A stretch of 64,000 bases of DNA from positions 1-64,000 of the forward strand of contig NZ_NFKF01000001.1 of assembly GCF_002160255.1 (NCBI RefSeq). The letters run 5' to 3'. Of the stretch, positions 1 to 64,000 are shown piece after piece (position 1 is the stretch's first letter; each line of letters starts with the position of its first letter). The notes beneath the pieces are model-generated. The model saw nothing but the letters and a program-made list of their open reading frames with translations, did no database searches and was not told the DNA's origin. This DNA comes from Olsenella sp. An188 (lineage in GTDB: Bacteria; Actinomycetota; Coriobacteriia; Coriobacteriales; Atopobiaceae). Made by a program: the position numbers and the translations under genes.

Positions 1-732
1 GGCGGGGTGGGTCGGGCGGGAGATGAGCTCGCGGACCACGTCGACGTGGCGGTCGTAGATGTGCGCGTCGGCGATCATGTGCACGAGCTCGCCGGCCCTC
101 ATGCCGCTCACCTGGGCCACCATCATGAGCAGGATCGCGTACTGGCAGACGTTCCAGTTGTTGGCGGCCAGCACGTCCTGGCTGCGCTGGACGAGCACCA
201 TGTTGAGCGTGGGGCGCGCCTCGCCCGGCTCCTGCGTCACGTTGTAGATGGCGTTGTAGGCGCAGGGGTAGAGGTTCATCTCGGGCAGGTCGGCAAAGTT
301 GTAGAGGTTGGTCATGATGCGGCGCGAGTAGGGGTTCACGCGCAGGTCGTGCAGGACGCGGTCCATCTGGTCGAAGTCGCCGTCCGCGTAGTGGGTGACC
401 TGGCCCACCTGGTAGCCGTAGGCCTTGCCGATCGAGCCCGTCTCGTCCGCCCACTCGTCCCAGATGTGGGGCTTGAGGTCGTGCACGTTGTTGGACTTGC
501 GCTGGTAGATCCAGAGCACCTCGTCCATCGCGGACTTGAGCGCCGTGCGGCGCAGCGTGAGGGCGGGGAACTCCTCGCGCAGGTCGTAGCGGTTCACCAC
601 GCCGAAGCGCTTGATCGTGTAGGCCGGGGTCCCGTCCTCCCAGCGCGGGCGGACCTTCTGGCCCTCCGTGGTGGTGCCGCGCTCGATGATGTCGGCGCAC
701 ATGGAGATGAAGAGGTCGTCTGCCTTGCTCAT
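1..732 (-). CDS. thyA: Thymidylate synthase, partial (runs off the left edge)
   Basis: Makes dTMP from dUMP using methylene-tetrahydrofolate. The frame opens at ATG 732 behind GGGAGGA (4-base spacing) and is still open at base 1, so about 244 residues are visible and the C-terminus is missing. Recognisable family blocks are RRIMTNLYN (dUMP phosphate binding), a catalytic-cysteine segment NLYPCAYN, and QRSQDVLAANNWN. The cysteine region resembles the Bacillus subtilis ThyA variant more than the E. coli APCH form. It is the last visible gene of a minus-strand run that starts with the thioesterase at 2307. Confident family call; the true end lies outside the window. Confidence 0.93.
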   Translation of the reverse strand, partial: MSKADDLFISMCADIIERGTTTEGQKVRPRWEDGTPAYTIKRFGVVNRYDLREEFPALTLRRTALKSAMDEVLWIYQRKSNNVHDLKPHIWDEWADETGSIGKAYGYQVGQVTHYADGDFDQMDRVLHDLRVNPYSRRIMTNLYNFADLPEMNLYPCAYNAIYNVTQEPGEARPTLNMVLVQRSQDVLAANNWNVCQYAILLMMVAQVSGMRAGELVHMIADAHIYDRHVDVVRELISRPTHPA

Positions 733-745
733 GCGTTCCTCCCGC

Positions 746-1093
746 CTACGCGTCGAGGCGGCCGTCGAGGCCGCTGCCGTAGAGGTCGTCGTAGTAGTAG
801 AGGTCCTCGAGGCCGTCCATGCCGTCGTTGCCCCGGGGCTCGTCGCCCCACTCCAGGCGATACTCCCACTCCCAGCCCGACACGGCGTCCCCGAGGCCGC
901 GCGCGGTGGCGTCGCCGAGCGCGGAGGTGCAGCTCGACACGCCGAAGAGCAGGAGGAAGAGGACGGCCACCACCACGCCGAATATGACGTAGGCGGCGTT
1001 GCCGGAGTTTGCGTTGTCGCGGCTCGTCGTGGCGCTCGCGCTCTCGATGACGTGCTCCTCGGGGGCGTTCGCGTCCCTCTCGTCGGTGGTCAT
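746..1093 (-). CDS. Small single-pass membrane protein of unknown function
   Basis: A 115-residue protein that I do not recognise. It has an acidic, Ser/Thr/Asn-rich N-terminus (about 1-33), one strongly hydrophobic segment AAYVIFGVVVAVLFLLLFGV (about 33-53), then an acidic, Gly- and Tyr-rich tail with a run of tyrosines near residue 98. The topology could be N-in with an external acidic tail. Start ATG 1093 is preceded by AGGAG at 5-base spacing. It lies 13 bases upstream of thyA and 48 bases downstream of the NUDIX gene on the same strand, so it is probably co-transcribed with them. No function is inferred. Confidence 0.7.
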   Translation of the reverse strand: MTTDERDANAPEEHVIESASATTSRDNANSGNAAYVIFGVVVAVLFLLLFGVSSCTSALGDATARGLGDAVSGWEWEYRLEWGDEPRGNDGMDGLEDLYYYDDLYGSGLDGRLDA

Positions 1094-1141
1094 GGGGTCT
1101 CCTCTCGTCTGGGCTCCATCTTAGCAGGCGCGCTCGCGCGC

Positions 1142-1561
1142 CTAGAGGAGCTGGTCCTCGAAGGTCTCGTCCCAGTAGTAGGCGAGCGTCTGCGCGAGCG
1201 CCACGTCGGCGGGGAGCCACTCGAGCGCCTCGAGCTCGTCGCGCGCGACCCAGCGGAGCTCCGAGTGGACGGCCGGGTCGGGCGCGGGCGTCGCCCCCTC
1301 GGCGAGGGTGCAGACGAAGCAGTCCATGACCAGGTGGAAGCTGGGGTAGTCGAACTCCACCGTGTCGTAGGGCCACGCCGCGCCCAGCTCGCAGCCGAGC
1401 TCCTCGCGGACCTCGCGCCGAAGCGCCGCCTGTGCGGTCTCGCCCTGCTCGACCTTGCCCCCGGGCAGCTCCCAGAGGCCGCCCTGCTCCCCGCCGGCCC
1501 TTCTCGCCGCAAGGACGCGCCCGTCGCGGTGGATGATGGCGGCGGCTACGTGAACGCTCAT
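1142..1561 (-). CDS. NUDIX hydrolase, MutT-like
   Basis: A 139-residue NUDIX protein. The NUDIX box is complete (GGKVEQGETAQAALRREVRE followed by ELG, about residues 36-58), so the metal-binding glutamates are present. The compact length and the opening MSVHVAAAIIHRDGRVLAARR match MutT-type 8-oxo-dGTP diphosphatases that clean the nucleotide pool, although substrate cannot be decided from sequence alone. The ATG at 1561 overlaps the thioesterase stop by four bases (ATGA), which indicates translational coupling. Its place before thyA fits nucleotide metabolism. Confidence 0.88.
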   Translation of the reverse strand: MSVHVAAAIIHRDGRVLAARRAGGEQGGLWELPGGKVEQGETAQAALRREVREELGCELGAAWPYDTVEFDYPSFHLVMDCFVCTLAEGATPAPDPAVHSELRWVARDELEALEWLPADVALAQTLAYYWDETFEDQLL

Positions 1562-2307
1562 TGCTGTCCCTCCTGTCGTGCCTGGATTCTGACGACCGCG
1601 TAGGTGCTCCCCGCCGCGTCGGCGAGGTCGACGTCCCAGCCGCCCGCGCAGGGGTGGACGCGCGGGCGCACGACGTCGCCGAGAAGCGCCATGGACCGGT
1701 ACTGGACCTGGAGCGTGAGCGGGACGGCGGGGGCCTCGCACCCGAGCGCCTCGAGCGCGTCGAGGGCGATGCGGACGTAGCGGGCGTTGTTGACGTGGTG
1801 GTTGGTGTCGAGGTCCGCGTGGGCGACCACGTGCTCGGGCGCGGCGCGGCCAGGCCCCTCGACGCGTATGCGGCGCGCGAGCGGGGCCATGTCCAGGCGA
1901 CGCTCGTCGCCGACGTAGACGAGCTGGCTCTCGGGCACGCGCGTGGCGCGCCGCCGCTCGACGTCGAAGACGAACCACTGGGAGTCGGCGCGCACGATCG
2001 GCCGCCCGTGCGCGCCGGCGATCTGGAAGCAGCGCAGCGCGTGCGCCCGCGTCATCGCGTAGCACCAGGTCGAGACCGTGACGTCCGTGCCGAAGGGCGG
2101 GAGCTCGTCGACCTCGATGGTCCAGCTGGCGAGCACCCACGCGAGGCCCTGCCCGGTGAGCCCCTCGATGCCGATGCCGAGCTCCTGCGACTGGAACGTC
2201 GAGCAGTCCTGGAGGTAGTTCATCATGGAGAGGGGCGAGAGGCGCCCCGTCTCGTCACACTCGCTGTAGCGGATGCGGGAATCGAATGAGTACACGTCCA
2301 CTCCCAT
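1558..2307 (-). CDS. Acyl-ACP thioesterase
   Basis: A 249-residue double hot-dog protein of the acyl-ACP thioesterase family, which releases fatty acids from acyl carrier protein. The first hot-dog starts with YSFDSRIRYSECDETGRLSP and continues with MMNYLQDCSTFQS. The second carries DLDTNHHVNNARYVRIAL, the family's Asn/His catalytic-region signature. I chose ATG 2307 (MGVDVYSF) because the family N-terminus begins there; an upstream in-frame extension of 42 codons lacks family character. It is the first gene of the minus-strand set ending in thyA and is divergent from the oxidoreductase at 2402. Confidence 0.87.
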   Translation of the reverse strand: MGVDVYSFDSRIRYSECDETGRLSPLSMMNYLQDCSTFQSQELGIGIEGLTGQGLAWVLASWTIEVDELPPFGTDVTVSTWCYAMTRAHALRCFQIAGAHGRPIVRADSQWFVFDVERRRATRVPESQLVYVGDERRLDMAPLARRIRVEGPGRAAPEHVVAHADLDTNHHVNNARYVRIALDALEALGCEAPAVPLTLQVQYRSMALLGDVVRPRVHPCAGGWDVDLADAAGSTYAVVRIQARQEGQQ

Positions 2308-2367
2308 CTTTTCGTCCGCAGAAAACCATACCAGCTCCGCGGGCGGGCGCACGAGAAAAGCATTGTG

Positions 2368-2373
2368 TAGAAT
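2368..2373 (+). promoter_or_regulatory. Candidate -10 element for the oxidoreductase gene
   Basis: TAGAAT lies 28 bases upstream of ATG 2402, which leaves room for a short leader holding the GGGGAGG ribosome-binding site. I see no clear -35 at 16-18 bases. The same hexamer recurs ahead of other genes in the window (6774, 20560, 34296, 50989). Confidence 0.45.
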
Positions 2374-2401
2374 CGTGCCAGCGACGACGAAAGGGGAGGC
2401 A

Positions 2402-3466
2402 ATGGACACTGTCAGGTTTGCGACCATCGGCACGAGCGGGATCTGCGAGCGATTCCTCGAGGCGCTCCCGGAGGCGTCCGGGGTCGAGTACGTGGCCGCG
2501 TACTCGCGCGACGCCGCCCGTGCCCGCGCGTTCGGCGAGAAGTACGGCGCGCGCCTCTTCTTCGACGACCTCTCCGAGCTCGCCGCCTCGGACGAGGTCG
2601 ACGCCGTCTACATCGCGAGCCCCAACGGCGCGCACGCCCCACAGGCCCTCGCCATGATCGCGGGCGGCAAGCACGTCCTCGTCGAGAAGGCGCTCGCCTC
2701 CAACGAGCGCGAGGCCCGCGACGTCTTCGACGCCGCGCGCGAGGCTGGCGTCGTCGTCCTCGAGGCGATGCGCAACCTCCACGTCCCGACCTTCGCGGCG
2801 ATCGAACGGGCGGTGGGCTCCGAGCTCGGCGCGGTGCGCCTCGCCACGCTGCGCTTCTCCAAGGTGACCTCGCGCATGGCGCGTCTGCGCGCCGGGGAGC
2901 GCCTGAACGTGTTCGACCCCGCCCTGGCCGGCGGCGCCCTCATGGACATCGGCGTCTACTGCGTCGAGCCCGCCGTGGCGCTCTTCGGGCGCCCCGAGAC
3001 CGTGCGCGCCCTGGCCGTGACCTCCGCGGTGCCCGGCTGCGCCGAGGGCGACCCCTGCTCCACCTGCGACCTCGCGGGCGAGGCCCTGCTCGGCTACGGC
3101 GACAAGATCGTGAGCCTCTCGTACGGCAAGATGAGCGACGACGTGCTTCCCTCCCAGGTGGAGGGCGAGCGCGCGACGCTGCTCTGGGACCAGACGTCCT
3201 GCCCGGTCAACCCCCGCGTCCACGAGCACGAGGACAAGGGCCTGATCTTTCGCATGGAGCAGGCGCAGACGCGTCCGATCGAGGTCGAGGTGCCCGACAA
3301 CGACATGGTCTGCGAGATCGACGACTTCACGGCCGCCGTCCGCGGGGACGAGGCCGCCCTCGCCGCCCGCGACCGCTGGGAGCGCGTGACGCTCGACTCC
3401 CTCGCCGTGATGGACGAGATTCGCCGCCAGGTGGGCGTGCGCTTCCCGGCGGACCTCGAGGGGTAG
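2402..3466 (+). CDS. Gfo/Idh/MocA-family NAD(P)-dependent oxidoreductase
   Basis: A 354-residue oxidoreductase. The N-terminal Rossmann domain (about 1-120) opens with VRFATIGTSGICERFLEAL, and the catalytic-region lysine sits in KHVLVEKALASN (EKP-like, with Ala for Pro). The C-terminal alpha/beta substrate domain follows (GGALMDIGVYCVEPAVALFG). This arrangement fits dihydrodiol dehydrogenase-like or sugar dehydrogenases; the substrate is not evident. Start ATG 2402 follows GGGGAGG closely, whereas an upstream in-frame ATG near 2273 would overlap the divergent thioesterase. The two-base gap to azlC (TTG start at 3469) suggests one transcript with the exporter genes. Confidence 0.88.
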   Translation: MDTVRFATIGTSGICERFLEALPEASGVEYVAAYSRDAARARAFGEKYGARLFFDDLSELAASDEVDAVYIASPNGAHAPQALAMIAGGKHVLVEKALASNEREARDVFDAAREAGVVVLEAMRNLHVPTFAAIERAVGSELGAVRLATLRFSKVTSRMARLRAGERLNVFDPALAGGALMDIGVYCVEPAVALFGRPETVRALAVTSAVPGCAEGDPCSTCDLAGEALLGYGDKIVSLSYGKMSDDVLPSQVEGERATLLWDQTSCPVNPRVHEHEDKGLIFRMEQAQTRPIEVEVPDNDMVCEIDDFTAAVRGDEAALAARDRWERVTLDSLAVMDEIRRQVGVRFPADLEG

Positions 3467-3468
3467 CC

Positions 3469-4170
3469 TTGCCCTCGCACGCCGACGTGCGTGCCGCCCT
3501 CTCCGCGGCCCTGCCCGTCATGCTCGGATACGTCGCGATAGGCATACCCTGCGGCGTCATGTCTGCCGAGGTGGGGCTCTCGCCCGCCGTGGCGTTCCTC
3601 CTCTCCGCGACGTTCTACTCGGGGGCGGGCCAGTTCATGATGGCGTCGCTCGCGCTCGCGGGCACGCCGGTCGCCTCGATGGTGGCGAGCGTCGCCCTGG
3701 TGAGCTGCCGCCAGCTGCTCTACTCCGCTGCCCTCTCGCCCTACCTCTCCCGGGCGCCGCGCCCGCTCGCGGCGCTCTTCGCGGCGACGGTGACCGACGA
3801 GAGCTTCGGCGTGAACCTCTCGCGCCTCGCTTCCGACGACTCCTGGACGCCCGTGCGCGCGACTCTCGTCAACGTGGCGAGCATGCTCTCGTGGGCGGCC
3901 GCCAACGCGCTCGGCGCCGCGGTCGGGCCGGCGCTCGCCATCCCCACGGCGATCATGTCGTTCGCCATGACGTCGATATTCATCTGCCTGCTCGTGGGGC
4001 AGCGGTGGGCGCGCGTCACCGTCGTCGTGGCCGCCTGCTCGGCCGTCGCCGTCGTCGCGCTCAAGGCGCTCGGCGCCGGCTCGCTCGCGGTGCTGCTCGG
4101 CGCTCTCGTCGGCGTGGGCGCCGGGATGGCGGCCGGCGCGCTCGGCCGGGGGGAGGGGGCGCCGCGGTGA
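3469..4170 (+). CDS. azlC: AzlC-family branched-chain amino acid exporter, large subunit
   Basis: A 233-residue polytopic membrane protein of the AzlC family, the large subunit of the AzlCD exporter for branched-chain amino acids and analogues. The N-terminus ALPVMLGYVAIGIPCGVMSAEVGLSP and the segment ATFYSGAGQFMMASLALAG are typical. Several hydrophobic spans follow, with the Ala/Gly/Val-rich C-terminal spans ending in LGRGEGAPR. Translation must begin at TTG 3469, two bases after the previous stop. The 3' end overlaps azlD by four bases (GTGA), which is standard for this subunit pair. Confidence 0.92.
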   Translation: MPSHADVRAALSAALPVMLGYVAIGIPCGVMSAEVGLSPAVAFLLSATFYSGAGQFMMASLALAGTPVASMVASVALVSCRQLLYSAALSPYLSRAPRPLAALFAATVTDESFGVNLSRLASDDSWTPVRATLVNVASMLSWAAANALGAAVGPALAIPTAIMSFAMTSIFICLLVGQRWARVTVVVAACSAVAVVALKALGAGSLAVLLGALVGVGAGMAAGALGRGEGAPR

Positions 4171-4478
4171 GCGGGACCGACTTTGCCGTCTTCTACGTCT
4201 GCGTGCTCGCGGTCATCCTCGCGTGCCGCTGCGTCCCCCTGCTCGCCCTCAAGGGCCGCGAGCTCTCGCCGCGCGTGAGCGAGGCGCTCGGCCTCATCCC
4301 GCCGGCCGCCTTCGCCGCGCTCGTGGCCAACGACCTCTTCGACCCCGCCGCGGGACCCTCGTGGCCGGCGCTTCTCGCCGCCGCGCTCGTCGTGGTGGTG
4401 GCGAGAAGGACTGGCTCGCTCGTCTGGTGCGCGCTCGTGGGGATGGTCGCCTACGCGCTCGTGGGCGCCGTGGCGTGA
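4167..4478 (+). CDS. azlD: AzlD-family branched-chain amino acid exporter, small subunit
   Basis: A 103-residue membrane protein starting at GTG 4167, overlapping the azlC stop. It has about four hydrophobic spans, starting with DFAVFYVCVLAVILACRCVPLLAL, and the conserved CRCVPLLALKGRELSPRVSE segment characteristic of AzlD. It is the partner subunit of AzlC. The segment ALLAAALVVVVARRTG is encoded through CTTCTCGCC at 4371 and GGCGAGAAG at 4400. These give rare CTT, AGA and AGG codons where the rest of the gene uses CTC, CTG and CGC. It converges with rnd 28 bases further on. Confidence 0.92.
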   Translation: MSGTDFAVFYVCVLAVILACRCVPLLALKGRELSPRVSEALGLIPPAAFAALVANDLFDPAAGPSWPALLAAALVVVVARRTGSLVWCALVGMVAYALVGAVA

Positions 4479-4505
4479 GCGCGGCCCCGTCCCGGGCCGG
4501 TCGCG

Positions 4506-5636
4506 CTAGAGCAGCTCGATGCGGCCCTCCTTGACGGTGAGGCCGACCTCGCCGGAGAGTAGCCTGTCGAGCGTGGCGCCCGCGAGCTCCCAGCGCCAGC
4601 CGCCCGAGAGTCGCGACGCCCCGCGGTCCTGGAGGAACTCGAGGAGGTCGTCTCGGGTGGCGATGAGCTGGGTGGCGACGCCGCTTCTCTCGGAGACGAG
4701 CCGCAGCACGGCGTACATGAGGTCGACGACGCCCTCGGTCTCGGGGGAGGGGCGCAGGTGGCGCGACACCTTGGGGCAGAGCTCGGCGGGGCAGGCGAGG
4801 CCGCGGGCCACCGCCTCGATCAGCGACCGGCCCTCGCGCTCCGATATCTGGTCGGTCCCGCGGATGCGGCGCAGGCGCTCCATGGTCGAGGGGGCCCGCT
4901 TGCAGACCTCGACCACGACCTCGTCGGACGCCACCCACTTGCGCGGGAGGTCGCGCTCCGCCGCGCTGCGCTCGCGCCAGGCGCAGACCTCGCGCGCGAT
5001 CGCGAGCTGGCGGCGCGTCAGCGAGCCCGCGCGGCGCAGGCGCAGGTACGCCTCCTCGGGGGCGCGGCGGATGCGCGAGAGGTCGGCGAGCTCCTCCATC
5101 TCGGGGGCGACCCACGAGAGGCGGTCCCTCTCGACGAGCTGGGCCATCATGCGCTCGTAGATGCCGGGCAGGTAGCGTACGTCGTCCTCGGCGTAGGCGA
5201 GCTGCTCGGGGTCGAGCGGCCGGCGCGACCAGTCGGTGAGCGACTCCGCCTTGGGCAGGTGGACGCCGCAGTACGCCTCCACGAGCGAGCCGTAGCTCAC
5301 CTGCTGGCGCATGCCAAGAAACGCCGCGGCGAGCTGGGTGTCAAAGACCGGCGCGCACGCCACGCCCATGCCGTCGAGAAGGACCTCGAGGTCCTGCGTG
5401 CAGGCGTGGAAGACCTTCGTCACGGTCTCGTCCCCGAGTAGCGCCGCGAGGGGGGAGAGGTCCTCGATGAGGATGGGGTCGATCGCGGCGGTCTCTCCCG
5501 CCGCGGCCACCTGGACGAGGCAGAGCCGCGGGTAGTAGGTCTTCTCGCGGAGAAACTCCGTGTCCACGGCGATGACCTTGGCGGTGGCGGCGCGCTCGCA
5601 GAACGCGGCGAGCTCTTCTTGGGTCGAAAGGTACAA
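4506..5636 (-). CDS. rnd: Ribonuclease D
   Basis: A 376-residue 3'-to-5' exoribonuclease that trims tRNA and other stable RNAs; E. coli RNase D is of almost the same length. The DEDD-y catalytic domain shows KVIAVDTEF (Exo I Asp and Glu), FHACTQDLEVLLDG (Exo II) and YAEDDVRYLPGIY (Exo III Tyr/Asp). A C-terminal HRDC region follows around residues 205-290 (RRQLAIAREVCAWRE). I place the start at TTG 5636, behind GGGAG in the leader, since this gives the family's normal N-terminus LYLSTQEELAAF. GTG 5672 in frame is an alternative. Divergent from the lipid kinase gene. Confidence 0.93.
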   Translation of the reverse strand: MYLSTQEELAAFCERAATAKVIAVDTEFLREKTYYPRLCLVQVAAAGETAAIDPILIEDLSPLAALLGDETVTKVFHACTQDLEVLLDGMGVACAPVFDTQLAAAFLGMRQQVSYGSLVEAYCGVHLPKAESLTDWSRRPLDPEQLAYAEDDVRYLPGIYERMMAQLVERDRLSWVAPEMEELADLSRIRRAPEEAYLRLRRAGSLTRRQLAIAREVCAWRERSAAERDLPRKWVASDEVVVEVCKRAPSTMERLRRIRGTDQISEREGRSLIEAVARGLACPAELCPKVSRHLRPSPETEGVVDLMYAVLRLVSERSGVATQLIATRDDLLEFLQDRGASRLSGGWRWELAGATLDRLLSGEVGLTVKEGRIELL

Positions 5637-5754
5637 GGGCGCTCGATTCTCCCGTGCGAGGTTTGGGTACACTTGGTGGAACGGGGCGTCGGTCGTGCGC
5701 CGACGGCCCCACCATGATACAGAAACGCCACGTCGCTTCTTGGGGAGGAGAGCC

Positions 5755-6726
5755 GTGCGCACGCTCGTCATCCACAATCCAAAGTCCGGCTTTGGGTCGG
5801 ACGCCATCTTCCAGTTCGTGCGCGCGCTTGTCAGCGCCGGGGACGAGTGCGTGATGCGCATGCTCGAGGACGACTTCGCGGCGGACCGGGCGTGCTCCGA
5901 CGCCGAGTCGTTCGACATGGTCGTGGCCTCGGGGGGAGACGGGACGGTCGCCTCGCTGCTCTACGCCCTGCGCGGCCGTGACGTCCCGGCGTGCGTCTTC
6001 CCCTCCGGCACCGCCAACCTCCTGTGCGCCAACATCGGCAACGCCCCCGAGCCCTCCGCGCTCGCCCGCGCCTGCCGCGTCGGCAAGACGGCGCCGGTCG
6101 ACCTGTGCGAGATCTCCTGGGAGGGGGAGGGCGGCGAGCGTCACGTCCGTGGCTTCGCGCTCATGTCCGGCACCGGCTTCGACGCCCAGCTCATGCAGGC
6201 GGCGCTGCCCAACAAGGCCGTCATGGGGCAGGCAGCCTACTTCGCGGCCGCCCTCGCCAACCCGCGGCCGGCCGTCGAGCGCTTCTCGATCACCGTGGAC
6301 GGGCGGACCCTCGAGCGCGAGGGGATCGCGTGCCTCGTCGCCAACAACGCGATGATGCAGGGGGACATCCAGATCGTCCCCGACTGCCGCATGGACGACG
6401 GGCTCCTCGACGTCATCGTGGTCGAGACCTCGGGCGCGGCGCAGCTGCTCAAGCCGCTCGCCTTCGGGCTGGTGGACCGGAGCGGCAAGGCGATAGGCAG
6501 GCCCCACCTCGAGAGCTTCAAGGGCCGCGAGGTCCGCGTCGAGTGCTCCGAGCCTGTGCCCATCGAGGTCGACGGGGAGGCCCTGCCCGGCACGGTGCGC
6601 TCCTACGAGGCGCGCGTCCTCCCCGCGGCGGTGCGCATCGTGGTCGACGCGATGAGCCCCTACGGGACCGCCGACGACGGCTCCTCCCGCTTCGGCCACT
6701 CCGACGTGATCGCCTACCCCGAGTAG
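5755..6726 (+). CDS. Diacylglycerol/lipid kinase family protein (YegS/BmrU-like)
   Basis: A 323-residue ATP-dependent lipid kinase. The nucleotide-binding loop ASGGDGTVASLLYAL (near residue 62) carries the family GGDGT motif, followed by FPSGTANLLCANIGN and later a C-terminal beta-domain with VDGEALPGTVRSYEARVLP. Substrates in this family are diacylglycerol, phosphatidylglycerol or undecaprenol; which one applies here is not visible. The start at GTG 5755 has the strong Shine-Dalgarno GGGGAGGAGA, and the upstream frame extension overlaps rnd. The next gene, a membrane metallopeptidase, has its own candidate promoter. Confidence 0.9.
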   Translation: MRTLVIHNPKSGFGSDAIFQFVRALVSAGDECVMRMLEDDFAADRACSDAESFDMVVASGGDGTVASLLYALRGRDVPACVFPSGTANLLCANIGNAPEPSALARACRVGKTAPVDLCEISWEGEGGERHVRGFALMSGTGFDAQLMQAALPNKAVMGQAAYFAAALANPRPAVERFSITVDGRTLEREGIACLVANNAMMQGDIQIVPDCRMDDGLLDVIVVETSGAAQLLKPLAFGLVDRSGKAIGRPHLESFKGREVRVECSEPVPIEVDGEALPGTVRSYEARVLPAAVRIVVDAMSPYGTADDGSSRFGHSDVIAYPE

Positions 6727-6773
6727 CGCGCCGGTGCCTCCCTCGCGCGGCGAATTATCGTCCGGCCGGTGGG

Positions 6774-6779
6774 TAGAAT
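6774..6779 (+). promoter_or_regulatory. Candidate -10 element for the metallopeptidase operon
   Basis: TAGAAT is 29 bases upstream of ATG 6808. It overlaps an in-frame ATG at 6778, which argues against that upstream ATG being the start. No convincing -35 is seen. Confidence 0.4.
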
Positions 6780-6807
6780 GGACCTCAAGCCTACGATTGG
6801 AGAGACG

Positions 6808-7521
6808 ATGCCGCTGCACTTCTACGGATACGGTTTCGGGTACGGGATCGACATGGGCTACCTGCTGGTCGCCCTCGTCGCCCTCGTCATCGGCGGGGCC
6901 GCCCAGGCCTACATCAAGAGCACCTACCGCAAGTGGTCCCAGGTGGACGCCCACATCCCGGGCACCGGGGCCGACGTCGCCCGGCGCATGCTCGCCGACG
7001 GCGGCGCCTCGGCCGTGGGGATCACGCGCACCCCGGGGAGCCTGACCGACCACTACGACCCGCGGGACAACCGCCTGCACCTCTCCGACGACAACTACCG
7101 CGGGGCCTCGGTCGCCTCGGTCGCCGTGGCCTGCCACGAGGCCGGTCACGCCATCCAGGCGGCGCAGGGCTTCGGGCTCTACCGCCTGCGCTCCGCACTC
7201 GTGCCGGCGGTCAACCTCGCCCAGCAGTTCTGGGTGGTCGTCCTGGTGCTCGGCCTCCTGCTCAACGCCTTCGGGCTCGTGCAGCTCGCCATCGCGCTGT
7301 TCGGGGTCGCCGTGGTCTTCCAGCTCGTGACGCTTCCCGTGGAGATAGACGCCTCCCGGCGCGCCGTCGCCTACCTCTCCGCGCACGGCGCGGGCCTCGA
7401 CGAGAAGGGCGCCCGCTCGGTGCTCACCGCCGCCGCCCTCACCTACGTCGCCGGTGCCCTCACCTCGATCATCCAGCTCGTCTACCTGCTCGGGCGCTAC
7501 GGAAACCGGGGCAACGAGTAA
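6808..7521 (+). CDS. Membrane zinc metallopeptidase (YugP-like, zinc_peptidase_2 family)
   Basis: A 237-residue integral-membrane protein of the YugP-type zinc peptidase family. The zinc-binding motif HEAGH lies in VACHEAGHAIQAAQGF (about residues 110-125), after a hydrophobic N-terminal segment MGYLLVALVALVIGGAAQAYI. Further spans follow (FWVVVLVLGLLLNAFGLVQLAIALFGVAVVF) and the conserved LPVEIDASRRAVAYL. ATG 6808 follows GGAGA. The cellular target is unknown for this family. The stop overlaps the xseA start by one base (TAATG), placing it in the xseAB transcript. Confidence 0.9.
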   Translation: MPLHFYGYGFGYGIDMGYLLVALVALVIGGAAQAYIKSTYRKWSQVDAHIPGTGADVARRMLADGGASAVGITRTPGSLTDHYDPRDNRLHLSDDNYRGASVASVAVACHEAGHAIQAAQGFGLYRLRSALVPAVNLAQQFWVVVLVLGLLLNAFGLVQLAIALFGVAVVFQLVTLPVEIDASRRAVAYLSAHGAGLDEKGARSVLTAAALTYVAGALTSIIQLVYLLGRYGNRGNE

Positions 7522-8861
7522 TGGCTGCCGAGAAGGGCGCCGCGCCCCTCTCCGTCACCGACGCGGTGGCGCTCGCCAAGGGCGCCGTCTCCGCGTGGCC
7601 CACGCTCGTGGTCAACGGCGAGGTCTCCGGGTTCCGCGGCCCCAACGCCCGCTCGGGCCACTGCTACTTCGAGGTGAAGGACGACGGCGCCTCGATGAGC
7701 GTCATCGTGTGGCGCGGCACCGCGGCGAAGATGGGCTTCGAGCTGCGCGACGGGCTCTCGGTCCAGCTCACGGGCAAGTTCGACGTCTACAAGGCGTCCG
7801 GCAAGCTCTCCTTCGTGGCGAGCAAGGTCGAGGCGGCGGGCGAGGGGCTCCTGCGCCAGCAGGTCGCGGAGCTCGCGCGGCGCCTCGAGCGCGAGGGCCT
7901 CATGGCGGACGAGCGCAAGAGGCGCGTCCCGGTGTTCTGCTCGCGCGTCTGCGTGGTGACGTCGCTCTCCGGCTCGGTCATCGAGGACGTCAAGCGCACG
8001 CTCGCCCGCAGGAACCCCCTCGTGGAGATCGACGTGGTCGGCTGCTCGGTGCAGGGCGCGGACGCCCCGGCCACCATCGTCCGGGCCCTCGGCACCGCCG
8101 CCTCGTCCCACCCCGACGCGATACTGCTCGTGCGCGGGGGCGGCTCGTTCGAGGACCTCATGTGCTTCAACGACGAGTCCGTGGCGCGCGCCATCGCCGG
8201 CTGCGAGGTCCCGGTGGTCACCGGGATCGGCCACGAGCCCGACACCACGATCGCCGACATGGTGGCGGACCGGCGCGCCTCGACCCCGACGGCCGCCGCC
8301 GAGTCGGTCGCCCCCGCCATCGACGAGGTGGAGCGGCAGATGCTCCAGCGCCAGGTCAGGCTCGGTCGCGCCATGTCCGCGGCGATCGAGGTGCGGCGCC
8401 AGAGGGCAGACGCCCTCGGGCGCGTGATGGCCGCCTCGGCCGAGGGCGAGCTCGCGCGCCGCCGCGTGGCGCTCGACGGCTTCGCGGCCCGGCGCTGCCT
8501 CACCGACCCGCTCGCCCCCGTGCGCGACCGCGCCGCGGACCTCGCGCAGACCGAGGAGCGGCTCCACGACGCCATCCCACGCGCCCTCTCGCGCGACCGC
8601 GAGGGAGTGGAGCGCTCCGGGAGGCGCCTTGTGGAGGTCTCCGCGCGCCTCACCCGTCCCGCCGAGGCCACGCTCGCACGCCTCGCCGCGTCGCTCGACG
8701 CGCTCTCGCCGCTCTCGGTGCTCTCCCGCGGCTACGCCATCGCGCGCGACGCGCGCGGTCACGTGATGAAGGACGCCGCCGAGCTCTCGGCGGGCGACGA
8801 GGTCACCGTGCTGCTCGGCTCGGGGTCGTTCGGCGCGAGCGTCACGAGCGTAAACGTCTAG
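7521..8861 (+). CDS. xseA: Exodeoxyribonuclease VII large subunit
   Basis: A 446-residue catalytic subunit of exonuclease VII, which degrades single-stranded DNA from both ends. An N-terminal OB-fold region (VVNGEVSGFR through LTGKFDVY) is followed by the catalytic domain with VTSLSGSVIEDVKRTLARRNP, ILLVRGGGSFEDLMCFNDESVARAI and the signature GIGHEPDTTIADMVADRRASTPTAAAE. A coiled-coil middle region and a C-terminal SVLSRGYAIARDARG segment complete the family layout. It is translationally coupled to the metallopeptidase upstream and lies 30 bases before xseB. Confidence 0.97.
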   Translation: MAAEKGAAPLSVTDAVALAKGAVSAWPTLVVNGEVSGFRGPNARSGHCYFEVKDDGASMSVIVWRGTAAKMGFELRDGLSVQLTGKFDVYKASGKLSFVASKVEAAGEGLLRQQVAELARRLEREGLMADERKRRVPVFCSRVCVVTSLSGSVIEDVKRTLARRNPLVEIDVVGCSVQGADAPATIVRALGTAASSHPDAILLVRGGGSFEDLMCFNDESVARAIAGCEVPVVTGIGHEPDTTIADMVADRRASTPTAAAESVAPAIDEVERQMLQRQVRLGRAMSAAIEVRRQRADALGRVMAASAEGELARRRVALDGFAARRCLTDPLAPVRDRAADLAQTEERLHDAIPRALSRDREGVERSGRRLVEVSARLTRPAEATLARLAASLDALSPLSVLSRGYAIARDARGHVMKDAAELSAGDEVTVLLGSGSFGASVTSVNV

Positions 8862-8891
8862 CTGGGGCACGTGCCCCGAGAGGAGAGAAAC

Positions 8892-9164
8892 ATGTCAGAG
8901 ACGACCTACCGCCCCATCGACGAGATGACCTTCAAGGAGGCCTCGGTCGAGCTCGAGCAGATCGTGCGCTCCCTCGAGGGCGGCGAGCTCGAGCTCGAGG
9001 AGTCGCTCGAGCGCTATAGCCGCGGCGTCGAGCTGCTGAGGAGCCTGCGCGAGCGCCTCGCGTCTGCCGAGCAGCGTGTCCGCGTCCTTCTCGACGCCAC
9101 GGACGAGAACGCCCCCGTGACCGACACCGCCTCCGCGCCGAGCACCGCCTACATCAACGAGTAA
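8892..9164 (+). CDS. xseB: Exodeoxyribonuclease VII small subunit
   Basis: A 90-residue small subunit that binds the coiled-coil stalk of XseA. The family core is MTFKEASVELEQIVRSLEGG followed by the ELELEESLERYSRGVELLR helix, with a short Thr/Ala-rich tail. ATG 8892 follows GAGAGGAGAG. It lies directly after xseA and before the HIT gene, all on one strand with 30-base gaps, so one transcript is likely. Confidence 0.96.
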   Translation: MSETTYRPIDEMTFKEASVELEQIVRSLEGGELELEESLERYSRGVELLRSLRERLASAEQRVRVLLDATDENAPVTDTASAPSTAYINE

Positions 9165-9193
9165 GCCAGCCACCCGAGAAGAGGGGAGAGACC

Positions 9194-9538
9194 ATGTCCG
9201 ACTGCGTCTTCTGCAAGATCGCCAACGGGGAGATCCCGAGCGAGTTCCTCTACGAGGACGACAACGTCGTGGCGTTCAGGGACCTCAATCCGCAGGCGCC
9301 CGTCCACGTCCTCGTGGTCCCCAAGGCCCACCACGAGAACTTCGTCGACGACGTCCCCGCCGAGACGCTCGCCTCCATGGAGCGCGCCGTGCGCGCCGTC
9401 GCCGAGGCGACCGGCGTCTCCGAGTCGGGGTTCCGCTGCATCATGAACACGGGCGCCGCCGCCGGGCAGACGGTCATGCACCTGCACATGCACGTCCTCG
9501 GCGGCCGCGACCTCGGCGAGGGGCTCATCCCGGCCTAG
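9194..9538 (+). CDS. HIT-family nucleotide-binding hydrolase
   Basis: A 114-residue histidine-triad protein of the Hint type that cleaves purine nucleoside phosphoramidates or related adenylates. It begins CVFCKIANGEIPSEFLYEDD, as in Hint proteins, and ends with the catalytic triad motif QTVMHLHMHVLGGRDLG. Length and both motifs match the family. The start ATG 9194 has AGAGGGGAGAG upstream. It is the last gene before the ackA promoter region. Confidence 0.96.
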   Translation: MSDCVFCKIANGEIPSEFLYEDDNVVAFRDLNPQAPVHVLVVPKAHHENFVDDVPAETLASMERAVRAVAEATGVSESGFRCIMNTGAAAGQTVMHLHMHVLGGRDLGEGLIPA

Positions 9539-9620
9539 GCGCGGCGCACGCCCGCCGACGCGCTCGCCCTCCCGCACAAAACCCACACGTCCCGCGCCGA
9601 ACTCGCGGTGCGCGAGGGCG

Positions 9621-9626
9621 TATTAT
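9621..9626 (+). promoter_or_regulatory. Candidate -10 element for ackA
   Basis: TATTAT lies 54 bases upstream of the ackA ATG (9680), in an AT-rich patch inside a GC-rich leader. A short hairpin (CTCGCG, 3-base loop, CGCGAG) sits just before it at 9601-9615. No clear -35 is seen. Confidence 0.4.
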
Positions 9627-9679
9627 ATGAACGTTGTTGGGAAATCCGGAGGGCGGGGGAGTCCCGCGAGAGGAGAGTC

Positions 9680-10849
9680 ATGAACGTTCTGGTCATCAAT
9701 GCTGGTAGCTCGTCGCTCAAGTACCAGCTCCTCGACGTCGACACGCGCGAGGTCTACGCCAAGGGCAACTGCGAGCGCATCGGCATCGACGGCTCGTTCG
9801 TCGGCCACCAGGAGATGGGCGGGGAGAAGCAGAAGCTCGAGGTCGCGCTGCCGGACCACAAGACCGCCATCCGCCACGTCTTCGACATCCTCAAGACCAT
9901 CGACAAGCCCATCGGCGGCATCGGCCACCGCGTGGTCCAGGGCGGCTGGTACTTCCCCGAGTCTGCCGTCGTGACCGACGAGACGCTCGGCTGGGTCCGC
10001 GAGGTCGCCCCGCTCGCGCCGCTCCACAACTACGCCGAGGCCGACGTCATCGAGATCTGCCGCGAGATGTTCCCCGAGATCGGAAACGTCATCGTCCCGG
10101 ACACCGCCTTCCACTACAACATGCCCGAGCGCGCCTGGCGCTACGCCCTGCCGCGTGACGTGGTGGACAAGTACCACGTGCGCAAGTACGGCGCCCACGG
10201 CACGAGCCACCGCTTCATCTGGCGCACCGTCCACGAGCTCATGGGCGACAAGACCCACAAGCTCGTGAGCTGCCACCTCGGCTCCGGCGCCAGCCTCTGC
10301 GCCATCGAGGACGGCCAGTGCATGGACACCACGATGGGCCTCACCCCGCTCGACGGCCTCATCATGGGCACGCGCTGCGGCACCCTCGACCCCGCCACGG
10401 TCTTCTACCTCAACCGCGTGGGCGGCTACTCGATCGACGACATCGACACGATGATGAACAAGCAGTCCGGCCTCCTCGCCGTCTCGGGCGTCTCCTCCGA
10501 CTCCCGCGACATCGAGGACGGCGCCGCGAAGGGCGACGAGAACTGCCAGATGGCGCTCGACATGTTCTACTACCGCACCGCCCAGCTCTTCGCCGAGATG
10601 GCCTCCTCGATGGAGGGCGTCGACACCATGGCCTTCACGGCCGGCATCGGCGAGAACGCCCCCGAGATGCGCGCCGGCGTCGCCGAGCGCCTCGCCTGGA
10701 TGGGCGTCAAGATCGATCCCGAGAAGAACGCCGTGCGCTCGGACGAGCCGCGCGTCATCTCCACGGACGACTCCGCCATCACCGTCCTGGTGGTCCCGAC
10801 CAACGAGGAGTACATGATCGCCCTCGACGTCGAGGAGCTCCTCGGCTAG
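9680..10849 (+). CDS. ackA: Acetate kinase
   Basis: A 389-residue enzyme that converts acetyl phosphate and ADP to acetate and ATP, the energy-yielding last step of fermentation. The ASKHA-fold phosphate motif MNVLVINAGSSSLKYQLLD opens the protein. GHRVVQGG, DTAFH, GAHGTSHRF, CHLGSGASLCAI and FTAGIGENAPEMR are all present. Start ATG 9680 follows AGAGGAGAG. Its pathway partner pta is not adjacent: it lies about 9 kb away on the opposite strand (19468-20454). A strong hairpin with T-tract follows. Confidence 0.98.
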   Translation: MNVLVINAGSSSLKYQLLDVDTREVYAKGNCERIGIDGSFVGHQEMGGEKQKLEVALPDHKTAIRHVFDILKTIDKPIGGIGHRVVQGGWYFPESAVVTDETLGWVREVAPLAPLHNYAEADVIEICREMFPEIGNVIVPDTAFHYNMPERAWRYALPRDVVDKYHVRKYGAHGTSHRFIWRTVHELMGDKTHKLVSCHLGSGASLCAIEDGQCMDTTMGLTPLDGLIMGTRCGTLDPATVFYLNRVGGYSIDDIDTMMNKQSGLLAVSGVSSDSRDIEDGAAKGDENCQMALDMFYYRTAQLFAEMASSMEGVDTMAFTAGIGENAPEMRAGVAERLAWMGVKIDPEKNAVRSDEPRVISTDDSAITVLVVPTNEEYMIALDVEELLG

Positions 10850-10876
10850 GTTCCCAGGGCACCTCGGCTCACCTTC

Positions 10877-10910
10877 GGGCGGTCCCGGCACGCGTCGGGG
10901 CCGCCCTTTT
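10877..10910 (+). terminator. Rho-independent terminator after ackA
   Basis: GGGCGGTCCCG pairs with the downstream CGGGGCCGCCC around a short loop and is followed by TTTT (10907-10910). It begins 28 bases after the ackA stop. Confidence 0.8.
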
Positions 10911-11037
10911 GCGTCCGCGCCCAGCCGTCCCGTGGTTATCGGTTGATTTCCAAGCGCCCCGGTATGAATAGAGGCGCCTGAAAGTTGGGTAGACTTCAGA
11001 AATATGCACTGCGGAACCCAAGGGAAAGGAACGCAGG

Positions 11038-12012
11038 ATGTCCATCAACGACCTCATGCTCAGCCGTCGCCAGGCCCTCGGCTTCGGCGCCGCCGCGCTC
11101 GCGACCTTCGGCCTCGCCGCCTGCGACTCGGGCGAGGGCGCGGACGCCCCGTCCACCGGCTCCGACGACCAGGCCTCTGAGGAGGCCCAGCTCGACGCCG
11201 AGGCCTATGACGCGCTCATCGCCACCGGCGCCGTGGCCACCGACGAGGAGATCGCCGCCAGCGAGTGGGCTACCAAGGTCAAGGAGGCCGGCACCATGCG
11301 CATCGGCGGCGTCCAGACCTCGATGCTCTTCTCGCTGCTCAACGAGGTGGACGGCAAGACGCGCGGCTTTGACGCCGGCCTCTCCCAGCTGCTCACGCGC
11401 TACATCCTGGGCGACGAGAACGCACAGGAGATCACGCAGGTCACCTCAAACACCCGCGAGAGCGTCCTGCAGAACGACCAGGTGGACGCCGTCTTCGCCA
11501 CCTACTCGATCAACGACGAGCGCAAGGAGGTTATCTCCTTCGCCGGCCCGTACTACACCACCCAGCAGTCCATCCTCGTGATGGCCGACAACACGGACAT
11601 CAACTCCGTGGAGGACCTCGCCGGCCGCAACGTGGCCGCGCAGTCCGGCTCCACCGGCCCCTCCATCCTCGAGGAGTACGCGCCGGACGCCAACGTCCAG
11701 GAGTTCGCCACCGACGAGGAGGCGAGAAGCGCCCTCGAGCAGGGCCGCGTGGACGCCTACGTCATCGACACCGCCATGCAGATGGGCAGCATGACGCGCA
11801 ACCCCGGCCGCTACCGACTGGCCGGAGAGGAGTTCGGCCCCGTCGACCCCTACGGCATCGGCCTGCCGCACGACTCCGACGGCGTCGAGTTCGTCAACGC
11901 GTGGCTGCAGCGCATCGAGGACGAGGGCATGTGGGCCGACCTCTGGAAGGTCTGCATCGGCGACCGCGCCGGCATCGACACCGTGCCGGAGCCGCCCGCC
12001 ATCGGCGCCTAG
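11038..12012 (+). CDS. Polar amino acid ABC transporter, substrate-binding lipoprotein
   Basis: A 324-residue extracellular binding protein. The N-terminus LSRRQALGFGAAALATFGLAAC has a twin-arginine motif and a lipobox (LAAC, Cys about residue 30). That predicts a lipid-anchored protein exported through Tat or Sec. An acidic Ser/Asp linker follows, then a type-2 periplasmic binding domain (MRIGGVQTSMLFSLLNEVDGKTRGFDAGLSQLLTRYILG; later SVEDLAGRNVAAQSGSTGPS). The fold and operon suggest glutamate, glutamine or related polar amino acids. It is followed by a stable hairpin, then permeases and ATPase, as expected when the binding protein is made in excess. Confidence 0.9.
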   Translation: MSINDLMLSRRQALGFGAAALATFGLAACDSGEGADAPSTGSDDQASEEAQLDAEAYDALIATGAVATDEEIAASEWATKVKEAGTMRIGGVQTSMLFSLLNEVDGKTRGFDAGLSQLLTRYILGDENAQEITQVTSNTRESVLQNDQVDAVFATYSINDERKEVISFAGPYYTTQQSILVMADNTDINSVEDLAGRNVAAQSGSTGPSILEEYAPDANVQEFATDEEARSALEQGRVDAYVIDTAMQMGSMTRNPGRYRLAGEEFGPVDPYGIGLPHDSDGVEFVNAWLQRIEDEGMWADLWKVCIGDRAGIDTVPEPPAIGA

Positions 12013-12041
12013 CGCAGGCGCCTCTCGGTCTTGAATCGCAC

Positions 12042-12080
12042 GCGGGGCCCGTCGCTCACGCAGGAGGTGACGGGCCCCGC
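12042..12080 (+). promoter_or_regulatory. Perfect 12-bp stem-loop between binding protein and permease genes
   Basis: GCGGGGCCCGTC and its exact complement GACGGGCCCCGC flank a 15-base loop. There is no T-tract after it, and the permease RBS follows within 20 bases. It reads as an mRNA-stabilising or partial read-through element that lets the binding protein be expressed above the membrane subunits, rather than a full terminator. Confidence 0.65.
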
Positions 12081-12097
12081 ACGCGTAAGGAGGTTCC

Positions 12098-12757
12098 ATG
12101 GGGCTCACCGAGCTTCTCGGCACATACGGGCAGAACTACCTGAACGGACTGCTCACCACCTGGTCGCTGACGGCGGTCTCCTTCGTCTTCGTGATGGTGC
12201 TCGCCGTCGCCGTGACCGTCATGCGGGTCTCGCCGTTCGCGCCGCTGCGCGTGGTCGGCGACCTCTACGTGCAGGTCTTCAGGAACATCCCCGGCGTCGC
12301 CCTGCTCATCATCATCGCCTACGCCCTGCCTGACCTGAACGTGGTGCTCGACTGGCGCACCTGCGTCATCGTGACCACCATCCTCATGGGCTCGGCCTTC
12401 GGCTCCGAGAACTTCATGAGCGGCATCAACACCATCGGCGTGGGCCAGATTGAGGCGGCGCGCTCCATCGGGCTGTCCTTCGGGCAGATCCTGCGCCGCA
12501 TCGTGATCCCGCAGGCGCTCAGGACCACGGTGCTGCCCATGACCAACCTGCTCATCGCCGTGATGCTCACCACGGCCCTCGGCTCGCAGGTGCCGCTCAG
12601 CCCGCAGGAGCTCACGGGCGTCGTCTCCTACGTCAACACGCGCGCCACGGGCGGCATCCTGGCGTTTCTCGTCTCTGCCGTGGGCTACGTGGGCACCGCG
12701 CTGGTCATCTCGCTCGCGGGCAACCGCATCGACAGGAGGGTGAGGATTCTCCGATGA
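12098..12757 (+). CDS. Polar amino acid ABC transporter, permease subunit 1 (GluC-like)
   Basis: A 219-residue permease of the His/Glu/Gln/Arg family. After the N-terminal span (GLLTTWSLTAVSFVFVMVLAVAVTVM), it shows FRNIPGVALLIIIAYALPD and the ATPase-coupling EAA loop QIEAARSIGLSFGQILRRIVIPQALR. About five membrane spans are visible. It starts at ATG 12098 behind AAGGAGG. The stop overlaps the next permease (ATGA), so the two form a coupled heterodimer pair. Confidence 0.93.
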   Translation: MGLTELLGTYGQNYLNGLLTTWSLTAVSFVFVMVLAVAVTVMRVSPFAPLRVVGDLYVQVFRNIPGVALLIIIAYALPDLNVVLDWRTCVIVTTILMGSAFGSENFMSGINTIGVGQIEAARSIGLSFGQILRRIVIPQALRTTVLPMTNLLIAVMLTTALGSQVPLSPQELTGVVSYVNTRATGGILAFLVSAVGYVGTALVISLAGNRIDRRVRILR

Positions 12758-13584
12758 GCAGAGCAAACTCCGCGACCTCCATGCGCGACGCCCTCTACGA
12801 GGCTCCCGGCCCGCGCACGCGCCGCAAGATCGTCGTCGGGACGGTCATCTCGCTGGCGCTCGTGGCCCTGGGCGTGGCGGCCGTCATCCGCCAGTTCTAC
12901 GTCACCGGCCAGCTCGCGCCGCGCTACTGGTCGTTCCTCCTCGAGTGGACCACCTGGCGCTTCCTGCTCCAGGGCCTCATGGGCACCGTGCAGGTGGCGC
13001 TCACGGCGGGCGTCATCGCGCTCGTCCTGGGCCTGCTGCTGATGCTCGGGCGCACGAGCGGCGTCCGGCCGCTCTCGGCGCTCTGCCGCGTGGTCACGGA
13101 CTTCTTCCGCGGCGTCCCGAGCCTGCTGCTCATCTATTTCTTCTTCTTTGTGCCGGCGCAGCTCGGGCTCAAGATGCCGAGCTTCTGGATGCTCACGCTC
13201 CCGGTGGCGCTGGCCGCCTCGGGCGTGCTCGCGGAGGTGTTTCGCGCCGGCGTCAACGCCGTGCCCAGGGGCCAGGTGGAGGCCGCCATGTCGATCGGCC
13301 TCTCGTCGGCCAAGACGATGTTCAAGATCGTGCTGCCGCAGGCCGTGCGCTACGTGATCCCCTCGCTCATCGCCCAGCTCGTGGTGGTCGTCAAGGACAC
13401 GACGGTGGCCTACGTGGTGAGCTACCCCGACCTCATGCAGAACGCGCGCGTCCTCATCACGAGCTACGACGCGCTCGTCTCCATGTACCTGGTGGTGGCC
13501 GTCATCTACATCCTCATCAACTACCTGATCAACAGGGCGTCCGTCTATATCGCAAACAAGACCGGCGTCAAGATCATCCGCTAA
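12754..13584 (+). CDS. Polar amino acid ABC transporter, permease subunit 2 (GluD-like)
   Basis: A 276-residue partner permease with a longer cytoplasmic N-terminus (about 30 residues). Spans include VVGTVISLALVALGVAAVI; the coupling loop is GQVEAAMSIGLSSAKTMFKIVLPQAVRYVIP. The motif DFFRGVPSLLLIYFFFFVP matches the family. ATG 12754 overlaps the preceding stop by four bases. It pairs with the upstream permease to form the transmembrane channel. Confidence 0.93.
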   Translation: MSRANSATSMRDALYEAPGPRTRRKIVVGTVISLALVALGVAAVIRQFYVTGQLAPRYWSFLLEWTTWRFLLQGLMGTVQVALTAGVIALVLGLLLMLGRTSGVRPLSALCRVVTDFFRGVPSLLLIYFFFFVPAQLGLKMPSFWMLTLPVALAASGVLAEVFRAGVNAVPRGQVEAAMSIGLSSAKTMFKIVLPQAVRYVIPSLIAQLVVVVKDTTVAYVVSYPDLMQNARVLITSYDALVSMYLVVAVIYILINYLINRASVYIANKTGVKIIR

Positions 13585-13605
13585 ACCGCGTCCGATCGGA
13601 GAGCC

Positions 13606-14370
13606 ATGAAAGAGCAAAGTGCCGCCGAGAAGAGCGTGCCCGTCATCGAGCTTCGCCACGTCGACAAGCACTTCGGAGACCTGCACGTCCTGCGAGACAT
13701 CAACCTCACCGTCGAGAAGGGCGAGGTGCTCGTGGTGATCGGGCCCTCCGGCTCGGGCAAGTCAACGATGTGCCGCACCATCAACCGTCTCGAGACCATA
13801 GACTCCGGAGAGATCCTCATCGAGGGCGAGCCGCTGCCGCAGGAGGGCGCCGAGCTCACGCGCATGCGCGCCGAGCTGGGTATGGTGTTCCAGCAGTTCA
13901 ACCTCTTCGCCCACATGACGATCCTCGACAACGTGACCCTGGGCCCGCGCGAGGTGCTCGGCGTCCCCAGGGACGAGGCCGAGAGGCGCGCCATGGAGCT
14001 GCTCGAGCGCGTGGGCGTGGCCGAGCAGGCCCAGAAGGTGCCCGCGCAGCTCTCGGGCGGGCAGCAGCAGCGCGCCGCCATCGCCCGCTCGCTCGCCATG
14101 AGGCCCAAGGCCATGATGTTCGACGAGCCCACGAGCGCCCTTGACCCCGAGATGATCAACGAGGTGCTCGACGTCATGGTGGAGCTCGCGCGCGAGGGCA
14201 TGACGATGGTCGTGGTCACGCACGAGATGAACTTCGCCCGGCGCGTGGCCGACCGCGTGGTCTTCATGGCGGACGGCCAGATCGTCGAGGAGGGCGCCCC
14301 TGACGAGTTCTTCGACCACCCCAGGACCCAGCGCGCCCGCGACTTCCTGGACTCCATCAAGGGCCACTAG
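13606..14370 (+). CDS. Polar amino acid ABC transporter, ATP-binding subunit (GlnQ/GluA-like)
   Basis: A 254-residue ABC ATPase that energises the transporter. Motifs in order: Walker [11 protein letters not shown] (about residue 47), Q-loop [14 protein letters not shown], signature [17 protein letters not shown], Walker [15 protein letters not shown], and switch His [16 protein letters not shown]. These match the polar amino acid importers closely. It follows the permeases by 21 bases and precedes the amidotransferase-like hydrolase by 62 bases. Confidence 0.96.
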
Positions 14371-14432
14371 CCAGGCCCCTGACCCTACCGCATCATCAAC
14401 GAGCCTTCCGATTTCGAAAGGAGCCATCCCGC

Positions 14433-15182
14433 ATGGCCTCACGTCGCCCCCTGATTCTCATCACCCCGCGTTGGGAGCAGCAGGTCCCGAGCGTGCGCGT
14501 GCCTGAGCCGCTCGCGCCCGAGGAGACCATGGCCTGCGTCTTCGCGGACGCCATCGTGGCCGCGGGGGGCACGCCGCTCATGATGGCGCTCACGGAGGAC
14601 GAGGGCGTCATCGACGGCTACCTCGAGATGGCCGACGGCATCGCGGTGCCGGGCGGCCAGGACGTCGACCCGCGCCTGTGGGGGGACGACTCCGGCTACG
14701 ACGAGGCGCTGCTGTGCCACGAGCGCGACGCGTTCGAGGGCCGCGTGCTGCGCCGCGCGCTCGAGCTCGACAAGCCCGTCTTCACCACCTGCCGCGGCAC
14801 GCAGCTCCTCAACGTGGTCCTCGGCGGCACGCTCTGCATGGACGTTCCGGGCCTCGAGCCCCGCGAGGGGATGGCGCTGTGGCGCCACCAGATGGTGCTC
14901 ACGGACCCCGTGCACCCGGTGGAGGTAGAGGAGGGGTCGCTGCTCTCCCGCGCGCTCGGCGGCGCTACGCTCGTGCAGGCCAACTCGAGCCACCACTGCT
15001 GTGTCGAGCGGCTCGGCGAGGGGGTGCGGCTCGTGGCGCGCGCCACGGACGGCGTGCCGGAGGGCATCGAGGTCGAGGGCAGGCGCTTCGCGCTCGGCGT
15101 GCAGTGGCACCCCGAGTACACCTGGCGCAGCCTCGAGACGGACTTCTCGCTGTGGCGCTCGTTCGTCGAGGCGTGCCGCTAG
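14433..15182 (+). CDS. Class-I glutamine amidotransferase-like hydrolase (peptidase C26, PuuD-like)
   Basis: A 249-residue protein of the gamma-glutamyl-gamma-aminobutyrate hydrolase family. The catalytic cysteine is in FTTCRGTQLLNVVLGG (nucleophile elbow CRGTQ) and the catalytic His/Glu pair in GVQWHPEYTW. It has no synthetase domain, so it acts as a stand-alone hydrolase. Its position as the last gene of the amino-acid ABC operon suggests it splits an imported gamma-glutamyl compound; that is inference. ATG 14433 follows AAAGGAG. Its TAG stop interlocks with that of the convergent acetyltransferase (CTAG, 15179-15182). Confidence 0.87.
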   Translation: MASRRPLILITPRWEQQVPSVRVPEPLAPEETMACVFADAIVAAGGTPLMMALTEDEGVIDGYLEMADGIAVPGGQDVDPRLWGDDSGYDEALLCHERDAFEGRVLRRALELDKPVFTTCRGTQLLNVVLGGTLCMDVPGLEPREGMALWRHQMVLTDPVHPVEVEEGSLLSRALGGATLVQANSSHHCCVERLGEGVRLVARATDGVPEGIEVEGRRFALGVQWHPEYTWRSLETDFSLWRSFVEACR

Positions 15183-15673
15183 GCGCGCACGAAGTGGTAC
15201 GCCACGCGCGGGGTGCCGTCGTCGCAGATGACGGTGCCGCGGCGGACGAAGCCCGCGCGCTCGAGCGCGCGCTGCATGGGGAGGTTGAGCTCGTGCGTGT
15301 CCGCTCGCACGTTGTCGTGGCGCTCGCAGAGCCAGGCGAGGAGCGCGCCCCCGCGGCCATGCCCGCTCTCGGCCACCGCGAGCCGGTGCATCACGGTGTA
15401 GGGCCCGTCGTTGAGCCACGGCTCGCCCTCTATCGAGGTATAGGTGCGGTCCGGCCCCGGCAGCACGCTCATGCAGCCCACGGGGCCCGCTCCCTCGTCG
15501 AGCACCCACAGCCAGCCGCCCGCGAGGTCGCGCGCGGCGCTCTCGCGGCCGGGGTAGCCGCCCACCCACTGCACGTCGTTTCCGTTGGCGCGCATGAAGG
15601 CCCGGGCTGCGTCGTAGATCGCAGCCACCGCGTCGAGGTCTGCCTCGGTCGCCGGGCGTATGTCGGCGGCCAC
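15179..15673 (-). CDS. GNAT-family N-acetyltransferase
   Basis: A 164-residue GNAT protein. N-terminal DIRPATEADLDAVAAIYDAAR is the usual beta1-alpha1 opening. The acetyl-CoA loop is VAESGHGRGGALLAWL and the C-terminal block is NLPMQRALERAGFVRRGTV. The acetyl acceptor is unknown. It starts at GTG 15673, overlapping the epimerase-like gene's stop by one base (TAGTG), so the two are coupled. Confidence 0.87.
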   Translation of the reverse strand: MAADIRPATEADLDAVAAIYDAARAFMRANGNDVQWVGGYPGRESAARDLAGGWLWVLDEGAGPVGCMSVLPGPDRTYTSIEGEPWLNDGPYTVMHRLAVAESGHGRGGALLAWLCERHDNVRADTHELNLPMQRALERAGFVRRGTVICDDGTPRVAYHFVRA

Positions 15674-16557
15674 TAGAGGGGCCTCATCGAGAAGGTCTTC
15701 TCGCAGGACTCACCCGGGGCGAGGGTGATGGTGCCGCGCTTCTCCTCGAAGACGTCGGACTCGTCGTAGGCGGTGGCGCAGCCCACCCACGGCTCGATCG
15801 CCACGAACGGCGCGTCCACGGACGCCGTCCACACGCCCAGGTAGTCGAACCCGTCGAAGGACACCTCCACGCCGTGGCCCGCCGGCCCCTCCAGGCGCAC
15901 GCTGCGCCCGGGGACGTCGACCAGCACCACCGTGAGCAGGCGCTCGAAGAGCTCGTGGGAGAGGGGCAGGCGGTCAGCGTCGCGCATGACCTCGTGCGTG
16001 ACGGAGAAGTCGTGCAGCCCCGCCTCGTCGATCGTGGGTACGACGGCCGTCCACCGCTCGGGGAAGACGAGCGCGTAGTCCGAGAAGGACGCCCCCTCGT
16101 CGCCGGGCGCGGGCACGTTGAAGGCCGGGTGGCCGCCGAGCGTGAAGGGCAGGTCGACCGAGCCGGTGTTGGTCACGGCGAAGGTCTGGGAGAGCGCGCC
16201 GTCCGCGACGGCGTAGGTCATGTTGAGGCGGAAGTCGAAGGGGTAGGCCGCGCGCGTCTCGTCCGTGGAGGAGAGCTCGAAGGTCACGTGGCTCTCGCCC
16301 CTCTCGACGACGGCGTGGTCGTAGAGGCGCGCGATGCCGTGGCGCTTGAGGCTCACGGGACCCTGTGCGCTCTTGGCGTGGTCGTTTCGCAGGCAGCCGA
16401 CGATGGGGAAGAGAACCGGGGCCCGGCGCGGCCAGAAGCGCTCGTCGCCCTGCCAGAGGTACTCCGCGCCGCCCAGCGTGAGGCTCATGAGCTGAGCTCC
16501 CATGGAGTCGATGCGTGCGCCGACCGTGCCGTCCGAGATGGAGACGATCTCCGACAT
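15673..16557 (-). CDS. Aldose 1-epimerase family protein (LacX-like)
   Basis: A 294-residue protein of the galactose mutarotase superfamily. Recognisable blocks are GAQLMSLTLGGAEYLWQGDERFWPRRAPVLFPIVG, the KRHGIARL segment, and FTLGGHPAFNVP with the conserved His and the downstream acidic pair region. This matches the LacX/YeaD-type subgroup, which binds hexoses or hexose phosphates; the precise sugar is not determinable. Start ATG 16557. It is divergent from pckA across a 246-base AT-richer gap. Confidence 0.88.
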   Translation of the reverse strand: MSEIVSISDGTVGARIDSMGAQLMSLTLGGAEYLWQGDERFWPRRAPVLFPIVGCLRNDHAKSAQGPVSLKRHGIARLYDHAVVERGESHVTFELSSTDETRAAYPFDFRLNMTYAVADGALSQTFAVTNTGSVDLPFTLGGHPAFNVPAPGDEGASFSDYALVFPERWTAVVPTIDEAGLHDFSVTHEVMRDADRLPLSHELFERLLTVVLVDVPGRSVRLEGPAGHGVEVSFDGFDYLGVWTASVDAPFVAIEPWVGCATAYDESDVFEEKRGTITLAPGESCEKTFSMRPL

Positions 16558-16803
16558 GGTTCCTCCCGTCGTTGAAACTCATACACTCAAAACAATAGCC
16601 TAGTTTTTCCTAGCGCAAGTGCGCTCTCCCGCGAGCGAGCGTTTTTATCGGGCAAGCGGGGTCAAGATTTGAAAACGGTTCGGTCTTTGTTAACTTTGCT
16701 TGGTGCGCTCCCGCTTTGGGGAACAATCTTAGGGGCGCTCTCTGAGGCGCTCGTCTCGCAGTCATCGTTCACGGCGGCTCCGTGCCGTCCGAAGGAGGTA
16801 CGC
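16558..16803 (+). promoter_or_regulatory. pckA promoter and leader region (divergent from epimerase gene)
   Basis: A 246-base gap markedly richer in A and T than its surroundings (16575-16740). A plausible pckA promoter is TTGGTG (16699-16704), 17-base spacer, ACAATC (16722-16727), giving a leader of about 70 bases. Upstream are TTGTTAACTTTG and a CGCTC/GAGCG hairpin followed by TTTTT (about 16620-16647). These could serve regulator binding or end transcripts entering from outside. The AT-rich patch suggests regulated expression, as expected for a gluconeogenic or PEP-node gene. Confidence 0.45.
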
Positions 16804-18405
16804 ATGATCATCGAGGAACTCGCACGCTACGGCATCGCGCACACCGAGGAGAAGACCGTCATCGACGCGTCTCCCGCGGTCCTCATAGAGACGGCCGTCG
16901 AGCGCGGCGAGGGCGAGCTCACGAGCACGGGCTCGCTCTCCGTCATCACGGGGCAGTACACGGGCCGCTCGCCCAAGGACCGCTTCATCGTGGACACGCC
17001 CGACGTGCACGACAAGATCGCCTGGGGCAGCGTCAACGTGCCCTTTAGCGTCGAGAACTACCAGAAGGTCAAGAGCGAGGTCATCGGTCACCTCTCCGAG
17101 CGCCGTCTCTTCGTGGTGCACGGCCTGGCGGGGGCCGACCGCCGCTACTCCCGCAAGATCGTCGCCATCTGCGAGCTCGCGAGCCAGGCGCTCTTCGTCC
17201 ACCAGATGCTCGTGCGCCCGGACGAGAAGGAGCTGCGCGACTTCGGCGACGCCGACTTCTGCGTGATGGCCGCGCCCTCCCTCAAGCTCGACCCGGAGGT
17301 CTTCGGCACTCACTCCGAGGCCGCCGTCCTCATCAACTTCCAGGAGCGGATGATCCTCGTGGTGGGCACCCAGTACAGCGGTGAGATCAAGAAGGCGATC
17401 TTCTCGGTCATGAACTACCTGATGCCCGTCGAGGACCACGTGCTCACGATGCACTGCTCCTGCAACATGAACCCCACCTCGCACGGCACCACGGTCTTCT
17501 TCGGCCTCTCCGGCACGGGCAAGACCACGCTCTCGGCCGCCGAGGGGCGCCTGCTCATCGGCGACGACGAGCACGGCTGGGCCGAGGACAAGGTCTTCAA
17601 CATCGAGGGAGGCTGCTACGCCAAGACCATCGACATCACGCCGGAGACCGAGCCTCAGATCTGGAACGCCATCCGCTTCGGCTCCATGTGCGAGAACGTG
17701 GTGATCGACCCCGAGACGCGCGAGGCGGACTACTTCGACACCTCGCTCACCGAGAACGGCCGCGTGGCCTACCCGGTCGAGTTCGTCCCGGGCGCGGTGG
17801 CCAAGGGCCGCGCCAAGCGCACCCCCGACGTCGTGATCTTCCTGACGGCCGACGCCTTCGGCGTGCTGCCCCCGATCTCCAAGCTCGACCGCAACGCCGC
17901 CATGTACCACTTCATGACCGGCTTCACCTCCAAGGTCGCTGGAACCGAACGCGGCGTCGTGGAGCCGCAGCCCACGTTCTCCTCGCTCTTCGGCGAGCCG
18001 TTCATGCCGCTCGACCCCAACGTCTACGCGCAGATGCTCGGCGAGAAGATCGACGCCGGCGGCGTGCGCGTCTACCTCATCAACACCGGCTGGACCGGCG
18101 GCCCCTACGGCACCGGCAAGCGCATGAAGCTCGCCTACACGCGCAAGATGGTCGAGGCGGCGCAGACCGGCATCATCGACGACTGCGAGTTCGTGCACGA
18201 CGAGCGCTTCAACCTCGACGTGCCCACCACCTGCCCCGGCGTGCCCTCCGAGCTGCTCAACGCCCGCAACACCTGGGAGGACCGCGCCGCCTACGACGAG
18301 ACGGCCGAGCGCCTGGCCCAGATGTTCGTGGACAACGCCGAGAAGCGCCTCAAGACGATGGCCCCCGAGGTGCGCGCCGCCGGCCCGCACCCGATCATGG
18401 GGTAG
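16804..18405 (+). CDS. pckA: Phosphoenolpyruvate carboxykinase (ATP)
   Basis: A 533-residue ATP-dependent PEPCK interconverting oxaloacetate and PEP. In CO2-fixing fermenters it often runs toward oxaloacetate and ATP. Family motifs are TGQYTGRSPKDRFIVD, the kinase-1a loop FFGLSGTGKTTLSA, GDDEHGW, and NTGWTGGPYGTGKRM. The start at ATG 16804 follows GAAGGAGG with 5-base spacing. The frame is open for 45 more codons upstream, but that stretch lies in the AT-rich leader and is not family sequence. Followed by a 19-bp perfect inverted repeat. Confidence 0.97.
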   Translation: MIIEELARYGIAHTEEKTVIDASPAVLIETAVERGEGELTSTGSLSVITGQYTGRSPKDRFIVDTPDVHDKIAWGSVNVPFSVENYQKVKSEVIGHLSERRLFVVHGLAGADRRYSRKIVAICELASQALFVHQMLVRPDEKELRDFGDADFCVMAAPSLKLDPEVFGTHSEAAVLINFQERMILVVGTQYSGEIKKAIFSVMNYLMPVEDHVLTMHCSCNMNPTSHGTTVFFGLSGTGKTTLSAAEGRLLIGDDEHGWAEDKVFNIEGGCYAKTIDITPETEPQIWNAIRFGSMCENVVIDPETREADYFDTSLTENGRVAYPVEFVPGAVAKGRAKRTPDVVIFLTADAFGVLPPISKLDRNAAMYHFMTGFTSKVAGTERGVVEPQPTFSSLFGEPFMPLDPNVYAQMLGEKIDAGGVRVYLINTGWTGGPYGTGKRMKLAYTRKMVEAAQTGIIDDCEFVHDERFNLDVPTTCPGVPSELLNARNTWEDRAAYDETAERLAQMFVDNAEKRLKTMAPEVRAAGPHPIMG

Positions 18406-18442
18406 CGCACGCGCGGCCCGTTCCGATGCACGACTGACCGTT

Positions 18443-18496
18443 AGCCCGAGCCAAAGTCACGCCTCGATCCTCGATTCCGTGACTTTGGCTCGGGCT
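18443..18496 (+). terminator. Large perfect inverted repeat after pckA (probable terminator)
   Basis: Two exact 19-base arms, AGCCCGAGCCAAAGTCACG (18443-18461) and its complement (18478-18496), enclose a 16-base loop. Only TTTG follows, so the T-tract is weak, but the stem is unusually long. It separates pckA from the VapBC pair and would act from either strand. Confidence 0.6.
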
Positions 18497-18565
18497 TTGC
18501 TGTCGATCGGGTCCGACCCTCGACGAGCGCTCCTGGGTGGCGCAACAACCCCGTCCACCAGAAGA

Positions 18566-18590
18566 TGTATACTGCATGCAAAACGCATGC
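18566..18590 (+). promoter_or_regulatory. VapBC promoter with two GCATGC palindromes (candidate autoregulatory operator)
   Basis: TATACT at 18568-18573 is a good -10. Immediately downstream are two GCATGC palindromes at 18574-18579 and 18585-18590, one helical turn apart (11 bases). Ribbon-helix-helix antitoxins typically bind pairs of short palindromes overlapping their own promoter, so this is the likely operator. RBS GAGGGGAGAG follows before ATG 18607. Confidence 0.6.
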
Positions 18591-18606
18591 GAAGAGGGGA
18601 GAGAGC

Positions 18607-18906
18607 ATGCCTGCCTTGCAGATACGCGACCTTCCGCAGGGGCTCTACGACGAGCTCAAGCTGCGCGCCGAGTGCGAGCACCGCAGCCTTGCGCAACAGG
18701 CGACCGTTGCCATCGAGGAGCACCTGAGGATGGTGCCGCCCGCAGAGCAGCCGGCGCGCCAGCTCACCGAGGAGGAAGAGCGCCAGGCGCGCATCGCCAA
18801 GCGCAAGGCGATCTTCGCCCGGATTGACGCCATGCCCAAGGCCGAGATTCCGGAGGACTTTCCCACTCCGGAGGAAATCATCCGTGAGCTGCGTGATTCC
18901 CGATGA
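18607..18906 (+). CDS. Antitoxin of a VapBC/FitAB-type module (ribbon-helix-helix)
   Basis: A 99-residue antitoxin. The N-terminal half (ALQIRDLPQGLYDELKLRAECEHRSLAQQATVAIEEHL) is a FitA/VapB-like ribbon-helix-helix DNA-binding domain. The charged C-terminal half (EEEERQARIAKRKAIFARIDAMPKAEIPEDFPTPEEIIRELRDS) fits a segment that wraps and inhibits the toxin. The stop overlaps the toxin start (ATGA). The pair is less GC-rich than its neighbours, which suggests acquisition by transfer. Confidence 0.85.
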   Translation: MPALQIRDLPQGLYDELKLRAECEHRSLAQQATVAIEEHLRMVPPAEQPARQLTEEEERQARIAKRKAIFARIDAMPKAEIPEDFPTPEEIIRELRDSR

Positions 18907-19364
18907 TTGTCCTCGACGCGTGCGCAGCGCTTGAGATGGTGCAGCGTACCGAGGCGGGAAGCACTCTCGAGGGACTTGTCTACAACGGGGAGACAATCAT
19001 CTCGGTGGATCTCCTTTACGGTGAGGTGCTCAGCGCGTTTACTAAATATGCTCGCGCGGGACTCATGAGCGACAAAGAGGTGAAGGAAAAGGTCGAGGCG
19101 GCTATCTCGATGGTCGATCGTTTTGTGCCTATGAAGGACCTCTATGTGGAGGCGCTGAGCGAGTCGCTGCGTCTGGGACACTCGCCCTATGACATCTTCT
19201 ACTTCGTCCTCGCCCGTAGGAACGCCGCGACGCTCTTCACCATGGACCGCCGCCTCATCGACCTTGCCATGAGAAACGGACTCAACTGCGTCTTCGAGGC
19301 TGAGGTGACTCCGGGGGAGAACTGGACCATCCGCGCGGAGATCGAGGATGCGGCAAAACTCTAG
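18903..19364 (+). CDS. PIN-domain ribonuclease toxin (VapC-like)
   Basis: A 153-residue PIN-domain protein and the toxin partner of the upstream antitoxin. Candidate metal-binding acids are Asp5 (MIVLDACAAL), Glu41 (LLYGEVLSAF), Asp97 (HSPYDIFYFVLARR) and Asp115 (FTMDRRL), in the spacing expected for PIN nucleases. Such toxins cleave tRNA or rRNA; the target here is unknown. Codons ending in A or T (AAA, TTT, GAT) are commoner than in neighbouring genes. Convergent with pta. Confidence 0.85.
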   Translation: MIVLDACAALEMVQRTEAGSTLEGLVYNGETIISVDLLYGEVLSAFTKYARAGLMSDKEVKEKVEAAISMVDRFVPMKDLYVEALSESLRLGHSPYDIFYFVLARRNAATLFTMDRRLIDLAMRNGLNCVFEAEVTPGENWTIRAEIEDAAKL

Positions 19365-19393
19365 ACCGCTGTTTAACGCGATGATGCAGAGCT

Positions 19394-19427
19394 AAAAAGC
19401 GGCCCGGCTGCGCGTGCAACCGGGCCG
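19394..19427 (-). terminator. Rho-independent terminator of pta (minus strand)
   Basis: Read on the minus strand, CGGCCCGG and CCGGGCCG pair across a 12-base loop and are followed by C then TTTTT (plus-strand AAAAA at 19394-19398). It lies 41 bases after the pta stop and also falls between the convergent vapC and pta. Confidence 0.82.
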
Positions 19428-19467
19428 TACGTCTGGGACGTGAGGTTCTTCTCGCCAGGGCCTGAGC

Positions 19468-20454
19468 TTACTCGCTCATCTGCGCCTGGACGGAGGTGAT
19501 GGCCACCACGCCCACGATGTCGTCTGCGGAGCAGCCGCGGGACAGGTCGTTCACCGGCTTGGCGATGCCCTGCAGGATGGGGCCGTAGGCCTCGGCGCGG
19601 CCGAAGCGCTGGACCAGCTTGTAGCCGATGTTACCGGTCTCGAGGTTGGGGAACACGAGCACGTTGGCGTGGCCGGCCACGGCGCTCTCCGGCGCCTTGA
19701 GCGCGGCCACCTCGGGCACGATGGCGGCGTCGAGCTGCAGGTCGCCGTCGATGGCGAGCTCGGGGGCCTTCTCCTTGGCGAACTTGGTGGCCTCCTGGAC
19801 CTTCTTGGCTGTGTCGCCGCCGGCCGAGCCCATCGTGGAGTAGGAGAGCATGGCCACCTTGGGCTCGACGTCGTCCATGAACGTGGCGAAGGAGTTGGCC
19901 GAGGCGATGGCGATCTCGGAGAGCTCGTCGGAGGTCGGGTCGATGTTGAGGCCGCAGTCGGCAAAGACAAGGGTGCCGTCCTCGCCGAACTCGGGGGTCT
20001 GCGTGCACATGACCATGAAGGCGGAGACGAGCTTGGTGCCCGGGGCGGTCTTGAGGATCTGGAGCGCCGGACGCAGCGTGTTGGCGGTGGAGTGGCAGGC
20101 GCCGGAGACCAGGCCGTCGGCGTCGCCCATCTTGACCATCATGGTGCCGTAGTAGGTGGCGTCCATCATCTGGGCGCGGGCCTGCTCGATGGTCACGCCC
20201 TTCTTGGCGCGCAGCTCGGCGAACTTCTGGGCGTAGGCCTCGTGCCTGGGGGCGGTGGGCGAGGTCGGGTCGATGACGGTCACGCCCTCCACGTCGATCT
20301 TGGCCGGGTCGCCAAGGATGACGAGGTCGGCGAGGTCCTCGGCCACGATCTTGCGCGCGGCCTCGATGGTGCGCGGGTCCTCGCCCTCAGGCAGGACGAT
20401 CGTCTTCTTGTAGGCCTTCGCGGCGGCCTTCATCCGTGCGAGAAAATCGCTCAT
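19468..20454 (-). CDS. pta: Phosphate acetyltransferase
   Basis: A 328-residue short-form Pta converting acetyl-CoA and phosphate to acetyl phosphate, the substrate for AckA. Family blocks include KTIVLPEGEDPRTIEAA, GDADGLVSGACHSTANTLRPALQI, FVMVMCTQTPEF-like FMVMCTQTPEFG, MLSYSTMGSAGG, ELAIDGDLQLDAAIVPEVA and NVLVFPNLETGNIGYKLVQR. ATG 20454 (MSDFLARMK) is preceded by AAGGAG. It has its own promoter (TATAAT on the minus strand near 20542) and terminator, so it is monocistronic and separate from ackA. Confidence 0.97.
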   Translation of the reverse strand: MSDFLARMKAAAKAYKKTIVLPEGEDPRTIEAARKIVAEDLADLVILGDPAKIDVEGVTVIDPTSPTAPRHEAYAQKFAELRAKKGVTIEQARAQMMDATYYGTMMVKMGDADGLVSGACHSTANTLRPALQILKTAPGTKLVSAFMVMCTQTPEFGEDGTLVFADCGLNIDPTSDELSEIAIASANSFATFMDDVEPKVAMLSYSTMGSAGGDTAKKVQEATKFAKEKAPELAIDGDLQLDAAIVPEVAALKAPESAVAGHANVLVFPNLETGNIGYKLVQRFGRAEAYGPILQGIAKPVNDLSRGCSADDIVGVVAITSVQAQMSE

Positions 20455-20541
20455 GTGCGCTCCTTCACAAAACGCTCGAATCCTTGCGCGCTCACGCCGC
20501 AAATATGTGCAGGTTGGCGGTGCGGGCGCACGCCCGGGACC

Positions 20542-20565
20542 ATTATAGGGGCGAGGTGCTAGAAT
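20542..20565. promoter_or_regulatory. Back-to-back -10 elements for pta (minus) and glf (plus)
   Basis: ATTATA at 20542-20547 is a consensus TATAAT on the minus strand, 88 bases before the pta start. TAGAAT at 20560-20565, with TGC directly before it (an extended -10), faces glf 82 bases away. The two are only 12 bases apart, so RNA polymerase binding at one would exclude the other. Confidence 0.55.
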
Positions 20566-20646
20566 CGAGCGGACGATTGGGCGAGCGCGCTCGTCCTTCT
20601 CGCCGTGTGCGGGGCGCGCCCCCGGAGCTTGCAGAGAGGATTATCA

Positions 20647-21849
20647 ATGGGTATCGAGAACGGTCTGCCCGCGGGCTTCTCGCCCGACGCCTATGACGCG
20701 ATCATCGTGGGGGCAGGCTATGCCGGCGCCACCTGCGCGCGCCGCCTGGCCGAGTCGTGCGGCTTCAAGGTCTGCGTGCTCGAGCGCCGCGACCACATCG
20801 CCGGCAACGCCTACGACTACACCGACGAGGCGGGCGTCCTCGTGCACAAGTACGGACCGCACATCTACCACACCGTCAACGACCGCGTGAACGAGTTCCT
20901 CTCCCGCTTCACCGAGTGGACCGACTACCAGCACAAGGTCCTGGCCAACATCCACGGCACGCTCATGCCGGTGCCCTTCAACCACCGCTCCCTCAAGCTC
21001 GCCTTTGGCGAGGAGAAGGGCGAGAAGCTCTACCAGAAGCTCGTGGCCACCTTCGGCGAGAACAAGAAGGTGCCGATCATGGAGCTCCGCGAGAAGAACG
21101 ACCCGGAGCTCGTCGAGGTCGCCGACTACGTCTTCGAGAACGTCTTCCTCCACTACACGATGAAGCAGTGGGGCCAGACGCCCGACCAGATCGACCCGTC
21201 CATCACCGGCCGCGTGCCCGTCTTCGTCGGAGACGACGACCGCTACTTCCCGGGCGCCCCGCACCAGGGCATGCCGGCCGAGGGCTACACCGCGCTCTTC
21301 GAGCACATGCTCGACCACGACCTCATCGACGTCTTCCTCGGCGTGGACGCCCGCGAGGTGCTCGGCGTCACGGAGACGAGCGTGAGCGTGTGCGGGCGCC
21401 CCTACGGCGGCGAGATCATCTACACCGGCCCGCTTGACGAGCTCTTTGGCCTCGACCTCGGCGCGCTGCCGTACCGCACGCTCGACATGGTCTTCGAGAC
21501 CCTGGACATGGACCAGTTCCAGCCCGTGGGCACCGTCAACTACACCACGAGCGAGGACTTCACGCGCATCACCGAGTTCAAGAACATGACCGGCCAGGTG
21601 GTGCCCGGCAAGACCACCATCATGAAGGAGTACTCCAAGGCCTACACGCCCGGCTCCGGCGAGACCCCCTACTACGCGATCCTCGAGGACGAGAACCTCG
21701 AGCTGTACCGCCGCTACCGCGAGCGCGTCTCCGGCCTGGTGAACTTCCACTGCGTGGGGCGCCTGGCGGAGTACCGCTACTACGACATGGACGGGGTCGT
21801 GGCCTCAGCGCTCGACCTCTCCGACGAGATCATCGCCCAGCACAACTAA
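20647..21849 (+). CDS. glf: UDP-galactopyranose mutase
   Basis: A 400-residue flavoenzyme converting UDP-galactopyranose to UDP-galactofuranose for cell-surface glycans. The FAD-binding loop is DAIIVGAGYAGATCARRLAE, followed by VLERRDHIAGNAYDY, HKYGPHIYHTV, and LPYRTLDMVFE; the C-terminal FAD segment is GRLAEYRYYDMDGVVASAL. ATG 20647 has AGAGAGGA upstream. The adjacent family-2 glycosyltransferase, 65 bases downstream on the same strand, is a natural user of the product. Confidence 0.97.
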   Translation: MGIENGLPAGFSPDAYDAIIVGAGYAGATCARRLAESCGFKVCVLERRDHIAGNAYDYTDEAGVLVHKYGPHIYHTVNDRVNEFLSRFTEWTDYQHKVLANIHGTLMPVPFNHRSLKLAFGEEKGEKLYQKLVATFGENKKVPIMELREKNDPELVEVADYVFENVFLHYTMKQWGQTPDQIDPSITGRVPVFVGDDDRYFPGAPHQGMPAEGYTALFEHMLDHDLIDVFLGVDAREVLGVTETSVSVCGRPYGGEIIYTGPLDELFGLDLGALPYRTLDMVFETLDMDQFQPVGTVNYTTSEDFTRITEFKNMTGQVVPGKTTIMKEYSKAYTPGSGETPYYAILEDENLELYRRYRERVSGLVNFHCVGRLAEYRYYDMDGVVASALDLSDEIIAQHN

Positions 21850-21867
21850 CGTAGACGCTCGCGCGCG

Positions 21868-21889
21868 TCGGGCCCCGGAAGGGGCCCGA
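21868..21889 (+). other. Short GNRA-capped hairpin between glf and glycosyltransferase
   Basis: TCGGGCCCC and GGGGCCCGA form a 9-bp perfect stem closed by GGAA. There is no T-tract; the glycosyltransferase start is 26 bases beyond. It probably protects or separates the two messages rather than ending transcription. Confidence 0.5.
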
Positions 21890-21914
21890 CCCATGCCTGC
21901 GGACAAGGACTGAC

Positions 21915-22949
21915 ATGAACAAGACCATCACCTTCGGCATCCCGTGCTACAACTCCGCCGCCTACATGGACCACTGCATCGAGTCCATCCTGGAGGGCAC
22001 GGGCTATGCCGAGGACGTCGAGATCATCATCGTGGACGACGGCTCGGCCAAGGACGAGACGCCCGCCAAGGCCGACGAGTGGGCCGAGCGCCACCCCAAG
22101 ATCATCCGCGCCATCCACCAGGAGAACGGGGGCCACGGCGCCGCGGTCATGCAGGCCGTGCGCAACGCGAGCGGCGTCTACTTCAAGAACGTCGACTCCG
22201 ACGACTGGGTGGACGCCGAGGCCGTGAGCGCGCTTCTCGCCCAGCTGCGCCACTTCATCGAGCTCGGGGAGCACGTCGACCTCGTGATCACCAACTACGT
22301 CTACGAGCACGTGGAGGACGACACGCGCAACGTGGTTGACTACCGCCGCGTGCTGCCGGTGGGCAAGGTCTTCACCTGGAACGACATGGGCCACTTCATG
22401 ATGTGGCAGTACCTGCTCATGCACGCGCTCACGTACCGCGTGGACGTGCTGCGCGAGGCCGGGCTCGACATGCCGCCGCACACCTTCTACGTGGACAACA
22501 TCTACGCCTACGTCCCGTTCCCGGCCTGCCGCAGCATCTACTACCTCGACGTGGACGTCTACCGCTACTTCATAGGGCGCGAGGACCAGTCCGTCAACGA
22601 CAAGGTCCTCACGAGCCGCGTGGACCACTACTGGCGCGTGGCGCGCGTCATGATGCACGCCTACCACGTCTACGACGACATCTCCTCGGCCAAGCTGCGC
22701 AGCTACATGATGAACTACTTCACGATCATCATGGCCATCTGCTCGGTCTTCTCCAAGAAGAGCGACCGTCCGGACGCCATGGACGAGCTGCAGAGGCTCT
22801 GGGACGAGCTCAGGGCCTACGACCACCGGATGTACCGCCGCGCGCGCCACGGCGTGGTGGGGCTCGCCACCAACCTGCCCGGCACCGTGGGCAGGGCGCT
22901 CACGCTGGCGGGGTATCGCGCCGCGCAGAAGCTCGTGAAGTTCAACTAG
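21915..22949 (+). CDS. Family-2 glycosyltransferase
   Basis: A 344-residue GT-A inverting glycosyltransferase. The nucleotide-sugar fold opens with ITFGIPCYNSAAYMDHCIESIL, then EIIIVDDGSAKDET and the metal-binding VDSDDWVD motif at about residues 94-101. After the catalytic domain, HTFYVDNIYAYVPFPACRSIYYLDVDVYRYFIGREDQSV is a typical acceptor-side block. There are no clear membrane spans. Pairing with glf suggests it builds a galactofuranose-containing glycan, although the donor is not proven by sequence. Confidence 0.9.
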   Translation: MNKTITFGIPCYNSAAYMDHCIESILEGTGYAEDVEIIIVDDGSAKDETPAKADEWAERHPKIIRAIHQENGGHGAAVMQAVRNASGVYFKNVDSDDWVDAEAVSALLAQLRHFIELGEHVDLVITNYVYEHVEDDTRNVVDYRRVLPVGKVFTWNDMGHFMMWQYLLMHALTYRVDVLREAGLDMPPHTFYVDNIYAYVPFPACRSIYYLDVDVYRYFIGREDQSVNDKVLTSRVDHYWRVARVMMHAYHVYDDISSAKLRSYMMNYFTIIMAICSVFSKKSDRPDAMDELQRLWDELRAYDHRMYRRARHGVVGLATNLPGTVGRALTLAGYRAAQKLVKFN

Positions 22950-22987
22950 CGCCCACCTGCGCGGTCCGGTCCCATCTGGGATAGTTG

Positions 22988-23098
22988 ACCCTCCCAAACC
23001 CACGTTCTTCTCGTCAGATCGTTGGTTTGGGAGGGTTCAGTTTGCTTAATGCCGCCTAAACCTACGGACCGAGTCGATAAACGTGGGTTTGGGGGGGG
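22988..23098. repeat. Overlapping inverted repeats that give two mutually exclusive hairpins
   Basis: Segment A (22988-23005) pairs perfectly over 13 bases (ACCCTCCCAAACC) with segment B (23024-23036) and alternatively over 13 bases (CCCAAACCCACGT) with segment C (23081-23093). B and C are near-copies of each other. The loop of the A-B hairpin contains TTCTTCTCG. The region separates the convergent glycosyltransferase and P1 peptidase genes and probably ends transcription from both sides. Confidence 0.65.
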
Positions 23099-23164
23099 TG
23101 ACATAGATGGCGCGGGCACGGGGTGTCCGTTTTGAGGGACAGGGGAGAAGAACCTCGGGGAACG

Positions 23165-24169
23165 TCACCCCTGCGAGCCGCCGAGGTCGCGCGCCGCGGG
23201 GTAGCCGTGGGCGCCCTCGGCCTGGCGCGCACCGTCGGCTATGGCGCGCCCGAGCGCGCGGACGGCCAGGGCGCCCACCGCGTCCACGGGCGCCTCAACC
23301 GCGCCGGTCGCCATCACGAAGACGGTGTCGCCGTCGTTGGTGGTGTGGGTGGGGGAGATGGCGTGCGCGTAAGCGTCGGCCGCCATCTGCGCGACCTTGG
23401 TGGCCTGCGCCTTGGTGAGACGCGCGTTGGTGACTACGCAGGAGATGGTGGTGTTGGTGCGCTCGAGCGGCATCTGGGCGTACCCGCCGAGAAGGGCATC
23501 CGTGCTGCTCGCGAGCGCGCGGCCGTCCTCGGTGCGCATCCCCGCGACCATCTCGCCCGTGTCCGGGTCGCGCACGTCGCCGCAGGCGTTCACGGCAGAG
23601 ACCGCGCCGCAGACGAGCTCTCCGGCGCACTCGACGTCCTCCCCGAGGCCGGACTTCATCGCACGCCCCGGACCTGCCAGCTTGCCCACGGTGCAGCCTG
23701 CCCCTGCGCCCGCGTTGCCGCGCTCCAGCGGCTCCCCGGCGCGCCCGAAGGCCGCCGCGCACGCCGCGCGGCCCTCCTCGACGCCGGGCCGGACGTGCGG
23801 GTCGCCGCACGCGAGGTCGAACAGGCACGCGCCGGAGACGATCGGCACGCGCGCCACGCCCACGTCGAGGCCGTAGCCGCGGCGCTCGAGCTCCTCGGCC
23901 ACGCCGCAGGAGGCGGCCAGTCCGTAGGCGCTGCCGCCCGAGAGCACGACGGCGTGCAGCACGTCGACGGTCTCCTCGGGGCGAAGCAGGTCGGTCTCGC
24001 GCGTGGCGGGCGCGCCGCCGCGCACGTCCACGCCTCCCGTCGCGCCCTCGGGGCAGACGATGACGGTGCAGCCCGTGGCCGCGTCGGGCAGCGTGGCGTG
24101 GCCGGCGAGGATGCCGGGGATCTGCGTGACGCTCGTGATGGCGCGCTCGGCGCCCTTCTCGCTAGGCAA
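23165..24169 (-). CDS. P1-family aminopeptidase (DmpA/BapA-like N-terminal-nucleophile hydrolase)
   Basis: A 334-residue peptidase-family-P1 (L-aminopeptidase/D-esterase) homologue. Early blocks are ITSVTQIPGILAGHATLP, GCTVIVCPEGATGGVDVRGGAPATRETDLL and VVLSGGSAYGLAA. The probable self-cleavage region is ERTNTTISCVVTNARLTKAQATKVAQMA, followed by HTTNDGDTVFVMATG. In the family, the residue exposed by cleavage becomes the nucleophile. The start is TTG 24169 behind GGGAGG, which overlaps the maf stop by eight bases and so is probably translated by coupling. Confidence 0.88.
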   Translation of the reverse strand: MPSEKGAERAITSVTQIPGILAGHATLPDAATGCTVIVCPEGATGGVDVRGGAPATRETDLLRPEETVDVLHAVVLSGGSAYGLAASCGVAEELERRGYGLDVGVARVPIVSGACLFDLACGDPHVRPGVEEGRAACAAAFGRAGEPLERGNAGAGAGCTVGKLAGPGRAMKSGLGEDVECAGELVCGAVSAVNACGDVRDPDTGEMVAGMRTEDGRALASSTDALLGGYAQMPLERTNTTISCVVTNARLTKAQATKVAQMAADAYAHAISPTHTTNDGDTVFVMATGAVEAPVDAVGALAVRALGRAIADGARQAEGAHGYPAARDLGGSQG

Positions 24170-24797
24170 GGGGTCCTCCCTCTCTGATCGAGGCGGCAAC
24201 AAGGTCCTGGGTGCCGAGCAGCCTCCCGAGCTCGCGCACGAGGCGCGCCACCGGCAGCCCGACGACGTTCTGGTAGTCTCCCGAGATGCGGCGCACGAGC
24301 AGGCGGCCCGCCCCCTGGATGCCGTAGGCGCCCGCCTTGTCCAGCGGCTCGCCGGAGTCCACGTAGGCGGCGACCTCCTCGTCCGTGAGGTCCCAGAAGG
24401 TGACGTCGGTGGTCTCCACGAAGCTCGTGCGGGCCGTGGGCTCGCCGGCGGGGGAAAGCGCCACGAGGCACGCGCCGGTCGAGACGTGGTGCGTGCGACC
24501 CGAGAGCTCACGCAGCATGCGCGTGGCGTCGGTGGCGTCGGCGGGCTTGCCGAGCACGTCGTCTGCGGTCCAGACGATGGTGTCGGCGGCCACGAGCGCG
24601 CCCTGCCCCGCGAGGCGCGCGGCCCCGAGCCCGGCGAGCGCCGCCTCGGCCTTCTCGCGCGCGAGGCGCTCGACGAGCTCCACGGGCCTCTCGCCGGGGA
24701 GGCGGGACTCGTCTATGTCCGCGGGCGCGAGCGAGAGCTCGAAGCCGGCCTGCTCCAGCAGCTCCCTGCGGCGTGGCGACTGCGAGGCCAAGATCAT
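24162..24797 (-). CDS. maf: Maf-family nucleotide pyrophosphatase
   Basis: A 211-residue Maf protein, a house-cleaning nucleoside triphosphate pyrophosphatase linked in some bacteria to septum control. It begins MILASQSPRRRELLEQAGFE, followed by DESRLPGERPVELVERLAREKAEA, AADTIVW (catalytic Asp), GKPADATDATRMLRELSGRTHHV and DKAGAYGIQGAG. I chose ATG 24797, which is 6 bases after GGAGG; the in-frame TTG at 24803 abuts that site. It is upstream of and overlaps the P1 peptidase gene. Confidence 0.95.
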   Translation of the reverse strand: MILASQSPRRRELLEQAGFELSLAPADIDESRLPGERPVELVERLAREKAEAALAGLGAARLAGQGALVAADTIVWTADDVLGKPADATDATRMLRELSGRTHHVSTGACLVALSPAGEPTARTSFVETTDVTFWDLTDEEVAAYVDSGEPLDKAGAYGIQGAGRLLVRRISGDYQNVVGLPVARLVRELGRLLGTQDLVAASIREGGPLA

Positions 24798-24820
24798 GGG
24801 CAACCTCCAAACGTGCCTAC

Positions 24821-24853
24821 AAAAAAGGCGGGAGCCGCAACGCGACCCCCGCC
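24821..24853 (-). terminator. Rho-independent terminator of the ferredoxin gene (minus strand)
   Basis: On the minus strand, GGCGGGGGTCGC pairs with GCGGCTCCCGCC (one mismatch) across a 3-base loop and runs into TTTTTT (plus-strand AAAAAA at 24821-24826). It lies 23 bases after the ferredoxin stop and just before maf. Confidence 0.82.
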
Positions 24854-24875
24854 AAGCGTGCTGAGTGCGCCCGAG

Positions 24876-25061
24876 CTACTCGACCGTGATGGCGGAGACG
24901 GGGCAGTTGTCGGCAGCCTCCTGGCAGCTGTCCTCGGCGTCCTCGGGGACGTCCTCCTCGATGGCGACGGCGACGCCGTCGTCGGAGATGGAGAAGACGT
25001 CGGGGCAGGTGCCCTCGCAGAGCCCGCAGCCGATGCAATCCTCGTTGACCGTAGCCTTCAT
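24876..25061 (-). CDS. Ferredoxin, single [4Fe-4S] type
   Basis: A 61-residue electron carrier. Cluster ligands are in DCIGCGLCEGTCPDVF (three Cys of CxxCxxC plus the CP motif) and the distal NCPVSAI. The middle is acidic (EEDVPEDAEDSCQEAAD). Length and spacing match monocluster ferredoxins of anaerobes used with pyruvate oxidation or hydrogenases. ATG 25061 follows AGAGAGGA. The leader carries a 7-bp hairpin (CCTGGGC/GCCCAGG, 25081-25099). A possible minus-strand promoter, TTGCGC, 17 bases, TAAAAA, lies near 25110-25140. Confidence 0.93.
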   Translation of the reverse strand: MKATVNEDCIGCGLCEGTCPDVFSISDDGVAVAIEEDVPEDAEDSCQEAADNCPVSAITVE

Positions 25062-25080
25062 GTTGGAATCCTCTCTCCTG

Positions 25081-25140
25081 CCTGGGCCCCCTGCCCAGGT
25101 CTTGCTATTTTTTTACACGTTTCCGCCCCCGTGCGCAACT
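25081..25140 (-). promoter_or_regulatory. Candidate ferredoxin promoter and leader hairpin
   Basis: On the minus strand, TTGCGC is followed 17 bases later by TAAAAA. Downstream of that, in the leader, CCTGGGC and GCCCAGG (25081-25087 and 25093-25099) form a 7-bp hairpin with a 5-base loop, about 6 bases before the AGAGAGGA ribosome-binding site. Confidence 0.45.
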
Positions 25141-25152
25141 GTTAGCGGCGTA

Positions 25153-25442
25153 TAGCCAAAAATGGCTCTCAGACGGCCCTGAGCTGGGATTATATTCCTA
25201 GCTGCAGAGTGGGTTTTGCTTGGCTCCGCGGGCCGGGCGGCCGCCCCGCCCGTGGGGCTCCCGCCCGCGTTGCCCTGCCCGTTCCGCACCCGCCTGCGTT
25301 GCCCTGCCCGTTCCGCACAATTCCGGAATTGTGCGCCCGCGGGCGGGCACTTGAGTGCAAAGCGCCAGTTGAGGTCCTTCTCGCGCTTAGATAATCGGGG
25401 TTGTCCGGGGCACTATCCGCACAATTTGGGAATTGTGCGGAC
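25153..25442. repeat. Palindrome- and tandem-repeat-rich intergenic region
   Basis: No gene is seen from 25062 to 25522. The stretch holds, in order: AGCCA/TGGCT hairpin (25153-25166); an imperfect 22-base palindrome with AGCT ends (25182-25203); and two tandem 29-base units differing at one base (25261-25289, 25290-25318). It then has a perfect 22-base palindrome centred on CCGG (25314-25335, half CGCACAATTCC). Last is a related hairpin with 11-base arms TCCGCACAATT (25416-25426 and 25431-25441). CCTTCTCGC (25376) and GGCGAGAAG (25471) flank the second palindrome. Confidence 0.7.
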
Positions 25443-25522
25443 TCAAGTTCACGGACGCAAGCTGAGAGAGGCGAGAAGAACCTCAGAAATGTGCGCCCCG
25501 ACGCTCGGAGGCACTGCGCGCG

Positions 25523-25717
25523 CTACGGCGTGGCCGTCGCGGCCAGACGCAGAACAAGCAGGTCGTCGCGTGTCCAGCTCACGATGAAGCCGCACTTCTC
25601 GGCGACCCGACGGCTTGCTGCGTGACTGGGGGAGCACTCGATGACCGCATCTCGCCCGCCCGCGTGCGCCCGGGCGGCGAGAAGCGCCGTGAGGGGCCCG
25701 AGGTCCTTCTCGGTCAT
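25523..25717 (-). pseudogene. Truncated GNAT acetyltransferase remnant
   Basis: The frame shows an N-terminal SIRRMTEKDLGPL block, like a GNAT beta1-alpha1, joined almost directly to a C-terminal block DAVIECSPSHAASRRVAEKCGF. The latter is the classic last GNAT motif (A-x-x-x-Y/E-K-x-GF). The central acetyl-CoA-binding segment is missing, and only 64 residues follow the ATG at 25717. It is best read as an internally deleted acetyltransferase. It follows the nucleotidyltransferase on the same strand. A short real gene is possible but I think less likely. Confidence 0.45.
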
Positions 25718-25773
25718 GCGGCGTATCGAGAGCGTGAGGCCTCCGTCTCCTGCTGCCCAGGCGGATCGCCGCG

Positions 25774-26556
25774 TCAGCGCCCGGCGGGGAAGAGCGTCGT
25801 GCCCAGGCCCGAGCGAACCCACTCCCAGAAGCGGAGGTCAAGCTGCGCACGCAGGGACGGCCCCGCCTCGGCGAGAAACGCGCCGAGTGCCTGCGTCAGG
25901 AGCCTGGCGGCCCGCGGCAGCTCCGGCCCGCTCAGGTGGGCGTAGATACCCTCCAGCAGGCGGTAGCGCTCCGGCGACACGATCTGGTTGAGCTTCTTGA
26001 GGCCGAGAAACGCGTGGGTCGGGTCGTCCGACCAGCGCAGCAGGACGGCGGCGGACCCGGCGGCGTCGCCTAGGATCTTGGCCGCCCACGCGTAGTTGTC
26101 GCGGCGATAGGCGCTGTCGGCCTCCACGATGCCGTAGAGCGCGCTCGAGAAGAGCCGTGCCAGGGTCTCGTCGCTCACCGCCGCGCGCTCCCATGCGAAG
26201 CCCTCGAACAGGCCACTCGGGTCGCTCCACACGCGGATGGGGTCCTCGTGGCCGATCTCCTCCCTCAGCGCCACGTAGAGGTCAACGTGGGTCGCGTCGT
26301 CGAAAATTGCCACGAGCTGCGGTAGCCCGAAGCTCACCTCCTCGAGAAAGACCGGCTCGTCGAAGGCGGCCAGGTATGCTCGCCGCCGCGCGAGCACGGC
26401 CTCTCGCGCGGCGGGCGAGGCCACGAGGTAGAGGTCGACGTCAGAGAACGCGTCCTCGTCACCGCGGCCGAACGAGCCCTTGAGAAGCGCTGCCTCGACG
26501 AGCCCGTCGGCCATGGCCGCCCCGGCTATGGCATCTATGGCCTCGGTCTGTCTCAT
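25774..26556 (-). CDS. Nucleotidyltransferase, aminoglycoside adenylyltransferase-like
   Basis: A 260-residue protein with an N-terminal nucleotidyltransferase core, LLKGSFGRGDEDAFSDVDLYLV (GS-x-G and D-x-D metal motif, about residues 24-46). A helical C-terminal domain (about 120-260) follows, with NYAWAAKILGDAAGSAAVLLRWSDDPTHAFLGLKKL. This layout resembles streptomycin/aminoglycoside adenylyltransferases and their many uncharacterised relatives. Resistance cannot be claimed from sequence. It lies downstream of the rRNA methyltransferase on the same strand with a 39-base gap. Confidence 0.72.
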   Translation of the reverse strand: MRQTEAIDAIAGAAMADGLVEAALLKGSFGRGDEDAFSDVDLYLVASPAAREAVLARRRAYLAAFDEPVFLEEVSFGLPQLVAIFDDATHVDLYVALREEIGHEDPIRVWSDPSGLFEGFAWERAAVSDETLARLFSSALYGIVEADSAYRRDNYAWAAKILGDAAGSAAVLLRWSDDPTHAFLGLKKLNQIVSPERYRLLEGIYAHLSGPELPRAARLLTQALGAFLAEAGPSLRAQLDLRFWEWVRSGLGTTLFPAGR

Positions 26557-26595
26557 GTCGCTGCCACGTCCTCTCGGCGATGCCCCGAGCGCCCC

Positions 26596-27942
26596 CTACG
26601 CGCGCTCGAGCAGGGTCACGGTCTCCACGTGGAAGGTCTGCGGGAAGAGGTCGACCGGCGTCACGCGCCTCGGCGAGAAGGTCCCGGCCAGCTCGAAGCG
26701 GGCGAGGTCGCGCGCCAGGGTGGCGGGGTCGCAGCTCACGTAGGCGATCGCGCGTGCGGGCCGCTCGGAGAGCTGCCTCACCACGTCCTCGGCCAGCCCC
26801 GCGCGCGGCGGGTCCACCACGATGACGTCCGCGTCGGTGTCCGGGAACTCGAGGCCCGCGTCGCCGCCGATGGGGTCGACGTTGTCCAGCCCGGCGGACT
26901 CCAGGTTGCGACGCAGGTCGCGCACGGCCGGGCCGTAGGACTCCACCGCGCTCACGAAGCCCGCGCGCCGCGCGAGCGGCAGCGTGAAGGTGCCGGCTCC
27001 GCAGTAGAGGTCCATGGCCTCCTCGTCCTCGCCGGGCTGCAACGCGTCCATCACGAGCTCGACGAGCTTCTCGGCGCCGCGGGTGTTGACCTGGAAGAAG
27101 CTCGGGGCCGAGACGCGCATGCGCTCGGAACCCACCTGCTCGCCCCAGGAGCCCGCCCCCGAGAGGCACTCCACGCCGGCGATCCGGCGCGCCTTGGCGG
27201 GTCCCTTCTGCATGACGCGCACGACCGAGGTGGGCCTGAGCGCGTCGGCGAGCACCTTGGACGCCTGCGCGCGCGGGAAGGCCCCCGGGCGACCCCAGAG
27301 CGCCACCTCCACCTCACGCGTGCGGCGCGAGACGCGGATGCCAACGCGCTCGAGGTCGAGGCCGTGACTGCCCGCGAGGTAGCCGAGCGCGCCCGAGACG
27401 GCGCGCACGGCCTTGGCGTGGCGCCCGTCCAGAAGCGGGCACTCCTTGACGCGCACCACGCCCTCGCCGGCGGCCGCGTGCATCCCGAGCGCGGGGCGCC
27501 CTCCCTCGGTCGCCACCGCGAGCTCGACCTTGTTGCGGTATCCCCAGGGCTCGCCCGGCGAGACGATCGGCGCCACGAGGCCCTCGGCCCGCTCGGCGCC
27601 CATGTGGGCGATGCGCGCGAGGGAGTCGACCACGCCGGAGCGCTTTGCCGCGGCCTGGGCCTCGTAGGAGAGCGAGGCCCAGGGGCAGCCGCCGCAGACG
27701 CCCGCGTAGGGGCACGCGGGGGCCACGCGGTCGGCCGAGGCCTCGAGCACCTCGACGGCGCGCGCGTGCGAGAAGCGCCCCTCGTCGCGGTCCACCACGG
27801 CGCGCACGCGGTCCCCCGCCACGGCGCCCGAGACGAAGACGGTCTTGCCGTCCGCGTCGTGGGCCACGGCGTCGGGCCCGTAGCTCATTCGCTCGGCGAG
27901 AAGGACGACCTCCCGCGTCTCGACGCCCTCCTCCCGGCTCAC
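26596..27942 (-). CDS. 23S rRNA (uracil-5)-methyltransferase, RumA/RlmD-like
   Basis: A 448-residue class-I methyltransferase that forms 5-methyluridine in 23S rRNA. An N-terminal TRAM-like segment (about 8-65) is followed by an iron-sulfur cysteine set, CPYAGVCGGCPW and later KECPLL. The SAM domain has MDLYCGAGTFTLPLARRAGFVSAVE and VIVVDPPRAGL. The catalytic motif is IAYVSCDPATLARDL, followed by VDLFPQTFHVE. Which uridine(s) it modifies (RlmC, RlmD or dual RlmCD) is uncertain. GTG 27942 overlaps the ppk stop (GTGA), so it is coupled to polyphosphate kinase. Confidence 0.92.
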   Translation of the reverse strand: MSREEGVETREVVLLAERMSYGPDAVAHDADGKTVFVSGAVAGDRVRAVVDRDEGRFSHARAVEVLEASADRVAPACPYAGVCGGCPWASLSYEAQAAAKRSGVVDSLARIAHMGAERAEGLVAPIVSPGEPWGYRNKVELAVATEGGRPALGMHAAAGEGVVRVKECPLLDGRHAKAVRAVSGALGYLAGSHGLDLERVGIRVSRRTREVEVALWGRPGAFPRAQASKVLADALRPTSVVRVMQKGPAKARRIAGVECLSGAGSWGEQVGSERMRVSAPSFFQVNTRGAEKLVELVMDALQPGEDEEAMDLYCGAGTFTLPLARRAGFVSAVESYGPAVRDLRRNLESAGLDNVDPIGGDAGLEFPDTDADVIVVDPPRAGLAEDVVRQLSERPARAIAYVSCDPATLARDLARFELAGTFSPRRVTPVDLFPQTFHVETVTLLERA

Positions 27943-30464
27943 TCGTCACCCCCGCCGAAGAGGGTCCCGAAGGCCTGGCCGAAGAGGGAGAGCGCGCGGG
28001 AGACGCGCCCGCGCCTCGGGGCGGCCGGCGCAGGCGGGACGGGGGAGGGCGTCTCCTCGCGGCGCGGGGCGGCAACGGCCTCCTCGGGCGCGAGGGGCTC
28101 CGGGTCCGTCGTCGCGGGGACGACCTCGACGTAGCCGTCGGCCGCGGCCTCCTCCTCCGCCGCCTCCTCGCGCACGGGCGCGAGCGCCGGGGCGGCGTCG
28201 GGGACCGGCTCGATGCGCTCGGCCTTGCGCGCCGCGGCGCGCTCCTCGACTGCGGCGCGTGCGCGCTCGTAGGCCTCGCGCAGCAGGACCTCCTGGCAGT
28301 TGACGCGCGGCGCGCCCTCCTCGCCCTCGACGTGGGCCCACGTGCCGTCCGCGGTGAGCTGGCGCGCCTTGACGTTGTCGGAGAGCTGCAGCTTCACGAA
28401 GTGGCGCACGATCTCGGAGCACGCGGGGTCGCGCACGGGGTAGGCGATCTCCACGCGTCGCTCGGTGTTTCTCGTCATCATGTCCGCGCTCGAGAGGTAG
28501 ATCGTGTCCATGTACTCGCCGAAGGCGTAGATGCGCGCGTGCTCGAGGAAGCGGCCGGCGATCTGGCGCACGACGAGGCCGTCGGTCTTGCCCGGCACGC
28601 CCGCCTTGATGCAGCAGATGCCGCGCACGATCATGACCACCTGGACGCCCGCCTCGCAGGCCTCGGAGATCTTGTCGATGACGTCGCGGTCGGTGAGCGA
28701 GTTCATCTTGAGGACCACGCGCGCCGGGGCGCCCTCGCGGGCGCGCGAGATCTCGCGGTCGAGCCCGCGCATGACGAGGGGCTTGAGCCCGACGGGGGCG
28801 ACGCCGAGGTGCTTGTAGGAGCCGCGGAGGTTGCCGAGCGAGAGGTTGCGGAAGAAGGTGTTTCCGTCGGCGCCGATGCCCTCGTCCGCGGTCAGGAGCA
28901 TGAAGTCGGAGTAGAGCTTGGCGGTCTTCTCGTTGAAGTTGCCCGTGCCGAGGCAGGTGATGCGGGAGATGCCGTCGCGGTCGTGGTAGGTGATCTGGCA
29001 GATCTTGGAGTGGCACTTGAAGCCCTCCGAGCCGTAGATCACGGTGCAGCCCGCGTCCTCGAGGCGCTCGGCCCAGGCGATGTTGTTCGCCTCGTCGAAG
29101 CGGGCGCGCAGCTCCATGAGCACGGTGACGTCCTTGCCCGCCTCGGCGGCGGCGATGAGGCTCTCGCACAGGTGCGAGCTCTTGGCCACGCGGTAGAGCG
29201 TGATCTTGATGGAGATGCAGGCGTCGTCGGCCGAGGCCTCGCGCACGAGGCGCAGCAGCGGCGTCATGGACTCGTAGGGGTAGGTGAGCAGGACGTCGTG
29301 GTCCTCGACCTGCCCGCGCATGGGCAGCGAGAGGTCGACCATCGGAGAGACCTGCGGCTCGAAGGGGCGGAAGACGCAGGCGGCGTGCTCGTGGTCGGGG
29401 ATGTGGGACTCGAGGCCGTAGACGTAGCCCAGGTCGATCGGGCGCTCGAGGCGGAAGATGCGGCGCGGCTCGAGGGAGAGCTCGTCGGCGATGAGGCCCT
29501 CGAGCGCCTTGCCCAGCTTGCCGCGGATCTCGAGGCGCACGGGCTGGAGGCGCTGGCGGAGCTTGAGGACCTTCTTCATGTGCTGGCGGTAGTCCTCCTC
29601 CTCCTCGACGCCCTCGCCGTCCGGGTCGATGTCGGCGTTGCGGGTCACGCGCAGCACCGCGGAGCGCTTGGGGACGTAGTCGCCGAAGCACTGGTCGAGG
29701 TTGGTCTCGAGCACGTCCTCGAGCAGGGTGTAGCGCCAGGCCTTGGGGGAGGAGGGCAGCGCGACCACGCGCGCCTCGGTGGCCGGCACCTCGATGATGC
29801 CGAGAAGCCCCGTCTCCTCGCGGCCGTCGAGCGAGCAGGCCACGAAGAGGCGGCCGTTGCGCAGGTTGGGGAAGGGGTGGCGCGGGTCCACGATGAGCGG
29901 GGAGATGATCGGGGCGAGCCGGCGGTCGAAGTGGCGCGCCACGGCGGCGCGGTCGGCCTCGGTGTAGTCGCCGGGGGAGACGCGCACGAGGCCCTTCTCG
30001 GCGAGCTGGGCCTCGACCTCGGCGAGCGCGCGCTCGTGGCGGCCGATGAGCGGGGGCAGCGTCTCGAAGATGGCGTCGAGCTGCTCGGCGGGCGTCATGT
30101 TGGACTTGTTGTCCTTGGGCTGGTTCTTGAGCGAGGCGAGGTCGGAGAGGCCTCCCACGCGGATCATGAACCACTCGTCGAGGTTGGACTCCACGATCTC
30201 GCAGAACTTCAGGCGCTCGAAGATGGGCACCTCGGGGTCGTAGGCCTCGTCGAGGATGCGGTCGTCGAAGCGCAGCCAGCTGACCTCGCGGTTCTGGGTG
30301 TAGGAGAAGTCGCGCTTCTCCGACTTGGCGGAGCCCTTCTCCTTCTGGCCGCCCTTCTCGCCCTTGCCGTGGTCCTTCTCGCCCTTGGGACGCTCCGCCC
30401 TCTCGGCGTGGTCGCCCCTCTCCGCGCGAGCGGCCTTCTCGGAGATCTCCTTGCTCATGGGCAT
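27939..30464 (-). CDS. ppk1: Polyphosphate kinase with long N- and C-terminal extensions
   Basis: An 841-residue PPK1 that reversibly makes polyphosphate from ATP. The catalytic region (about 55-715) begins RDFSYTQNREVSWLRFDDR. It includes MELRARFDEANNI, FKCHSKICQITYHD (the active His segment), CLGTGNFNEKTAKLY, and the second phospholipase-D-like motif region RFLEHARIYAFG. About 55 Lys/Glu/Gly-rich residues precede it, and about 125 Ala/Glu/Pro-rich residues follow, so the protein is some 150 residues longer than a typical PPK1. ATG 30464 or ATG 30458 could start it; GAGAGGGG precedes both. Confidence 0.95.
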   Translation of the reverse strand: MPMSKEISEKAARAERGDHAERAERPKGEKDHGKGEKGGQKEKGSAKSEKRDFSYTQNREVSWLRFDDRILDEAYDPEVPIFERLKFCEIVESNLDEWFMIRVGGLSDLASLKNQPKDNKSNMTPAEQLDAIFETLPPLIGRHERALAEVEAQLAEKGLVRVSPGDYTEADRAAVARHFDRRLAPIISPLIVDPRHPFPNLRNGRLFVACSLDGREETGLLGIIEVPATEARVVALPSSPKAWRYTLLEDVLETNLDQCFGDYVPKRSAVLRVTRNADIDPDGEGVEEEEDYRQHMKKVLKLRQRLQPVRLEIRGKLGKALEGLIADELSLEPRRIFRLERPIDLGYVYGLESHIPDHEHAACVFRPFEPQVSPMVDLSLPMRGQVEDHDVLLTYPYESMTPLLRLVREASADDACISIKITLYRVAKSSHLCESLIAAAEAGKDVTVLMELRARFDEANNIAWAERLEDAGCTVIYGSEGFKCHSKICQITYHDRDGISRITCLGTGNFNEKTAKLYSDFMLLTADEGIGADGNTFFRNLSLGNLRGSYKHLGVAPVGLKPLVMRGLDREISRAREGAPARVVLKMNSLTDRDVIDKISEACEAGVQVVMIVRGICCIKAGVPGKTDGLVVRQIAGRFLEHARIYAFGEYMDTIYLSSADMMTRNTERRVEIAYPVRDPACSEIVRHFVKLQLSDNVKARQLTADGTWAHVEGEEGAPRVNCQEVLLREAYERARAAVEERAAARKAERIEPVPDAAPALAPVREEAAEEEAAADGYVEVVPATTDPEPLAPEEAVAAPRREETPSPVPPAPAAPRRGRVSRALSLFGQAFGTLFGGGDE

Positions 30465-30594
30465 CGTGCCCCTCTCGTCTCGCGGCGCCCCCGGCGCCGA
30501 AATATGGCATCTCTTGATGATAGCAGCCGCGGGCGTGCGGGGCGCGGGCCCCTGCGTTATGGTTGTGAAAGGAAACGCGCTTTCGGGAGGTGCC

Positions 30595-31875
30595 ATGTGC
30601 GAGGGTCTCAACGTCCGCTCGGAGATCGGGCGTCTGCGCAAGGTGATGCTGTCACGGCCCGGCGCCGAGCTGCTGAACCTCTCTCCGGACACGCTCGCCC
30701 CGCTGCTGTTCGACGACATCCCGTTTCTGGAGGAGGCACAGCGCGAGCACGACGCCTTCGCCCGGATGCTCTCCGAGGAGGGCGTGGAGGTGCTCTACCT
30801 CGACGAGCTCGTCGCCGAGGCGCTCGACGCCGTCCCGGGGGCGCGCGAGGAGTTCTGCGAGCGGTGGCTCGACGAGTCCGGCCTGTGCGCCGCCTCGGCG
30901 CGCCGCGCGGTGCGCGAGCTGCTGGACGACGTCGAGGACACGCGCTCTCTCGTGGACCGCTGCATCGCGGGCGTGCGCGCCGACGAGCTCGACCTCGCCC
31001 CGTCCTCGGCGTCCTCCCTCGCCGACCTCATGCTCACCGACGGCAACGCGGGCTCCCCGCTCGTAATCGACCCGATCCCCAACGTCTACTTCACGCGCGA
31101 CACGTTCTCGGTGATCGGCTCCGGGGTCTCGCTCAACAGCATGCTCACGTCCACGCGCCGCCGCGAGGGGCTCCTCGGGGAGTTCGTCTTCCGCTACCAC
31201 CCCGAGTACGCCGGCGCGCCCCTGTGGTACCGCCGCGACGACGCGCACAACATCGAGGGCGGCGACGTGCTCGTCTTGGGCGCGGACGTGGTGGCCGTGG
31301 GCATCTCCGAGCGAACCTCGGCGGCCGCCATCGACGTGCTGGCGCACCGGCTCCTGTGGGGCTCGGCCCCGGGCGAGGCGCGGGGCGCGCGGGCGGGGGA
31401 GTCCGGGATCGGCCGCGTGATGGCCTTCTCGATACCGCACAAGCGCTCGTTCATGCACCTCGACACGGTGTTCACCCAGGTTGACGTCGACACCTTCACC
31501 GTCCACCCCGGCATCCTGGGGACGCTGCACGTCTTCGAGCTCACGCGCGGCGCGCGCGAGGGGGAGGTGCGCATCCGCCGGCTCGACGACACGCTCGACA
31601 CCATCCTGGCCCGCGCGCTCGGCCTCGACGCGGTGCGCCTCGTCAAGTGCGGCGGGGACGACCCCATAGCCGCGGCGCGCGAGCAGTGGAACGACGGCTC
31701 CAACACGCTCGCGGTGCGCCCGGGCCGCGTGATGGTCTACCAGAGAAACGCGGTCACCAACGACATCCTGGACCGCGCGGGCGTCGAGCTCCTGGAGATC
31801 CCCTCGGCCGAGCTCTCGCGCGGCCGCGGCGGCCCGCACTGCATGTCCATGGCCTTCTGGCGAGACGACCTGTAG
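30595..31875 (+). CDS. arcA: Arginine deiminase
   Basis: A 426-residue enzyme hydrolysing arginine to citrulline and ammonia, the first step of the energy-yielding, acid-countering ADI pathway. Catalytic-site blocks are [17 protein letters not shown], the EGGDVLVLG segment, [15 protein letters not shown] (His), and the C-terminal nucleophile [18 protein letters not shown] 30595 follows GGGAGG. It is divergent from ppk1. The next gene is ornithine carbamoyltransferase; carbamate kinase and an arginine-ornithine antiporter are not in the window. Confidence 0.97.
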
Positions 31876-31916
31876 GGCGGCGGCGAGAAGCGCGCGCCGC
31901 GGACCCAGCGCTGCGG

Positions 31917-31922
31917 TACAAT
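31917..31922 (+). promoter_or_regulatory. Candidate -10 element for ornithine carbamoyltransferase
   Basis: TACAAT lies 36 bases before ATG 31958, inside the 82-base arcA-arcB gap. It suggests the second gene can be transcribed on its own as well as by read-through. A short GCGGCG/CGCCGC hairpin containing GGCGAGAAG precedes it (31877-31897). Confidence 0.4.
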
Positions 31923-31957
31923 CGGGGCCAGCCAAAGCACCCCGAAGGGAGAACAAC

Positions 31958-32956
31958 ATGCCCGTCAGCCTTTCCGGACGTCACTTCCTGAAGCTCCTCG
32001 ACTTCACGCCCGAGGAGATCCGCTACCTCATCGACCTCTCGGCCGAGCTCAAGGCCAAGAAGCGCAGCCACGAGCCGCACCGCTACCTCGAGGGCAGAAA
32101 CGTCGCCCTCATCTTCGAGAAGACCTCCACGCGCACGCGCTGCGCCTTCGAGGTGGGCGCCGCCGACCTCGGCATGCACGCCGTCTACCTGGACCCGAGC
32201 GCCTCGCAGATCGGCAAGAAGGAGTCCATCGCCGACACCGCGCGCGTGCTCGGCCGCATGTTCGACGGCATCGAGTACCGCGGCTTCGGCCAGGAGCGCG
32301 TCGAGGAGCTCGCCGAGTACGCGGGCGTCCCGGTGTGGAACGGCCTCACCACGGAGTTCCACCCCACGCAGATGATCGCCGACGTCCTCACCATGGAGGA
32401 GGAGTTCGGCCGCGACGGCATGCGCGGCCGCAAGGTCACCTTCATGGGCGACGCGGGCAACAACGTGGGCAACTCGCTCATGGTGGTCTGCGCCAAGCTC
32501 GGCATTGACTTTTGTGCCTGCGGGCCGGCCGAGCAGATGCCGGACGCCGCGCTCGTGGAGCAGTGCCGCGCCGTCGCGGCCGAGACGGGCGCCACGATCA
32601 CGCTGACCGAGAGCGTCGACGAGGGCGCTGCCGGCGCGAGCGTCATCTACACCGACATCTGGGTCTCCATGGGGGAGTCGGCCGACCTCTGGGGCGAGCG
32701 CATCCGCCTGCTCTCCCCGTACCAGGTCAACGCCGAGCTCATGGCCAAGGCCGCGCCCGACGCGATCTTCATGCACTGCCTGCCGAGCTTCCACGACCGC
32801 AAGACCACCATCGGCGAGGAGGTCTTCCAGAAGTTCGGCCTGCCCGAGCTCGAGGTGACCGACGAGGTCTTCGAGGGGCCGTGCAGCCGCGTCTTCGACG
32901 AGGCCGAGAACCGCCTGCACTCCATCAAGGCCGTGATGTACGCCACGCTCAGGTAG
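31958..32956 (+). CDS. arcB: Ornithine carbamoyltransferase (catabolic arcB or anabolic argF)
   Basis: A 332-residue OTCase. Carbamoyl-phosphate loop [20 protein letters not shown]; ornithine/CP contacts in [21 protein letters not shown]-type loop in DIWVSMGE; and the catalytic HCLPSFHD. The length and placement next to arcA favour the catabolic direction (citrulline to ornithine plus carbamoyl phosphate), with no other arginine-synthesis genes nearby. ATG 31958 follows GAAGGGAG. The gene is followed by nested inverted repeats. Confidence 0.94.
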
Positions 32957-32995
32957 GTGCGCGTCGGCGGTGCTGCGCCGCGCCAAGGTCCGAGC

Positions 32996-33118
32996 TATGC
33001 ACGAGCAAGCCCGCACTTCTCGCCGGTTGAGAAGTGCGGGCTTGCCGTCTACCTGCTGGTATACAGCATGAAATCGCCCAACTCCGAGTTTTGCTCGTGC
33101 ACAGCTCGAAGTTGGGCG
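32996..33118. repeat. Nested hairpins between arcB and trpS
   Basis: The core is a perfect 17-base stem, GCAAGCCCGCACTTCTC (33005-33021) with its complement at 33029-33045 and a 7-base loop that includes GCC of TTCTCGCC. An outer pair, TGCACGAGCAA near 32998 and its complement near 33092, overlaps the core's outer edge. A third pair, CCCAACTCCGAG and CTCGAAGTTGGG (one mismatch), interleaves with the outer pair. The convergent genes arcB and trpS flank it; no strong T-tract is present on either strand. Confidence 0.65.
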
Positions 33119-33153
33119 GAGGCCCCGCGCGCAGGGGCGAGAAGGACCGTGCG

Positions 33154-34203
33154 CTAGTACACCATGCCCATGGCCTCGCGGACCTCGTCGAGCGTGGCCG
33201 CGGCGATCTCGCGGGCGCGGCGGTTGCCCTCGGCGAGGACGTCGGTGACGTAGCCCATGTCCTTCTCGATCTGGGCGCGCCGCTCGCGGATGGGGGCGAA
33301 GTAGTCGTTGACGGCCTGGGTCACGTACCTCTTGAGCTGGCCTGCGCCGCCCATGCCGATCTCCTCGGCAATCTCGCGCGGGTCGCGCCCGGTGCAGATG
33401 CCGGCGGTGGTGAGCAGGCCGGAGATCTCCGGGCGGCTCTCCGGGTCGAAGGTGATCATGCGCTCGGAGTCGCTCTTGGACTTCTTGATGAGCCTGGCCG
33501 TCTCCTCCGCAGTCATGGAGATGGAGATCGCGTTGCCGTAGGACTTGCTCATCTTGCGCCCGTCGAGGCCCGGCAGCAGCGGCGTGGAGGTGAGGAGCCC
33601 CACCGGCTCCGGGAAGACGTGGGCGTAGCGCTCGTTGAAGCGGCGGGCGATCTTGTCGGTGATCTCGATGTGGGGCAGCTGGTCGCGGCCCACGGGCACG
33701 ATGTTGCCCTTGCAGAACAGGATGTCGCAGGCCTGGTGCACCGGGTAGGTGAGCAGAAGGCCCGTGAGCGCGTGGCCGGAGGCCTCCTGCTCGGCCTTGA
33801 CGGTGGGGTTGCGCTCCATCTCTGCCTCGGTCACGAGGGAGAGGAACGGCAGCATGAGCTGGTTGAGCTCGGGCACCGCGGAGTGCGTGAAGATCATCGT
33901 CTTGGCCGGGTCGATGCCGCAGGCCAGGTAGTCGATGACCATGTTGTAGACGTTGTCGCGGATGTGCTCGGTGGTGTCGCGGTCGGTGATGACCTGGTAG
34001 TCCGCGATGATGATGTTGGTGTTGACGCCCATGTCCTGCAGGCGCACGCGGTCCACGAGCGTGCCGAAGTAGTGGCCCAGGTGCAGCCGGCCCGTCGGGC
34101 GGTCGCCCGTGAGCATGGTGTAGTTCCCCGCGTTGGCGAGAAGGTCGGCGTGGACCTCGTCGCTCCTTCGCTTTGCCGCCTCGTAGCTTCCCTCGTTGGG
34201 CAT
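33154..34203 (-). CDS. trpS: Tryptophanyl-tRNA synthetase
   Basis: A 349-residue class-I synthetase charging tRNA-Trp. The HIGH-type motif is in GRLHLGHYFGTLVD (HLGH), and the KMSKS motif is present as GLDGRKMSKSYGNAI. The tryptophan pocket region GDRPTGRLHLGH and the DYQVITDRD segment fit TrpRS. ATG 34203 (MPNEGSYEAAK) follows GGGAG. There is no leader or T-box in front: the gap to the divergent cyclo-ligase gene is 134 bases and lacks T-box signatures. Confidence 0.97.
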   Translation of the reverse strand: MPNEGSYEAAKRRSDEVHADLLANAGNYTMLTGDRPTGRLHLGHYFGTLVDRVRLQDMGVNTNIIIADYQVITDRDTTEHIRDNVYNMVIDYLACGIDPAKTMIFTHSAVPELNQLMLPFLSLVTEAEMERNPTVKAEQEASGHALTGLLLTYPVHQACDILFCKGNIVPVGRDQLPHIEITDKIARRFNERYAHVFPEPVGLLTSTPLLPGLDGRKMSKSYGNAISISMTAEETARLIKKSKSDSERMITFDPESRPEISGLLTTAGICTGRDPREIAEEIGMGGAGQLKRYVTQAVNDYFAPIRERRAQIEKDMGYVTDVLAEGNRRAREIAAATLDEVREAMGMVY

Positions 34204-34292
34204 GATCGCTCCCGTTTCTCTCGCGCGTGCTCAGTCGGCTCACTATGGTACGGCAAACCGGCGCCGCTGTGGACCGAGCGTCAGCGCAACCC

Positions 34293-34301
34293 TGCTAGAA
34301 T
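34293..34301 (+). promoter_or_regulatory. Extended -10 promoter of the cyclo-ligase gene
   Basis: TGC directly followed by TAGAAT, 36 bases before GTG 34338, forms an extended -10. No -35 consensus is visible. The same nine-base TGCTAGAAT precedes glf (20557) and the cyclophilin gene (50986). Confidence 0.5.
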
Positions 34302-34337
34302 GGAGCAATTGCAGTCCGAGACGCGAGGGGAGGTCCC

Positions 34338-34940
34338 GTGGCAAGCTCATACGGCACGGACGCCGACAAGAGCTCCCTCAGGAGCAACTACCTCAGCGTC
34401 CGTCGGACCATCCCCGCCGCGAGTCGCGTCTCCTCCGACTCCGCCATCCGCGCGCAGCTGGAGCGCTTCGAGCTCTTCTCGCACGCCCGTACGGTGCTTT
34501 CCTACGTCTCCTTCGGGGCCGAGGTGGACACGCGCGAGCTCATCTGCGCCCTCATCGCCGGGGGCCGTCGCGTGGCCGTGCCGCGCGTGGACGGGGAGCG
34601 CCGCCGCATGGACTTCTGCGAGATCGGCGGCCTCGGCGAGCTCCTGCCGGGCGCCCACGGCATCCTCGAGCCGGACGAGGACGCGCCGGCGCTCACGGTG
34701 CCGGACATGGTTGGCTCGGTCTGCCTGGTCCCCGGGCTCATCTTCGACGGCGCGGGGCACCGCGTGGGCTACGGCGGCGGCTACTACGACCGGTTCCTGG
34801 CGTTCTACCCGGGTGACAAGATCGGCCTGGCGAGAACCACGATGCTCTCGTCAAACCCGCTGCCGCACGACGGGACCGACGTCCCGGTAGACTTCATCTG
34901 CACCGAGGGCGGCGTCTGGGGCTGCCGCGCGTATCGCTGA
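34338..34940 (+). CDS. 5-formyltetrahydrofolate cyclo-ligase
   Basis: A 200-residue enzyme that recycles 5-formyl-THF to methenyl-THF using ATP. N-terminal KSSLRSNYLSVRRTIPAASR supplies the conserved basic helix. The C-terminal signature LVPGLIFDGAGHRVGYGGGYYDRFL is the family's strongest motif and is intact. It starts at GTG 34338 behind GGGGAGG. It converges with the EIIB-AroQ gene, with only 6 bases between stops. Confidence 0.95.
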   Translation: MASSYGTDADKSSLRSNYLSVRRTIPAASRVSSDSAIRAQLERFELFSHARTVLSYVSFGAEVDTRELICALIAGGRRVAVPRVDGERRRMDFCEIGGLGELLPGAHGILEPDEDAPALTVPDMVGSVCLVPGLIFDGAGHRVGYGGGYYDRFLAFYPGDKIGLARTTMLSSNPLPHDGTDVPVDFICTEGGVWGCRAYR

Positions 34941-34946
34941 TCCTGG

Positions 34947-35882
34947 CTAGATGCCGAGGTGCGCCGCCATGTCGAACATGGCCTTGCGATAGCCCTCCAC
35001 GCCCATGCCGGCGATCGTCTCGAAGCACGCCGCGCGGATGTAGCTCACCTTGCGGAACTCCTCGCGCTCGTCCACCTTGGAGATGTGGATCTCGATCATC
35101 GGGAGGCCGACCGCCTTGGCGGCGTCGAGGATGGCGATCGAGGTGTGCGTGTAGGCGCCGGGGTTGATGACGATGCCGGCGTAGGAGCCGTAGGCGTCCT
35201 GGATGGCGTCGATGAGGTCGCCCTCGTGGTTGGACTGGAAGCACGTGCACTCGGCGAAGCCTGCGTCGCGCGCCGCCTCGTGGCAGATGCGCAGCATGTC
35301 CTGGTAGGAGTCGTGCCCGTAGATGTCGGGCTCGCGGATGCCGAGCATGTTGATGTTGGGCCCGTTGATCACGAGCACGCGCGCGGGTGCCGCGGCGCGT
35401 GCGGGGGAGGTCTCGTCGGGACCTGCCGCGACGCCCTCGTCGGCCGCAGGTGCGTCCATCGTGTCGAGCAGGCTCACCAGGTCCTCGACGCTCGTCTCGT
35501 CCTCCTCGTCCCGGGCGGAGTCTCCCTCCCCGGCGGCGAGCGCTGCCCCGAGCAGCGGGTTCTGGGTGATGTGGACGTGGAGCGGGGCCGCCGGGGCGCC
35601 GGAGCCGGCGAAGTCGTCGTCCACGCCCTCGATGCCGGTGAGCTTGACGAGCGCCTCGTGCACGGCCTCGACCTTGCCGGGGCCAAAGACGACCTCGATG
35701 CCGTTCTCGCCGCGCTTGACAAAGCCGAGGACCCCGTGCGCCGCGGAGAGCTGGTCGGTGTCAACGAGGGAGGGGTTCTCCGTCTTGATCCTCAGGCGCG
35801 TCATGCAGATGTCGTTGGCAGTGACGTTGTCCCGGCCGCCCACTGCGGCGAGGACCTCCTCCGCTATCTGCTGTCTGTCCAC
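34947..35882 (-). CDS. aroQ: PTS EIIB domain fused to type II 3-dehydroquinate dehydratase
   Basis: A 311-residue two-domain protein. Residues about 4-84 form a glucose-type PTS EIIB domain: EEVLAAVGGRDNVTANDICM then TRLR aligns with the EIIB phosphorylation site, and Cys26 is the phosphocysteine equivalent. GVLGFV and GIEVVFGPGKVEAVHEALVKL complete the fold. An acidic, Ala/Asp/Glu-rich linker (85-168) joins it to a complete type II dehydroquinase (169-311): INGPNINMLGIREPDIYGHD (catalytic Tyr188, lid Arg183), INPGAYTHTSIAI and EIHISKVDEREEF (His266). I chose GTG 35882 because of the GGGAAGG site; GTG 35933 adds 17 basic residues. It supplies the dehydratase step missing from the aro operon upstream. 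Confidence 0.92.
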   Translation of the reverse strand: MDRQQIAEEVLAAVGGRDNVTANDICMTRLRIKTENPSLVDTDQLSAAHGVLGFVKRGENGIEVVFGPGKVEAVHEALVKLTGIEGVDDDFAGSGAPAAPLHVHITQNPLLGAALAAGEGDSARDEEDETSVEDLVSLLDTMDAPAADEGVAAGPDETSPARAAAPARVLVINGPNINMLGIREPDIYGHDSYQDMLRICHEAARDAGFAECTCFQSNHEGDLIDAIQDAYGSYAGIVINPGAYTHTSIAILDAAKAVGLPMIEIHISKVDEREEFRKVSYIRAACFETIAGMGVEGYRKAMFDMAAHLGI

Positions 35883-35977
35883 GTCGCGACCCTTCCCGTC
35901 GTCGAATCGCGAGCGGGAGCCCCGTCTCCTCACTCACCACATTTCCCGACACATGCTCTGGCCTAGATTCCCTGCAC

Positions 35978-35983
35978 AGTATA
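35978..35983 (-). promoter_or_regulatory. Candidate -10 element of the EIIB-aroQ gene
   Basis: On the minus strand this reads TATACT, 96 bases before GTG 35882. Just upstream (in transcription order) a GGGGG/CCCCC hairpin at about 35984-36004 and an ACCGC/GCGGT hairpin at about 36013-36026 follow the aroEK stop. This suggests partial termination of the operon and a separate promoter for the fusion gene. Confidence 0.5.
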
Positions 35984-36060
35984 CGGGGGTCGCCCGACGC
36001 CCCCGCCTCAGACCGCCGAGCGGTCCCGCAGACGGCGAGAAGCGCCGCAAAACTGCACGT

Positions 36061-37347
36061 TTAAAGCACAAGCAGCCTGCGGGCGAGCTCTGCGTCGCCT
36101 GCGGGCGATCCCGTGCACGGGAGCGTCACGTCCGCCCACGAGCGGTAGGCGTCCATCCGCTCCGCGGCGAGGCGCTCGACCCCCTTGGTCTGGGACATGG
36201 GCCTCCCGTCGTCCGAGAGCTCGGCGATAGGCCGGTCGAGAAACACCACGCGTGCGTTCTGCCGGATGAGGTCGCGGTTCTCCTCGCGCGTGACGACCCC
36301 GCCGCCGCAGGCGAGCACGAGTCCCGAGCGCGCGGCGTAGCGGCCGGTGACCTCGGTCTCGACGGCACGGAACGCCTCCTCGCCGTCCTCGCGGATGATC
36401 TGCGCCGCCGAGCGCCCGCACTCGAGCGCGATGGCCTCGTCGACGTCCACGAAGGGCCTCCCCAGCAGGCGGGCGAGCGCGCGGCCGCAGCTCGACTTCC
36501 CCGCACCCGGCATGCCGATGAGCACCACGTTCTCCGTCTGGGCGCGAATCTGGCCCTCGACCTCGGCCACGAGCGAGTCGTCGAGGTTGCGCCCCTGGAA
36601 GAGCTCGCTTGCGTAGAGCGCCTGGGCGACAAGCATGGCGAGCCCGCTCTCGGCGGGCAGCCCCAGTCGCTCCGCCGCGAGCAGAAGGCCGGTCCTGCGC
36701 GGGTTGTAGACCACGTCGAGGACGGCGACGAGCCCGGTGAGGGCGGAGAGGGTCGCCTCGTCGAGCGGCGAGGCGGGGCAGTTGGGGAACATCCCGACGG
36801 GCGTTGTGTTCACGACGAGCGCGGCGTCGGCGTGGCGCCGGGCGAGCCCCTCGTAGGTCTCCTTTCCGCTGCGCGAGACGGTGACCACGTCCATCCCGGC
36901 GTACTCCTCCAGCGCGAGGCGGACGGCCTGCGACGCCCCGCCCGAGCCGAGCACGAGCGCCTTGCGGGAGCCGAGCGCCTCGCTCACGCTCGAGCCCAGC
37001 TCGCGCCGGCAGAAGCGGGTGAGCATCCAGAAGAACCCGAGGACGTCGGTGTTCTCGGCGAGGATCGACCCGTCCTCCCGGCGTACGAGCGTGTTCGCCG
37101 CGCCGAGCCGCTCGACGCGCGGGCTGCGCTCGTTGGCGAGCTCGGCCGCGCGGCGCTTGTAGGGGATGGTCACGTTGAGGCCGCACCACGCCCCGTCGCG
37201 CACGAACGGGGCCACCTCGTCGGGCTCGAGCTCGTGGAGCGCGTAGGGGGCGGACCCCAGGCGCTCGTGGATCTGCCGCGACCAGCTGTGTCCGAGCGTG
37301 CGCCCGACGAGGCCGAACGGGGCGGCGTCGAGGTCCTTCTCGCCCAT
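36061..37347 (-). CDS. aroE-aroK: Bifunctional shikimate dehydrogenase / shikimate kinase fusion
   Basis: A 428-residue fusion of two consecutive pathway steps. Residues about 1-265 are AroE: GLVGRTLGHSWSRQIH, NVTIPYKRRA (catalytic Lys), ENTDVLGF and the NADP loop LVLGSGGASQAV. Residues about 272-428 are AroK: VVLIGMPGAGKSSCGRALA (Walker A), VDVDEAI, FRAVETEVT and CGGGVVTRE. It reduces 3-dehydroshikimate and phosphorylates the product. The ATG at 37347 directly follows the pheA stop (TAGATG). Fusion order AroE-AroK is unusual compared with separate genes. Confidence 0.96.
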   Translation of the reverse strand: MGEKDLDAAPFGLVGRTLGHSWSRQIHERLGSAPYALHELEPDEVAPFVRDGAWCGLNVTIPYKRRAAELANERSPRVERLGAANTLVRREDGSILAENTDVLGFFWMLTRFCRRELGSSVSEALGSRKALVLGSGGASQAVRLALEEYAGMDVVTVSRSGKETYEGLARRHADAALVVNTTPVGMFPNCPASPLDEATLSALTGLVAVLDVVYNPRRTGLLLAAERLGLPAESGLAMLVAQALYASELFQGRNLDDSLVAEVEGQIRAQTENVVLIGMPGAGKSSCGRALARLLGRPFVDVDEAIALECGRSAAQIIREDGEEAFRAVETEVTGRYAARSGLVLACGGGVVTREENRDLIRQNARVVFLDRPIAELSDDGRPMSQTKGVERLAAERMDAYRSWADVTLPCTGSPAGDAELARRLLVL

Positions 37348-38499
37348 CTAGAGCACCTCCGTGTAGCTTCCGAGGTAGCGGAACTCCTGTGCGAGGCCGC
37401 CGACCGTGGAGAGGAGGGAGGCGAACTCGGGGGATGCCGCGGGGCAGTCGACGTCGAAGTAGAACATGAACTCGAAGTCGCGCTCCGGGATGGGGCGGCT
37501 CTCGAGCTTGAGGATGTTGACGTCGAGCGCGTAGAACTTTGCGAGGAGCTTGTAGAGCGTGCCCGGCTCGTGCGGCAGGACGATCATGAGCGAGGCGCGG
37601 TCGGCCCCGGGGTAGACCTCGAGTCGCTTGGAGATGCAGGCGAAGCGCGTGTAGTTGTTGTCGCGGTCCTGGACGCTCGCGCGCAGGACCTCGAGCCCGT
37701 AGAGGTCGGCGCAGGGGCGCGACGAGAGCGCGGCGACGTCGTCGCGGCCGGACTCCGCGACGCGCTTGGCGGCGACGGCGGTGTTCTCGCACACGTGCAC
37801 GCGGACGTCGGGCAGGCCCGAGAGGAACTCGGCGCACTGGTTGACGGCCTGCTCGTGGCTGTAGATGTCGCGGATCGCCTCGAGGCGCGCGCCCGGGCGG
37901 GCGAGCAGGTTGTGGTCGACCTTGACGCGCGTGGTGCGCACCACGTAGAAGGAGTGCTCCATCATCAGGTCGAAGACCTGGTTGACCGAGCCGGCCGTGG
38001 AGTTCTCCAGCGGCAGGACGCCGTAGTCGGCGAGGCCCTGCTCGACGGAGCGAAAGACGCCGTCGAAGGTGGTGGCGTAGCTGATGGTGGGGTGGCGGAA
38101 GATGCGCTCGGCGGCTATCTGCGAGTAGGCGCCCTCGACCCCCTGGCAGGCCACGTGGGCGGAGGGAGGGAAGAGCTCGGGCGTGCTCGCGCGGGCGGCC
38201 TCGACGCGCGCGAGCGTGGGGTCCTCGTTCGTGTCGGCGAGAAGCGCGTGCTGGCGCGAGCGCGAGGCCTCCATGAGGAGCTCCATCAGCACCTGCGCGT
38301 AGGTGGCGAGGTCCTCCGGGGCGCGTCGCGCGGCGTCGGCCACCTTCGCCCGCTCGCGCGCGGGGTCGAAGACGCGCATGCCGTGCTCGCGCTTGTAGGC
38401 GGCGACGCCCTCGGAGACCTCCGCGCGCCGGCCGAAGAGGCGGAAGATCTCCGCGTCAATCTCGTCTATCTGCTGTCTCAGCTCGGAGAGCTCAGCCAT
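37348..38499 (-). CDS. pheA: Chorismate mutase / prephenate dehydratase (P-protein)
   Basis: A 383-residue bifunctional enzyme making phenylpyruvate from chorismate. An N-terminal AroQ-class mutase (about 1-90: LSELRQQIDEIDAEIFRLFGRRAEVSEGVAAYKREHG) is followed by prephenate dehydratase (about 105-285; ACQGVEGAYSQIAA, LPLENSTAGSV, NNYTRFACIS with the TRF motif). A C-terminal ACT domain (about 293-383; PHEPGTLYKLLAKF and the ESRP phenylalanine-binding motif) completes it. The ACT domain predicts feedback inhibition by phenylalanine. ATG 38499 has AAGGA upstream. It is preceded by a 273-base structured gap after aroC. Confidence 0.97.
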   Translation of the reverse strand: MAELSELRQQIDEIDAEIFRLFGRRAEVSEGVAAYKREHGMRVFDPARERAKVADAARRAPEDLATYAQVLMELLMEASRSRQHALLADTNEDPTLARVEAARASTPELFPPSAHVACQGVEGAYSQIAAERIFRHPTISYATTFDGVFRSVEQGLADYGVLPLENSTAGSVNQVFDLMMEHSFYVVRTTRVKVDHNLLARPGARLEAIRDIYSHEQAVNQCAEFLSGLPDVRVHVCENTAVAAKRVAESGRDDVAALSSRPCADLYGLEVLRASVQDRDNNYTRFACISKRLEVYPGADRASLMIVLPHEPGTLYKLLAKFYALDVNILKLESRPIPERDFEFMFYFDVDCPAASPEFASLLSTVGGLAQEFRYLGSYTEVL

Positions 38500-38537
38500 G
38501 TCGTTCCTTCCTCTCATGTACGTACCCGTGCGTTACC

Positions 38538-38635
38538 GGGCGGCGGGGCGGGAAGACCCGGCGCTCGGACAGCTTCGCGCGCACAGGACGCGCGCTGCAG
38601 AACTCGCGGCGGGCCTTCCCGCCCCGCCGCAGCCC
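38538..38635 (+). repeat. Hairpin element, copy 1, between aroC and pheA
   Basis: Outer stem of 16 perfect pairs: GCGGCGGGGCGGGAAG (38540-38555) with its complement at 38615-38630. Inside are the conserved strand CGGCGCTCGGACAGCTT (38559-38575), an inner CGCGCG/CGCGCG stem (38576-38581, 38589-38594) with a 7-base loop, and the conserved strand AGAACTCGCGGCGG (38599-38612). Copy 2 lies 42 bases away in the opposite orientation. The core strands are identical in both copies, while the stems differ. Confidence 0.8.
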
Positions 38636-38676
38636 GTCACGTTCTCGCTCGCCCCGGGTCAGGTGATACCGCAAGA

Positions 38677-38764
38677 GGGTCGGCGGCAAAAGGTCCGCCG
38701 CGAGTTCTTGCCGAGCGCTCTTCTCGGCAAGCTGTCCGAGCGCCGGACCTTTTGCCGCCGACCC
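38677..38764 (-). repeat. Hairpin element, copy 2 (opposite orientation)
   Basis: Outer stem of 21 perfect pairs, 38677-38697 with 38744-38764 (left arm begins GGGTCGGCGGCAAAAGGTCC). The inner stem is TTGCCGAG/CTCGGCAA (38708-38715, 38723-38730) with a 7-base loop. On the minus strand it carries the same core strands as copy 1, CGGCGCTCGGACAGCTT (38729-38745) and AGAACTCGCGGCGG (38695-38708). Because the orientation is inverted, the two elements can also pair with each other. Confidence 0.8.
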
Positions 38765-38772
38765 CCGACGAC

Positions 38773-39891
38773 TCACTCCTGCGGCGGCCAGGCGAGAAGC
38801 GCGTCGGCAACGGCGAGCGCGCAGACGGCCTCGACCACGGGGACGGCGCGGATCACGGCGGTGGTGTCGTGGCGCCCGTGGACCTTCAGCCGCGCCGGCT
38901 CCATGCTTGCGAGGTCGACCGAGTCCTGCTCCACCATGACGCTCGAGATGGGCTTGAACGCGCAGCGCACGAGCAGGGGAGCCCCGGTGGTGATGCCGCC
39001 GAGGATGCCTCCGGCGTTGTTGGTGCGCGGCACGCAGGCGCCGTCCCGGACCTCGTAGGGGTCGTTGTTCTCGGTCCCCCGCATGCGGGCCGCGGCAAAG
39101 CCGCGGCCGAACTCGACGCCCTTGACCGCGGGGATGCCAAAGAGGGCCCGGGCCATCACGTTCTCGATGCCGTCGAACATCGGCGAGCCCACGCCCGCGG
39201 GCAGCCCGCAGCACGCGCACTCGACGACGCCGCCCACGGTGTCCCTCTCGGCGCGCGCGGCCATGACGGCATCGATCATGCGCTGGCCCGCCTCGACGTC
39301 GAGGGTGGGCATGCGACGGCCGTCCGCGAGCGCGGACATCTCGCGGGCGAGCGCCTCGCGCGCCTCGACGGAGTTGTCGAGCGCCGAGAAGGGCGCGTCC
39401 TCGATGCCCGCGAGCTCGGCCACGTGGGCGCGGACGCTCACGCCGCGCGTGGCGAGCCACTGCAGCGCGAGGGCGCCGGCGGCGCACAGGGGGCCGGTGA
39501 GGCGGCCCGAGAAGTGCCCGCCGCCGGGGACGTCCTGCGCGCCGTGCCACTTGGCCCACGCGGTGAAGTCGGCGTGGCCCGGGCGAGGAACGTCGAGCAG
39601 GTTGCTGTAGTCCTGGGAGCGCGTGTTGGTGTTCTCGATGATGACGGCGAGCGGCGCCCCGCACGTCTCGCCGTCGACGTTGAGGCCGGAGACGATGCGC
39701 GGGAGGTCGGGCTCCCTGCGCGGGGTGCCCCACGGGTCGTTGCCGGGCGCTCGGCGCGCCACGAAGGCGGCGAGCGCGTCCTGGTCGACCGGCATGCCGG
39801 CGGGAAGGCCCTCGACCACGCAGCCGACGGCGGGGGAGTGGGACTGCCCGAAGACGCTCACGGTGAGGGCGGTGCCAAGCGAAGAGGGCAT
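38773..39891 (-). CDS. aroC: Chorismate synthase
   Basis: A 372-residue FMN-dependent enzyme making chorismate from EPSP. It opens with LTVSVFGQSHSPAVGCVVEGLPAG (first signature), and later has NTRSQDYSNL, RPGHADFTAWAKWHG, GGGHFSGRLT and NNAGGILGGITTGAPLLVR. The active-site histidines in SHS and HADFT are present. ATG 39891 overlaps the aroA stop by one base (TGATG). In transcription order it is followed by the double hairpin gap and then pheA. Confidence 0.97.
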   Translation of the reverse strand: MPSSLGTALTVSVFGQSHSPAVGCVVEGLPAGMPVDQDALAAFVARRAPGNDPWGTPRREPDLPRIVSGLNVDGETCGAPLAVIIENTNTRSQDYSNLLDVPRPGHADFTAWAKWHGAQDVPGGGHFSGRLTGPLCAAGALALQWLATRGVSVRAHVAELAGIEDAPFSALDNSVEAREALAREMSALADGRRMPTLDVEAGQRMIDAVMAARAERDTVGGVVECACCGLPAGVGSPMFDGIENVMARALFGIPAVKGVEFGRGFAAARMRGTENNDPYEVRDGACVPRTNNAGGILGGITTGAPLLVRCAFKPISSVMVEQDSVDLASMEPARLKVHGRHDTTAVIRAVPVVEAVCALAVADALLAWPPQE

Positions 39892-41207
39892 CAGCTCTCC
39901 TTTCTCACGTTGCCGCCGAGCGAGGAGAGGTCCTCGAAGAAGGCGGGGTAGGACTTGTTGACGCACTCGGCCCCGAGGATGGTCACCGGTCCCGCGCAGC
40001 GCCCGGCCATCACCGCGGCCATCATGGCGATGCGGTGGTCGTTCGCCGCGTCGACGGTTCCGCCGGCGAGCTCGCGCGCCCCCTCGATGACGAGGCCGTC
40101 GTCGAGGGCCGTCGCCCGGCCCCCGAGAGAGTTGATGGCCGCGGAGACGGTGGCGATTCGGTCCGACTCCTTGAGGCGCAGCCTGGCGGCCCCGGTGATG
40201 CGCGTGACGCCCTCCGCGAACGCGGCGACGGCGGCGAGCGGCGGGACGAGGTCGGGGCAGCTCGAGACGTCGAGCTCGCGCCCCGCGAGGCCGTCGTGGG
40301 CGCACGCGGCGCCCTCCGCCCCGCGCAGCACGCGCGCCCCCAGAAGCGCCAGCGCCGCGAGCGCCTGGCGGTCTCCCTGCGCGCTTCTCACGTCAAGCCC
40401 GCGGACGGCGACCCCGTCGTCCGAGAGCGCCCCGGCGGCGAGCCAGAAGGCGGCGTTTGACCAGTCGCCGCCGACCGACACCGTACCCGGCGAGACGAGG
40501 CCGTCCGACCCGGAGACGACGTAGGAGCGCGCGGGGCCGTCCGGGCCCTCGACGCGCCCCTCGTCGACGCCGACGCCGAAGCGCCTGAGCGCGGACACGG
40601 TGATGTCTATGTAGGGGAGCGACTCCACCGGCTCGCTCACGACGACCTCGACGGGGGCGGCCAGCAGGGGGGCGGCCAGCAGGAGCCCGCTCACGTACTG
40701 CGAGGAGACGTTCCCGGGAAGCGAGAAGCGCCCCGCCCGCAGGCGGCCGCCCACGCGAAGCGGCATCCTGCCCTGGGGCGAGAGCTCCGTCCCGTGCGCG
40801 ACGAGCTCCTCGTAGAGCGGCGAGAGCGGGCGCTCCGGGAGCCTCCCGTGCCCGGTGAGGCTGGCGTCGCAGCCGAGGGCGGCCGCAACCGGCAGCAGGA
40901 AGCGCAGCGTGGATCCGGACTCCCCGCAGTCGAGCAGGGCCCCGCGGGCCGCCTCGGGGATGTTGTCGGTGGCCGAGGTCCCGCGCACGGGCACCACGCG
41001 GAAGCCGCGCCTCGTGCGGGTGACGCGCGCGCCGAGCGCCGAGAGGCAGCGCGCGGTCGCGTCGATGTCCTCGGACGTGGTGGTGCAGTCGATGTCCGTC
41101 GTCCCGGGGGCGAAGGCGGCGCAGATCAGCAGGCGGTGCGCCTCGGACTTGGAGGACGGCGCGGTGACCTCCCCGGCGAGGGGGCCGGGCTCTACGGTGA
41201 CGTTCAA
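39891..41207 (-). CDS. aroA: 3-phosphoshikimate 1-carboxyvinyltransferase (EPSP synthase)
   Basis: A 438-residue enzyme joining PEP to shikimate-3-phosphate. Motifs: APSSKSEAHRLLICAAF, LDCGESGSTLRFLLPVAA (substrate-binding loop, Gram-positive style), NVSSQYVSGLLLAAPLL, GGDWSNAAFWLAAGAL, RLRLKESDRI and ANDHRIAMMAAV. The start is TTG 41207 behind CTGGAGG, since the protein reads LNVTVEPGPLAGEVTAPSSK from that point. A 110-base gap separates it from aroB upstream and includes GGCGAGAAACGCCGG. Confidence 0.95.
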   Translation of the reverse strand: MNVTVEPGPLAGEVTAPSSKSEAHRLLICAAFAPGTTDIDCTTTSEDIDATARCLSALGARVTRTRRGFRVVPVRGTSATDNIPEAARGALLDCGESGSTLRFLLPVAAALGCDASLTGHGRLPERPLSPLYEELVAHGTELSPQGRMPLRVGGRLRAGRFSLPGNVSSQYVSGLLLAAPLLAAPVEVVVSEPVESLPYIDITVSALRRFGVGVDEGRVEGPDGPARSYVVSGSDGLVSPGTVSVGGDWSNAAFWLAAGALSDDGVAVRGLDVRSAQGDRQALAALALLGARVLRGAEGAACAHDGLAGRELDVSSCPDLVPPLAAVAAFAEGVTRITGAARLRLKESDRIATVSAAINSLGGRATALDDGLVIEGARELAGGTVDAANDHRIAMMAAVMAGRCAGPVTILGAECVNKSYPAFFEDLSSLGGNVRKES

Positions 41208-41317
41208 GTGGCCTCCAGAGTCGTGGGTTTGCTTGCGGACTATGCTAGCGCGGCGCGCCTCGGCGGTGCAGGCGGCGTCACAGGCGAGAAACGCCGGCGC
41301 GTGGCGCGGCGGGTGCG

Positions 41318-42421
41318 CTACCGTCCCAGGGCGACCAGCTCGGCGAGCTCGTCGAGGCTGACGCGGCGCACCTCGCAGCGGCCGACCTCGGCGGGCACGA
41401 CCACGTTGACGCCGTCGCCGCGGCGCTTCTTGTCGTGTGCCATGTAGCGCATGAGCACGTCTGCGCCCAGCTCCGAGCCCGTGGGCAGGCCGTGGGCGGC
41501 CACGCAGGCCTCGACGCGCCCGGCCGTCTCGTCCGAGCACCAGCCGCGCCGCGCGGAGGCGCGCGCCATCATGCAGAGTCCCGCCGCGACGCACGAGCCG
41601 TGCCCGAGCGTGAAGTCGCTCGCGGCCTCGATGGCGTGGCCGATCGTGTGCCCGAGGTTGAGCGTCTGGCGCACGCCGCTCTCGCGCTCGTCCGCGTCGA
41701 CCACGTCGCGCTTGATGGCCACGTTGCGGGCCACCACGTCGGCGAGCCGCGCCTCGTCGAGCTGGTCGGCCGTGATCGGGCGCGCAATAAGCTCGTCGAG
41801 CAGCGCGGCGTCAGCGAGCACCGCATGCTTGATCACCTCTCCGCAGGAGTCGCGGAAGAGCTCGGGCGAGACGCTCGCGAGGCAGCGCACGTCCGCCACC
41901 ACGGCAGCGGGCTGCCAGAAGGCGCCGGCGAGGTTCTTGCCCGCGGCGAGGTCCACGGCGGTCTTTCCGCCCACGGAGGAGTCCACCATCGCCAGAAGCG
42001 ACGTGGGCACCTGCACCACGGCAACGCCGCGCAGGTAGAGGGCCGCGGCAAGTCCCGCCATGTCGCCGGTCACGCCGCCGCCCAGGGCCACCACCACGTC
42101 GGCGCGCGTGAGCTCGCGCTCGGCCAGCGCCTCGAGGATCTCCCCGAGCGTGGCGAGCCGCTTGCTCTGCTCGCCGGCGGCGAACACGACGCGCTCGGCG
42201 ACGCTATAGCCCGCCCCCGCCAGCGACGCCTCGGCCGCGTCCGCGTAGAGCGGGGCCACGTTGGTCTCGCTCACCACGCAGCAGCGGGCGCCGCCGGCCG
42301 CGCTGCGGGCAATGCGCCCCAGCTCAGAGAGCACGCCGGCGCCCACGGTCACGTCATAGTCCGCCGACGCCGCGCTCACGTGCACGACGCGGGGCGCCGC
42401 GGCAAGGCCCTTCTCGCTCAT
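41318..42421 (-). CDS. aroB: 3-dehydroquinate synthase
   Basis: A 367-residue NAD- and zinc-dependent enzyme cyclising DAHP. Motifs include ALGGGVTGDMAGLAAALYLRG, VPTSLLAMVDSSVGGKTAVDL, FRDSCGEVIKHAVL (zinc Glu region), NLGHTIGHAIEAASDF (zinc His) and GHGSCVAAGLCMM. ATG 42421 overlaps the tyrA stop by four bases (ATGA), so it is translationally coupled. Confidence 0.97.
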   Translation of the reverse strand: MSEKGLAAAPRVVHVSAASADYDVTVGAGVLSELGRIARSAAGGARCCVVSETNVAPLYADAAEASLAGAGYSVAERVVFAAGEQSKRLATLGEILEALAERELTRADVVVALGGGVTGDMAGLAAALYLRGVAVVQVPTSLLAMVDSSVGGKTAVDLAAGKNLAGAFWQPAAVVADVRCLASVSPELFRDSCGEVIKHAVLADAALLDELIARPITADQLDEARLADVVARNVAIKRDVVDADERESGVRQTLNLGHTIGHAIEAASDFTLGHGSCVAAGLCMMARASARRGWCSDETAGRVEACVAAHGLPTGSELGADVLMRYMAHDKKRRGDGVNVVVPAEVGRCEVRRVSLDELAELVALGR

Positions 42422-43311
42422 CTGCCCTCCACCTCGCGCTTGATGCGGTCGCCCTCGGCGAGAAGCGCCTCGAGGCGCGCTGCGTTGCGCTCGTCGATGG
42501 CGTCCTTGTACGCCTGCAGGCTCTCGATGATGGTGCCGATCTCCTCCGAGAGGAAGTCGGCGTTGTCCAGGAAGAGCTCGGTCCACATGGGCGCGTTCAG
42601 GCGCGCCACGCGCGTGAGGTCCTTGTACGAGCCGGCCGAGAAGCCCTTGTGCTCGCGGGCGGTGGGGCTCTTCACGTAGGCGTTGGAGACCACGTGGGCG
42701 AGCTGGGAGGTGAAGGCGATGATGCGGTCGTGCTCCTCGGCGGTGGCCAGCGTGAAGCTCCCGAAGGCGCAGGGCTCGAGAAGGCCCTTCAGGCGCTCGA
42801 GCACCTCGACGCGGGCGAAGTCGTCCATCGCGGGCGGCACCACCACGAGCGGCGCGCCCCTGAACATCGTGGCGCGCGAGTGCGCGAAGCCCGAGTACTG
42901 GGTGCCGGCCATGGGGTGGCAGCCCACGAAGGTGAAGGGGCGCCCCGCGCAGATGGCCTCGCAGCGCTCGCAGATGACGCGCTTCACGCCAACGGTGTCG
43001 ATGACGATGGCGCCGGGCGCCACCAGGTGCGCGTTTGCCTCGAGCCACTCGATGGCCGATGCGGGGTAGCCGGCGAGGATGATGAGCTCGCAGGTGCCGA
43101 CGGTGGCCTCGTCGAGCTCGCCGGCCACGGTCTCGATCATCGCGAGCTCGAGCGTGGAGCGCGTGCGGTTCCAGGCGAAGACCTCCACGCCCGCGGCGGC
43201 GAAGGCGCGCGCGAACGAGCCGCCCATGAGGCCGAGCCCCACGATGCCGACGCGTCCGGGCGCGAACGTCGACGTCTCGCCCGCGCCGCCTGCGTTCTTC
43301 TCGCCAGCCAC
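42418..43311 (-). CDS. tyrA: Prephenate dehydrogenase
   Basis: A 297-residue NAD(P)-dependent enzyme converting prephenate to hydroxyphenylpyruvate for tyrosine. The nucleotide loop is VGIVGLGLMGGSFARAF; HPMAGTQYSGFAHSRATMFRG holds the catalytic His region. QLAHVVSNAYV and GSYKDLTRVARLNAPMWTELFLDN fit the dimer domain. No ACT domain is present, so tyrosine feedback is not evident here. It starts at GTG 43311, overlapping the aroF stop by one base (TAGTG). The first codons include GGCGAGAAG. Confidence 0.95.
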   Translation of the reverse strand: MAGEKNAGGAGETSTFAPGRVGIVGLGLMGGSFARAFAAAGVEVFAWNRTRSTLELAMIETVAGELDEATVGTCELIILAGYPASAIEWLEANAHLVAPGAIVIDTVGVKRVICERCEAICAGRPFTFVGCHPMAGTQYSGFAHSRATMFRGAPLVVVPPAMDDFARVEVLERLKGLLEPCAFGSFTLATAEEHDRIIAFTSQLAHVVSNAYVKSPTAREHKGFSAGSYKDLTRVARLNAPMWTELFLDNADFLSEEIGTIIESLQAYKDAIDERNAARLEALLAEGDRIKREVEGR

Positions 43312-44336
43312 TATGCCTCCTCGATCGGCGCGCAGACGGCCTCGCGGATGAGCGCGATGCGGCGCATGGCGTCCTCGAACTGCCTTGGCGTGAGGGCCTG
43401 GGCGCCGTCGGACCAGGCGGCCTGCGGGCAGTCGTGGACCTCGACCTCCAGGCCGTCGGCGCCGGCCGCGGTGGCTGCGTAGGCGGCGGGGCGCACGTAG
43501 CGCGTGTAGCCGGTGGAGTGGCTCGGGTCGGCGATGACGGGCAGGTGCGTGAGGTGGTGCAGCACCGGCACGGCGTTCACGTCGAAGGTGTTTCTCGTGC
43601 GCGTCTCGAAGGTGCGGATGCCGCGCTCGCACAGCATCACGTCGGCGTTGCCCTCGCTCATCACGTACTCGGCACTCATGAGCAGCTCGTCTATGGTCTC
43701 GGACATGCCGCGCTTGAGCAGCACGGGGCGCCCGGCGCGGCCCACCTCGCGAAGCAGGGGGAAGTTCTGGGCGTTGCGGGCCCCGATCTGCAGGACGTCC
43801 ACGCCCTTCTCGACGAACATGGCCACGTCGCGCGGGTCCATGACCTCGGTCACGACCGGCATGTCCAGCTCGGCGCCGGCCTCCATGAGAAGGTCGAGGC
43901 CGCGCTCGCCCATGCCCTGGCTCGTGTAGGGGGAGGTGCGGGGCTTGAACGCGCCGCCGCGCAGCATCGTGGCGCCGGCGGCCTTGACCGCGCGCGCGAT
44001 CTTGATGAGGTTGTCGCCCTCCACCGAGCAGGGCCCGGCGATGACCTGGAAGTTGCCGCCGCCCACGAGCACGCCGTGGCCGCAGTCGACGACGGTGTCC
44101 TCGGGGTGGAACTTGCGGTTGGCGAGCTTGTAGGGCTCGGTCACGCGCTGGACGCGCTCGACGATGTCCATGCTCTCCAGCAGGAACGGGTCGATGCGCG
44201 TGGTGTCGCCGATGATGCCGACGATGGTCTCGTTGTCTCCCTGGGAGACGTTGGTCTTGAAGCCGCGGCCCTCGATCCAGCTCACGAACTGGTCGAGCTG
44301 CTCGGGGGTGGCGGTCTCCTTGATGACTGTTATCAC
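43311..44336 (-). CDS. aroF: 3-deoxy-7-phosphoheptulonate synthase (type I-beta, with N-terminal regulatory domain)
   Basis: A 341-residue DAHP synthase, the entry enzyme of the shikimate pathway. An N-terminal ferredoxin-like domain (about 1-70: MITVIKETATPEQLDQFVSWIEGRGFKTNVSQGDNETIVGIIGD) matches the regulatory domain of Thermotoga-type enzymes and allows feedback control by aromatic amino acids. The barrel has VIAGPCSVEG, GGAFKPRTSPYTSQG, RGMSETIDELLMSAEYV, and DPSHSTGY. GTG 44336 follows CAGGAGG. First gene of the operon; a minus-strand TGCTAGCAT lies about 46 bases upstream. Confidence 0.95.
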   Translation of the reverse strand: MITVIKETATPEQLDQFVSWIEGRGFKTNVSQGDNETIVGIIGDTTRIDPFLLESMDIVERVQRVTEPYKLANRKFHPEDTVVDCGHGVLVGGGNFQVIAGPCSVEGDNLIKIARAVKAAGATMLRGGAFKPRTSPYTSQGMGERGLDLLMEAGAELDMPVVTEVMDPRDVAMFVEKGVDVLQIGARNAQNFPLLREVGRAGRPVLLKRGMSETIDELLMSAEYVMSEGNADVMLCERGIRTFETRTRNTFDVNAVPVLHHLTHLPVIADPSHSTGYTRYVRPAAYAATAAGADGLEVEVHDCPQAAWSDGAQALTPRQFEDAMRRIALIREAVCAPIEEA

Positions 44337-44381
44337 GCGGGCCTCCTGGTCCGGTCCTTATCCAAAAAAGCAGACGCCATG

Positions 44382-44390
44382 CTAGCACAG
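44382..44390 (-). promoter_or_regulatory. Candidate extended -10 promoter of the aromatic operon
   Basis: On the minus strand this reads TGCTAGCAT, about 46 bases before the aroF GTG start. The leader is short and holds only CTTTTTTGG and the RBS, so there is no room for an attenuator or T-box. No -35 consensus is visible. Confidence 0.4.
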
Positions 44391-44474
44391 GGATGTATCG
44401 GCGCGGTTACGGCGGGCGCGCGATGACGCGCGACCGCCTTGCCCTCGATGCGTGCATCGTGCGGGTCGATTCGC

Positions 44475-44480
44475 TATACT
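44475..44480 (+). promoter_or_regulatory. Candidate -10 element of the tRNA-Arg gene
   Basis: TATACT is 10 bases before the mature tRNA 5' end at 44491, an appropriate distance for transcription starting at or near the tRNA. Confidence 0.5.
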
Positions 44481-44490
44481 GTGCCCACGC

Positions 44491-44567
44491 GCGCCCATAG
44501 CTCAGTGGATTAGAGCGTCTGCCTCCGGAGCAGAAGGTCGTGGGTTCGAATCCCCCTGGGCGCACCA
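44491..44567 (+). tRNA. tRNA-Arg, anticodon CCG
   Basis: A 77-base tRNA with CCA encoded. Acceptor arms GCGCCCA and TGGGCGC pair perfectly. D-arm AGCTCAGTGGATTAGAGC; anticodon stem TCTGC/GCAGA enclosing CTCCGGA, so the anticodon is CCG (reads CGG, Arg). The T-arm is GTGGGTTCGAATCCCCC, with the usual TTCGAAT loop. It stands alone between the divergent aro operon and the P-type ATPase gene. Confidence 0.97.
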
Positions 44568-44901
44568 TTGCTGGCAGGAGGCCCGGGTCGTCGCGTGCGG
44601 CCTGGGCCTCTCACGTTCTTCTCGCCGCAGGACGTGCCGCTCCCGGTGCGTGCAGGTTATAGACGGAATGCTTCCGGAAAGCGTCCGCAAGCCGCACGTT
44701 TGTGACGGGCGTGCAGGTTGCGGACGGTTTGGCGGCCGAATTCGACCACAACCTGCGCCTTTCTCCGGGAGGGTGTCTCGCGGACGGCCCGCCCGCCCGC
44801 CGCTCTCTTCTCGCCAATCTATCTCTTTCGTAAGAAACGAATAGGACCCGCCGGCGCGTGGCACAATGTTCGACGTATGAGCCGCCGCGGAAAGAGATGA
44901 C
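44568..44901. other. Gene-free region with several small inverted and direct repeats
   Basis: No gene is seen in these 334 bases. It holds CACGT/ACGTG arms enclosing TTCTTCTCGCC (44612-44636) and two direct repeats of GTGCAGGTT-NNN-GACGG (about 44650 and 44712). A GCAGGTT/AACCTGC pair (about 44714 and 44752) and a further CTTCTCGCC near 44808 follow. A TTCGT/ACGAA inverted repeat (44827-44841) lies just before the ATPase gene and might be an operator. CACAAT near 44871 is a possible -10. Confidence 0.5.
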
Positions 44902-47292
44902 ATGACCAACGAGAAGGACGCGCCGCTCGCCGGCCTCACCGACGCGGAGGTGGCCGAGCGCGTGGCCGACGGCCGGACCAACGCAAACACCGACGTCCGC
45001 ACCAAGTCGGTTCGCCAGATACTCGCCGAGCACACCCTCACGCTCTTCAACGGCGTGAACCTCGCGCTCGCCCTGCTCGTGCTCGTCACCGGGCAGTACC
45101 GCAACATGCTCTTCATGTGCGTCGTGGGGGCGAACCTGCTCATCGGCGTCGTCCAGGAGGTTCGCGCGAAGCGCATGGTCGACCGCCTCACGATCCTCAC
45201 GCAGAAGGAGGTCACGGTCGTGCGCGCCTCCGGCGAGCGCGCCGTCGCCCCCTCGGAGCTCGTGGCGGACGACCTCGTGAGGCTCGCGCACGGCGATCAG
45301 GTCCCGGCCGACGCCGTCATAGTGTCCGGCTTCGTCTCGATGAACGAGAGCCTGCTCACGGGCGAGTCGACCCCGGTGTCGAAGGGTCCTGGCGACGAGC
45401 TGCTCTCCGGCAGCTTCGTCGACTCGGGAAGCCTCGTCGCGCGCGTGACGCGCGTGGGCGCCGAGGGCTACGCCGCGCGCATCAACGCCGAGGCGAAGTA
45501 CGTCAAGGCGGTCCGCTCCGAGATCCAGGACACCCTGCGCGCGATCATCCGCCTCGGCACGATCGCGCTCGTCCCGCTCGGACTCGGGCTCTTCCTGCGG
45601 TCGGTGCTCATGGACGGCGGCAGCCTCAACGACGCCATCCTCACCTCGGTGGCCGCCGTGATCGGCATGATCCCCCAGGGCCTCGTGCTGCTCACCTCCT
45701 CGGTCCTGGCGATCGCCACCTTCCGGCTCGGGCGCCGCATGGTGCTCGTCCAGCAGTCCTACTGCGTCGAGACCCTCGCGCGGGTGGACACCCTCTGCCT
45801 CGACAAGACGGGCACCATCACCACCGGCGAGATGGAGGTCGCCGAGGTGGTGGGCGCGCCCGGCGCCGGGAGGGACGAGGCCTCGCGCGCGCTGGCCACC
45901 ATCGTCTCGGCCAACGAGGCCGACGCCAACGAGACCGCGCGCGCCATACTGCGCCACGCAGCCGAGCGCGGGATTGCAGCCGAGGGGGTCGCGCGCGCGG
46001 TGCCCTTCTCGTCCGCGCGCAAGTACTCCGGATGCGTCACCGCCGGGGGCCGCGCGCTCGTCATGGGCGCCGCCGCCTTCGTGCTCGGGGCTGGGCGCGC
46101 CTCCGAGGCCGACGCGCTCGCCCGCTCCTTCGACGCGACCGAGCGCGTCCTGGTGGTGGGGGAGGCCGCCGGCTTCTCCGAGGACGACGCCATCGTGGGC
46201 GACGTGCGCCTGCTCGGCTGCGTGGCCATACGCGACGAGATCCGCCCCACCGCGGCCGAGACCATGCGCTTCTTCCTCGACCAGGGGGTCGAGCTACGCG
46301 TCATCTCGGGCGACGACCCGCGCACGGTCTCCGCGATCGCCGCGCGCGCCGGCGTCCCGCTCGCCGAGCGCTACGTGGACGCCACGACGCTCGACACCCC
46401 CGAGAGGCTCGACGCCGCCGTGGACGAGGCGCGCGTCTTCGGCCGCGTGACCCCGCAGCAGAAGCGCGAGCTCGTCGCAGCGCTCCACCGGCGCGGGCGC
46501 ACGGTCGCCATGACCGGGGACGGCGTCAACGACGTGCTCGCGCTGCGCGAGGCCGACTGCTCGGTCGCCATGGCCTCCGGGTCCGCGGCCGCGCGCAACG
46601 TCTCCGAGATCGTGCTCGCCGACAACGACTTCGCCCACATGCCGGAGGTGGTCGCCGAGGGTCGCAGGTCCATCAACAACCTGCAGCGCTCCGCGTCGCT
46701 GTTCCTCGTAAAGACGGTGTTCACCGCCGCGCTCGCCCTGGTCTGCATCGTGATGCCGCCCTACCCGTTCGTCCCGATCCAGATGTCTCTGCTCTCCACG
46801 GCCGTGATCGGCATCCCGTCGTTCGTCCTGGCGCTCGAGCCCAACCACGAGCTCGTGCGCGGCAGCTTCCTCGCCAACGTCCTCGCGCGGTCGCTGCCCG
46901 CCTCGGCGGCCATCGTGGTCGCGCTCGTCGCCGAGCTTCTGGCCGGACGCGCGCTCGGCCACTCCTTCGACGAGATCTCGACGGTCTGCACCGTGCTCGT
47001 CGCCTTCGTGGGCGTGGCGCTCGTCTGGCGCATCTCCCAGCCCCTCACGCCGCTGCGCGTGGCCCTGCTCGCCGTTGTCGTCGCCATTGTTGCGGGTGGA
47101 TGTACGCTCGCGGCCCCGTTCTTCGAGATCGTGGGTCTGACGGGTAGCATGGGGGTGGTGATCGTGGCCGCGGGCGTGGTCGCGGTTGCCTTCTTCAACT
47201 GGATGTACGACCGCTCGCTTGCGAGCTACGAGTCGAGCGAGAGATTCGCCCGGCTGGTCAGGAAGGTGGAGGGTAGACATGGCAGCAAGTAG
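44902..47292 (+). CDS. P-type cation-transporting ATPase (CtpE-like)
   Basis: A 796-residue P-type ATPase. The A-domain motif is present as NESLLTGESTPV; the phosphorylation motif is CLDKTGTITTGE (Asp about 303). The hinge motif is VAMTGDGVNDVLAL. The fourth membrane helix carries GMIPQGLVLLTSSVLAI, as in mycobacterial CtpE and related calcium or magnesium pumps, rather than the CPC motif of heavy-metal pumps. About ten spans can be traced. The ion is not certain; Ca2+ is the best guess from the CtpE resemblance. Its 3' end overlaps acnA by 14 bases. Confidence 0.88.
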   Translation: MTNEKDAPLAGLTDAEVAERVADGRTNANTDVRTKSVRQILAEHTLTLFNGVNLALALLVLVTGQYRNMLFMCVVGANLLIGVVQEVRAKRMVDRLTILTQKEVTVVRASGERAVAPSELVADDLVRLAHGDQVPADAVIVSGFVSMNESLLTGESTPVSKGPGDELLSGSFVDSGSLVARVTRVGAEGYAARINAEAKYVKAVRSEIQDTLRAIIRLGTIALVPLGLGLFLRSVLMDGGSLNDAILTSVAAVIGMIPQGLVLLTSSVLAIATFRLGRRMVLVQQSYCVETLARVDTLCLDKTGTITTGEMEVAEVVGAPGAGRDEASRALATIVSANEADANETARAILRHAAERGIAAEGVARAVPFSSARKYSGCVTAGGRALVMGAAAFVLGAGRASEADALARSFDATERVLVVGEAAGFSEDDAIVGDVRLLGCVAIRDEIRPTAAETMRFFLDQGVELRVISGDDPRTVSAIAARAGVPLAERYVDATTLDTPERLDAAVDEARVFGRVTPQQKRELVAALHRRGRTVAMTGDGVNDVLALREADCSVAMASGSAAARNVSEIVLADNDFAHMPEVVAEGRRSINNLQRSASLFLVKTVFTAALALVCIVMPPYPFVPIQMSLLSTAVIGIPSFVLALEPNHELVRGSFLANVLARSLPASAAIVVALVAELLAGRALGHSFDEISTVCTVLVAFVGVALVWRISQPLTPLRVALLAVVVAIVAGGCTLAAPFFEIVGLTGSMGVVIVAAGVVAVAFFNWMYDRSLASYESSERFARLVRKVEGRHGSK

Positions 47293-49960
47293 CGAGCTTC
47301 GCGAGGCGGTTCTTCTCGCCCGCCGTCCCACCAAGGTCGAGGCGGGCGGGCTGAGCCGGCTCGCCTACCTCGTCTCCGGCATCCCCGGGGCGAGCAGGCT
47401 CCCGCGCGCGCTCGTGGTGCTTCTCGAGAACGTGGTGCGCCGCGCCGCGACCGACGAGGACGCCGTGCGCATGGCGCAGGCCGTGGTGAGCGCCGGGTGC
47501 GCCGGCGAGGCGGGCTCCGAGATCGAGTTCATGCCGGCCCGCGTGCTGTTCCAGGACTTCACGGGCGTGCCCGTGTTCGTCGACTTCGCCGCGATGCGCG
47601 ACGCGATGGTCGAGCGCGGCGGAGACCCGATGCGCGTCAACCCGCAGATCCCCTGCACGCTCGTCGTGGACCACTCGGTGATCGCCGACGTGGCGGAGTG
47701 CGCCTGCGCCGTCGAGAAGAACCAGCAGGTCGAGGCCGAGCGCAACCGAGAGCGCTTTGCCTTCCTCAAGTGGGCGGGCCGCTCCTTCGAGAACGTCGAG
47801 ATCGTCCCGCCCGGCGGCGGCATCTGCCACCAGCTCAACATCGAGCGCTTCTGCGACGTGGTGACGACCGACGCCCTGAGCGCGCCCTCCGAGGTCGCGT
47901 GCTTCGACACGCTCGTGGGCACCGACTCCCACACCACGACGGCCAACGGGGTGGGCGTGCTCGGCTGGGGCGTCGGGGGCATCGAGGCCGAGGCGGCCGC
48001 CCTCGGGCAGCCCGTCTCCATGCTCGTCCCGCCCGTCACCGAGCTCAGGCTCTCCGGGAGCCTCCCGGCCGGGACCTCGGGCATGGACCTGGCGCTCACC
48101 GTGGCCGAGCTCCTGAGGTCGGCGGGGGTCGTCGGCTCCATCGTCGAGGTCACCGGCGACGGGGCGGCCACGCTCACGGCCACCCAGCGCGCCTGCGTGG
48201 CGAACATGACTCCCGAGTACGGGGCCACCGCGACGCTCTTCCCGGTCGACGACGCGACCTTCGACTACCTCGCCCTCGCGGGGCGCGACGACGCTGAGCT
48301 CGCCTTCGCGCGCGCCTACCTCGAGGCGCAGGGCGTGCTCGGCGCCGGCGGGGAGCGCACCTACGCGCGCACCCTCGAGCTCGACCTCGGCGCGGTCGAG
48401 CCCTCGCTGGCGGGCCCGTCTCGGCCGCACGACCGCGTCGGCGTGTCCGGCGTGCGCGAGCGCTTCGAGTCCGCGGCGACCGCGGCCGGGCGCGACCTGT
48501 CCGAGCGCGTCGAGGTCGACGGCGTCGGCGAGCTCGGCCACGGGGCCATCGCCATCGCCGCGATCACGAGCTGCACCACGGCCACCGACCCGGCCATGAT
48601 GGTCGCCGCTGGCCTCGTCGCGCGCCACGCCGTCGAGCGCGGGCTCTCGCCGAGGCCCTGGGTCAAGAAGGTGCTCGCGCCCGGCAGCCACGCGACCGAG
48701 CTTCTGCTCGAGCGCTGCGGCCTTGCCGAGCCCCTGCGCGCGCTCGGCTTCTCTACCTGCGGATTCGGCTGCATGAGCTGCATCGGCAACTCCGGCGAGA
48801 TCAAGGCCTGCCTCAAGGACCTCGCCTCTCGCCTCGAGCTCACGAGCGTCCTGTCGGGCAACCGTAACTTCGAGGGTCGCATCTCCCCCGACGTGAGCCA
48901 GAACTACCTCTGCGCCCCCGCGCTCGTGGTCGCCTACTCGCTCGCGGGGACGATGGACGTGGACCTCACGAGCGAGCCGGTCGGGTACGGCGCGCTCGGC
49001 GAGCCCGTCATGCTCGGCGACATCATGCCCACCGACGAGGAGCTCCGCGCCACGCTCGACGCCCACCTCGACGCCTCGCTGTTCGAGGAGGGCTCGCGAG
49101 GCCTGCTCGAGGGCTCCGAGGCCTGGCGCTCCATCGAGGCGGGGGAGTCCCGGTCGACCTTCGCCTGGGACCCCGACTCCACCTACGTCCGGCGCGCGCC
49201 CTACTTCGAGCTCGCGCGCGAGCGGAGCGTCGTCGAGGTCGAGGGGGCCCGCGCGCTCGCGCTGCTCGGCGACTTCGTGACCACCGACCACATCTCCCCG
49301 GCGGGATCGATCGCCGCCGGCTCCCCGGCCGCGCGCTACCTCGAGGAGCGCGGCGTGGCCCCCGCCGACTTCAACACCTACGGGGCGCGCCGCGGCAACC
49401 ACGAGGTGATGGCGCGCGGCACCTTCGCCAACGTCAAGCTCAGAAACGCCCTCGCGGACGGACGCGTGGGCGGCTGGACGAGGAACCTGCTCAGCGGGGA
49501 GATCGAGACGATCTTCGACGCGGCCGAGGCGTACCGGGCCGCGGGCGTCCCCCTGGTCGTGGTCGCGGGCAAGCTCTACGGGTCCGGATCGAGCCGCGAC
49601 TGGGCGGGCAAGGGGCCGCTGCTTTTGGGCGTGCGCGCCGTCATCGCGGAGAGCTTCGAGCGCATCCACCGGTCCAACCTCGTCCAGATGGGCGTCCTGC
49701 CGCTGCAGTTCATGGAGGGCCAGGGCGCCGACTCGCTCGGCATCCGCGGCGACGAGACCTTCGACGTCGCCCCGGTCGACCTCTCGGGCGGGCTCCCGTG
49801 CCCCCGGACCGTCGAGGTGACGGCGACGCGACCGGACGGCTCCGCGTTCAGCTTCGAGTGCGTCGTGCGCATCGACACGCCGATGGAGGGGGCCTTCCTC
49901 TCGAGGGGTGGTATCCTCCCGTACGTACTCGAGAGCCTTGACGAGCCCGGGAGGGAGTGA
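47279..49960 (+). CDS. acnA: Aconitate hydratase (aconitase A type)
   Basis: An 893-residue [4Fe-4S] enzyme interconverting citrate and isocitrate. Blocks: DHSVIADVAECACAVEKN, WAGRSFENVEIVPPGGGICHQLNIE, GTDSHTTTANGVGVLGWGVGGIEAEA, AITSCTTATDP (first cluster Cys), and FGCMSCIGNSGEIK (two further Cys). The C-terminal swivel domain carries GNHEVMARGTFANVKL and YGSGSSRDWAGKGPLLLGVRAVIAESFERIHRSNL. ATG 47279 lies inside the ATPase 3' end, so translation is probably coupled. No citrate synthase or isocitrate dehydrogenase is visible nearby. Confidence 0.96.
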   Translation: MAASSELREAVLLARRPTKVEAGGLSRLAYLVSGIPGASRLPRALVVLLENVVRRAATDEDAVRMAQAVVSAGCAGEAGSEIEFMPARVLFQDFTGVPVFVDFAAMRDAMVERGGDPMRVNPQIPCTLVVDHSVIADVAECACAVEKNQQVEAERNRERFAFLKWAGRSFENVEIVPPGGGICHQLNIERFCDVVTTDALSAPSEVACFDTLVGTDSHTTTANGVGVLGWGVGGIEAEAAALGQPVSMLVPPVTELRLSGSLPAGTSGMDLALTVAELLRSAGVVGSIVEVTGDGAATLTATQRACVANMTPEYGATATLFPVDDATFDYLALAGRDDAELAFARAYLEAQGVLGAGGERTYARTLELDLGAVEPSLAGPSRPHDRVGVSGVRERFESAATAAGRDLSERVEVDGVGELGHGAIAIAAITSCTTATDPAMMVAAGLVARHAVERGLSPRPWVKKVLAPGSHATELLLERCGLAEPLRALGFSTCGFGCMSCIGNSGEIKACLKDLASRLELTSVLSGNRNFEGRISPDVSQNYLCAPALVVAYSLAGTMDVDLTSEPVGYGALGEPVMLGDIMPTDEELRATLDAHLDASLFEEGSRGLLEGSEAWRSIEAGESRSTFAWDPDSTYVRRAPYFELARERSVVEVEGARALALLGDFVTTDHISPAGSIAAGSPAARYLEERGVAPADFNTYGARRGNHEVMARGTFANVKLRNALADGRVGGWTRNLLSGEIETIFDAAEAYRAAGVPLVVVAGKLYGSGSSRDWAGKGPLLLGVRAVIAESFERIHRSNLVQMGVLPLQFMEGQGADSLGIRGDETFDVAPVDLSGGLPCPRTVEVTATRPDGSAFSFECVVRIDTPMEGAFLSRGGILPYVLESLDEPGRE

Positions 49961-49969
49961 CCGCCCTCG

Positions 49970-50950
49970 ATGAAGTGCCCCCACTGCGGCGCGGGCGTGC
50001 CTGACGGCGCGCTCTCGTGCCCCGCCTGCAGGACCGCGCTCGACGTCACGCAGAAGATCTCCCTCGGCGACGCGACGTGGTGCCCGAGCTGCGGCGCGCT
50101 CGTCGCGCCGGGGGAGCAGACGTGTCCCAAGTGCGGCTCGTCGCTCGTCCCGGAGGACCCGGTGCGCCCCACGCGCGACCTCGACCTGCCCGAGATAGGC
50201 AACACGGGCATGATGGACGCGCTCGACTCGGGCGAGACCGGCGTCATGACCCGCATCGAGAGCGCGATCCCGCCCGAGGGGGACGAGTCGTCGCGCTCGG
50301 CCCTGCGCGACCGCATCCCGCGGCCGCGCTCGTTCGCGCTCGCCGCGCTTCTCGCCGTGGTCGTGGTGGGCGGCGCCGCGGTGCTCATCACGCACCCCTG
50401 GGACCCGACCGCGACGCAGACCAAGGCCACGACGCCCGCCGACACCTCCATGTCGGGCTTCCCCGGCATCCTCGAGTCCCTGACGGGCCAGGACGTCCGC
50501 GGCGGGTCGGACGGGGAGGGGGCCGAGCAGCTCGACGCCTTCAGCGTCCTGGAGAGCTCCTACGAGTCCCTCTCCGCGCTCTCCGAGCGCGTCGACGCGA
50601 GCGAGGAGAGCCTGCGCGACGTTGGCGTCTCGGGAGACGACGACGCGCGCTCCAAGGGCCTCTCCGACGCGCAGGCGATCTCGCTCGAGGTCTCCAACCT
50701 CATCTCTCAGGTCGGCATGCTCGACGACGGGGGCGGAGCCTACTCGGACGACATCTCCAACGTCATCACGCTCGGAAACTGGCTGCGCAACCGCTGCGAC
50801 GCCCTCACCGAGGCGTGGCAGCGCTCGGTGGACGCCGAGGACCCCGCGGCCTCCGCGTCCTCGATCCTGGCCCCGGTGGAGGGCTCCTCCGACTACGCCA
50901 GGCTCTTCTCGGAGAACTACGATGCGTGGAAGCCCGAGCAGGCCTCGTGA
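49970..50950 (+). CDS. Double zinc-ribbon, single-pass membrane protein
   Basis: A 326-residue protein of unknown role. Two zinc ribbons occupy the N-terminus: MKCPHCGAG...SCPACR (1-21) and WCPSCGALV...TCPKCGSS (about 37-60). A linker with Thr/Asp follows, then one membrane span, SFALAALLAVVVVGGAAVLIT (about residue 122-143). An acidic extracytoplasmic helical domain (about 165-326) has several SLSALSERVD-like heptads that suggest coiled coil. It follows acnA by 9 bases. The layout is that of a membrane-tethered sensor or scaffold, but I do not infer a function. Confidence 0.7.
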   Translation: MKCPHCGAGVPDGALSCPACRTALDVTQKISLGDATWCPSCGALVAPGEQTCPKCGSSLVPEDPVRPTRDLDLPEIGNTGMMDALDSGETGVMTRIESAIPPEGDESSRSALRDRIPRPRSFALAALLAVVVVGGAAVLITHPWDPTATQTKATTPADTSMSGFPGILESLTGQDVRGGSDGEGAEQLDAFSVLESSYESLSALSERVDASEESLRDVGVSGDDDARSKGLSDAQAISLEVSNLISQVGMLDDGGGAYSDDISNVITLGNWLRNRCDALTEAWQRSVDAEDPAASASSILAPVEGSSDYARLFSENYDAWKPEQAS

Positions 50951-50985
50951 TCGTCTCTGCCGAATATGTGAAACGGGCTCCTTCC

Positions 50986-50994
50986 TGCTAGAAT
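50986..50994 (+). promoter_or_regulatory. Extended -10 promoter of the cyclophilin gene
   Basis: TGC then TAGAAT, 53 bases before ATG 51047, the same nine-base element as ahead of glf and the cyclo-ligase gene. It probably begins the transcript that runs through the TPR gene to mreB and beyond. Confidence 0.5.
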
Positions 50995-51046
50995 CTAAGA
51001 GCTGAAGCAAGGGGGAGGTCCGCTCGCCCGTTCGAAAGGGACGAAC

Positions 51047-51595
51047 ATGGGTTTCATTCGCGATGCGCTCTACACGCCTGCCTACGAGGTCGTCGGTGAC
51101 GAGGTCGCCGTGCTCGACACCTCCCAGGGCACGATCCGCGTGCGCCTCGACGGCGCCGGCGCCCCCGTGCACGTGGCCAACTTCTGCGAGCTCGCCGAGA
51201 AGGGCTTCTACGACGGCCTCAAGTTCCACCGCTACGTCCCGGGCTTCGTGATCCAGGGCGGCTGCCCCAACACGCGCGACATGACCCCCGAGGCGGTCGC
51301 CCGCGGCGAGGCCGGCCCGACCGGGCGCCCGGGGACGGGCGGGCCCGGCTACCGCATCCGCCAGGAGTTCACCACCAACCCGCGCAACTCTCACGAGGAC
51401 GGCGCGCTCGCCATGGCGCGCTCCATGGACCCCGACTCCGCGGGGTCGCAGTTCTACTTCTGCCTCGGCCCCCAGCACGGCCTCGACTCGGGCTACACCG
51501 TCTTCGGGCAGACCGTCGAGGGCATGGACGTCATCTCCGCGCTGCGCCAGGGCGACGTCATCAACTCCGTCACCATCGAGCACGTCGGCGCCTAG
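51047..51595 (+). CDS. Peptidyl-prolyl cis-trans isomerase, cyclophilin type
   Basis: A 182-residue cytoplasmic cyclophilin that accelerates proline isomerisation. Core blocks: HVANFCELAEKGFYDGLKFHRYVPGFVIQGGCP, GPGYRIRQEF, GALAMARSMDPDSAGSQFYFCLGPQHGLDSGYTVFGQTVEGMDVI. The catalytic Arg in FHR and the QF(Y)F block are present. There is no signal peptide. ATG 51047 has AAAGGGA upstream. Confidence 0.96.
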   Translation: MGFIRDALYTPAYEVVGDEVAVLDTSQGTIRVRLDGAGAPVHVANFCELAEKGFYDGLKFHRYVPGFVIQGGCPNTRDMTPEAVARGEAGPTGRPGTGGPGYRIRQEFTTNPRNSHEDGALAMARSMDPDSAGSQFYFCLGPQHGLDSGYTVFGQTVEGMDVISALRQGDVINSVTIEHVGA

Positions 51596-51620
51596 CGCCG
51601 TCACCTTCCGGGAGGCCACC

Positions 51621-52925
51621 GTGAACCAGCAGGCATACGAATCGGGCAAGCGCGCGTACCAGAGCGGCGACTGGCTGGGCGCCGTCACCTACCTCGGCGA
51701 GGCCAAGGCCGCCGGAGAGCTCTCGGGCGAGGTCGACCACCTGCGCGGCAACGCCTACATGAAGCTCGGGCAGTTCGAGTCCGCCGCCCTGTCCTACGAG
51801 TCGGCCCTCGCCGACGCCGCCTACGGCAAGCGCGGCGCGCTCTCCTGCAACCGCGGCCGCGCGCTTCTCGCCGCCGGACGCGACCAGGAGGCCGTCTCCG
51901 CCCTCACCGAGGCCGTCCAGGACGGCTCCTACGCGACGCCCTACAAGGCCTACATGGCCCTCGGCTCCGCCTACGAGCGGCTGGGGGACGTCCGCAACGC
52001 CGGCATCGCCTACCGCGCCGCCGCCATCGACGAGTCCAACCCCGCGCCCTCCGTCGCCCTGTGCGACCTCGGCAGCTGCTTCATGAGGCTCGGGCGCGCC
52101 GTGGACGCCGTCGAGGCATACCGCACCGCGCTCGACTTCACCACGCCGCTCGAGAGCCAGAACCAGATCTGGTGCGACCTCGCGCTCGCCTACGTGGCCG
52201 CCAACCGCATGTCCGAGGCCGTCGACGCCTTCGCGCACGCGACCTCCGACGGCAGCTTCCAGCTCTCCCCGGAGGCCCAGGCCTCCTACGACGCCGCCCG
52301 CAAGGCCGTCGCCTCCATCTCGAGCCGCCGGCCCTCCGAGACCGACGCCTTCCTGGCCGCGGCCGGCTACGGCGGCGGCTACGACCCGCTCGACCCCACG
52401 GGCGAGTCCGGCGAGCTCATGCCGTCCCCCGAGGACACCGGCTTCTTCTCGGTCACCGAGGAGGACCTCGTCCAGCAGGACAAGGCCGACCGCAGGGTGC
52501 GCCGCAAGCACCGCCACACCGGCCTCAAGGTGCTCGTCTTCGTGCTCGTCCTTCTCGTCCTGGTGGTGGGCGCCGTCGTCTTCGGGTACACGCAGGGCTA
52601 CGGCTGGCCCACGCAGCAGGACGTCGTCGAGTCCCTCTTCCAGGCCAAGACCGACGGCACCGACATCTCGCAGTACGCGGCGACGGGCACCTCCTCCACG
52701 CAGCTCCAGGAGATGTCCGACGCCCTTCCCGCCGGCGCGCAGGTCAGCATCACCGGCATTGACCGCTCGATGACCGACTCCACCGTCAGCGTCTCCGCCA
52801 CGCTGGCGGCCGGCGGCGAGCAGGACTACACCGTGGAGCTCGTGCGCGACGGCATCGGCTGGAAGGTCAGCTCCGTCACGCCGACCTACGCATCCCAGAG
52901 CGGCTCCGGCACCTCGACGAACTAG
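51621..52925 (+). CDS. TPR-repeat protein with C-terminal membrane anchor
   Basis: A 434-residue protein starting at GTG 51621 behind GGGAGG. Residues about 5-235 contain several tetratricopeptide repeats (AYQSGDWLGAVTYLGEAK; AYMKLGQFESAALSYESAL; AYERLGDVRNAGIAYRAAA; CFMRLGRAVDAVEAYRTAL; AYVAANRMSEAVDAFAHAT). A basic stretch RRVRRKHRHTG precedes one span (LKVLVFVLVLLVLVVGAVVFGYTQGY, about 297-322), then an external domain of about 110 residues. It sits 9 bases before mreB, so an accessory role in cell-wall assembly is plausible but unproven. Confidence 0.8.
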   Translation: MNQQAYESGKRAYQSGDWLGAVTYLGEAKAAGELSGEVDHLRGNAYMKLGQFESAALSYESALADAAYGKRGALSCNRGRALLAAGRDQEAVSALTEAVQDGSYATPYKAYMALGSAYERLGDVRNAGIAYRAAAIDESNPAPSVALCDLGSCFMRLGRAVDAVEAYRTALDFTTPLESQNQIWCDLALAYVAANRMSEAVDAFAHATSDGSFQLSPEAQASYDAARKAVASISSRRPSETDAFLAAAGYGGGYDPLDPTGESGELMPSPEDTGFFSVTEEDLVQQDKADRRVRRKHRHTGLKVLVFVLVLLVLVVGAVVFGYTQGYGWPTQQDVVESLFQAKTDGTDISQYAATGTSSTQLQEMSDALPAGAQVSITGIDRSMTDSTVSVSATLAAGGEQDYTVELVRDGIGWKVSSVTPTYASQSGSGTSTN

Positions 52926-52934
52926 GGACGGACC

Positions 52935-53978
52935 ATGTCAATTCTTGACTCTCTCTTCGGTGAGTACGGCGGCGACCTCGCCATCGACCTCGGCACCGCT
53001 AACACGCTCGTGGCGGTGCGCGGCCAGGGCATCGTCATCAACGAGCCCTCGGTCGTCGCCATCGACAAGTCCGAGAGCCGCGTGCTTGCCGTGGGCGCCG
53101 ACGCCAAGCGCATGATCGGCCGCACGCCCGGCTCCATCATCGCGGAGCGCCCGCTCAAGGACGGCGTCATCGCCGACTTCGACGTCACCGAGGTCATGCT
53201 CCGCTACTTCATCGAGAAGGCGCGCGAGCGCCGCTACCCGTGGTCCCCGCGCCCGCGCGTCGTCGTGTGCGTCCCCTCGGGCGTGACCTCCGTCGAGAAG
53301 CGCGCGGTCTTCGAGGCCACCATCCAGGCCGGCGCGCGCCAGGCCTACCTCATCGAGGAGCCCATGGCGGCCGCCATCGGCGCCGACCTGCCGATCGAGG
53401 ACCCGACCGGCTCGATGGTCGTCGACATCGGCGGCGGCACCACGGAGGTGGCCGTCATCTCGATGGGCGGCATCGTCGTGTCGCAGTCCATCCGCACCGC
53501 GGGCGACGAGTTCGACCAGACGATCCTGCAGCACGTCCGCGACGCCTACAACCTCTCCATCGGCGAGCGCACCGCCGAGGACATCAAGATCAAGGTCGGC
53601 TCCGCGGCCCCGCTCGCCGAGGAGCTCGACGTCGAGGTCAATGGCCGTGACGTGATGAGCGGCCTGCCCAAGACGGTCCGCATCGAGAGCGAGGAGATCC
53701 GCCGGGCGCTCGACCGCCCGCTCGACGAGGTCACCAAGGCCGTCAAGGACGCGCTCGACGTCACGCCCCCGGACCTCGCCTCCGACCTCATGTACTACGG
53801 CATCCTGCTCACGGGTGGCGGCGGCCTGCTGCGCGGGCTCGACCAGCGCCTGCGCGAGGAGACGGGCGTCCCCGTCAACGTGAGCCCCACGGCCCTCGAG
53901 AACGTGGTGAACGGCTGCGCCAAGGTCCTCGAGGCCAACGCGCTCTCGGGCGGCTTCGTCCAGAGCACGGGCCAGTAG
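52935..53978 (+). CDS. mreB: Rod shape-determining protein MreB
   Basis: A 347-residue bacterial actin that guides lateral wall synthesis. Actin-fold motifs: phosphate-1 IDLGTANTLVAVRGQG, VVCVPSGVTSVEKRAV, EEPMAAAIGADLPIEDPTGSMVVDIGGGTTEVAVIS (phosphate-2), GDEFDQTILQHVRDAYNLSIGERTAEDIKI, and YGILLTGGGGLLRGLD (adenosine). ATG 52935. It heads the mreBCD-mrdA-rodA block. Confidence 0.98.
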   Translation: MSILDSLFGEYGGDLAIDLGTANTLVAVRGQGIVINEPSVVAIDKSESRVLAVGADAKRMIGRTPGSIIAERPLKDGVIADFDVTEVMLRYFIEKARERRYPWSPRPRVVVCVPSGVTSVEKRAVFEATIQAGARQAYLIEEPMAAAIGADLPIEDPTGSMVVDIGGGTTEVAVISMGGIVVSQSIRTAGDEFDQTILQHVRDAYNLSIGERTAEDIKIKVGSAAPLAEELDVEVNGRDVMSGLPKTVRIESEEIRRALDRPLDEVTKAVKDALDVTPPDLASDLMYYGILLTGGGGLLRGLDQRLREETGVPVNVSPTALENVVNGCAKVLEANALSGGFVQSTGQ

Positions 53979-53980
53979 GC

Positions 53981-54985
53981 GTGCCCCTCTCCACCAGGGG
54001 TCGGGGGGCGGCGCCGACCATAGGGAACAGCAGGCAGTCATCAGGTGGGCGCGCCCTCGTGGTGTGCGCCGTCCTGTCGGTGGCGCTCTTCACGCTGAGC
54101 TGCAGGACGGGGGAGTCCGGCCCGCTCGGCGTCGTGCGCTCCGCCTTCCAGACCGTCACGATGCCGGTCCGCTACCTCGGGGCGACCGTCGCGGCACCCT
54201 TCCAGGGGCTCGGCAACATCTTCACCAACCTCACCGCCGACCAGGCCACGCTCTCCGAGCTGCAGGCCGAGAACGACCAGCTCCGCGCGAGGAACGTCGA
54301 GCTCGAGGAGGACGCCGAGAGTGCCCAGCGCCTCCAGGACCTGCTCGACCTGCGCGACGCCAACAACCTCCAGTCGACGGCGGCCCGCATCATCTCCGGG
54401 TCGACCGACTCCTGGAGCTCCACGGTCACCATCGACAAGGGCACGAGCTCGGGGCTCACCGCGGGGATGCCCGTGACCTCCTCGAGCGGCATCGTCGGGC
54501 AGATCATCTCCTGCAGCGCCTCGACCTCCGTCGTGCGCCTGCTCACCGACGAGAACTCCTCGATCTCCGCGATGATCCAGTCGAGTCGTGCCCAGGGCAT
54601 GCTCGACGGCTCGGCAACGGGGGAGGTCACCCTCACGCTCGTCCGTACGAACCAGCAGGTGAGCGTCGGGGACACCGTGGTGACGAGCGGCCTGGGGGGC
54701 GTCTTCCCCAAGGGGCTCGCCATCGGCCAGGTCACGAGCGTCGAGAACAACCCCGGCTCGCTCTACCTCGACATCGTGGTCGAGCTCTTCGCCAAGGCGG
54801 AGACCACCGAGGAGGTGCTCGTCATCACCTCGCTCACCGAGGAGCAGCAGGCGAGCGCCGAGGACATCGCCGAGGCGGACGCGCAGGAGCGCGAGGGCTC
54901 CGGGGCCTCCTCGACCGACGAGGGGACGGACGCCCCGACCGACGGCTCCGAAGAGGGCGCGTCGGACGACGCGGGACAGCAGTAG
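53981..54985 (+). CDS. mreC: Cell shape-determining protein MreC
   Basis: A 334-residue membrane-anchored scaffold. One N-terminal span (LVVCAVLSVALFTLSC, about 25-41) is followed by a coiled coil (LSELQAENDQLRARNVELEEDAE, about 87-110) and paired beta-barrel domains (RIISGSTDSWSSTVTIDKGTSSGL through VVTSGLGGVFPKGLAIGQV). It has an acidic Ser/Asp-rich tail. GTG 53981 is two bases after the mreB stop. Confidence 0.95.
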   Translation: MPLSTRGRGAAPTIGNSRQSSGGRALVVCAVLSVALFTLSCRTGESGPLGVVRSAFQTVTMPVRYLGATVAAPFQGLGNIFTNLTADQATLSELQAENDQLRARNVELEEDAESAQRLQDLLDLRDANNLQSTAARIISGSTDSWSSTVTIDKGTSSGLTAGMPVTSSSGIVGQIISCSASTSVVRLLTDENSSISAMIQSSRAQGMLDGSATGEVTLTLVRTNQQVSVGDTVVTSGLGGVFPKGLAIGQVTSVENNPGSLYLDIVVELFAKAETTEEVLVITSLTEEQQASAEDIAEADAQEREGSGASSTDEGTDAPTDGSEEGASDDAGQQ

Positions 54986-54997
54986 GGGAGGTGCGGG

Positions 54998-55555
54998 ATG
55001 CTCGTAGCCGACAAGAACCGTGACGTCAGGACCTGCGTGGTCCTCGCGATCGTGTGCGCCGTCGCACAGCTCGCCCTCGCCCCCAACGTCGGCCTCGGCA
55101 ACGGGCGGGCAAACTTCGCGCTCGTGTTCTCCTCGTGCGTGGCCCTGCTCATGGGCGGGAGGCGCGGCGTCGTGGCGGGGTTTGTCGCCGGCCTCTTCTT
55201 CGACCTCTCGACGACCGGGCCCGTCGGGCTCATGGCGTTTTGCCTGACGGTCAGCTCCTACGTGCTCGGCCTCGAGGGACGCGACCGCATGTCGGGCGAC
55301 CTCGGCGCGTCCGTGGCGCTCTTCTCGGCCTCGGCGCTCGCGGTCTCGCTCGTCTACCACCTCGCCATGCTGCTCGTCGGCCAGGCCGACTCCGTGGTGG
55401 ACGTCCTGTTCCTGCGCACGCTCCCCACCGCGGCCCTGAGCGTCGTCTTCTTCCTCCCGTTCGCCTACTACTTCTCGAGGGTCCGCTCGTCCGGATCGGG
55501 CCTCGGCTCGTCTCGCGCGGCGCGCGGCGGGCACTTCTCCAAGAAGGGTCTGTAG
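54998..55555 (+). CDS. mreD: Rod shape-determining protein MreD
   Basis: A 185-residue polytopic membrane protein with about five spans (LAIVCAVAQLALAPNVGLGNG, FALVFSSCVALLMGGRRGVVAGFVAGLFFDLSTTGPVGLMAF). The PNVGLGNGRANFALV and GLFFDLSTTGPVGL blocks match MreD. It lies between mreC (12 bases) and mrdA (7 bases), the expected order. Confidence 0.93.
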   Translation: MLVADKNRDVRTCVVLAIVCAVAQLALAPNVGLGNGRANFALVFSSCVALLMGGRRGVVAGFVAGLFFDLSTTGPVGLMAFCLTVSSYVLGLEGRDRMSGDLGASVALFSASALAVSLVYHLAMLLVGQADSVVDVLFLRTLPTAALSVVFFLPFAYYFSRVRSSGSGLGSSRAARGGHFSKKGL

Positions 55556-55562
55556 GGCGGCC

Positions 55563-57596
55563 ATGGACCTCACGCTGCTCATCGTCATAGTGTGCGTGGT
55601 CGTTGCGGTCGCGCTCGTGGTGGTCTTCGTCGTCTTCGGGCGCTCGGAGGCCAACTTCACCTTCGACATCGGAGGCGCCTCCCCGCGCGCCTCGGGCGGC
55701 TCCGACTCCTCGACCGAGAAGACCCTCTCCGGGCGGCTCGTCGGGCTGGCCGTGGTGGTGGGCGGCGTGTTCACCACGCTCCTCGCGCGCCTGTGGTCCA
55801 TGCAGCTCGTCTCGAGCGACGAGTACGCCGCCCAGGCGGAGAGCAACCGCACGAGCACCGTCTACACGCAGGCCCCGCGCGGGCGGATCCTCGACCGCAA
55901 CGGGCGCGAGATCGTGGTCAACCGACCGAGCCTCACGGTGGTGGCGAGCTCGGACGTGCTCGACGACGACGTCGAGATGCAGCTGCTCGCCAACCTCATT
56001 GGCATGCCTACGCAGGCGGTCCGCCGCAAGATCCAGGACACGACCGAGGGCCAGCAGAGCCTGAGGACCGTCTCCACCGACGTCTCGCGCCGCGTCGTGG
56101 CGTTCATCGGCGAGCACCCCGAGGTCTTCCCGGGCGTGGCGACCCAGGAGCGCAGCGTGCGGTCCTACCCGCACGGCTCGCTCGCGGCCCACATCGTCGG
56201 CTACACCGGCACCGTAACGGCCGAGCAGCTCGAGGCGAGCGCCGAGGCGACCGACGGCATGCAGTACCGATCCGGGGACGTGGTGGGGCAGTCCGGCGTC
56301 GAGTACCAGTACGAGAGCGTCCTGCAGGGCATCCGCGGCGAGCAGGTCGTCTACGTCGACGCCGACGGCAACGTGCTCGGCCTCTCCTCGAGCGTCGAGG
56401 AGCAGAGCGGCTCGGACCTCGTCCTCACGATCGACCTCGACGTCCAGCAGGCGGCCGAGGACTCGCTCGAGCGCGTGATGAACGAGCTGCGCGACACCGG
56501 CTACGCCGCGACGGGCGGCTGCGTCGTCGCGGTCGACTGCACCAACGGAGAGGTCATCGCCCTCGCGAGCGCACCGACCTTCTCGCCGAGCGTCTTCACC
56601 GGCGGCATCTCGACGGCAGACTGGAACGCGCTCAACGACGAGGGCGCCAACTACCCGATGATGAACCGCGCTATCTCCGGGCAGTACCCCTCCGGCTCCG
56701 TCATCAAGCCGCTCACCTCCTTCGCCGCGCTCGACTACGGCGTGTGCAACACAGGCAGCAGCTGGTACTGCTCGGGCTGGTGGACGTGGGACGGCGACCC
56801 CAACAGCCTGCCCGTCATGAACTGCTGGTGGGAGACCGGGCACGGCTCCATGAGCCTTGCCGACGGCATCACCTTCTCGTGCGACGTCGTCTTCTACGAG
56901 ATCGGCAAGGGCTTCTACAACATCGACTCCGAGGGGATGCAGGAGACCTTCCGCCGCTACGGCCTGGGCTCCCTCACCGGCATCGACCTGCCGTCGGAGG
57001 CGTCCGGGCGCGTGCCGGACGCCGAGTGGAAGTGGAACTACTTCAAGGAGCTCGGCTACTCCGACGAGGACAGCTCCTGGAAGGGCGGCGACAACGCCAA
57101 CATCGCCATCGGGCAGGGCGACATGCTCGTCACGGCGATCCAGATGGTCTGCGCCTACTGCAGCATCGCCAACGGCGGCCCCGTCTGGAAGCCGCACGTG
57201 ATGCGCGGCGTCCGCTCCAAGATAGGGGACGGCTTCGTCTCCGAGTACCGCTGCGAGCAGATCAGGGACGTCGAGGAGGACCAGTCGTTCAGGGACGTGA
57301 TCGCCCAGGGCATGGAGGGCGTCATCTACCGCGAGGACCCCTCGCAGGCATCGCACTGGACCAACCTCGACGTGACCGTGCGCGGCAAGACGGGAACCGC
57401 AGAGCAGCCGGGCGGCGACCCGATCGGGTGGTTCATCGCCTACGCCCCCGCCGACGACCCCAAGTACGTGGTCGGTGGCAACATGGACCGCGTCCTCCAG
57501 GGCGCGAGCTCGGCCATGTACGTGGTTCGCGACGTCTTCGGCGCGATCTACGGCCAGCCCGACACCTCGACGGCCACGACCACCATCGCTGACTAG
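55563..57596 (+). CDS. mrdA: Penicillin-binding protein 2 (elongation transpeptidase)
   Basis: A 677-residue class-B PBP. There are two N-terminal hydrophobic segments (about 4-28 and 58-76), one more than the usual single anchor. A pedestal domain follows (APRGRILDRNGREIVVNRPS). The transpeptidase domain contains the SxxK nucleophile in YPSGSVIKPLTSFAALDYG (Ser about 380), the SxN-equivalent in TFSCDVVFYEIG, and KTGT in RGKTGTAEQPGG. The domain carries extra Trp/Cys-rich sequence after the nucleophile (SSWYCSGWWTWDGD). It partners RodA, encoded 12 bases downstream. Confidence 0.96.
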   Translation: MDLTLLIVIVCVVVAVALVVVFVVFGRSEANFTFDIGGASPRASGGSDSSTEKTLSGRLVGLAVVVGGVFTTLLARLWSMQLVSSDEYAAQAESNRTSTVYTQAPRGRILDRNGREIVVNRPSLTVVASSDVLDDDVEMQLLANLIGMPTQAVRRKIQDTTEGQQSLRTVSTDVSRRVVAFIGEHPEVFPGVATQERSVRSYPHGSLAAHIVGYTGTVTAEQLEASAEATDGMQYRSGDVVGQSGVEYQYESVLQGIRGEQVVYVDADGNVLGLSSSVEEQSGSDLVLTIDLDVQQAAEDSLERVMNELRDTGYAATGGCVVAVDCTNGEVIALASAPTFSPSVFTGGISTADWNALNDEGANYPMMNRAISGQYPSGSVIKPLTSFAALDYGVCNTGSSWYCSGWWTWDGDPNSLPVMNCWWETGHGSMSLADGITFSCDVVFYEIGKGFYNIDSEGMQETFRRYGLGSLTGIDLPSEASGRVPDAEWKWNYFKELGYSDEDSSWKGGDNANIAIGQGDMLVTAIQMVCAYCSIANGGPVWKPHVMRGVRSKIGDGFVSEYRCEQIRDVEEDQSFRDVIAQGMEGVIYREDPSQASHWTNLDVTVRGKTGTAEQPGGDPIGWFIAYAPADDPKYVVGGNMDRVLQGASSAMYVVRDVFGAIYGQPDTSTATTTIAD

Positions 57597-57608
57597 GGGA
57601 GGGATTCG

Positions 57609-58820
57609 ATGGCGCTCGACATGACGGGCCCGGGAACGGGCGGAGGCGCGCTGTCCTCGCTCGCCCAGCGGGCGACGGGCCGCGGCGGCGCGGCGCGCGT
57701 GAGCAGGAAGCGCGGCCCGCTCGCCGACCTGTACCTCTCGCAGCTCATCCCGGCGCTTCTCGTGGTCCTCATAGGGGTCGTCACGATCTGGTCCGCCTCG
57801 CTCACCATCCCCGAGGCGAGCTTCACGAGCCACCTCGCGGGCGTGGCGATCGGGTGCGCCGCGGCCGCCGTCGTGTGGCGCTACGACTGCCGCTCCCTCT
57901 CGAACATGACGACGGCGCTGTTCGTGCTGGCCTGCTTCCTCATGATCATGCCCCGCATCCCCGGGCTTGGCTACGAGGTCAACGGCATGATGGGCTGGGT
58001 GCGGATCGGCCCGCTGCGCTTCCAGCCCTCCGAGCCCTCCAAGATCGTCACGATCTTCCTCATGGCCTCGGCGTGCGCCCAGTACAACGGCAAGATCGAG
58101 ACCTTCCGCGACTACGCCAAGCTCTGCGCCACGCTGCTCGTGCCGCTGCTGCTCATCCTCACGCTCGACCTGGGCACCGGCCTCGTCATCTTCTTCATCG
58201 GCGCTGCCATCATCATCTGCTCGGGCGCGCCGCGCTCGTGGGTCCTCGTCACGATCGCGCTCATCGTGGGCGCCGCCGCGTTCGTCGTCATCACCTCCAT
58301 GATCGACGGGCTGCCCCACATACTCAAGGAGTACCAGCTCAACCGACTCATCGTCTTCGTCGACCCGGGCGTGGACCCCACGGGCAGCGGCTACAACCTG
58401 CGCCAGGCCATGATCGCGGTCGGCTCCGGGGGCTTCTTCGGCAAGGGCCTCGGCAACGCCTCGCAGGCGCTCACCGGGTTCGTCCCCGAGGCGCAGACCG
58501 ACTTCGTGTTCTCGCTCTTCGCCGAGCAGTTCGGCTTCGTCGGATCGCTCGTGCTGCTCGGGCTCTACGCCTGGATGATCCTCTCGACGATCCTGCTCGC
58601 CATGAGGACGGAGTCGACCTTCTCCAAGCTCCTCCTGGTGGGCTGCGTGGCCATGTGGACGTTCCAGATCCTCGAGAACGTCGGCATGTGCCTGGGCATC
58701 ATGCCGATCACGGGCATCCCGCTGCCCTTCGTGAGCTACGGCTCGTCCTCGATGCTCGTCCAGCTCATGGCCGTGGGGATCGTCCAGTCGGTCTGGAGGC
58801 ACCGCCAGAAGGCGGCGTAG
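57609..58820 (+). CDS. rodA: Rod-type peptidoglycan glycosyltransferase RodA
   Basis: A 403-residue SEDS-family polymerase with about ten spans. Signature blocks: LIPALLVVLIGVVTIWSAS, GWVRIGPLRFQPSEPSKIVTIFLMA, FVDPGVDPTGSGYNLRQAMIAVGSGGFFGKGLG (with the catalytic-loop Asp region), VPEAQTDFVFSLFAEQFGFVGS and GIPLPFVSYGSSSML. ATG 57609. It forms the elongasome with PBP2, MreB, MreC and MreD encoded just upstream. Confidence 0.97.
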   Translation: MALDMTGPGTGGGALSSLAQRATGRGGAARVSRKRGPLADLYLSQLIPALLVVLIGVVTIWSASLTIPEASFTSHLAGVAIGCAAAAVVWRYDCRSLSNMTTALFVLACFLMIMPRIPGLGYEVNGMMGWVRIGPLRFQPSEPSKIVTIFLMASACAQYNGKIETFRDYAKLCATLLVPLLLILTLDLGTGLVIFFIGAAIIICSGAPRSWVLVTIALIVGAAAFVVITSMIDGLPHILKEYQLNRLIVFVDPGVDPTGSGYNLRQAMIAVGSGGFFGKGLGNASQALTGFVPEAQTDFVFSLFAEQFGFVGSLVLLGLYAWMILSTILLAMRTESTFSKLLLVGCVAMWTFQILENVGMCLGIMPITGIPLPFVSYGSSSMLVQLMAVGIVQSVWRHRQKAA

Positions 58821-58861
58821 GAGACGTTTCTTGGGGGCACGCCCCCGTTTGGAGGCCGATG

Positions 58862-59779
58862 ATGGCAAGGAAGGTGTCTTTCGGCCGCGTGGCCGACGTC
58901 GCCCACGCGGGGCGCGTCGCCTTTCGCGGCCGTGACGAGCGCGTGGTGATCCACGTGCTCGTCGACCCGCTCTGCCCGCGCGGGCTCGCGCTCGCGACCC
59001 GCCGCGCGCTCGCCGCCGAGCGGCTCGGCGGGGTGGTAGAGGTCGCCCCGGTCGGGGCCCCGCCGGCGGGGGAGCGGCCCGACGCGGCGGTGGTCCTCGC
59101 CGGGAAGTCTGACGTGGCCGAGCTCGTGGGGTCGTACGCGCGCTCCGGCGTCCCGGTCGGCATCGTCGTCGAGGGCGCGCTCGACGCCCCGGCGATCGAG
59201 CTCCCCGAGCAGGCCGCCGCCCTCGTGGGGGTCGTCGCCTGCTCGGAGCCGGACGCGCTTCCCGACCACCTCGCCTCCTGGCTCGCCTCGGCCACCGACA
59301 AGGGCATCGCGCTCGCCGCGAACTTCCCCTTCTGCAGGCGCGCCGTGGTCGATTCGCTCGTCGCCCGCTGCGCCGTGGAGAACGCGGCCGTCGGGGCGAT
59401 CAGCCTCATCCCCGGGTCCGACCTCCCGGTCATGACGGCCAACCAGGCGAAGCTCGCGCTCGACATCGCGGCCGCCTACGGTCGCGGCGTCGAGCCCTCG
59501 CGCGCGGCGGAGCTCGCCGGGGTCGTGGGCGGGGGACTGCTCTGGCGCGCCGTCGCCCGGACGCTCGTGGGGATGCTCCCCGGCGTGGGCGTCCTGCTCA
59601 AGGCCGGCGTCGGCTTCGGCGGGACGATGGCGACGGGAAACGCGCTCAGGCTGCGCTTCGAGGCCGAGCTCGCCCGCCCCGCCTCGCCCGCGGACGAGCC
59701 CGAGGCACCCGCCATCCTTCTCGCCAGCCCGGACGCCGACGACGACGGGTACGTGCAGATCGGGGGGAGCGCCGAGTGA
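58862..59779 (+). CDS. DUF697 (YcjF-like C-terminal domain) protein of unknown function
   Basis: A 305-residue protein. The N-terminal half (about 1-160) resembles a P-loop-like alpha/beta fold without a usable Walker A. The C-terminal half is a DUF697 domain: SLIPGSDLPVMTANQAKLALDIAAAYG, LAGVVGGGLLWRAVARTLVGMLPGVGVLLKAGVGFGGTMATGNAL, which forms hydrophobic, probably membrane-associated helices. Two ATGs (58859, 58862) are possible; the second is 6 bases from GGAGG. It overlaps the radical-SAM gene start (GTGA). The family often carries a GTPase domain; here that domain looks degenerate. Confidence 0.75.
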   Translation: MARKVSFGRVADVAHAGRVAFRGRDERVVIHVLVDPLCPRGLALATRRALAAERLGGVVEVAPVGAPPAGERPDAAVVLAGKSDVAELVGSYARSGVPVGIVVEGALDAPAIELPEQAAALVGVVACSEPDALPDHLASWLASATDKGIALAANFPFCRRAVVDSLVARCAVENAAVGAISLIPGSDLPVMTANQAKLALDIAAAYGRGVEPSRAAELAGVVGGGLLWRAVARTLVGMLPGVGVLLKAGVGFGGTMATGNALRLRFEAELARPASPADEPEAPAILLASPDADDDGYVQIGGSAE

Positions 59780-61647
59780 GAGCACGCAGAGAGAGCCTGT
59801 TCCACCTCATCGAGCCGCTGCTCGGGAGCGTCGAGCACCCGGCGCGCTACCTCGACCACGAGTGGGGCTCGTGCCAGGAGCAGGACGGCCCCTTCCACCT
59901 CGCCATGGTCTACGCGGACGTCTACGAGGTCGGCCAGCCCAACCTCGGCGTCGCCATCCTCTACAACCAGGTGAACGCCCAGGAGGGCATGAGCTGCGAG
60001 CGCTGCTACCTGCCCTGGAAGGACATGGCCGACCTGATGCGCGAGCGCGGCGTGCCGCTGCTCTCGCTCGAGGCCGCGGCCCCGCTCGCGTCCTTCGACG
60101 CGATCGGCTTCACGCTCGCCCACGAGCTCATCGCCACCAACGTCCTCGAGGCCCTCGACCTCGCCGGCATCGCCCTCACCTCGGCAGAGCGCGACGAGGA
60201 CGACCCGATCATTCTGGCCGGCGGGCCCTCCGCCTGGAACTGCGAGCCGCTCGCCCCCGCGCTCGACGCGGTCCTTCTCGGCGACGGCGAGGAGCACATC
60301 GTCGACGCGTGCGCCTGCATCCGCGACGCGCGCGCCGAGGGTGTCAGCCGCGCGGAGATCCTGCGGCGCCTCGCGCGCGTGCCGGGGACCTACGTCCCCT
60401 CCCTCTACGACGTGGTGGTCGACGAGACCACCACGCGCTGGGGCCGGGCCGTGCCGCGCGCCGGCGAGGACGTGCCCGCGACCGTGCTCAAGCGCTGCGT
60501 GCAGGACTTCGCCGCGACGCCGGCCGTCGCGCAGAGGATCGTCCCGTACATGGGCATCGTGCAGGACCGCCTCTCGCTCGAGGTGCTGCGCGGCTGCGCG
60601 CGCGGGTGCCGCTTCTGCCAGGCCGGCATGACCTACCGGCCCGTGCGCGAGCGCCCCGCGGAGCAGGTCGTCTCCGCAAGCGTCGAGGGGCTTCTCGCGA
60701 GCGGGCACAACGAGATATCGCTCACCTCGCTCTCGACGACCGACCACTCGCAGTGCGCCCGCATCCTGCGCGAGCTCGACGGCGCGCTCGAGGGCCGCGG
60801 CATCCGGGTCTCCATCCCCTCGCAGCGCCTCGACTCCTTTGGCGTCGAGATGGCGGCGGCGGTGGCCGGGGGCAAGCGCGGCGGCCTCACCTTCGCGCCC
60901 GAGGCGGGCAGCCAGCGCCTGCGCGACGTCATCAACAAGAACGTCAGCGAGCAGGACCTCGAGTCGGCGGCGAGAAACGCCTTCGAGATGGGGTGGAGGC
61001 GCTGCAAGCTCTACTTCATGATCGGCCTTCCCACCGAGACCGACGAGGACGTGGTGGGAATCGCCCGCATGGCCGAGCGCGTGCTCGAGATCGGCCGCGA
61101 GGTCTGCGGCCGGCGGGCGGGCGTGTCGGTCTCCATCTCGGTGGCCGTGCTCGTCCCGAAGGCCTACACGCCCTTCCAGTGGGTGGGCCAGTGCCGCCCC
61201 GAGGAGGTGCGCCGCCGCCAGCAGCTGCTCCTCTCCGAGGTGCGCGACCGCGCGATACGCGTCTCCTACCACGACGCCGACGTCTCGCTCGTCGAGGGCG
61301 CGCTCTCCAAGATGGGCCGCGCCGGCTTCGAGCTGCTGCGCGCCGCCTGGGGGCGCGGATGCCGCTTCGACGCGTGGACGAGCGAGTTTGACTTCGACGC
61401 CTGGCGCTCGGCGGCCGAGGCATGCGGGCTCGACCTCGAGGACGTGGCCTGCGAGGACTTCCCGCTCTCGGCCGCGCTGCCGTGGGACCACACCTCCCCG
61501 GGCGTCGACAAGGGTTACCTGCAGCGCGAGTGGCTGCGCGCCACGCGGGGCGAGACCACGCCCGACTGCACGCGCGCGAGCTGCACGGGCTGTGGCGTGT
61601 GCCCGTCGCTCGGGGTCCACAACGTCGTTCAGGAGGTGCGCGCATGA
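59776..61647 (+). CDS. B12-binding-domain radical SAM protein (TIGR03960 family)
   Basis: A 623-residue protein. The N-terminal region (about 40-190: LAMVYADVYEVGQPNLGVAILYNQVN, GGPSAWNCEPLAPALDAVLLGDGEEHI) is a cobalamin-binding-like domain. The radical SAM core has the cluster motif RGCARGCRFCQAG and the partner blocks RPAEQVV, TFAPEAGSQRLRDVINKNVSE. The tail ends with a Cys cluster CTRASCTGCGVCPSLG. Its target is not known to me. It always pairs with the DUF2344 gene, as here (ATGA overlap), and both precede rplU. Confidence 0.9.
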   Translation: MRARRESLFHLIEPLLGSVEHPARYLDHEWGSCQEQDGPFHLAMVYADVYEVGQPNLGVAILYNQVNAQEGMSCERCYLPWKDMADLMRERGVPLLSLEAAAPLASFDAIGFTLAHELIATNVLEALDLAGIALTSAERDEDDPIILAGGPSAWNCEPLAPALDAVLLGDGEEHIVDACACIRDARAEGVSRAEILRRLARVPGTYVPSLYDVVVDETTTRWGRAVPRAGEDVPATVLKRCVQDFAATPAVAQRIVPYMGIVQDRLSLEVLRGCARGCRFCQAGMTYRPVRERPAEQVVSASVEGLLASGHNEISLTSLSTTDHSQCARILRELDGALEGRGIRVSIPSQRLDSFGVEMAAAVAGGKRGGLTFAPEAGSQRLRDVINKNVSEQDLESAARNAFEMGWRRCKLYFMIGLPTETDEDVVGIARMAERVLEIGREVCGRRAGVSVSISVAVLVPKAYTPFQWVGQCRPEEVRRRQQLLLSEVRDRAIRVSYHDADVSLVEGALSKMGRAGFELLRAAWGRGCRFDAWTSEFDFDAWRSAAEACGLDLEDVACEDFPLSAALPWDHTSPGVDKGYLQREWLRATRGETTPDCTRASCTGCGVCPSLGVHNVVQEVRA

Positions 61648-62417
61648 GCCGTCCGCAGCCCACCGGGGCGCGCCCGCAGGACCTTCCGGTCAAGGCCGAC
61701 CTCGCCCGCCTGCGCGTCGAGTACGGGAAGAGCGAGCGGCTCGCCTACCTCGGCCACCTCGACCTCATCGCCACGGTCGAGCGCTGCATCCGGCGCGCCG
61801 GCCTGCCCTTCTCGGTCGGCAACGGCTTCGCCCGCAGGATGCGCATCCAGTTCTCCAGCGCGCTGCCGGTGGGGGCGAGCTCCTCGTGCGAGTACTTCGA
61901 CGTCCGGCTCACCGAGCGCGTCGAGCCCGGCGAGGCGCTGCGCCTGCTGCGCGCGGCCACGCCCTCCGCGCTCGCCCCGTCGCGCGCCTGCTACGTCGAC
62001 GGCCGCGCGCCGGCGCTCGAGGCCTGGCTCAACCGGGCCACCTGGGAGCTCAGGTGCGAGGCTCCCGGGCTCACGGCCGCGGCGCTCGAGGGGGCGGTGG
62101 GCCGCGTGCGCGAGCGCGGGACCCTGACATACCTGCGCGGGGAAAGGGAGAAGCGCGTCGACCTCGCTGCCACGCTCGGGGGCATCGAGGCGCGCGACGT
62201 CGCCCCCGGCGTCGTCGACGCGACGCTCGTGACGCGCTCGGGCCCCGCCGGGGCGCTGCGGCCGCGGGTCCTTCTCGACGCGGCGATCGCCGAGGTCGTC
62301 GGCGCGAGCCTCGCCTCCGCGCGGGTGCGCAGGGTGGCGCAGGAGCACGAGGAAGATGGTCTAATTGTGGAACCTTTGGGACCCTTTGGACCGCAGCCGC
62401 CCGCACCATTATCCTGA
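61644..62417 (+). CDS. DUF2344 radical SAM-associated protein (TIGR03936 family)
   Basis: A 257-residue protein beginning LRVEYGKSERLAYLGHLDLIATVERCIRRAGLPFSVGNGFARRMRIQFSSALPVGASSSCEYFDV, the family's diagnostic N-terminus. It has no radical SAM cluster itself. In many genomes it is fused to or adjacent to the TIGR03960 protein, as seen here, and the pair is proposed to modify RNA or ribosomes (inference from neighbourhood with rplU-rpmA). ATG 61644 overlaps the preceding stop. Confidence 0.88.
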   Translation: MSRPQPTGARPQDLPVKADLARLRVEYGKSERLAYLGHLDLIATVERCIRRAGLPFSVGNGFARRMRIQFSSALPVGASSSCEYFDVRLTERVEPGEALRLLRAATPSALAPSRACYVDGRAPALEAWLNRATWELRCEAPGLTAAALEGAVGRVRERGTLTYLRGEREKRVDLAATLGGIEARDVAPGVVDATLVTRSGPAGALRPRVLLDAAIAEVVGASLASARVRRVAQEHEEDGLIVEPLGPFGPQPPAPLS

Positions 62418-62495
62418 GCAAGGTTGCATCGCCCGGGCGCGGGCCGGGGTGCCGTCTTTTCCCTTACGGTATCCGCAGGTCAAGCCAACTCTTCG

Positions 62496-62524
62496 TTGAC
62501 GAGCCAAGGTGGTGCTAGTAATAT
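62496..62524 (+). promoter_or_regulatory. Strong promoter of rplU-rpmA
   Basis: TTGACG (62496-62501), 17-base spacer, TAATAT (62519-62524): the best sigma-70-type match in the window. It gives a leader of about 35 bases before ATG 62567, rich in A and T. Confidence 0.85.
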
Positions 62525-62566
62525 AAGCAACTGTTGCATTCACGCCAGCAATGAAGGGTTTCGCAC

Positions 62567-62875
62567 ATGTACGCAATCGTAGCAACTGGTGGCAAGCAGT
62601 ATAAGGTTGCCAAGGGCGACGTCATCGACGTCGAGAAGCTCGACGCGCAGCCTGGCGACAAGGTCGAGCTCCCCGTCCTTCTCCTGAACGACGGCGACAA
62701 GACCATCGTTGGCTCTGCCCCGCTCCAGGACAAGAAGGTCACCGCCGAGGTCGTCGAGCAGTTCAAGGGCGAGAAGGTCCTCGTCTTCAAGCTCAAGAAG
62801 CGCAAGCGCTACCACCGCGCCAACGGCCACCGTCAGAACCTGACGAAGATCAAGGTCGTCGAGCTCCCCGCGTAA
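62567..62875 (+). CDS. rplU: 50S ribosomal protein L21
   Basis: A 102-residue ribosomal protein. [25 protein letters not shown] and the C-terminal [21 protein letters not shown] block match L21 throughout. It heads the rplU-rpmA transcript, with L27 starting 37 bases downstream. Confidence 0.98.
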
Positions 62876-62912
62876 GTCTCGTTTTTCTCGGTATCAGAAG
62901 GCAGGTTCTCTC

Positions 62913-63161
62913 ATGGCTCACAAGAAAGGTCTCGGCTCGTCTCGCAACGGCCGCGATTCCCAGGCTCAGCGCCTCGGCACCAAGCGCTACGGCGGTCAGT
63001 TCGTGAAGGCCGGCGAGATTCTCGTCCGCCAGCGCGGCACCCACATCCACCCCGGTGACAACGTGGGCATCGGCAAGGACGACACCCTGTTCGCCCTCAC
63101 GGCCGGCACCGTCGAGTTCACCAAGGGCGTCAAGCACCGCGTCCACGTTCGCGAGGCCTAG
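62913..63161 (+). CDS. rpmA: 50S ribosomal protein L27
   Basis: An 82-residue ribosomal protein at the peptidyl-transferase centre. [31 protein letters not shown] and IRQRGT-like [25 protein letters not shown] are diagnostic. The N-terminus begins directly with AHKKG, without the leader that some Firmicutes cleave. It is followed by a strong terminator. Confidence 0.98.
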
Positions 63162-63191
63162 GCTCTCGCCGACGCAACACAGCACGACTCG

Positions 63192-63221
63192 GAGCCCCGG
63201 TTGCGGTCGGGGCTCTTTTTT
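63192..63221 (+). terminator. Rho-independent terminator after rpmA
   Basis: GAGCCCCG and CGGGGCTC form a perfect 8-bp stem with an 8-base loop, followed by TTTTTT (63216-63221). It lies 30 bases after the L27 stop. Confidence 0.9.
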
Positions 63222-63283
63222 GTGCGCCTGCGCGCCCAAGTGGGCGTGAGGTCCCCCGCGAGGCCTCCGTCGCGTCTGGTTGA

Positions 63284-64000
<717 letters not shown>

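Follow-up and report, generated by a model that had tools for sequence, protein, structure and literature searches.

A PTS EIIB domain joined to type II dehydroquinase across the Atopobiaceae is retained where the dehydroquinase has decayed or been lost

EIIB domains of the PTS are already known to act outside transport. In E. coli, dephosphorylated EIICB-Glc (PtsG) binds the repressor Mlc (PMC3901232), a case in which the phosphorylation state of an EIIB domain is read by a non-transport partner, and EIIB-containing PRD regulators use EIIB as a PTS input outside transport (PMC8560693, PMC12680359). The nearest precedent in the libraries searched for an EIIB on a metabolic enzyme is a triosephosphate isomerase-EIIB protein (NF011497), which also combines a glucose-type EIIB domain with a soluble enzyme, and for which no study was among the open-access literature matches listed. 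Among the open-access literature matches listed, by their titles and the starts of their abstracts, there was no description of an EIIB-dehydroquinase fusion, nor of an EIIB that sits on a shikimate enzyme and outlives it.

The PTS and the shikimate pathway are both consumers of PEP, and within the 64,000-nucleotide stretch of the Olsenella sp. An188 genome analysed here (contig NZ_NFKF01000001.1, positions 1 to 64,000; hereafter the window) we identified a shikimate-pathway enzyme, AroQ, joined to a PTS EIIB domain. The protein differs from each of the described systems. PtsG is a membrane transporter, whereas EIIB-AroQ is soluble and enzyme-linked, although the fold of its EIIB domain matches that of the E. 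coli domain in 3bp8; PRD regulators carry DNA-binding and PRD domains, neither of which was found above the Pfam cut-off in EIIB-AroQ. Sucrose/MurNAc-type EIIBC transporters (TIGR01996 and NF007152, the two best NCBIfam EIIB matches) share its EIIB type and phosphocysteine motif, but the fusion is without an EIIC or membrane part, is joined to AroQ, has Glu63 in place of Gln and possesses a different hairpin. The triosephosphate isomerase-EIIB family involves another enzyme in another domain order, and is matched by the EIIB part alone (26.5 bits against a cut-off of 485). For the AroQ half, the closest solved relative among the matches listed is the type II dehydroquinase of C. glutamicum (8idr, 8idu), whose 153-residue chains, unlike the window protein, have no EIIB extension.

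The gene (34947..35882, minus strand) begins with a GTG codon at 35882, ends with a stop at 34947-34949 and encodes 311 aa. The initial annotation had read this interval as an EIIB domain fused to a complete AroQ through an acidic linker of about 80 residues, and a domain search bore this out on the minus strand: PF00367 (PTS_EIIB) matches residues 8-41 at 42.3 bits (cut-off 27; E 4.8e-11) and PF01220 (DHquinase_II) matches residues 168-302 at 181 bits (E 1.2e-53), these being the only Pfam domains above cut-off in the protein, with no EIIC domain detected in the same search. The AroQ half, a type II 3-dehydroquinase (residues 167-311; 34950..35384, minus strand), also exceeds the threshold of the NCBIfam aroQ equivalog TIGR01088 (173.9 bits, cut-off 169.85), and retains all nine positions assigned as catalytic by comparison with studied type II enzymes (N176, R183, Y188, N240, H246, E264, H266, R273 and R277). 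Structure prediction for the full-length protein, as a monomer, gave confident EIIB and AroQ domains connected by a low-confidence linker, and the best 50 of 1230 structure matches to this model were type II dehydroquinases throughout. A chance open reading frame or wrong strand was considered and rejected: the plus strand is open across 34947-35882, but antisense to a minus-strand gene conserved family-wide. No Rfam match was found in 34000-44000, and a 21-base stretch upstream of the gene occurs once in the window. Approximately 40 bases at 35883-35933, and at the equivalent place in related loci, look conserved across the genus while reading frames there differ between species; they are possibly a leader or ribosome-binding element.

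Judged from the genome sequences surveyed, the fusion is a family-wide trait of the Atopobiaceae, a family of gut bacteria. In 124 of the 140 genomes of the family, a profile search recovered the two halves in a single frame (by hand count, 116 with one match and 8 with two matches in the same frame), which rules out an assembly accident or a pair of genes joined by a frameshift, the latter a finding that would have told against the initial annotation. The Coriobacteriia setting proposed for the fusion is right. Three genomes are split cases, at contig edges (G024), in two frames (G091) or on two contigs (G134), and the remaining 13 have no AroQ match in this search. Of the named loci, 76 out of 80 carry the fusion; the exceptions are a contig end (L122), a split locus on the same contig as G091 with halves in different frames (L084), a stub without AroQ (L124) and L128, which is an EIIBC transporter. 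One alignment took 34 sequences, with contig-edge, N-bearing and unfused loci left out. Outside the Atopobiaceae, 23 genomes of the same order yielded 16 AroQ genes, none of which carries an EIIB.

The EIIB domain (residues 1-85; 35628..35882, minus strand) belongs to the glucose superfamily according to PF00367, modelling and Foldseek. Modelled alone it reaches a pLDDT of 89.5, and Foldseek aligned it with the solved E. coli EIIB folds 3bp3, 3bp8 (the Mlc-EIIB complex) and 1o2f (the EIIA-EIIB complex) at TM 0.70-0.74 by query. Its phosphoacceptor motif, C26-M-T-R-L-R31 (35790..35807, with Cys26 at 35805-35807, minus strand), follows the C-x-T-R-x-R pattern, and C26, T28, R29 and R31 are invariant in all 124 fused or stub sequences examined, so that the intact phosphotransfer site claimed at Cys26 holds across these sequences and the loss of this residue from homologues, which would have told against it, was not seen. 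Cys26 would be the residue that accepts phosphate. A second signature is Glu63 (35694..35696, minus strand): this position is Glu in 123 of the 124 fused or stub EIIBs and Asp in the other, versus Gln in 17 of 19 transporter EIIBs sampled, relative to which the hairpin of the fused clade is also altered. Within this genus of the window the linker has a median dN/dS of 0.71, compared with 0.14 and 0.17 for EIIB and AroQ. A tree was built from 20 transporter rows (two identical, and all from a convenience sample) together with 45 EIIBs out of the 124 from fusions or stubs; in it, the fused EIIBs form one clade against the transporters (support 97/90) that groups with transporter EIIBs L255 and L128 (95/91), with weak support for L255 as the closer neighbour (96/27). 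L128 itself sits in an apparent MurNAc cluster, judged by eye.

Joining the two domains, the acidic linker (residues 86-166; 35385..35627, minus strand) is probably disordered, its predicted structure having pLDDT block means of 41-57 over residues 91-160. It nevertheless contains a recurrent amphipathic segment, SVEDLVSLLDTMD (residues 131-143; 35454..35492, minus strand), the pattern of which was found in 96 of 123 sequences (G022 was left out for a run of N) against 6.0 expected from shuffles; the excess is descriptive, since the pattern was picked after the linkers had been read. The strict pattern is absent from all five AroQ-less stubs, which have a similar LLxxLD-like segment instead. 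A second segment, LHVHIT (residues 101-106; 35565..35582, minus strand), follows a hydrophobic-x-V-x-I pattern that recurs in other linkers, those of the stubs included, as seen by eye and without a chance control.

EIIB-aroQ is the eighth and last gene in a same-strand row of eight aromatic-pathway genes, for which gene order and strand suggest a single operon. On the minus strand, it is directly preceded by an aroE-aroK fusion (36061..37347; PF08501 and PF01202), then, moving upstream, by pheA, encoding a chorismate mutase-prephenate dehydratase (37348..38517; PF01817 and PF00800), aroC for chorismate synthase (38773..39903; PF01264), aroA for EPSP synthase (39891..41189; PF00275), aroB for 3-dehydroquinate synthase (41318..42190; PF01761 and PF24621), tyrA for prephenate dehydrogenase (42418..43254; PF02153 and PF20463) and the gene for DAHP synthase, the PEP-consuming first step (43311..44336; PF00793 and PF18152), the upper ends given for aroA, aroB and tyrA being those of the Pfam matches. 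A convergent 5-formyltetrahydrofolate cyclo-ligase gene comes after EIIB-aroQ, and the window's genome yielded no type I dehydroquinase.

Closer examination of the AroQ half across the family revealed a set of genomes in which it has been separated from its EIIB in evolutionary fate. The nine catalytic positions were surveyed in 124 of the 140 genomes, comprising 119 fusions and 5 stubs (fusions G138, G139, G141, G142 and G144, splits G024, G091 and G134, and eight AroQ-less genomes were left out). AroD, a type I dehydroquinase unrelated to AroQ, occurs in 24 of the 140 genomes, confined to two genera, and in all 24 the AroQ half is either missing one to seven of the nine catalytic positions (20 genomes) or deleted (4). 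Among loci without AroD, 98 of the 100 examined retain all nine positions; the two exceptions, G124 and G162, come from genomes 77% and 73% complete. The catalytic set is thus incomplete in 26 of the 124 loci, 21 decayed and 5 without AroQ, many of the decayed cases being metagenome-assembled genomes. In all 26, EIIB keeps 13 of 13 near-invariant residues, versus 24-42 of 45 for AroQ, or 0-2 where it is deleted. The stubs are open frames of 145-162 aa consisting of EIIB and linker, and PF00367 was found in each of the four, out of five, that were run in Pfam. The stub of L124 lies between aroE-K and the cyclo-ligase gene, and those of G154 and G162 come directly after aroE-K.

Stub EIIBs show a mean pN of 0.152 versus a pS of 0.63 over 10 pairs, and a median dN/dS of 0.03 over 4 pairs only. 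In genomes that keep a decayed AroQ, constraint on EIIB is somewhat looser, with dN/dS medians of 0.22 (group g50) and 0.33 (g54, 5 pairs) against 0.12 (g54), 0.22 (g30) and 0.14 (the window's genus) where AroQ is intact. The decayed AroQ halves have values of 0.33-0.36, compared with 0.12-0.17 in better-sampled intact groups; as they are still constrained, the AroQ fold may matter. Since EIIB is kept where AroQ has decayed or gone, the domain probably fulfils a separate function beside the aromatic pathway, and its constraint in genomes where AroQ is altered or deleted and AroD is present means that PTS control of AroQ catalysis cannot be its sole function.

These lineages do not represent many independent events. 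In an AroE-AroK tree of 79 rows (L107 and L115 were dropped as too short, and named loci outside both AroD genera were labelled 'intact' without individual check), the AroQ-loss lineages fall on one side of a branch with support 93, which indicates a single replacement event with repeated decay, within which deletion of AroQ needs at least two changes; the Fisher value obtained for these cases consequently overstates independence. In G148 (L194; 76% complete) the linker resembles those of the AroQ-loss clade, but AroQ is intact and no AroD was found; this genome is possibly a basal member showing the order of events. The AroD frames of G158 and G154 (L138, L139) are about 577 aa and, by eye, run into a second part resembling shikimate dehydrogenase; in G154 this part is also matched by an AroE query, and the AroE-AroK fusion is present too. 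The AroD frame of G155 (L171) has the same length.

Also identified were eight genomes, 57-100% complete, with neither AroQ nor AroD. Seven of them gave no AroE-AroK fusion match (three had a kinase-like match only) and no EIIB stub was recognised in them; in the eighth, G066, AroE-AroK is cut at a contig end. The absence of stubs where AroE-AroK is absent fits a role in the aromatic pathway, but may alternatively be plain co-deletion of one locus. Two short frames (L311 and L312) in pathway-less G106, which is listed at 100% completeness and has many transporter EIIBs, were considered as stub candidates and set aside: they look transporter-type, are without the fused-clade signature, and one has a stop.

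We further examined which PTS partners accompany the fused EIIB. In a 60-genome set, EI, EIIA_1 and EIIB_1 co-occur in the same 40 genomes, these being all 37 Atopobiaceae members and three from a fusion-less sister family. Nine members of the window's genus (85-99% complete, with the gene of G024 interrupted by contig ends) have no EIIB_1 other than the fused one, and all nine retain EI together with one to three EIIA_1 copies. No PF02378 EIIC was found in one of them, G005. In the remaining eight there are 26 EIIC matches (one, L308, a weak fragment); all 26 were read, none has PF00367, and their top NCBIfam families are those for lactose/cellobiose, fructose or mannitol. Partnership with an orphan EIIC in these eight genomes was therefore rejected, all 26 EIICs being of other types. 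Stand-alone EIIAs confirmed by PF00358 number two in the window's genome and two in G025. The window's genome also encodes two glucose-type transporters, each of which includes an EIIB. The sucrose-type EIIBC among them (L052:3656-4972, on contig C15 of the same genome) is missing about 40 EIIB residues after the phosphoacceptor motif, which passes almost directly into EIIC; this shortened protein may be inactive or may borrow another EIIB. The initial annotation had suggested that the fused domain might tether AroQ to a membrane EIIC. Given nine sole-EIIB genomes without a glucose-type EIIC, this is unlikely as a general role, and it survives as a possibility for the window's genome, where one of the two glucose-type transporters has a shortened EIIB. 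On contig C15, a small HPr-like protein (L052:11093-11653) lies beside a fructokinase-like gene, both recognised by eye. HPr usually has GLHARPA where this protein carries GLHVQLA, and it is possibly a degenerate or regulatory HPr.

From these observations we put at roughly an even chance the proposal that the EIIB-linker unit is a transporter-free PTS signalling module joined to AroQ and tied to aromatic synthesis. The sequences themselves establish the fusion, its retention across the family, the invariant phosphotransfer site, an intact EIIB beside decayed or deleted AroQ, and genomes that keep EI and EIIA with the fused EIIB as their sole glucose-type EIIB; phosphorylation of Cys26, the signal it would carry, the partner and the direction in which control runs are inferred. 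Phosphate from PEP would pass through EI, HPr and a soluble glucose-type EIIA to Cys26, and where no glucose-type EIIC drains it, the level of Cys26 phosphorylation would track the PEP-to-pyruvate state and PTS traffic, making that level, and not sugar transport, the output. A partner that belongs to the aromatic pathway or controls it would then read the state of Cys26, perhaps via the linker helix, much as dephosphorylated PtsG of E. coli is read when it binds Mlc. In most species AroQ would carry the module and also work as an enzyme, but its catalysis would not be something the module needs; control of AroQ in cis may be ancestral, and would be unnecessary where AroQ has decayed or gone. 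The fuller version of this proposal, to which we assign somewhat less than an even chance, holds that what is conserved is the module itself. It would form a dedicated PTS output arm for anabolism, served by a soluble EIIA of its own, and through phosphocysteine signalling would link aromatic biosynthesis, which consumes PEP, to the PEP and sugar state of the cell; AroQ would be a replaceable carrier that has turned into a pseudoenzyme scaffold or been lost in one clade. Against the module proposal, EIIA_1 could be retained for other reasons, and the outlasting of AroQ by EIIB is one evolutionary replacement. The relaxation of EIIB beside decayed AroQ, the constraint still acting on those AroQ halves, the intact AroQ of G148, the shortened EIIB in a transporter of the window's genome and the absence of the strict linker pattern from the stubs also weigh against it. 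Of the suggestion that PTS state is reported to chorismate synthesis, a signal from the PTS to aromatics remains the leading idea, but AroQ catalysis as its only target does not, because EIIB outlives AroQ.

The most direct alternative is that EIIB phosphorylation alters the activity or oligomer state of AroQ, so that the PTS sets dehydroquinase flux in cis. Wherever AroQ was matched in the family it is joined to EIIB, the three split cases aside, a full catalytic set is present at 98 of the 124 loci surveyed, and AroQ sits with DAHP synthase and other pathway genes, all as direct control would have it; the persistence of EIIB and linker where AroQ is catalytically altered or absent, and a linker that evolves fast and is modelled at low confidence, nonetheless make this reading rather unlikely. 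As the exceptions form one clade, cis control could still be the ancestral role. That the domain is instead a soluble EIIB serving in trans a sugar transporter whose EIIC is without an EIIB or has a defective one, AroQ being a passive carrier, would accommodate the grouping of the fused clade with transporter EIIBs L255 and L128, the retention of the whole phosphotransfer motif and the shortened EIIB of the sucrose-type EIIBC. Such service is hard to reconcile with the nine sole-EIIB genomes, in which EIICs are either absent (G005) or of other types, and with the change of Gln63 to Glu and the altered hairpin, which set the fused EIIBs apart from sampled transporter EIIBs; it also leaves the position among aromatic genes unexplained, and we accord it a low probability.

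A further reading, likewise of small probability, takes the protein as a phosphate sink or buffer that sets how far EIIA is phosphorylated, the aromatic genes contributing steady expression and nothing more. In agreement with a sink, genomes that lack a glucose-type transporter have EIIA_1, which is stand-alone in G025, the one of them examined, and no downstream acceptor was seen, but neither the recurrent linker segment nor the absence of stubs from the seven genomes without AroE-AroK would be explained by it. Finally, drift can fix fusions and the linker is fast-evolving, as expected of a non-functional or purely structural extension arising from a chance fusion; phosphotransfer residues invariant in 124 of 124 sequences, the low median dN/dS of EIIB in the window's genus and the survival of EIIB beyond AroQ render this very improbable.

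The decayed AroQ halves L135 and L111 (of G152 and G128) still score 118 and 98.5 bits on PF01220, far above its cut-off of 23.3, so that automatic annotation would probably call both active dehydroquinases, a trap for annotation of the family. Genomes that have EIIA and the fused EIIB without a glucose-type transporter offer a clean test of PTS signalling minus transport, and the AroD-bearing clade constitutes a natural experiment in which the role of EIIB is separated from dehydroquinase activity. Were the PTS and the shikimate pathway indeed linked directly through one protein in the Atopobiaceae, this would represent a new kind of control point.
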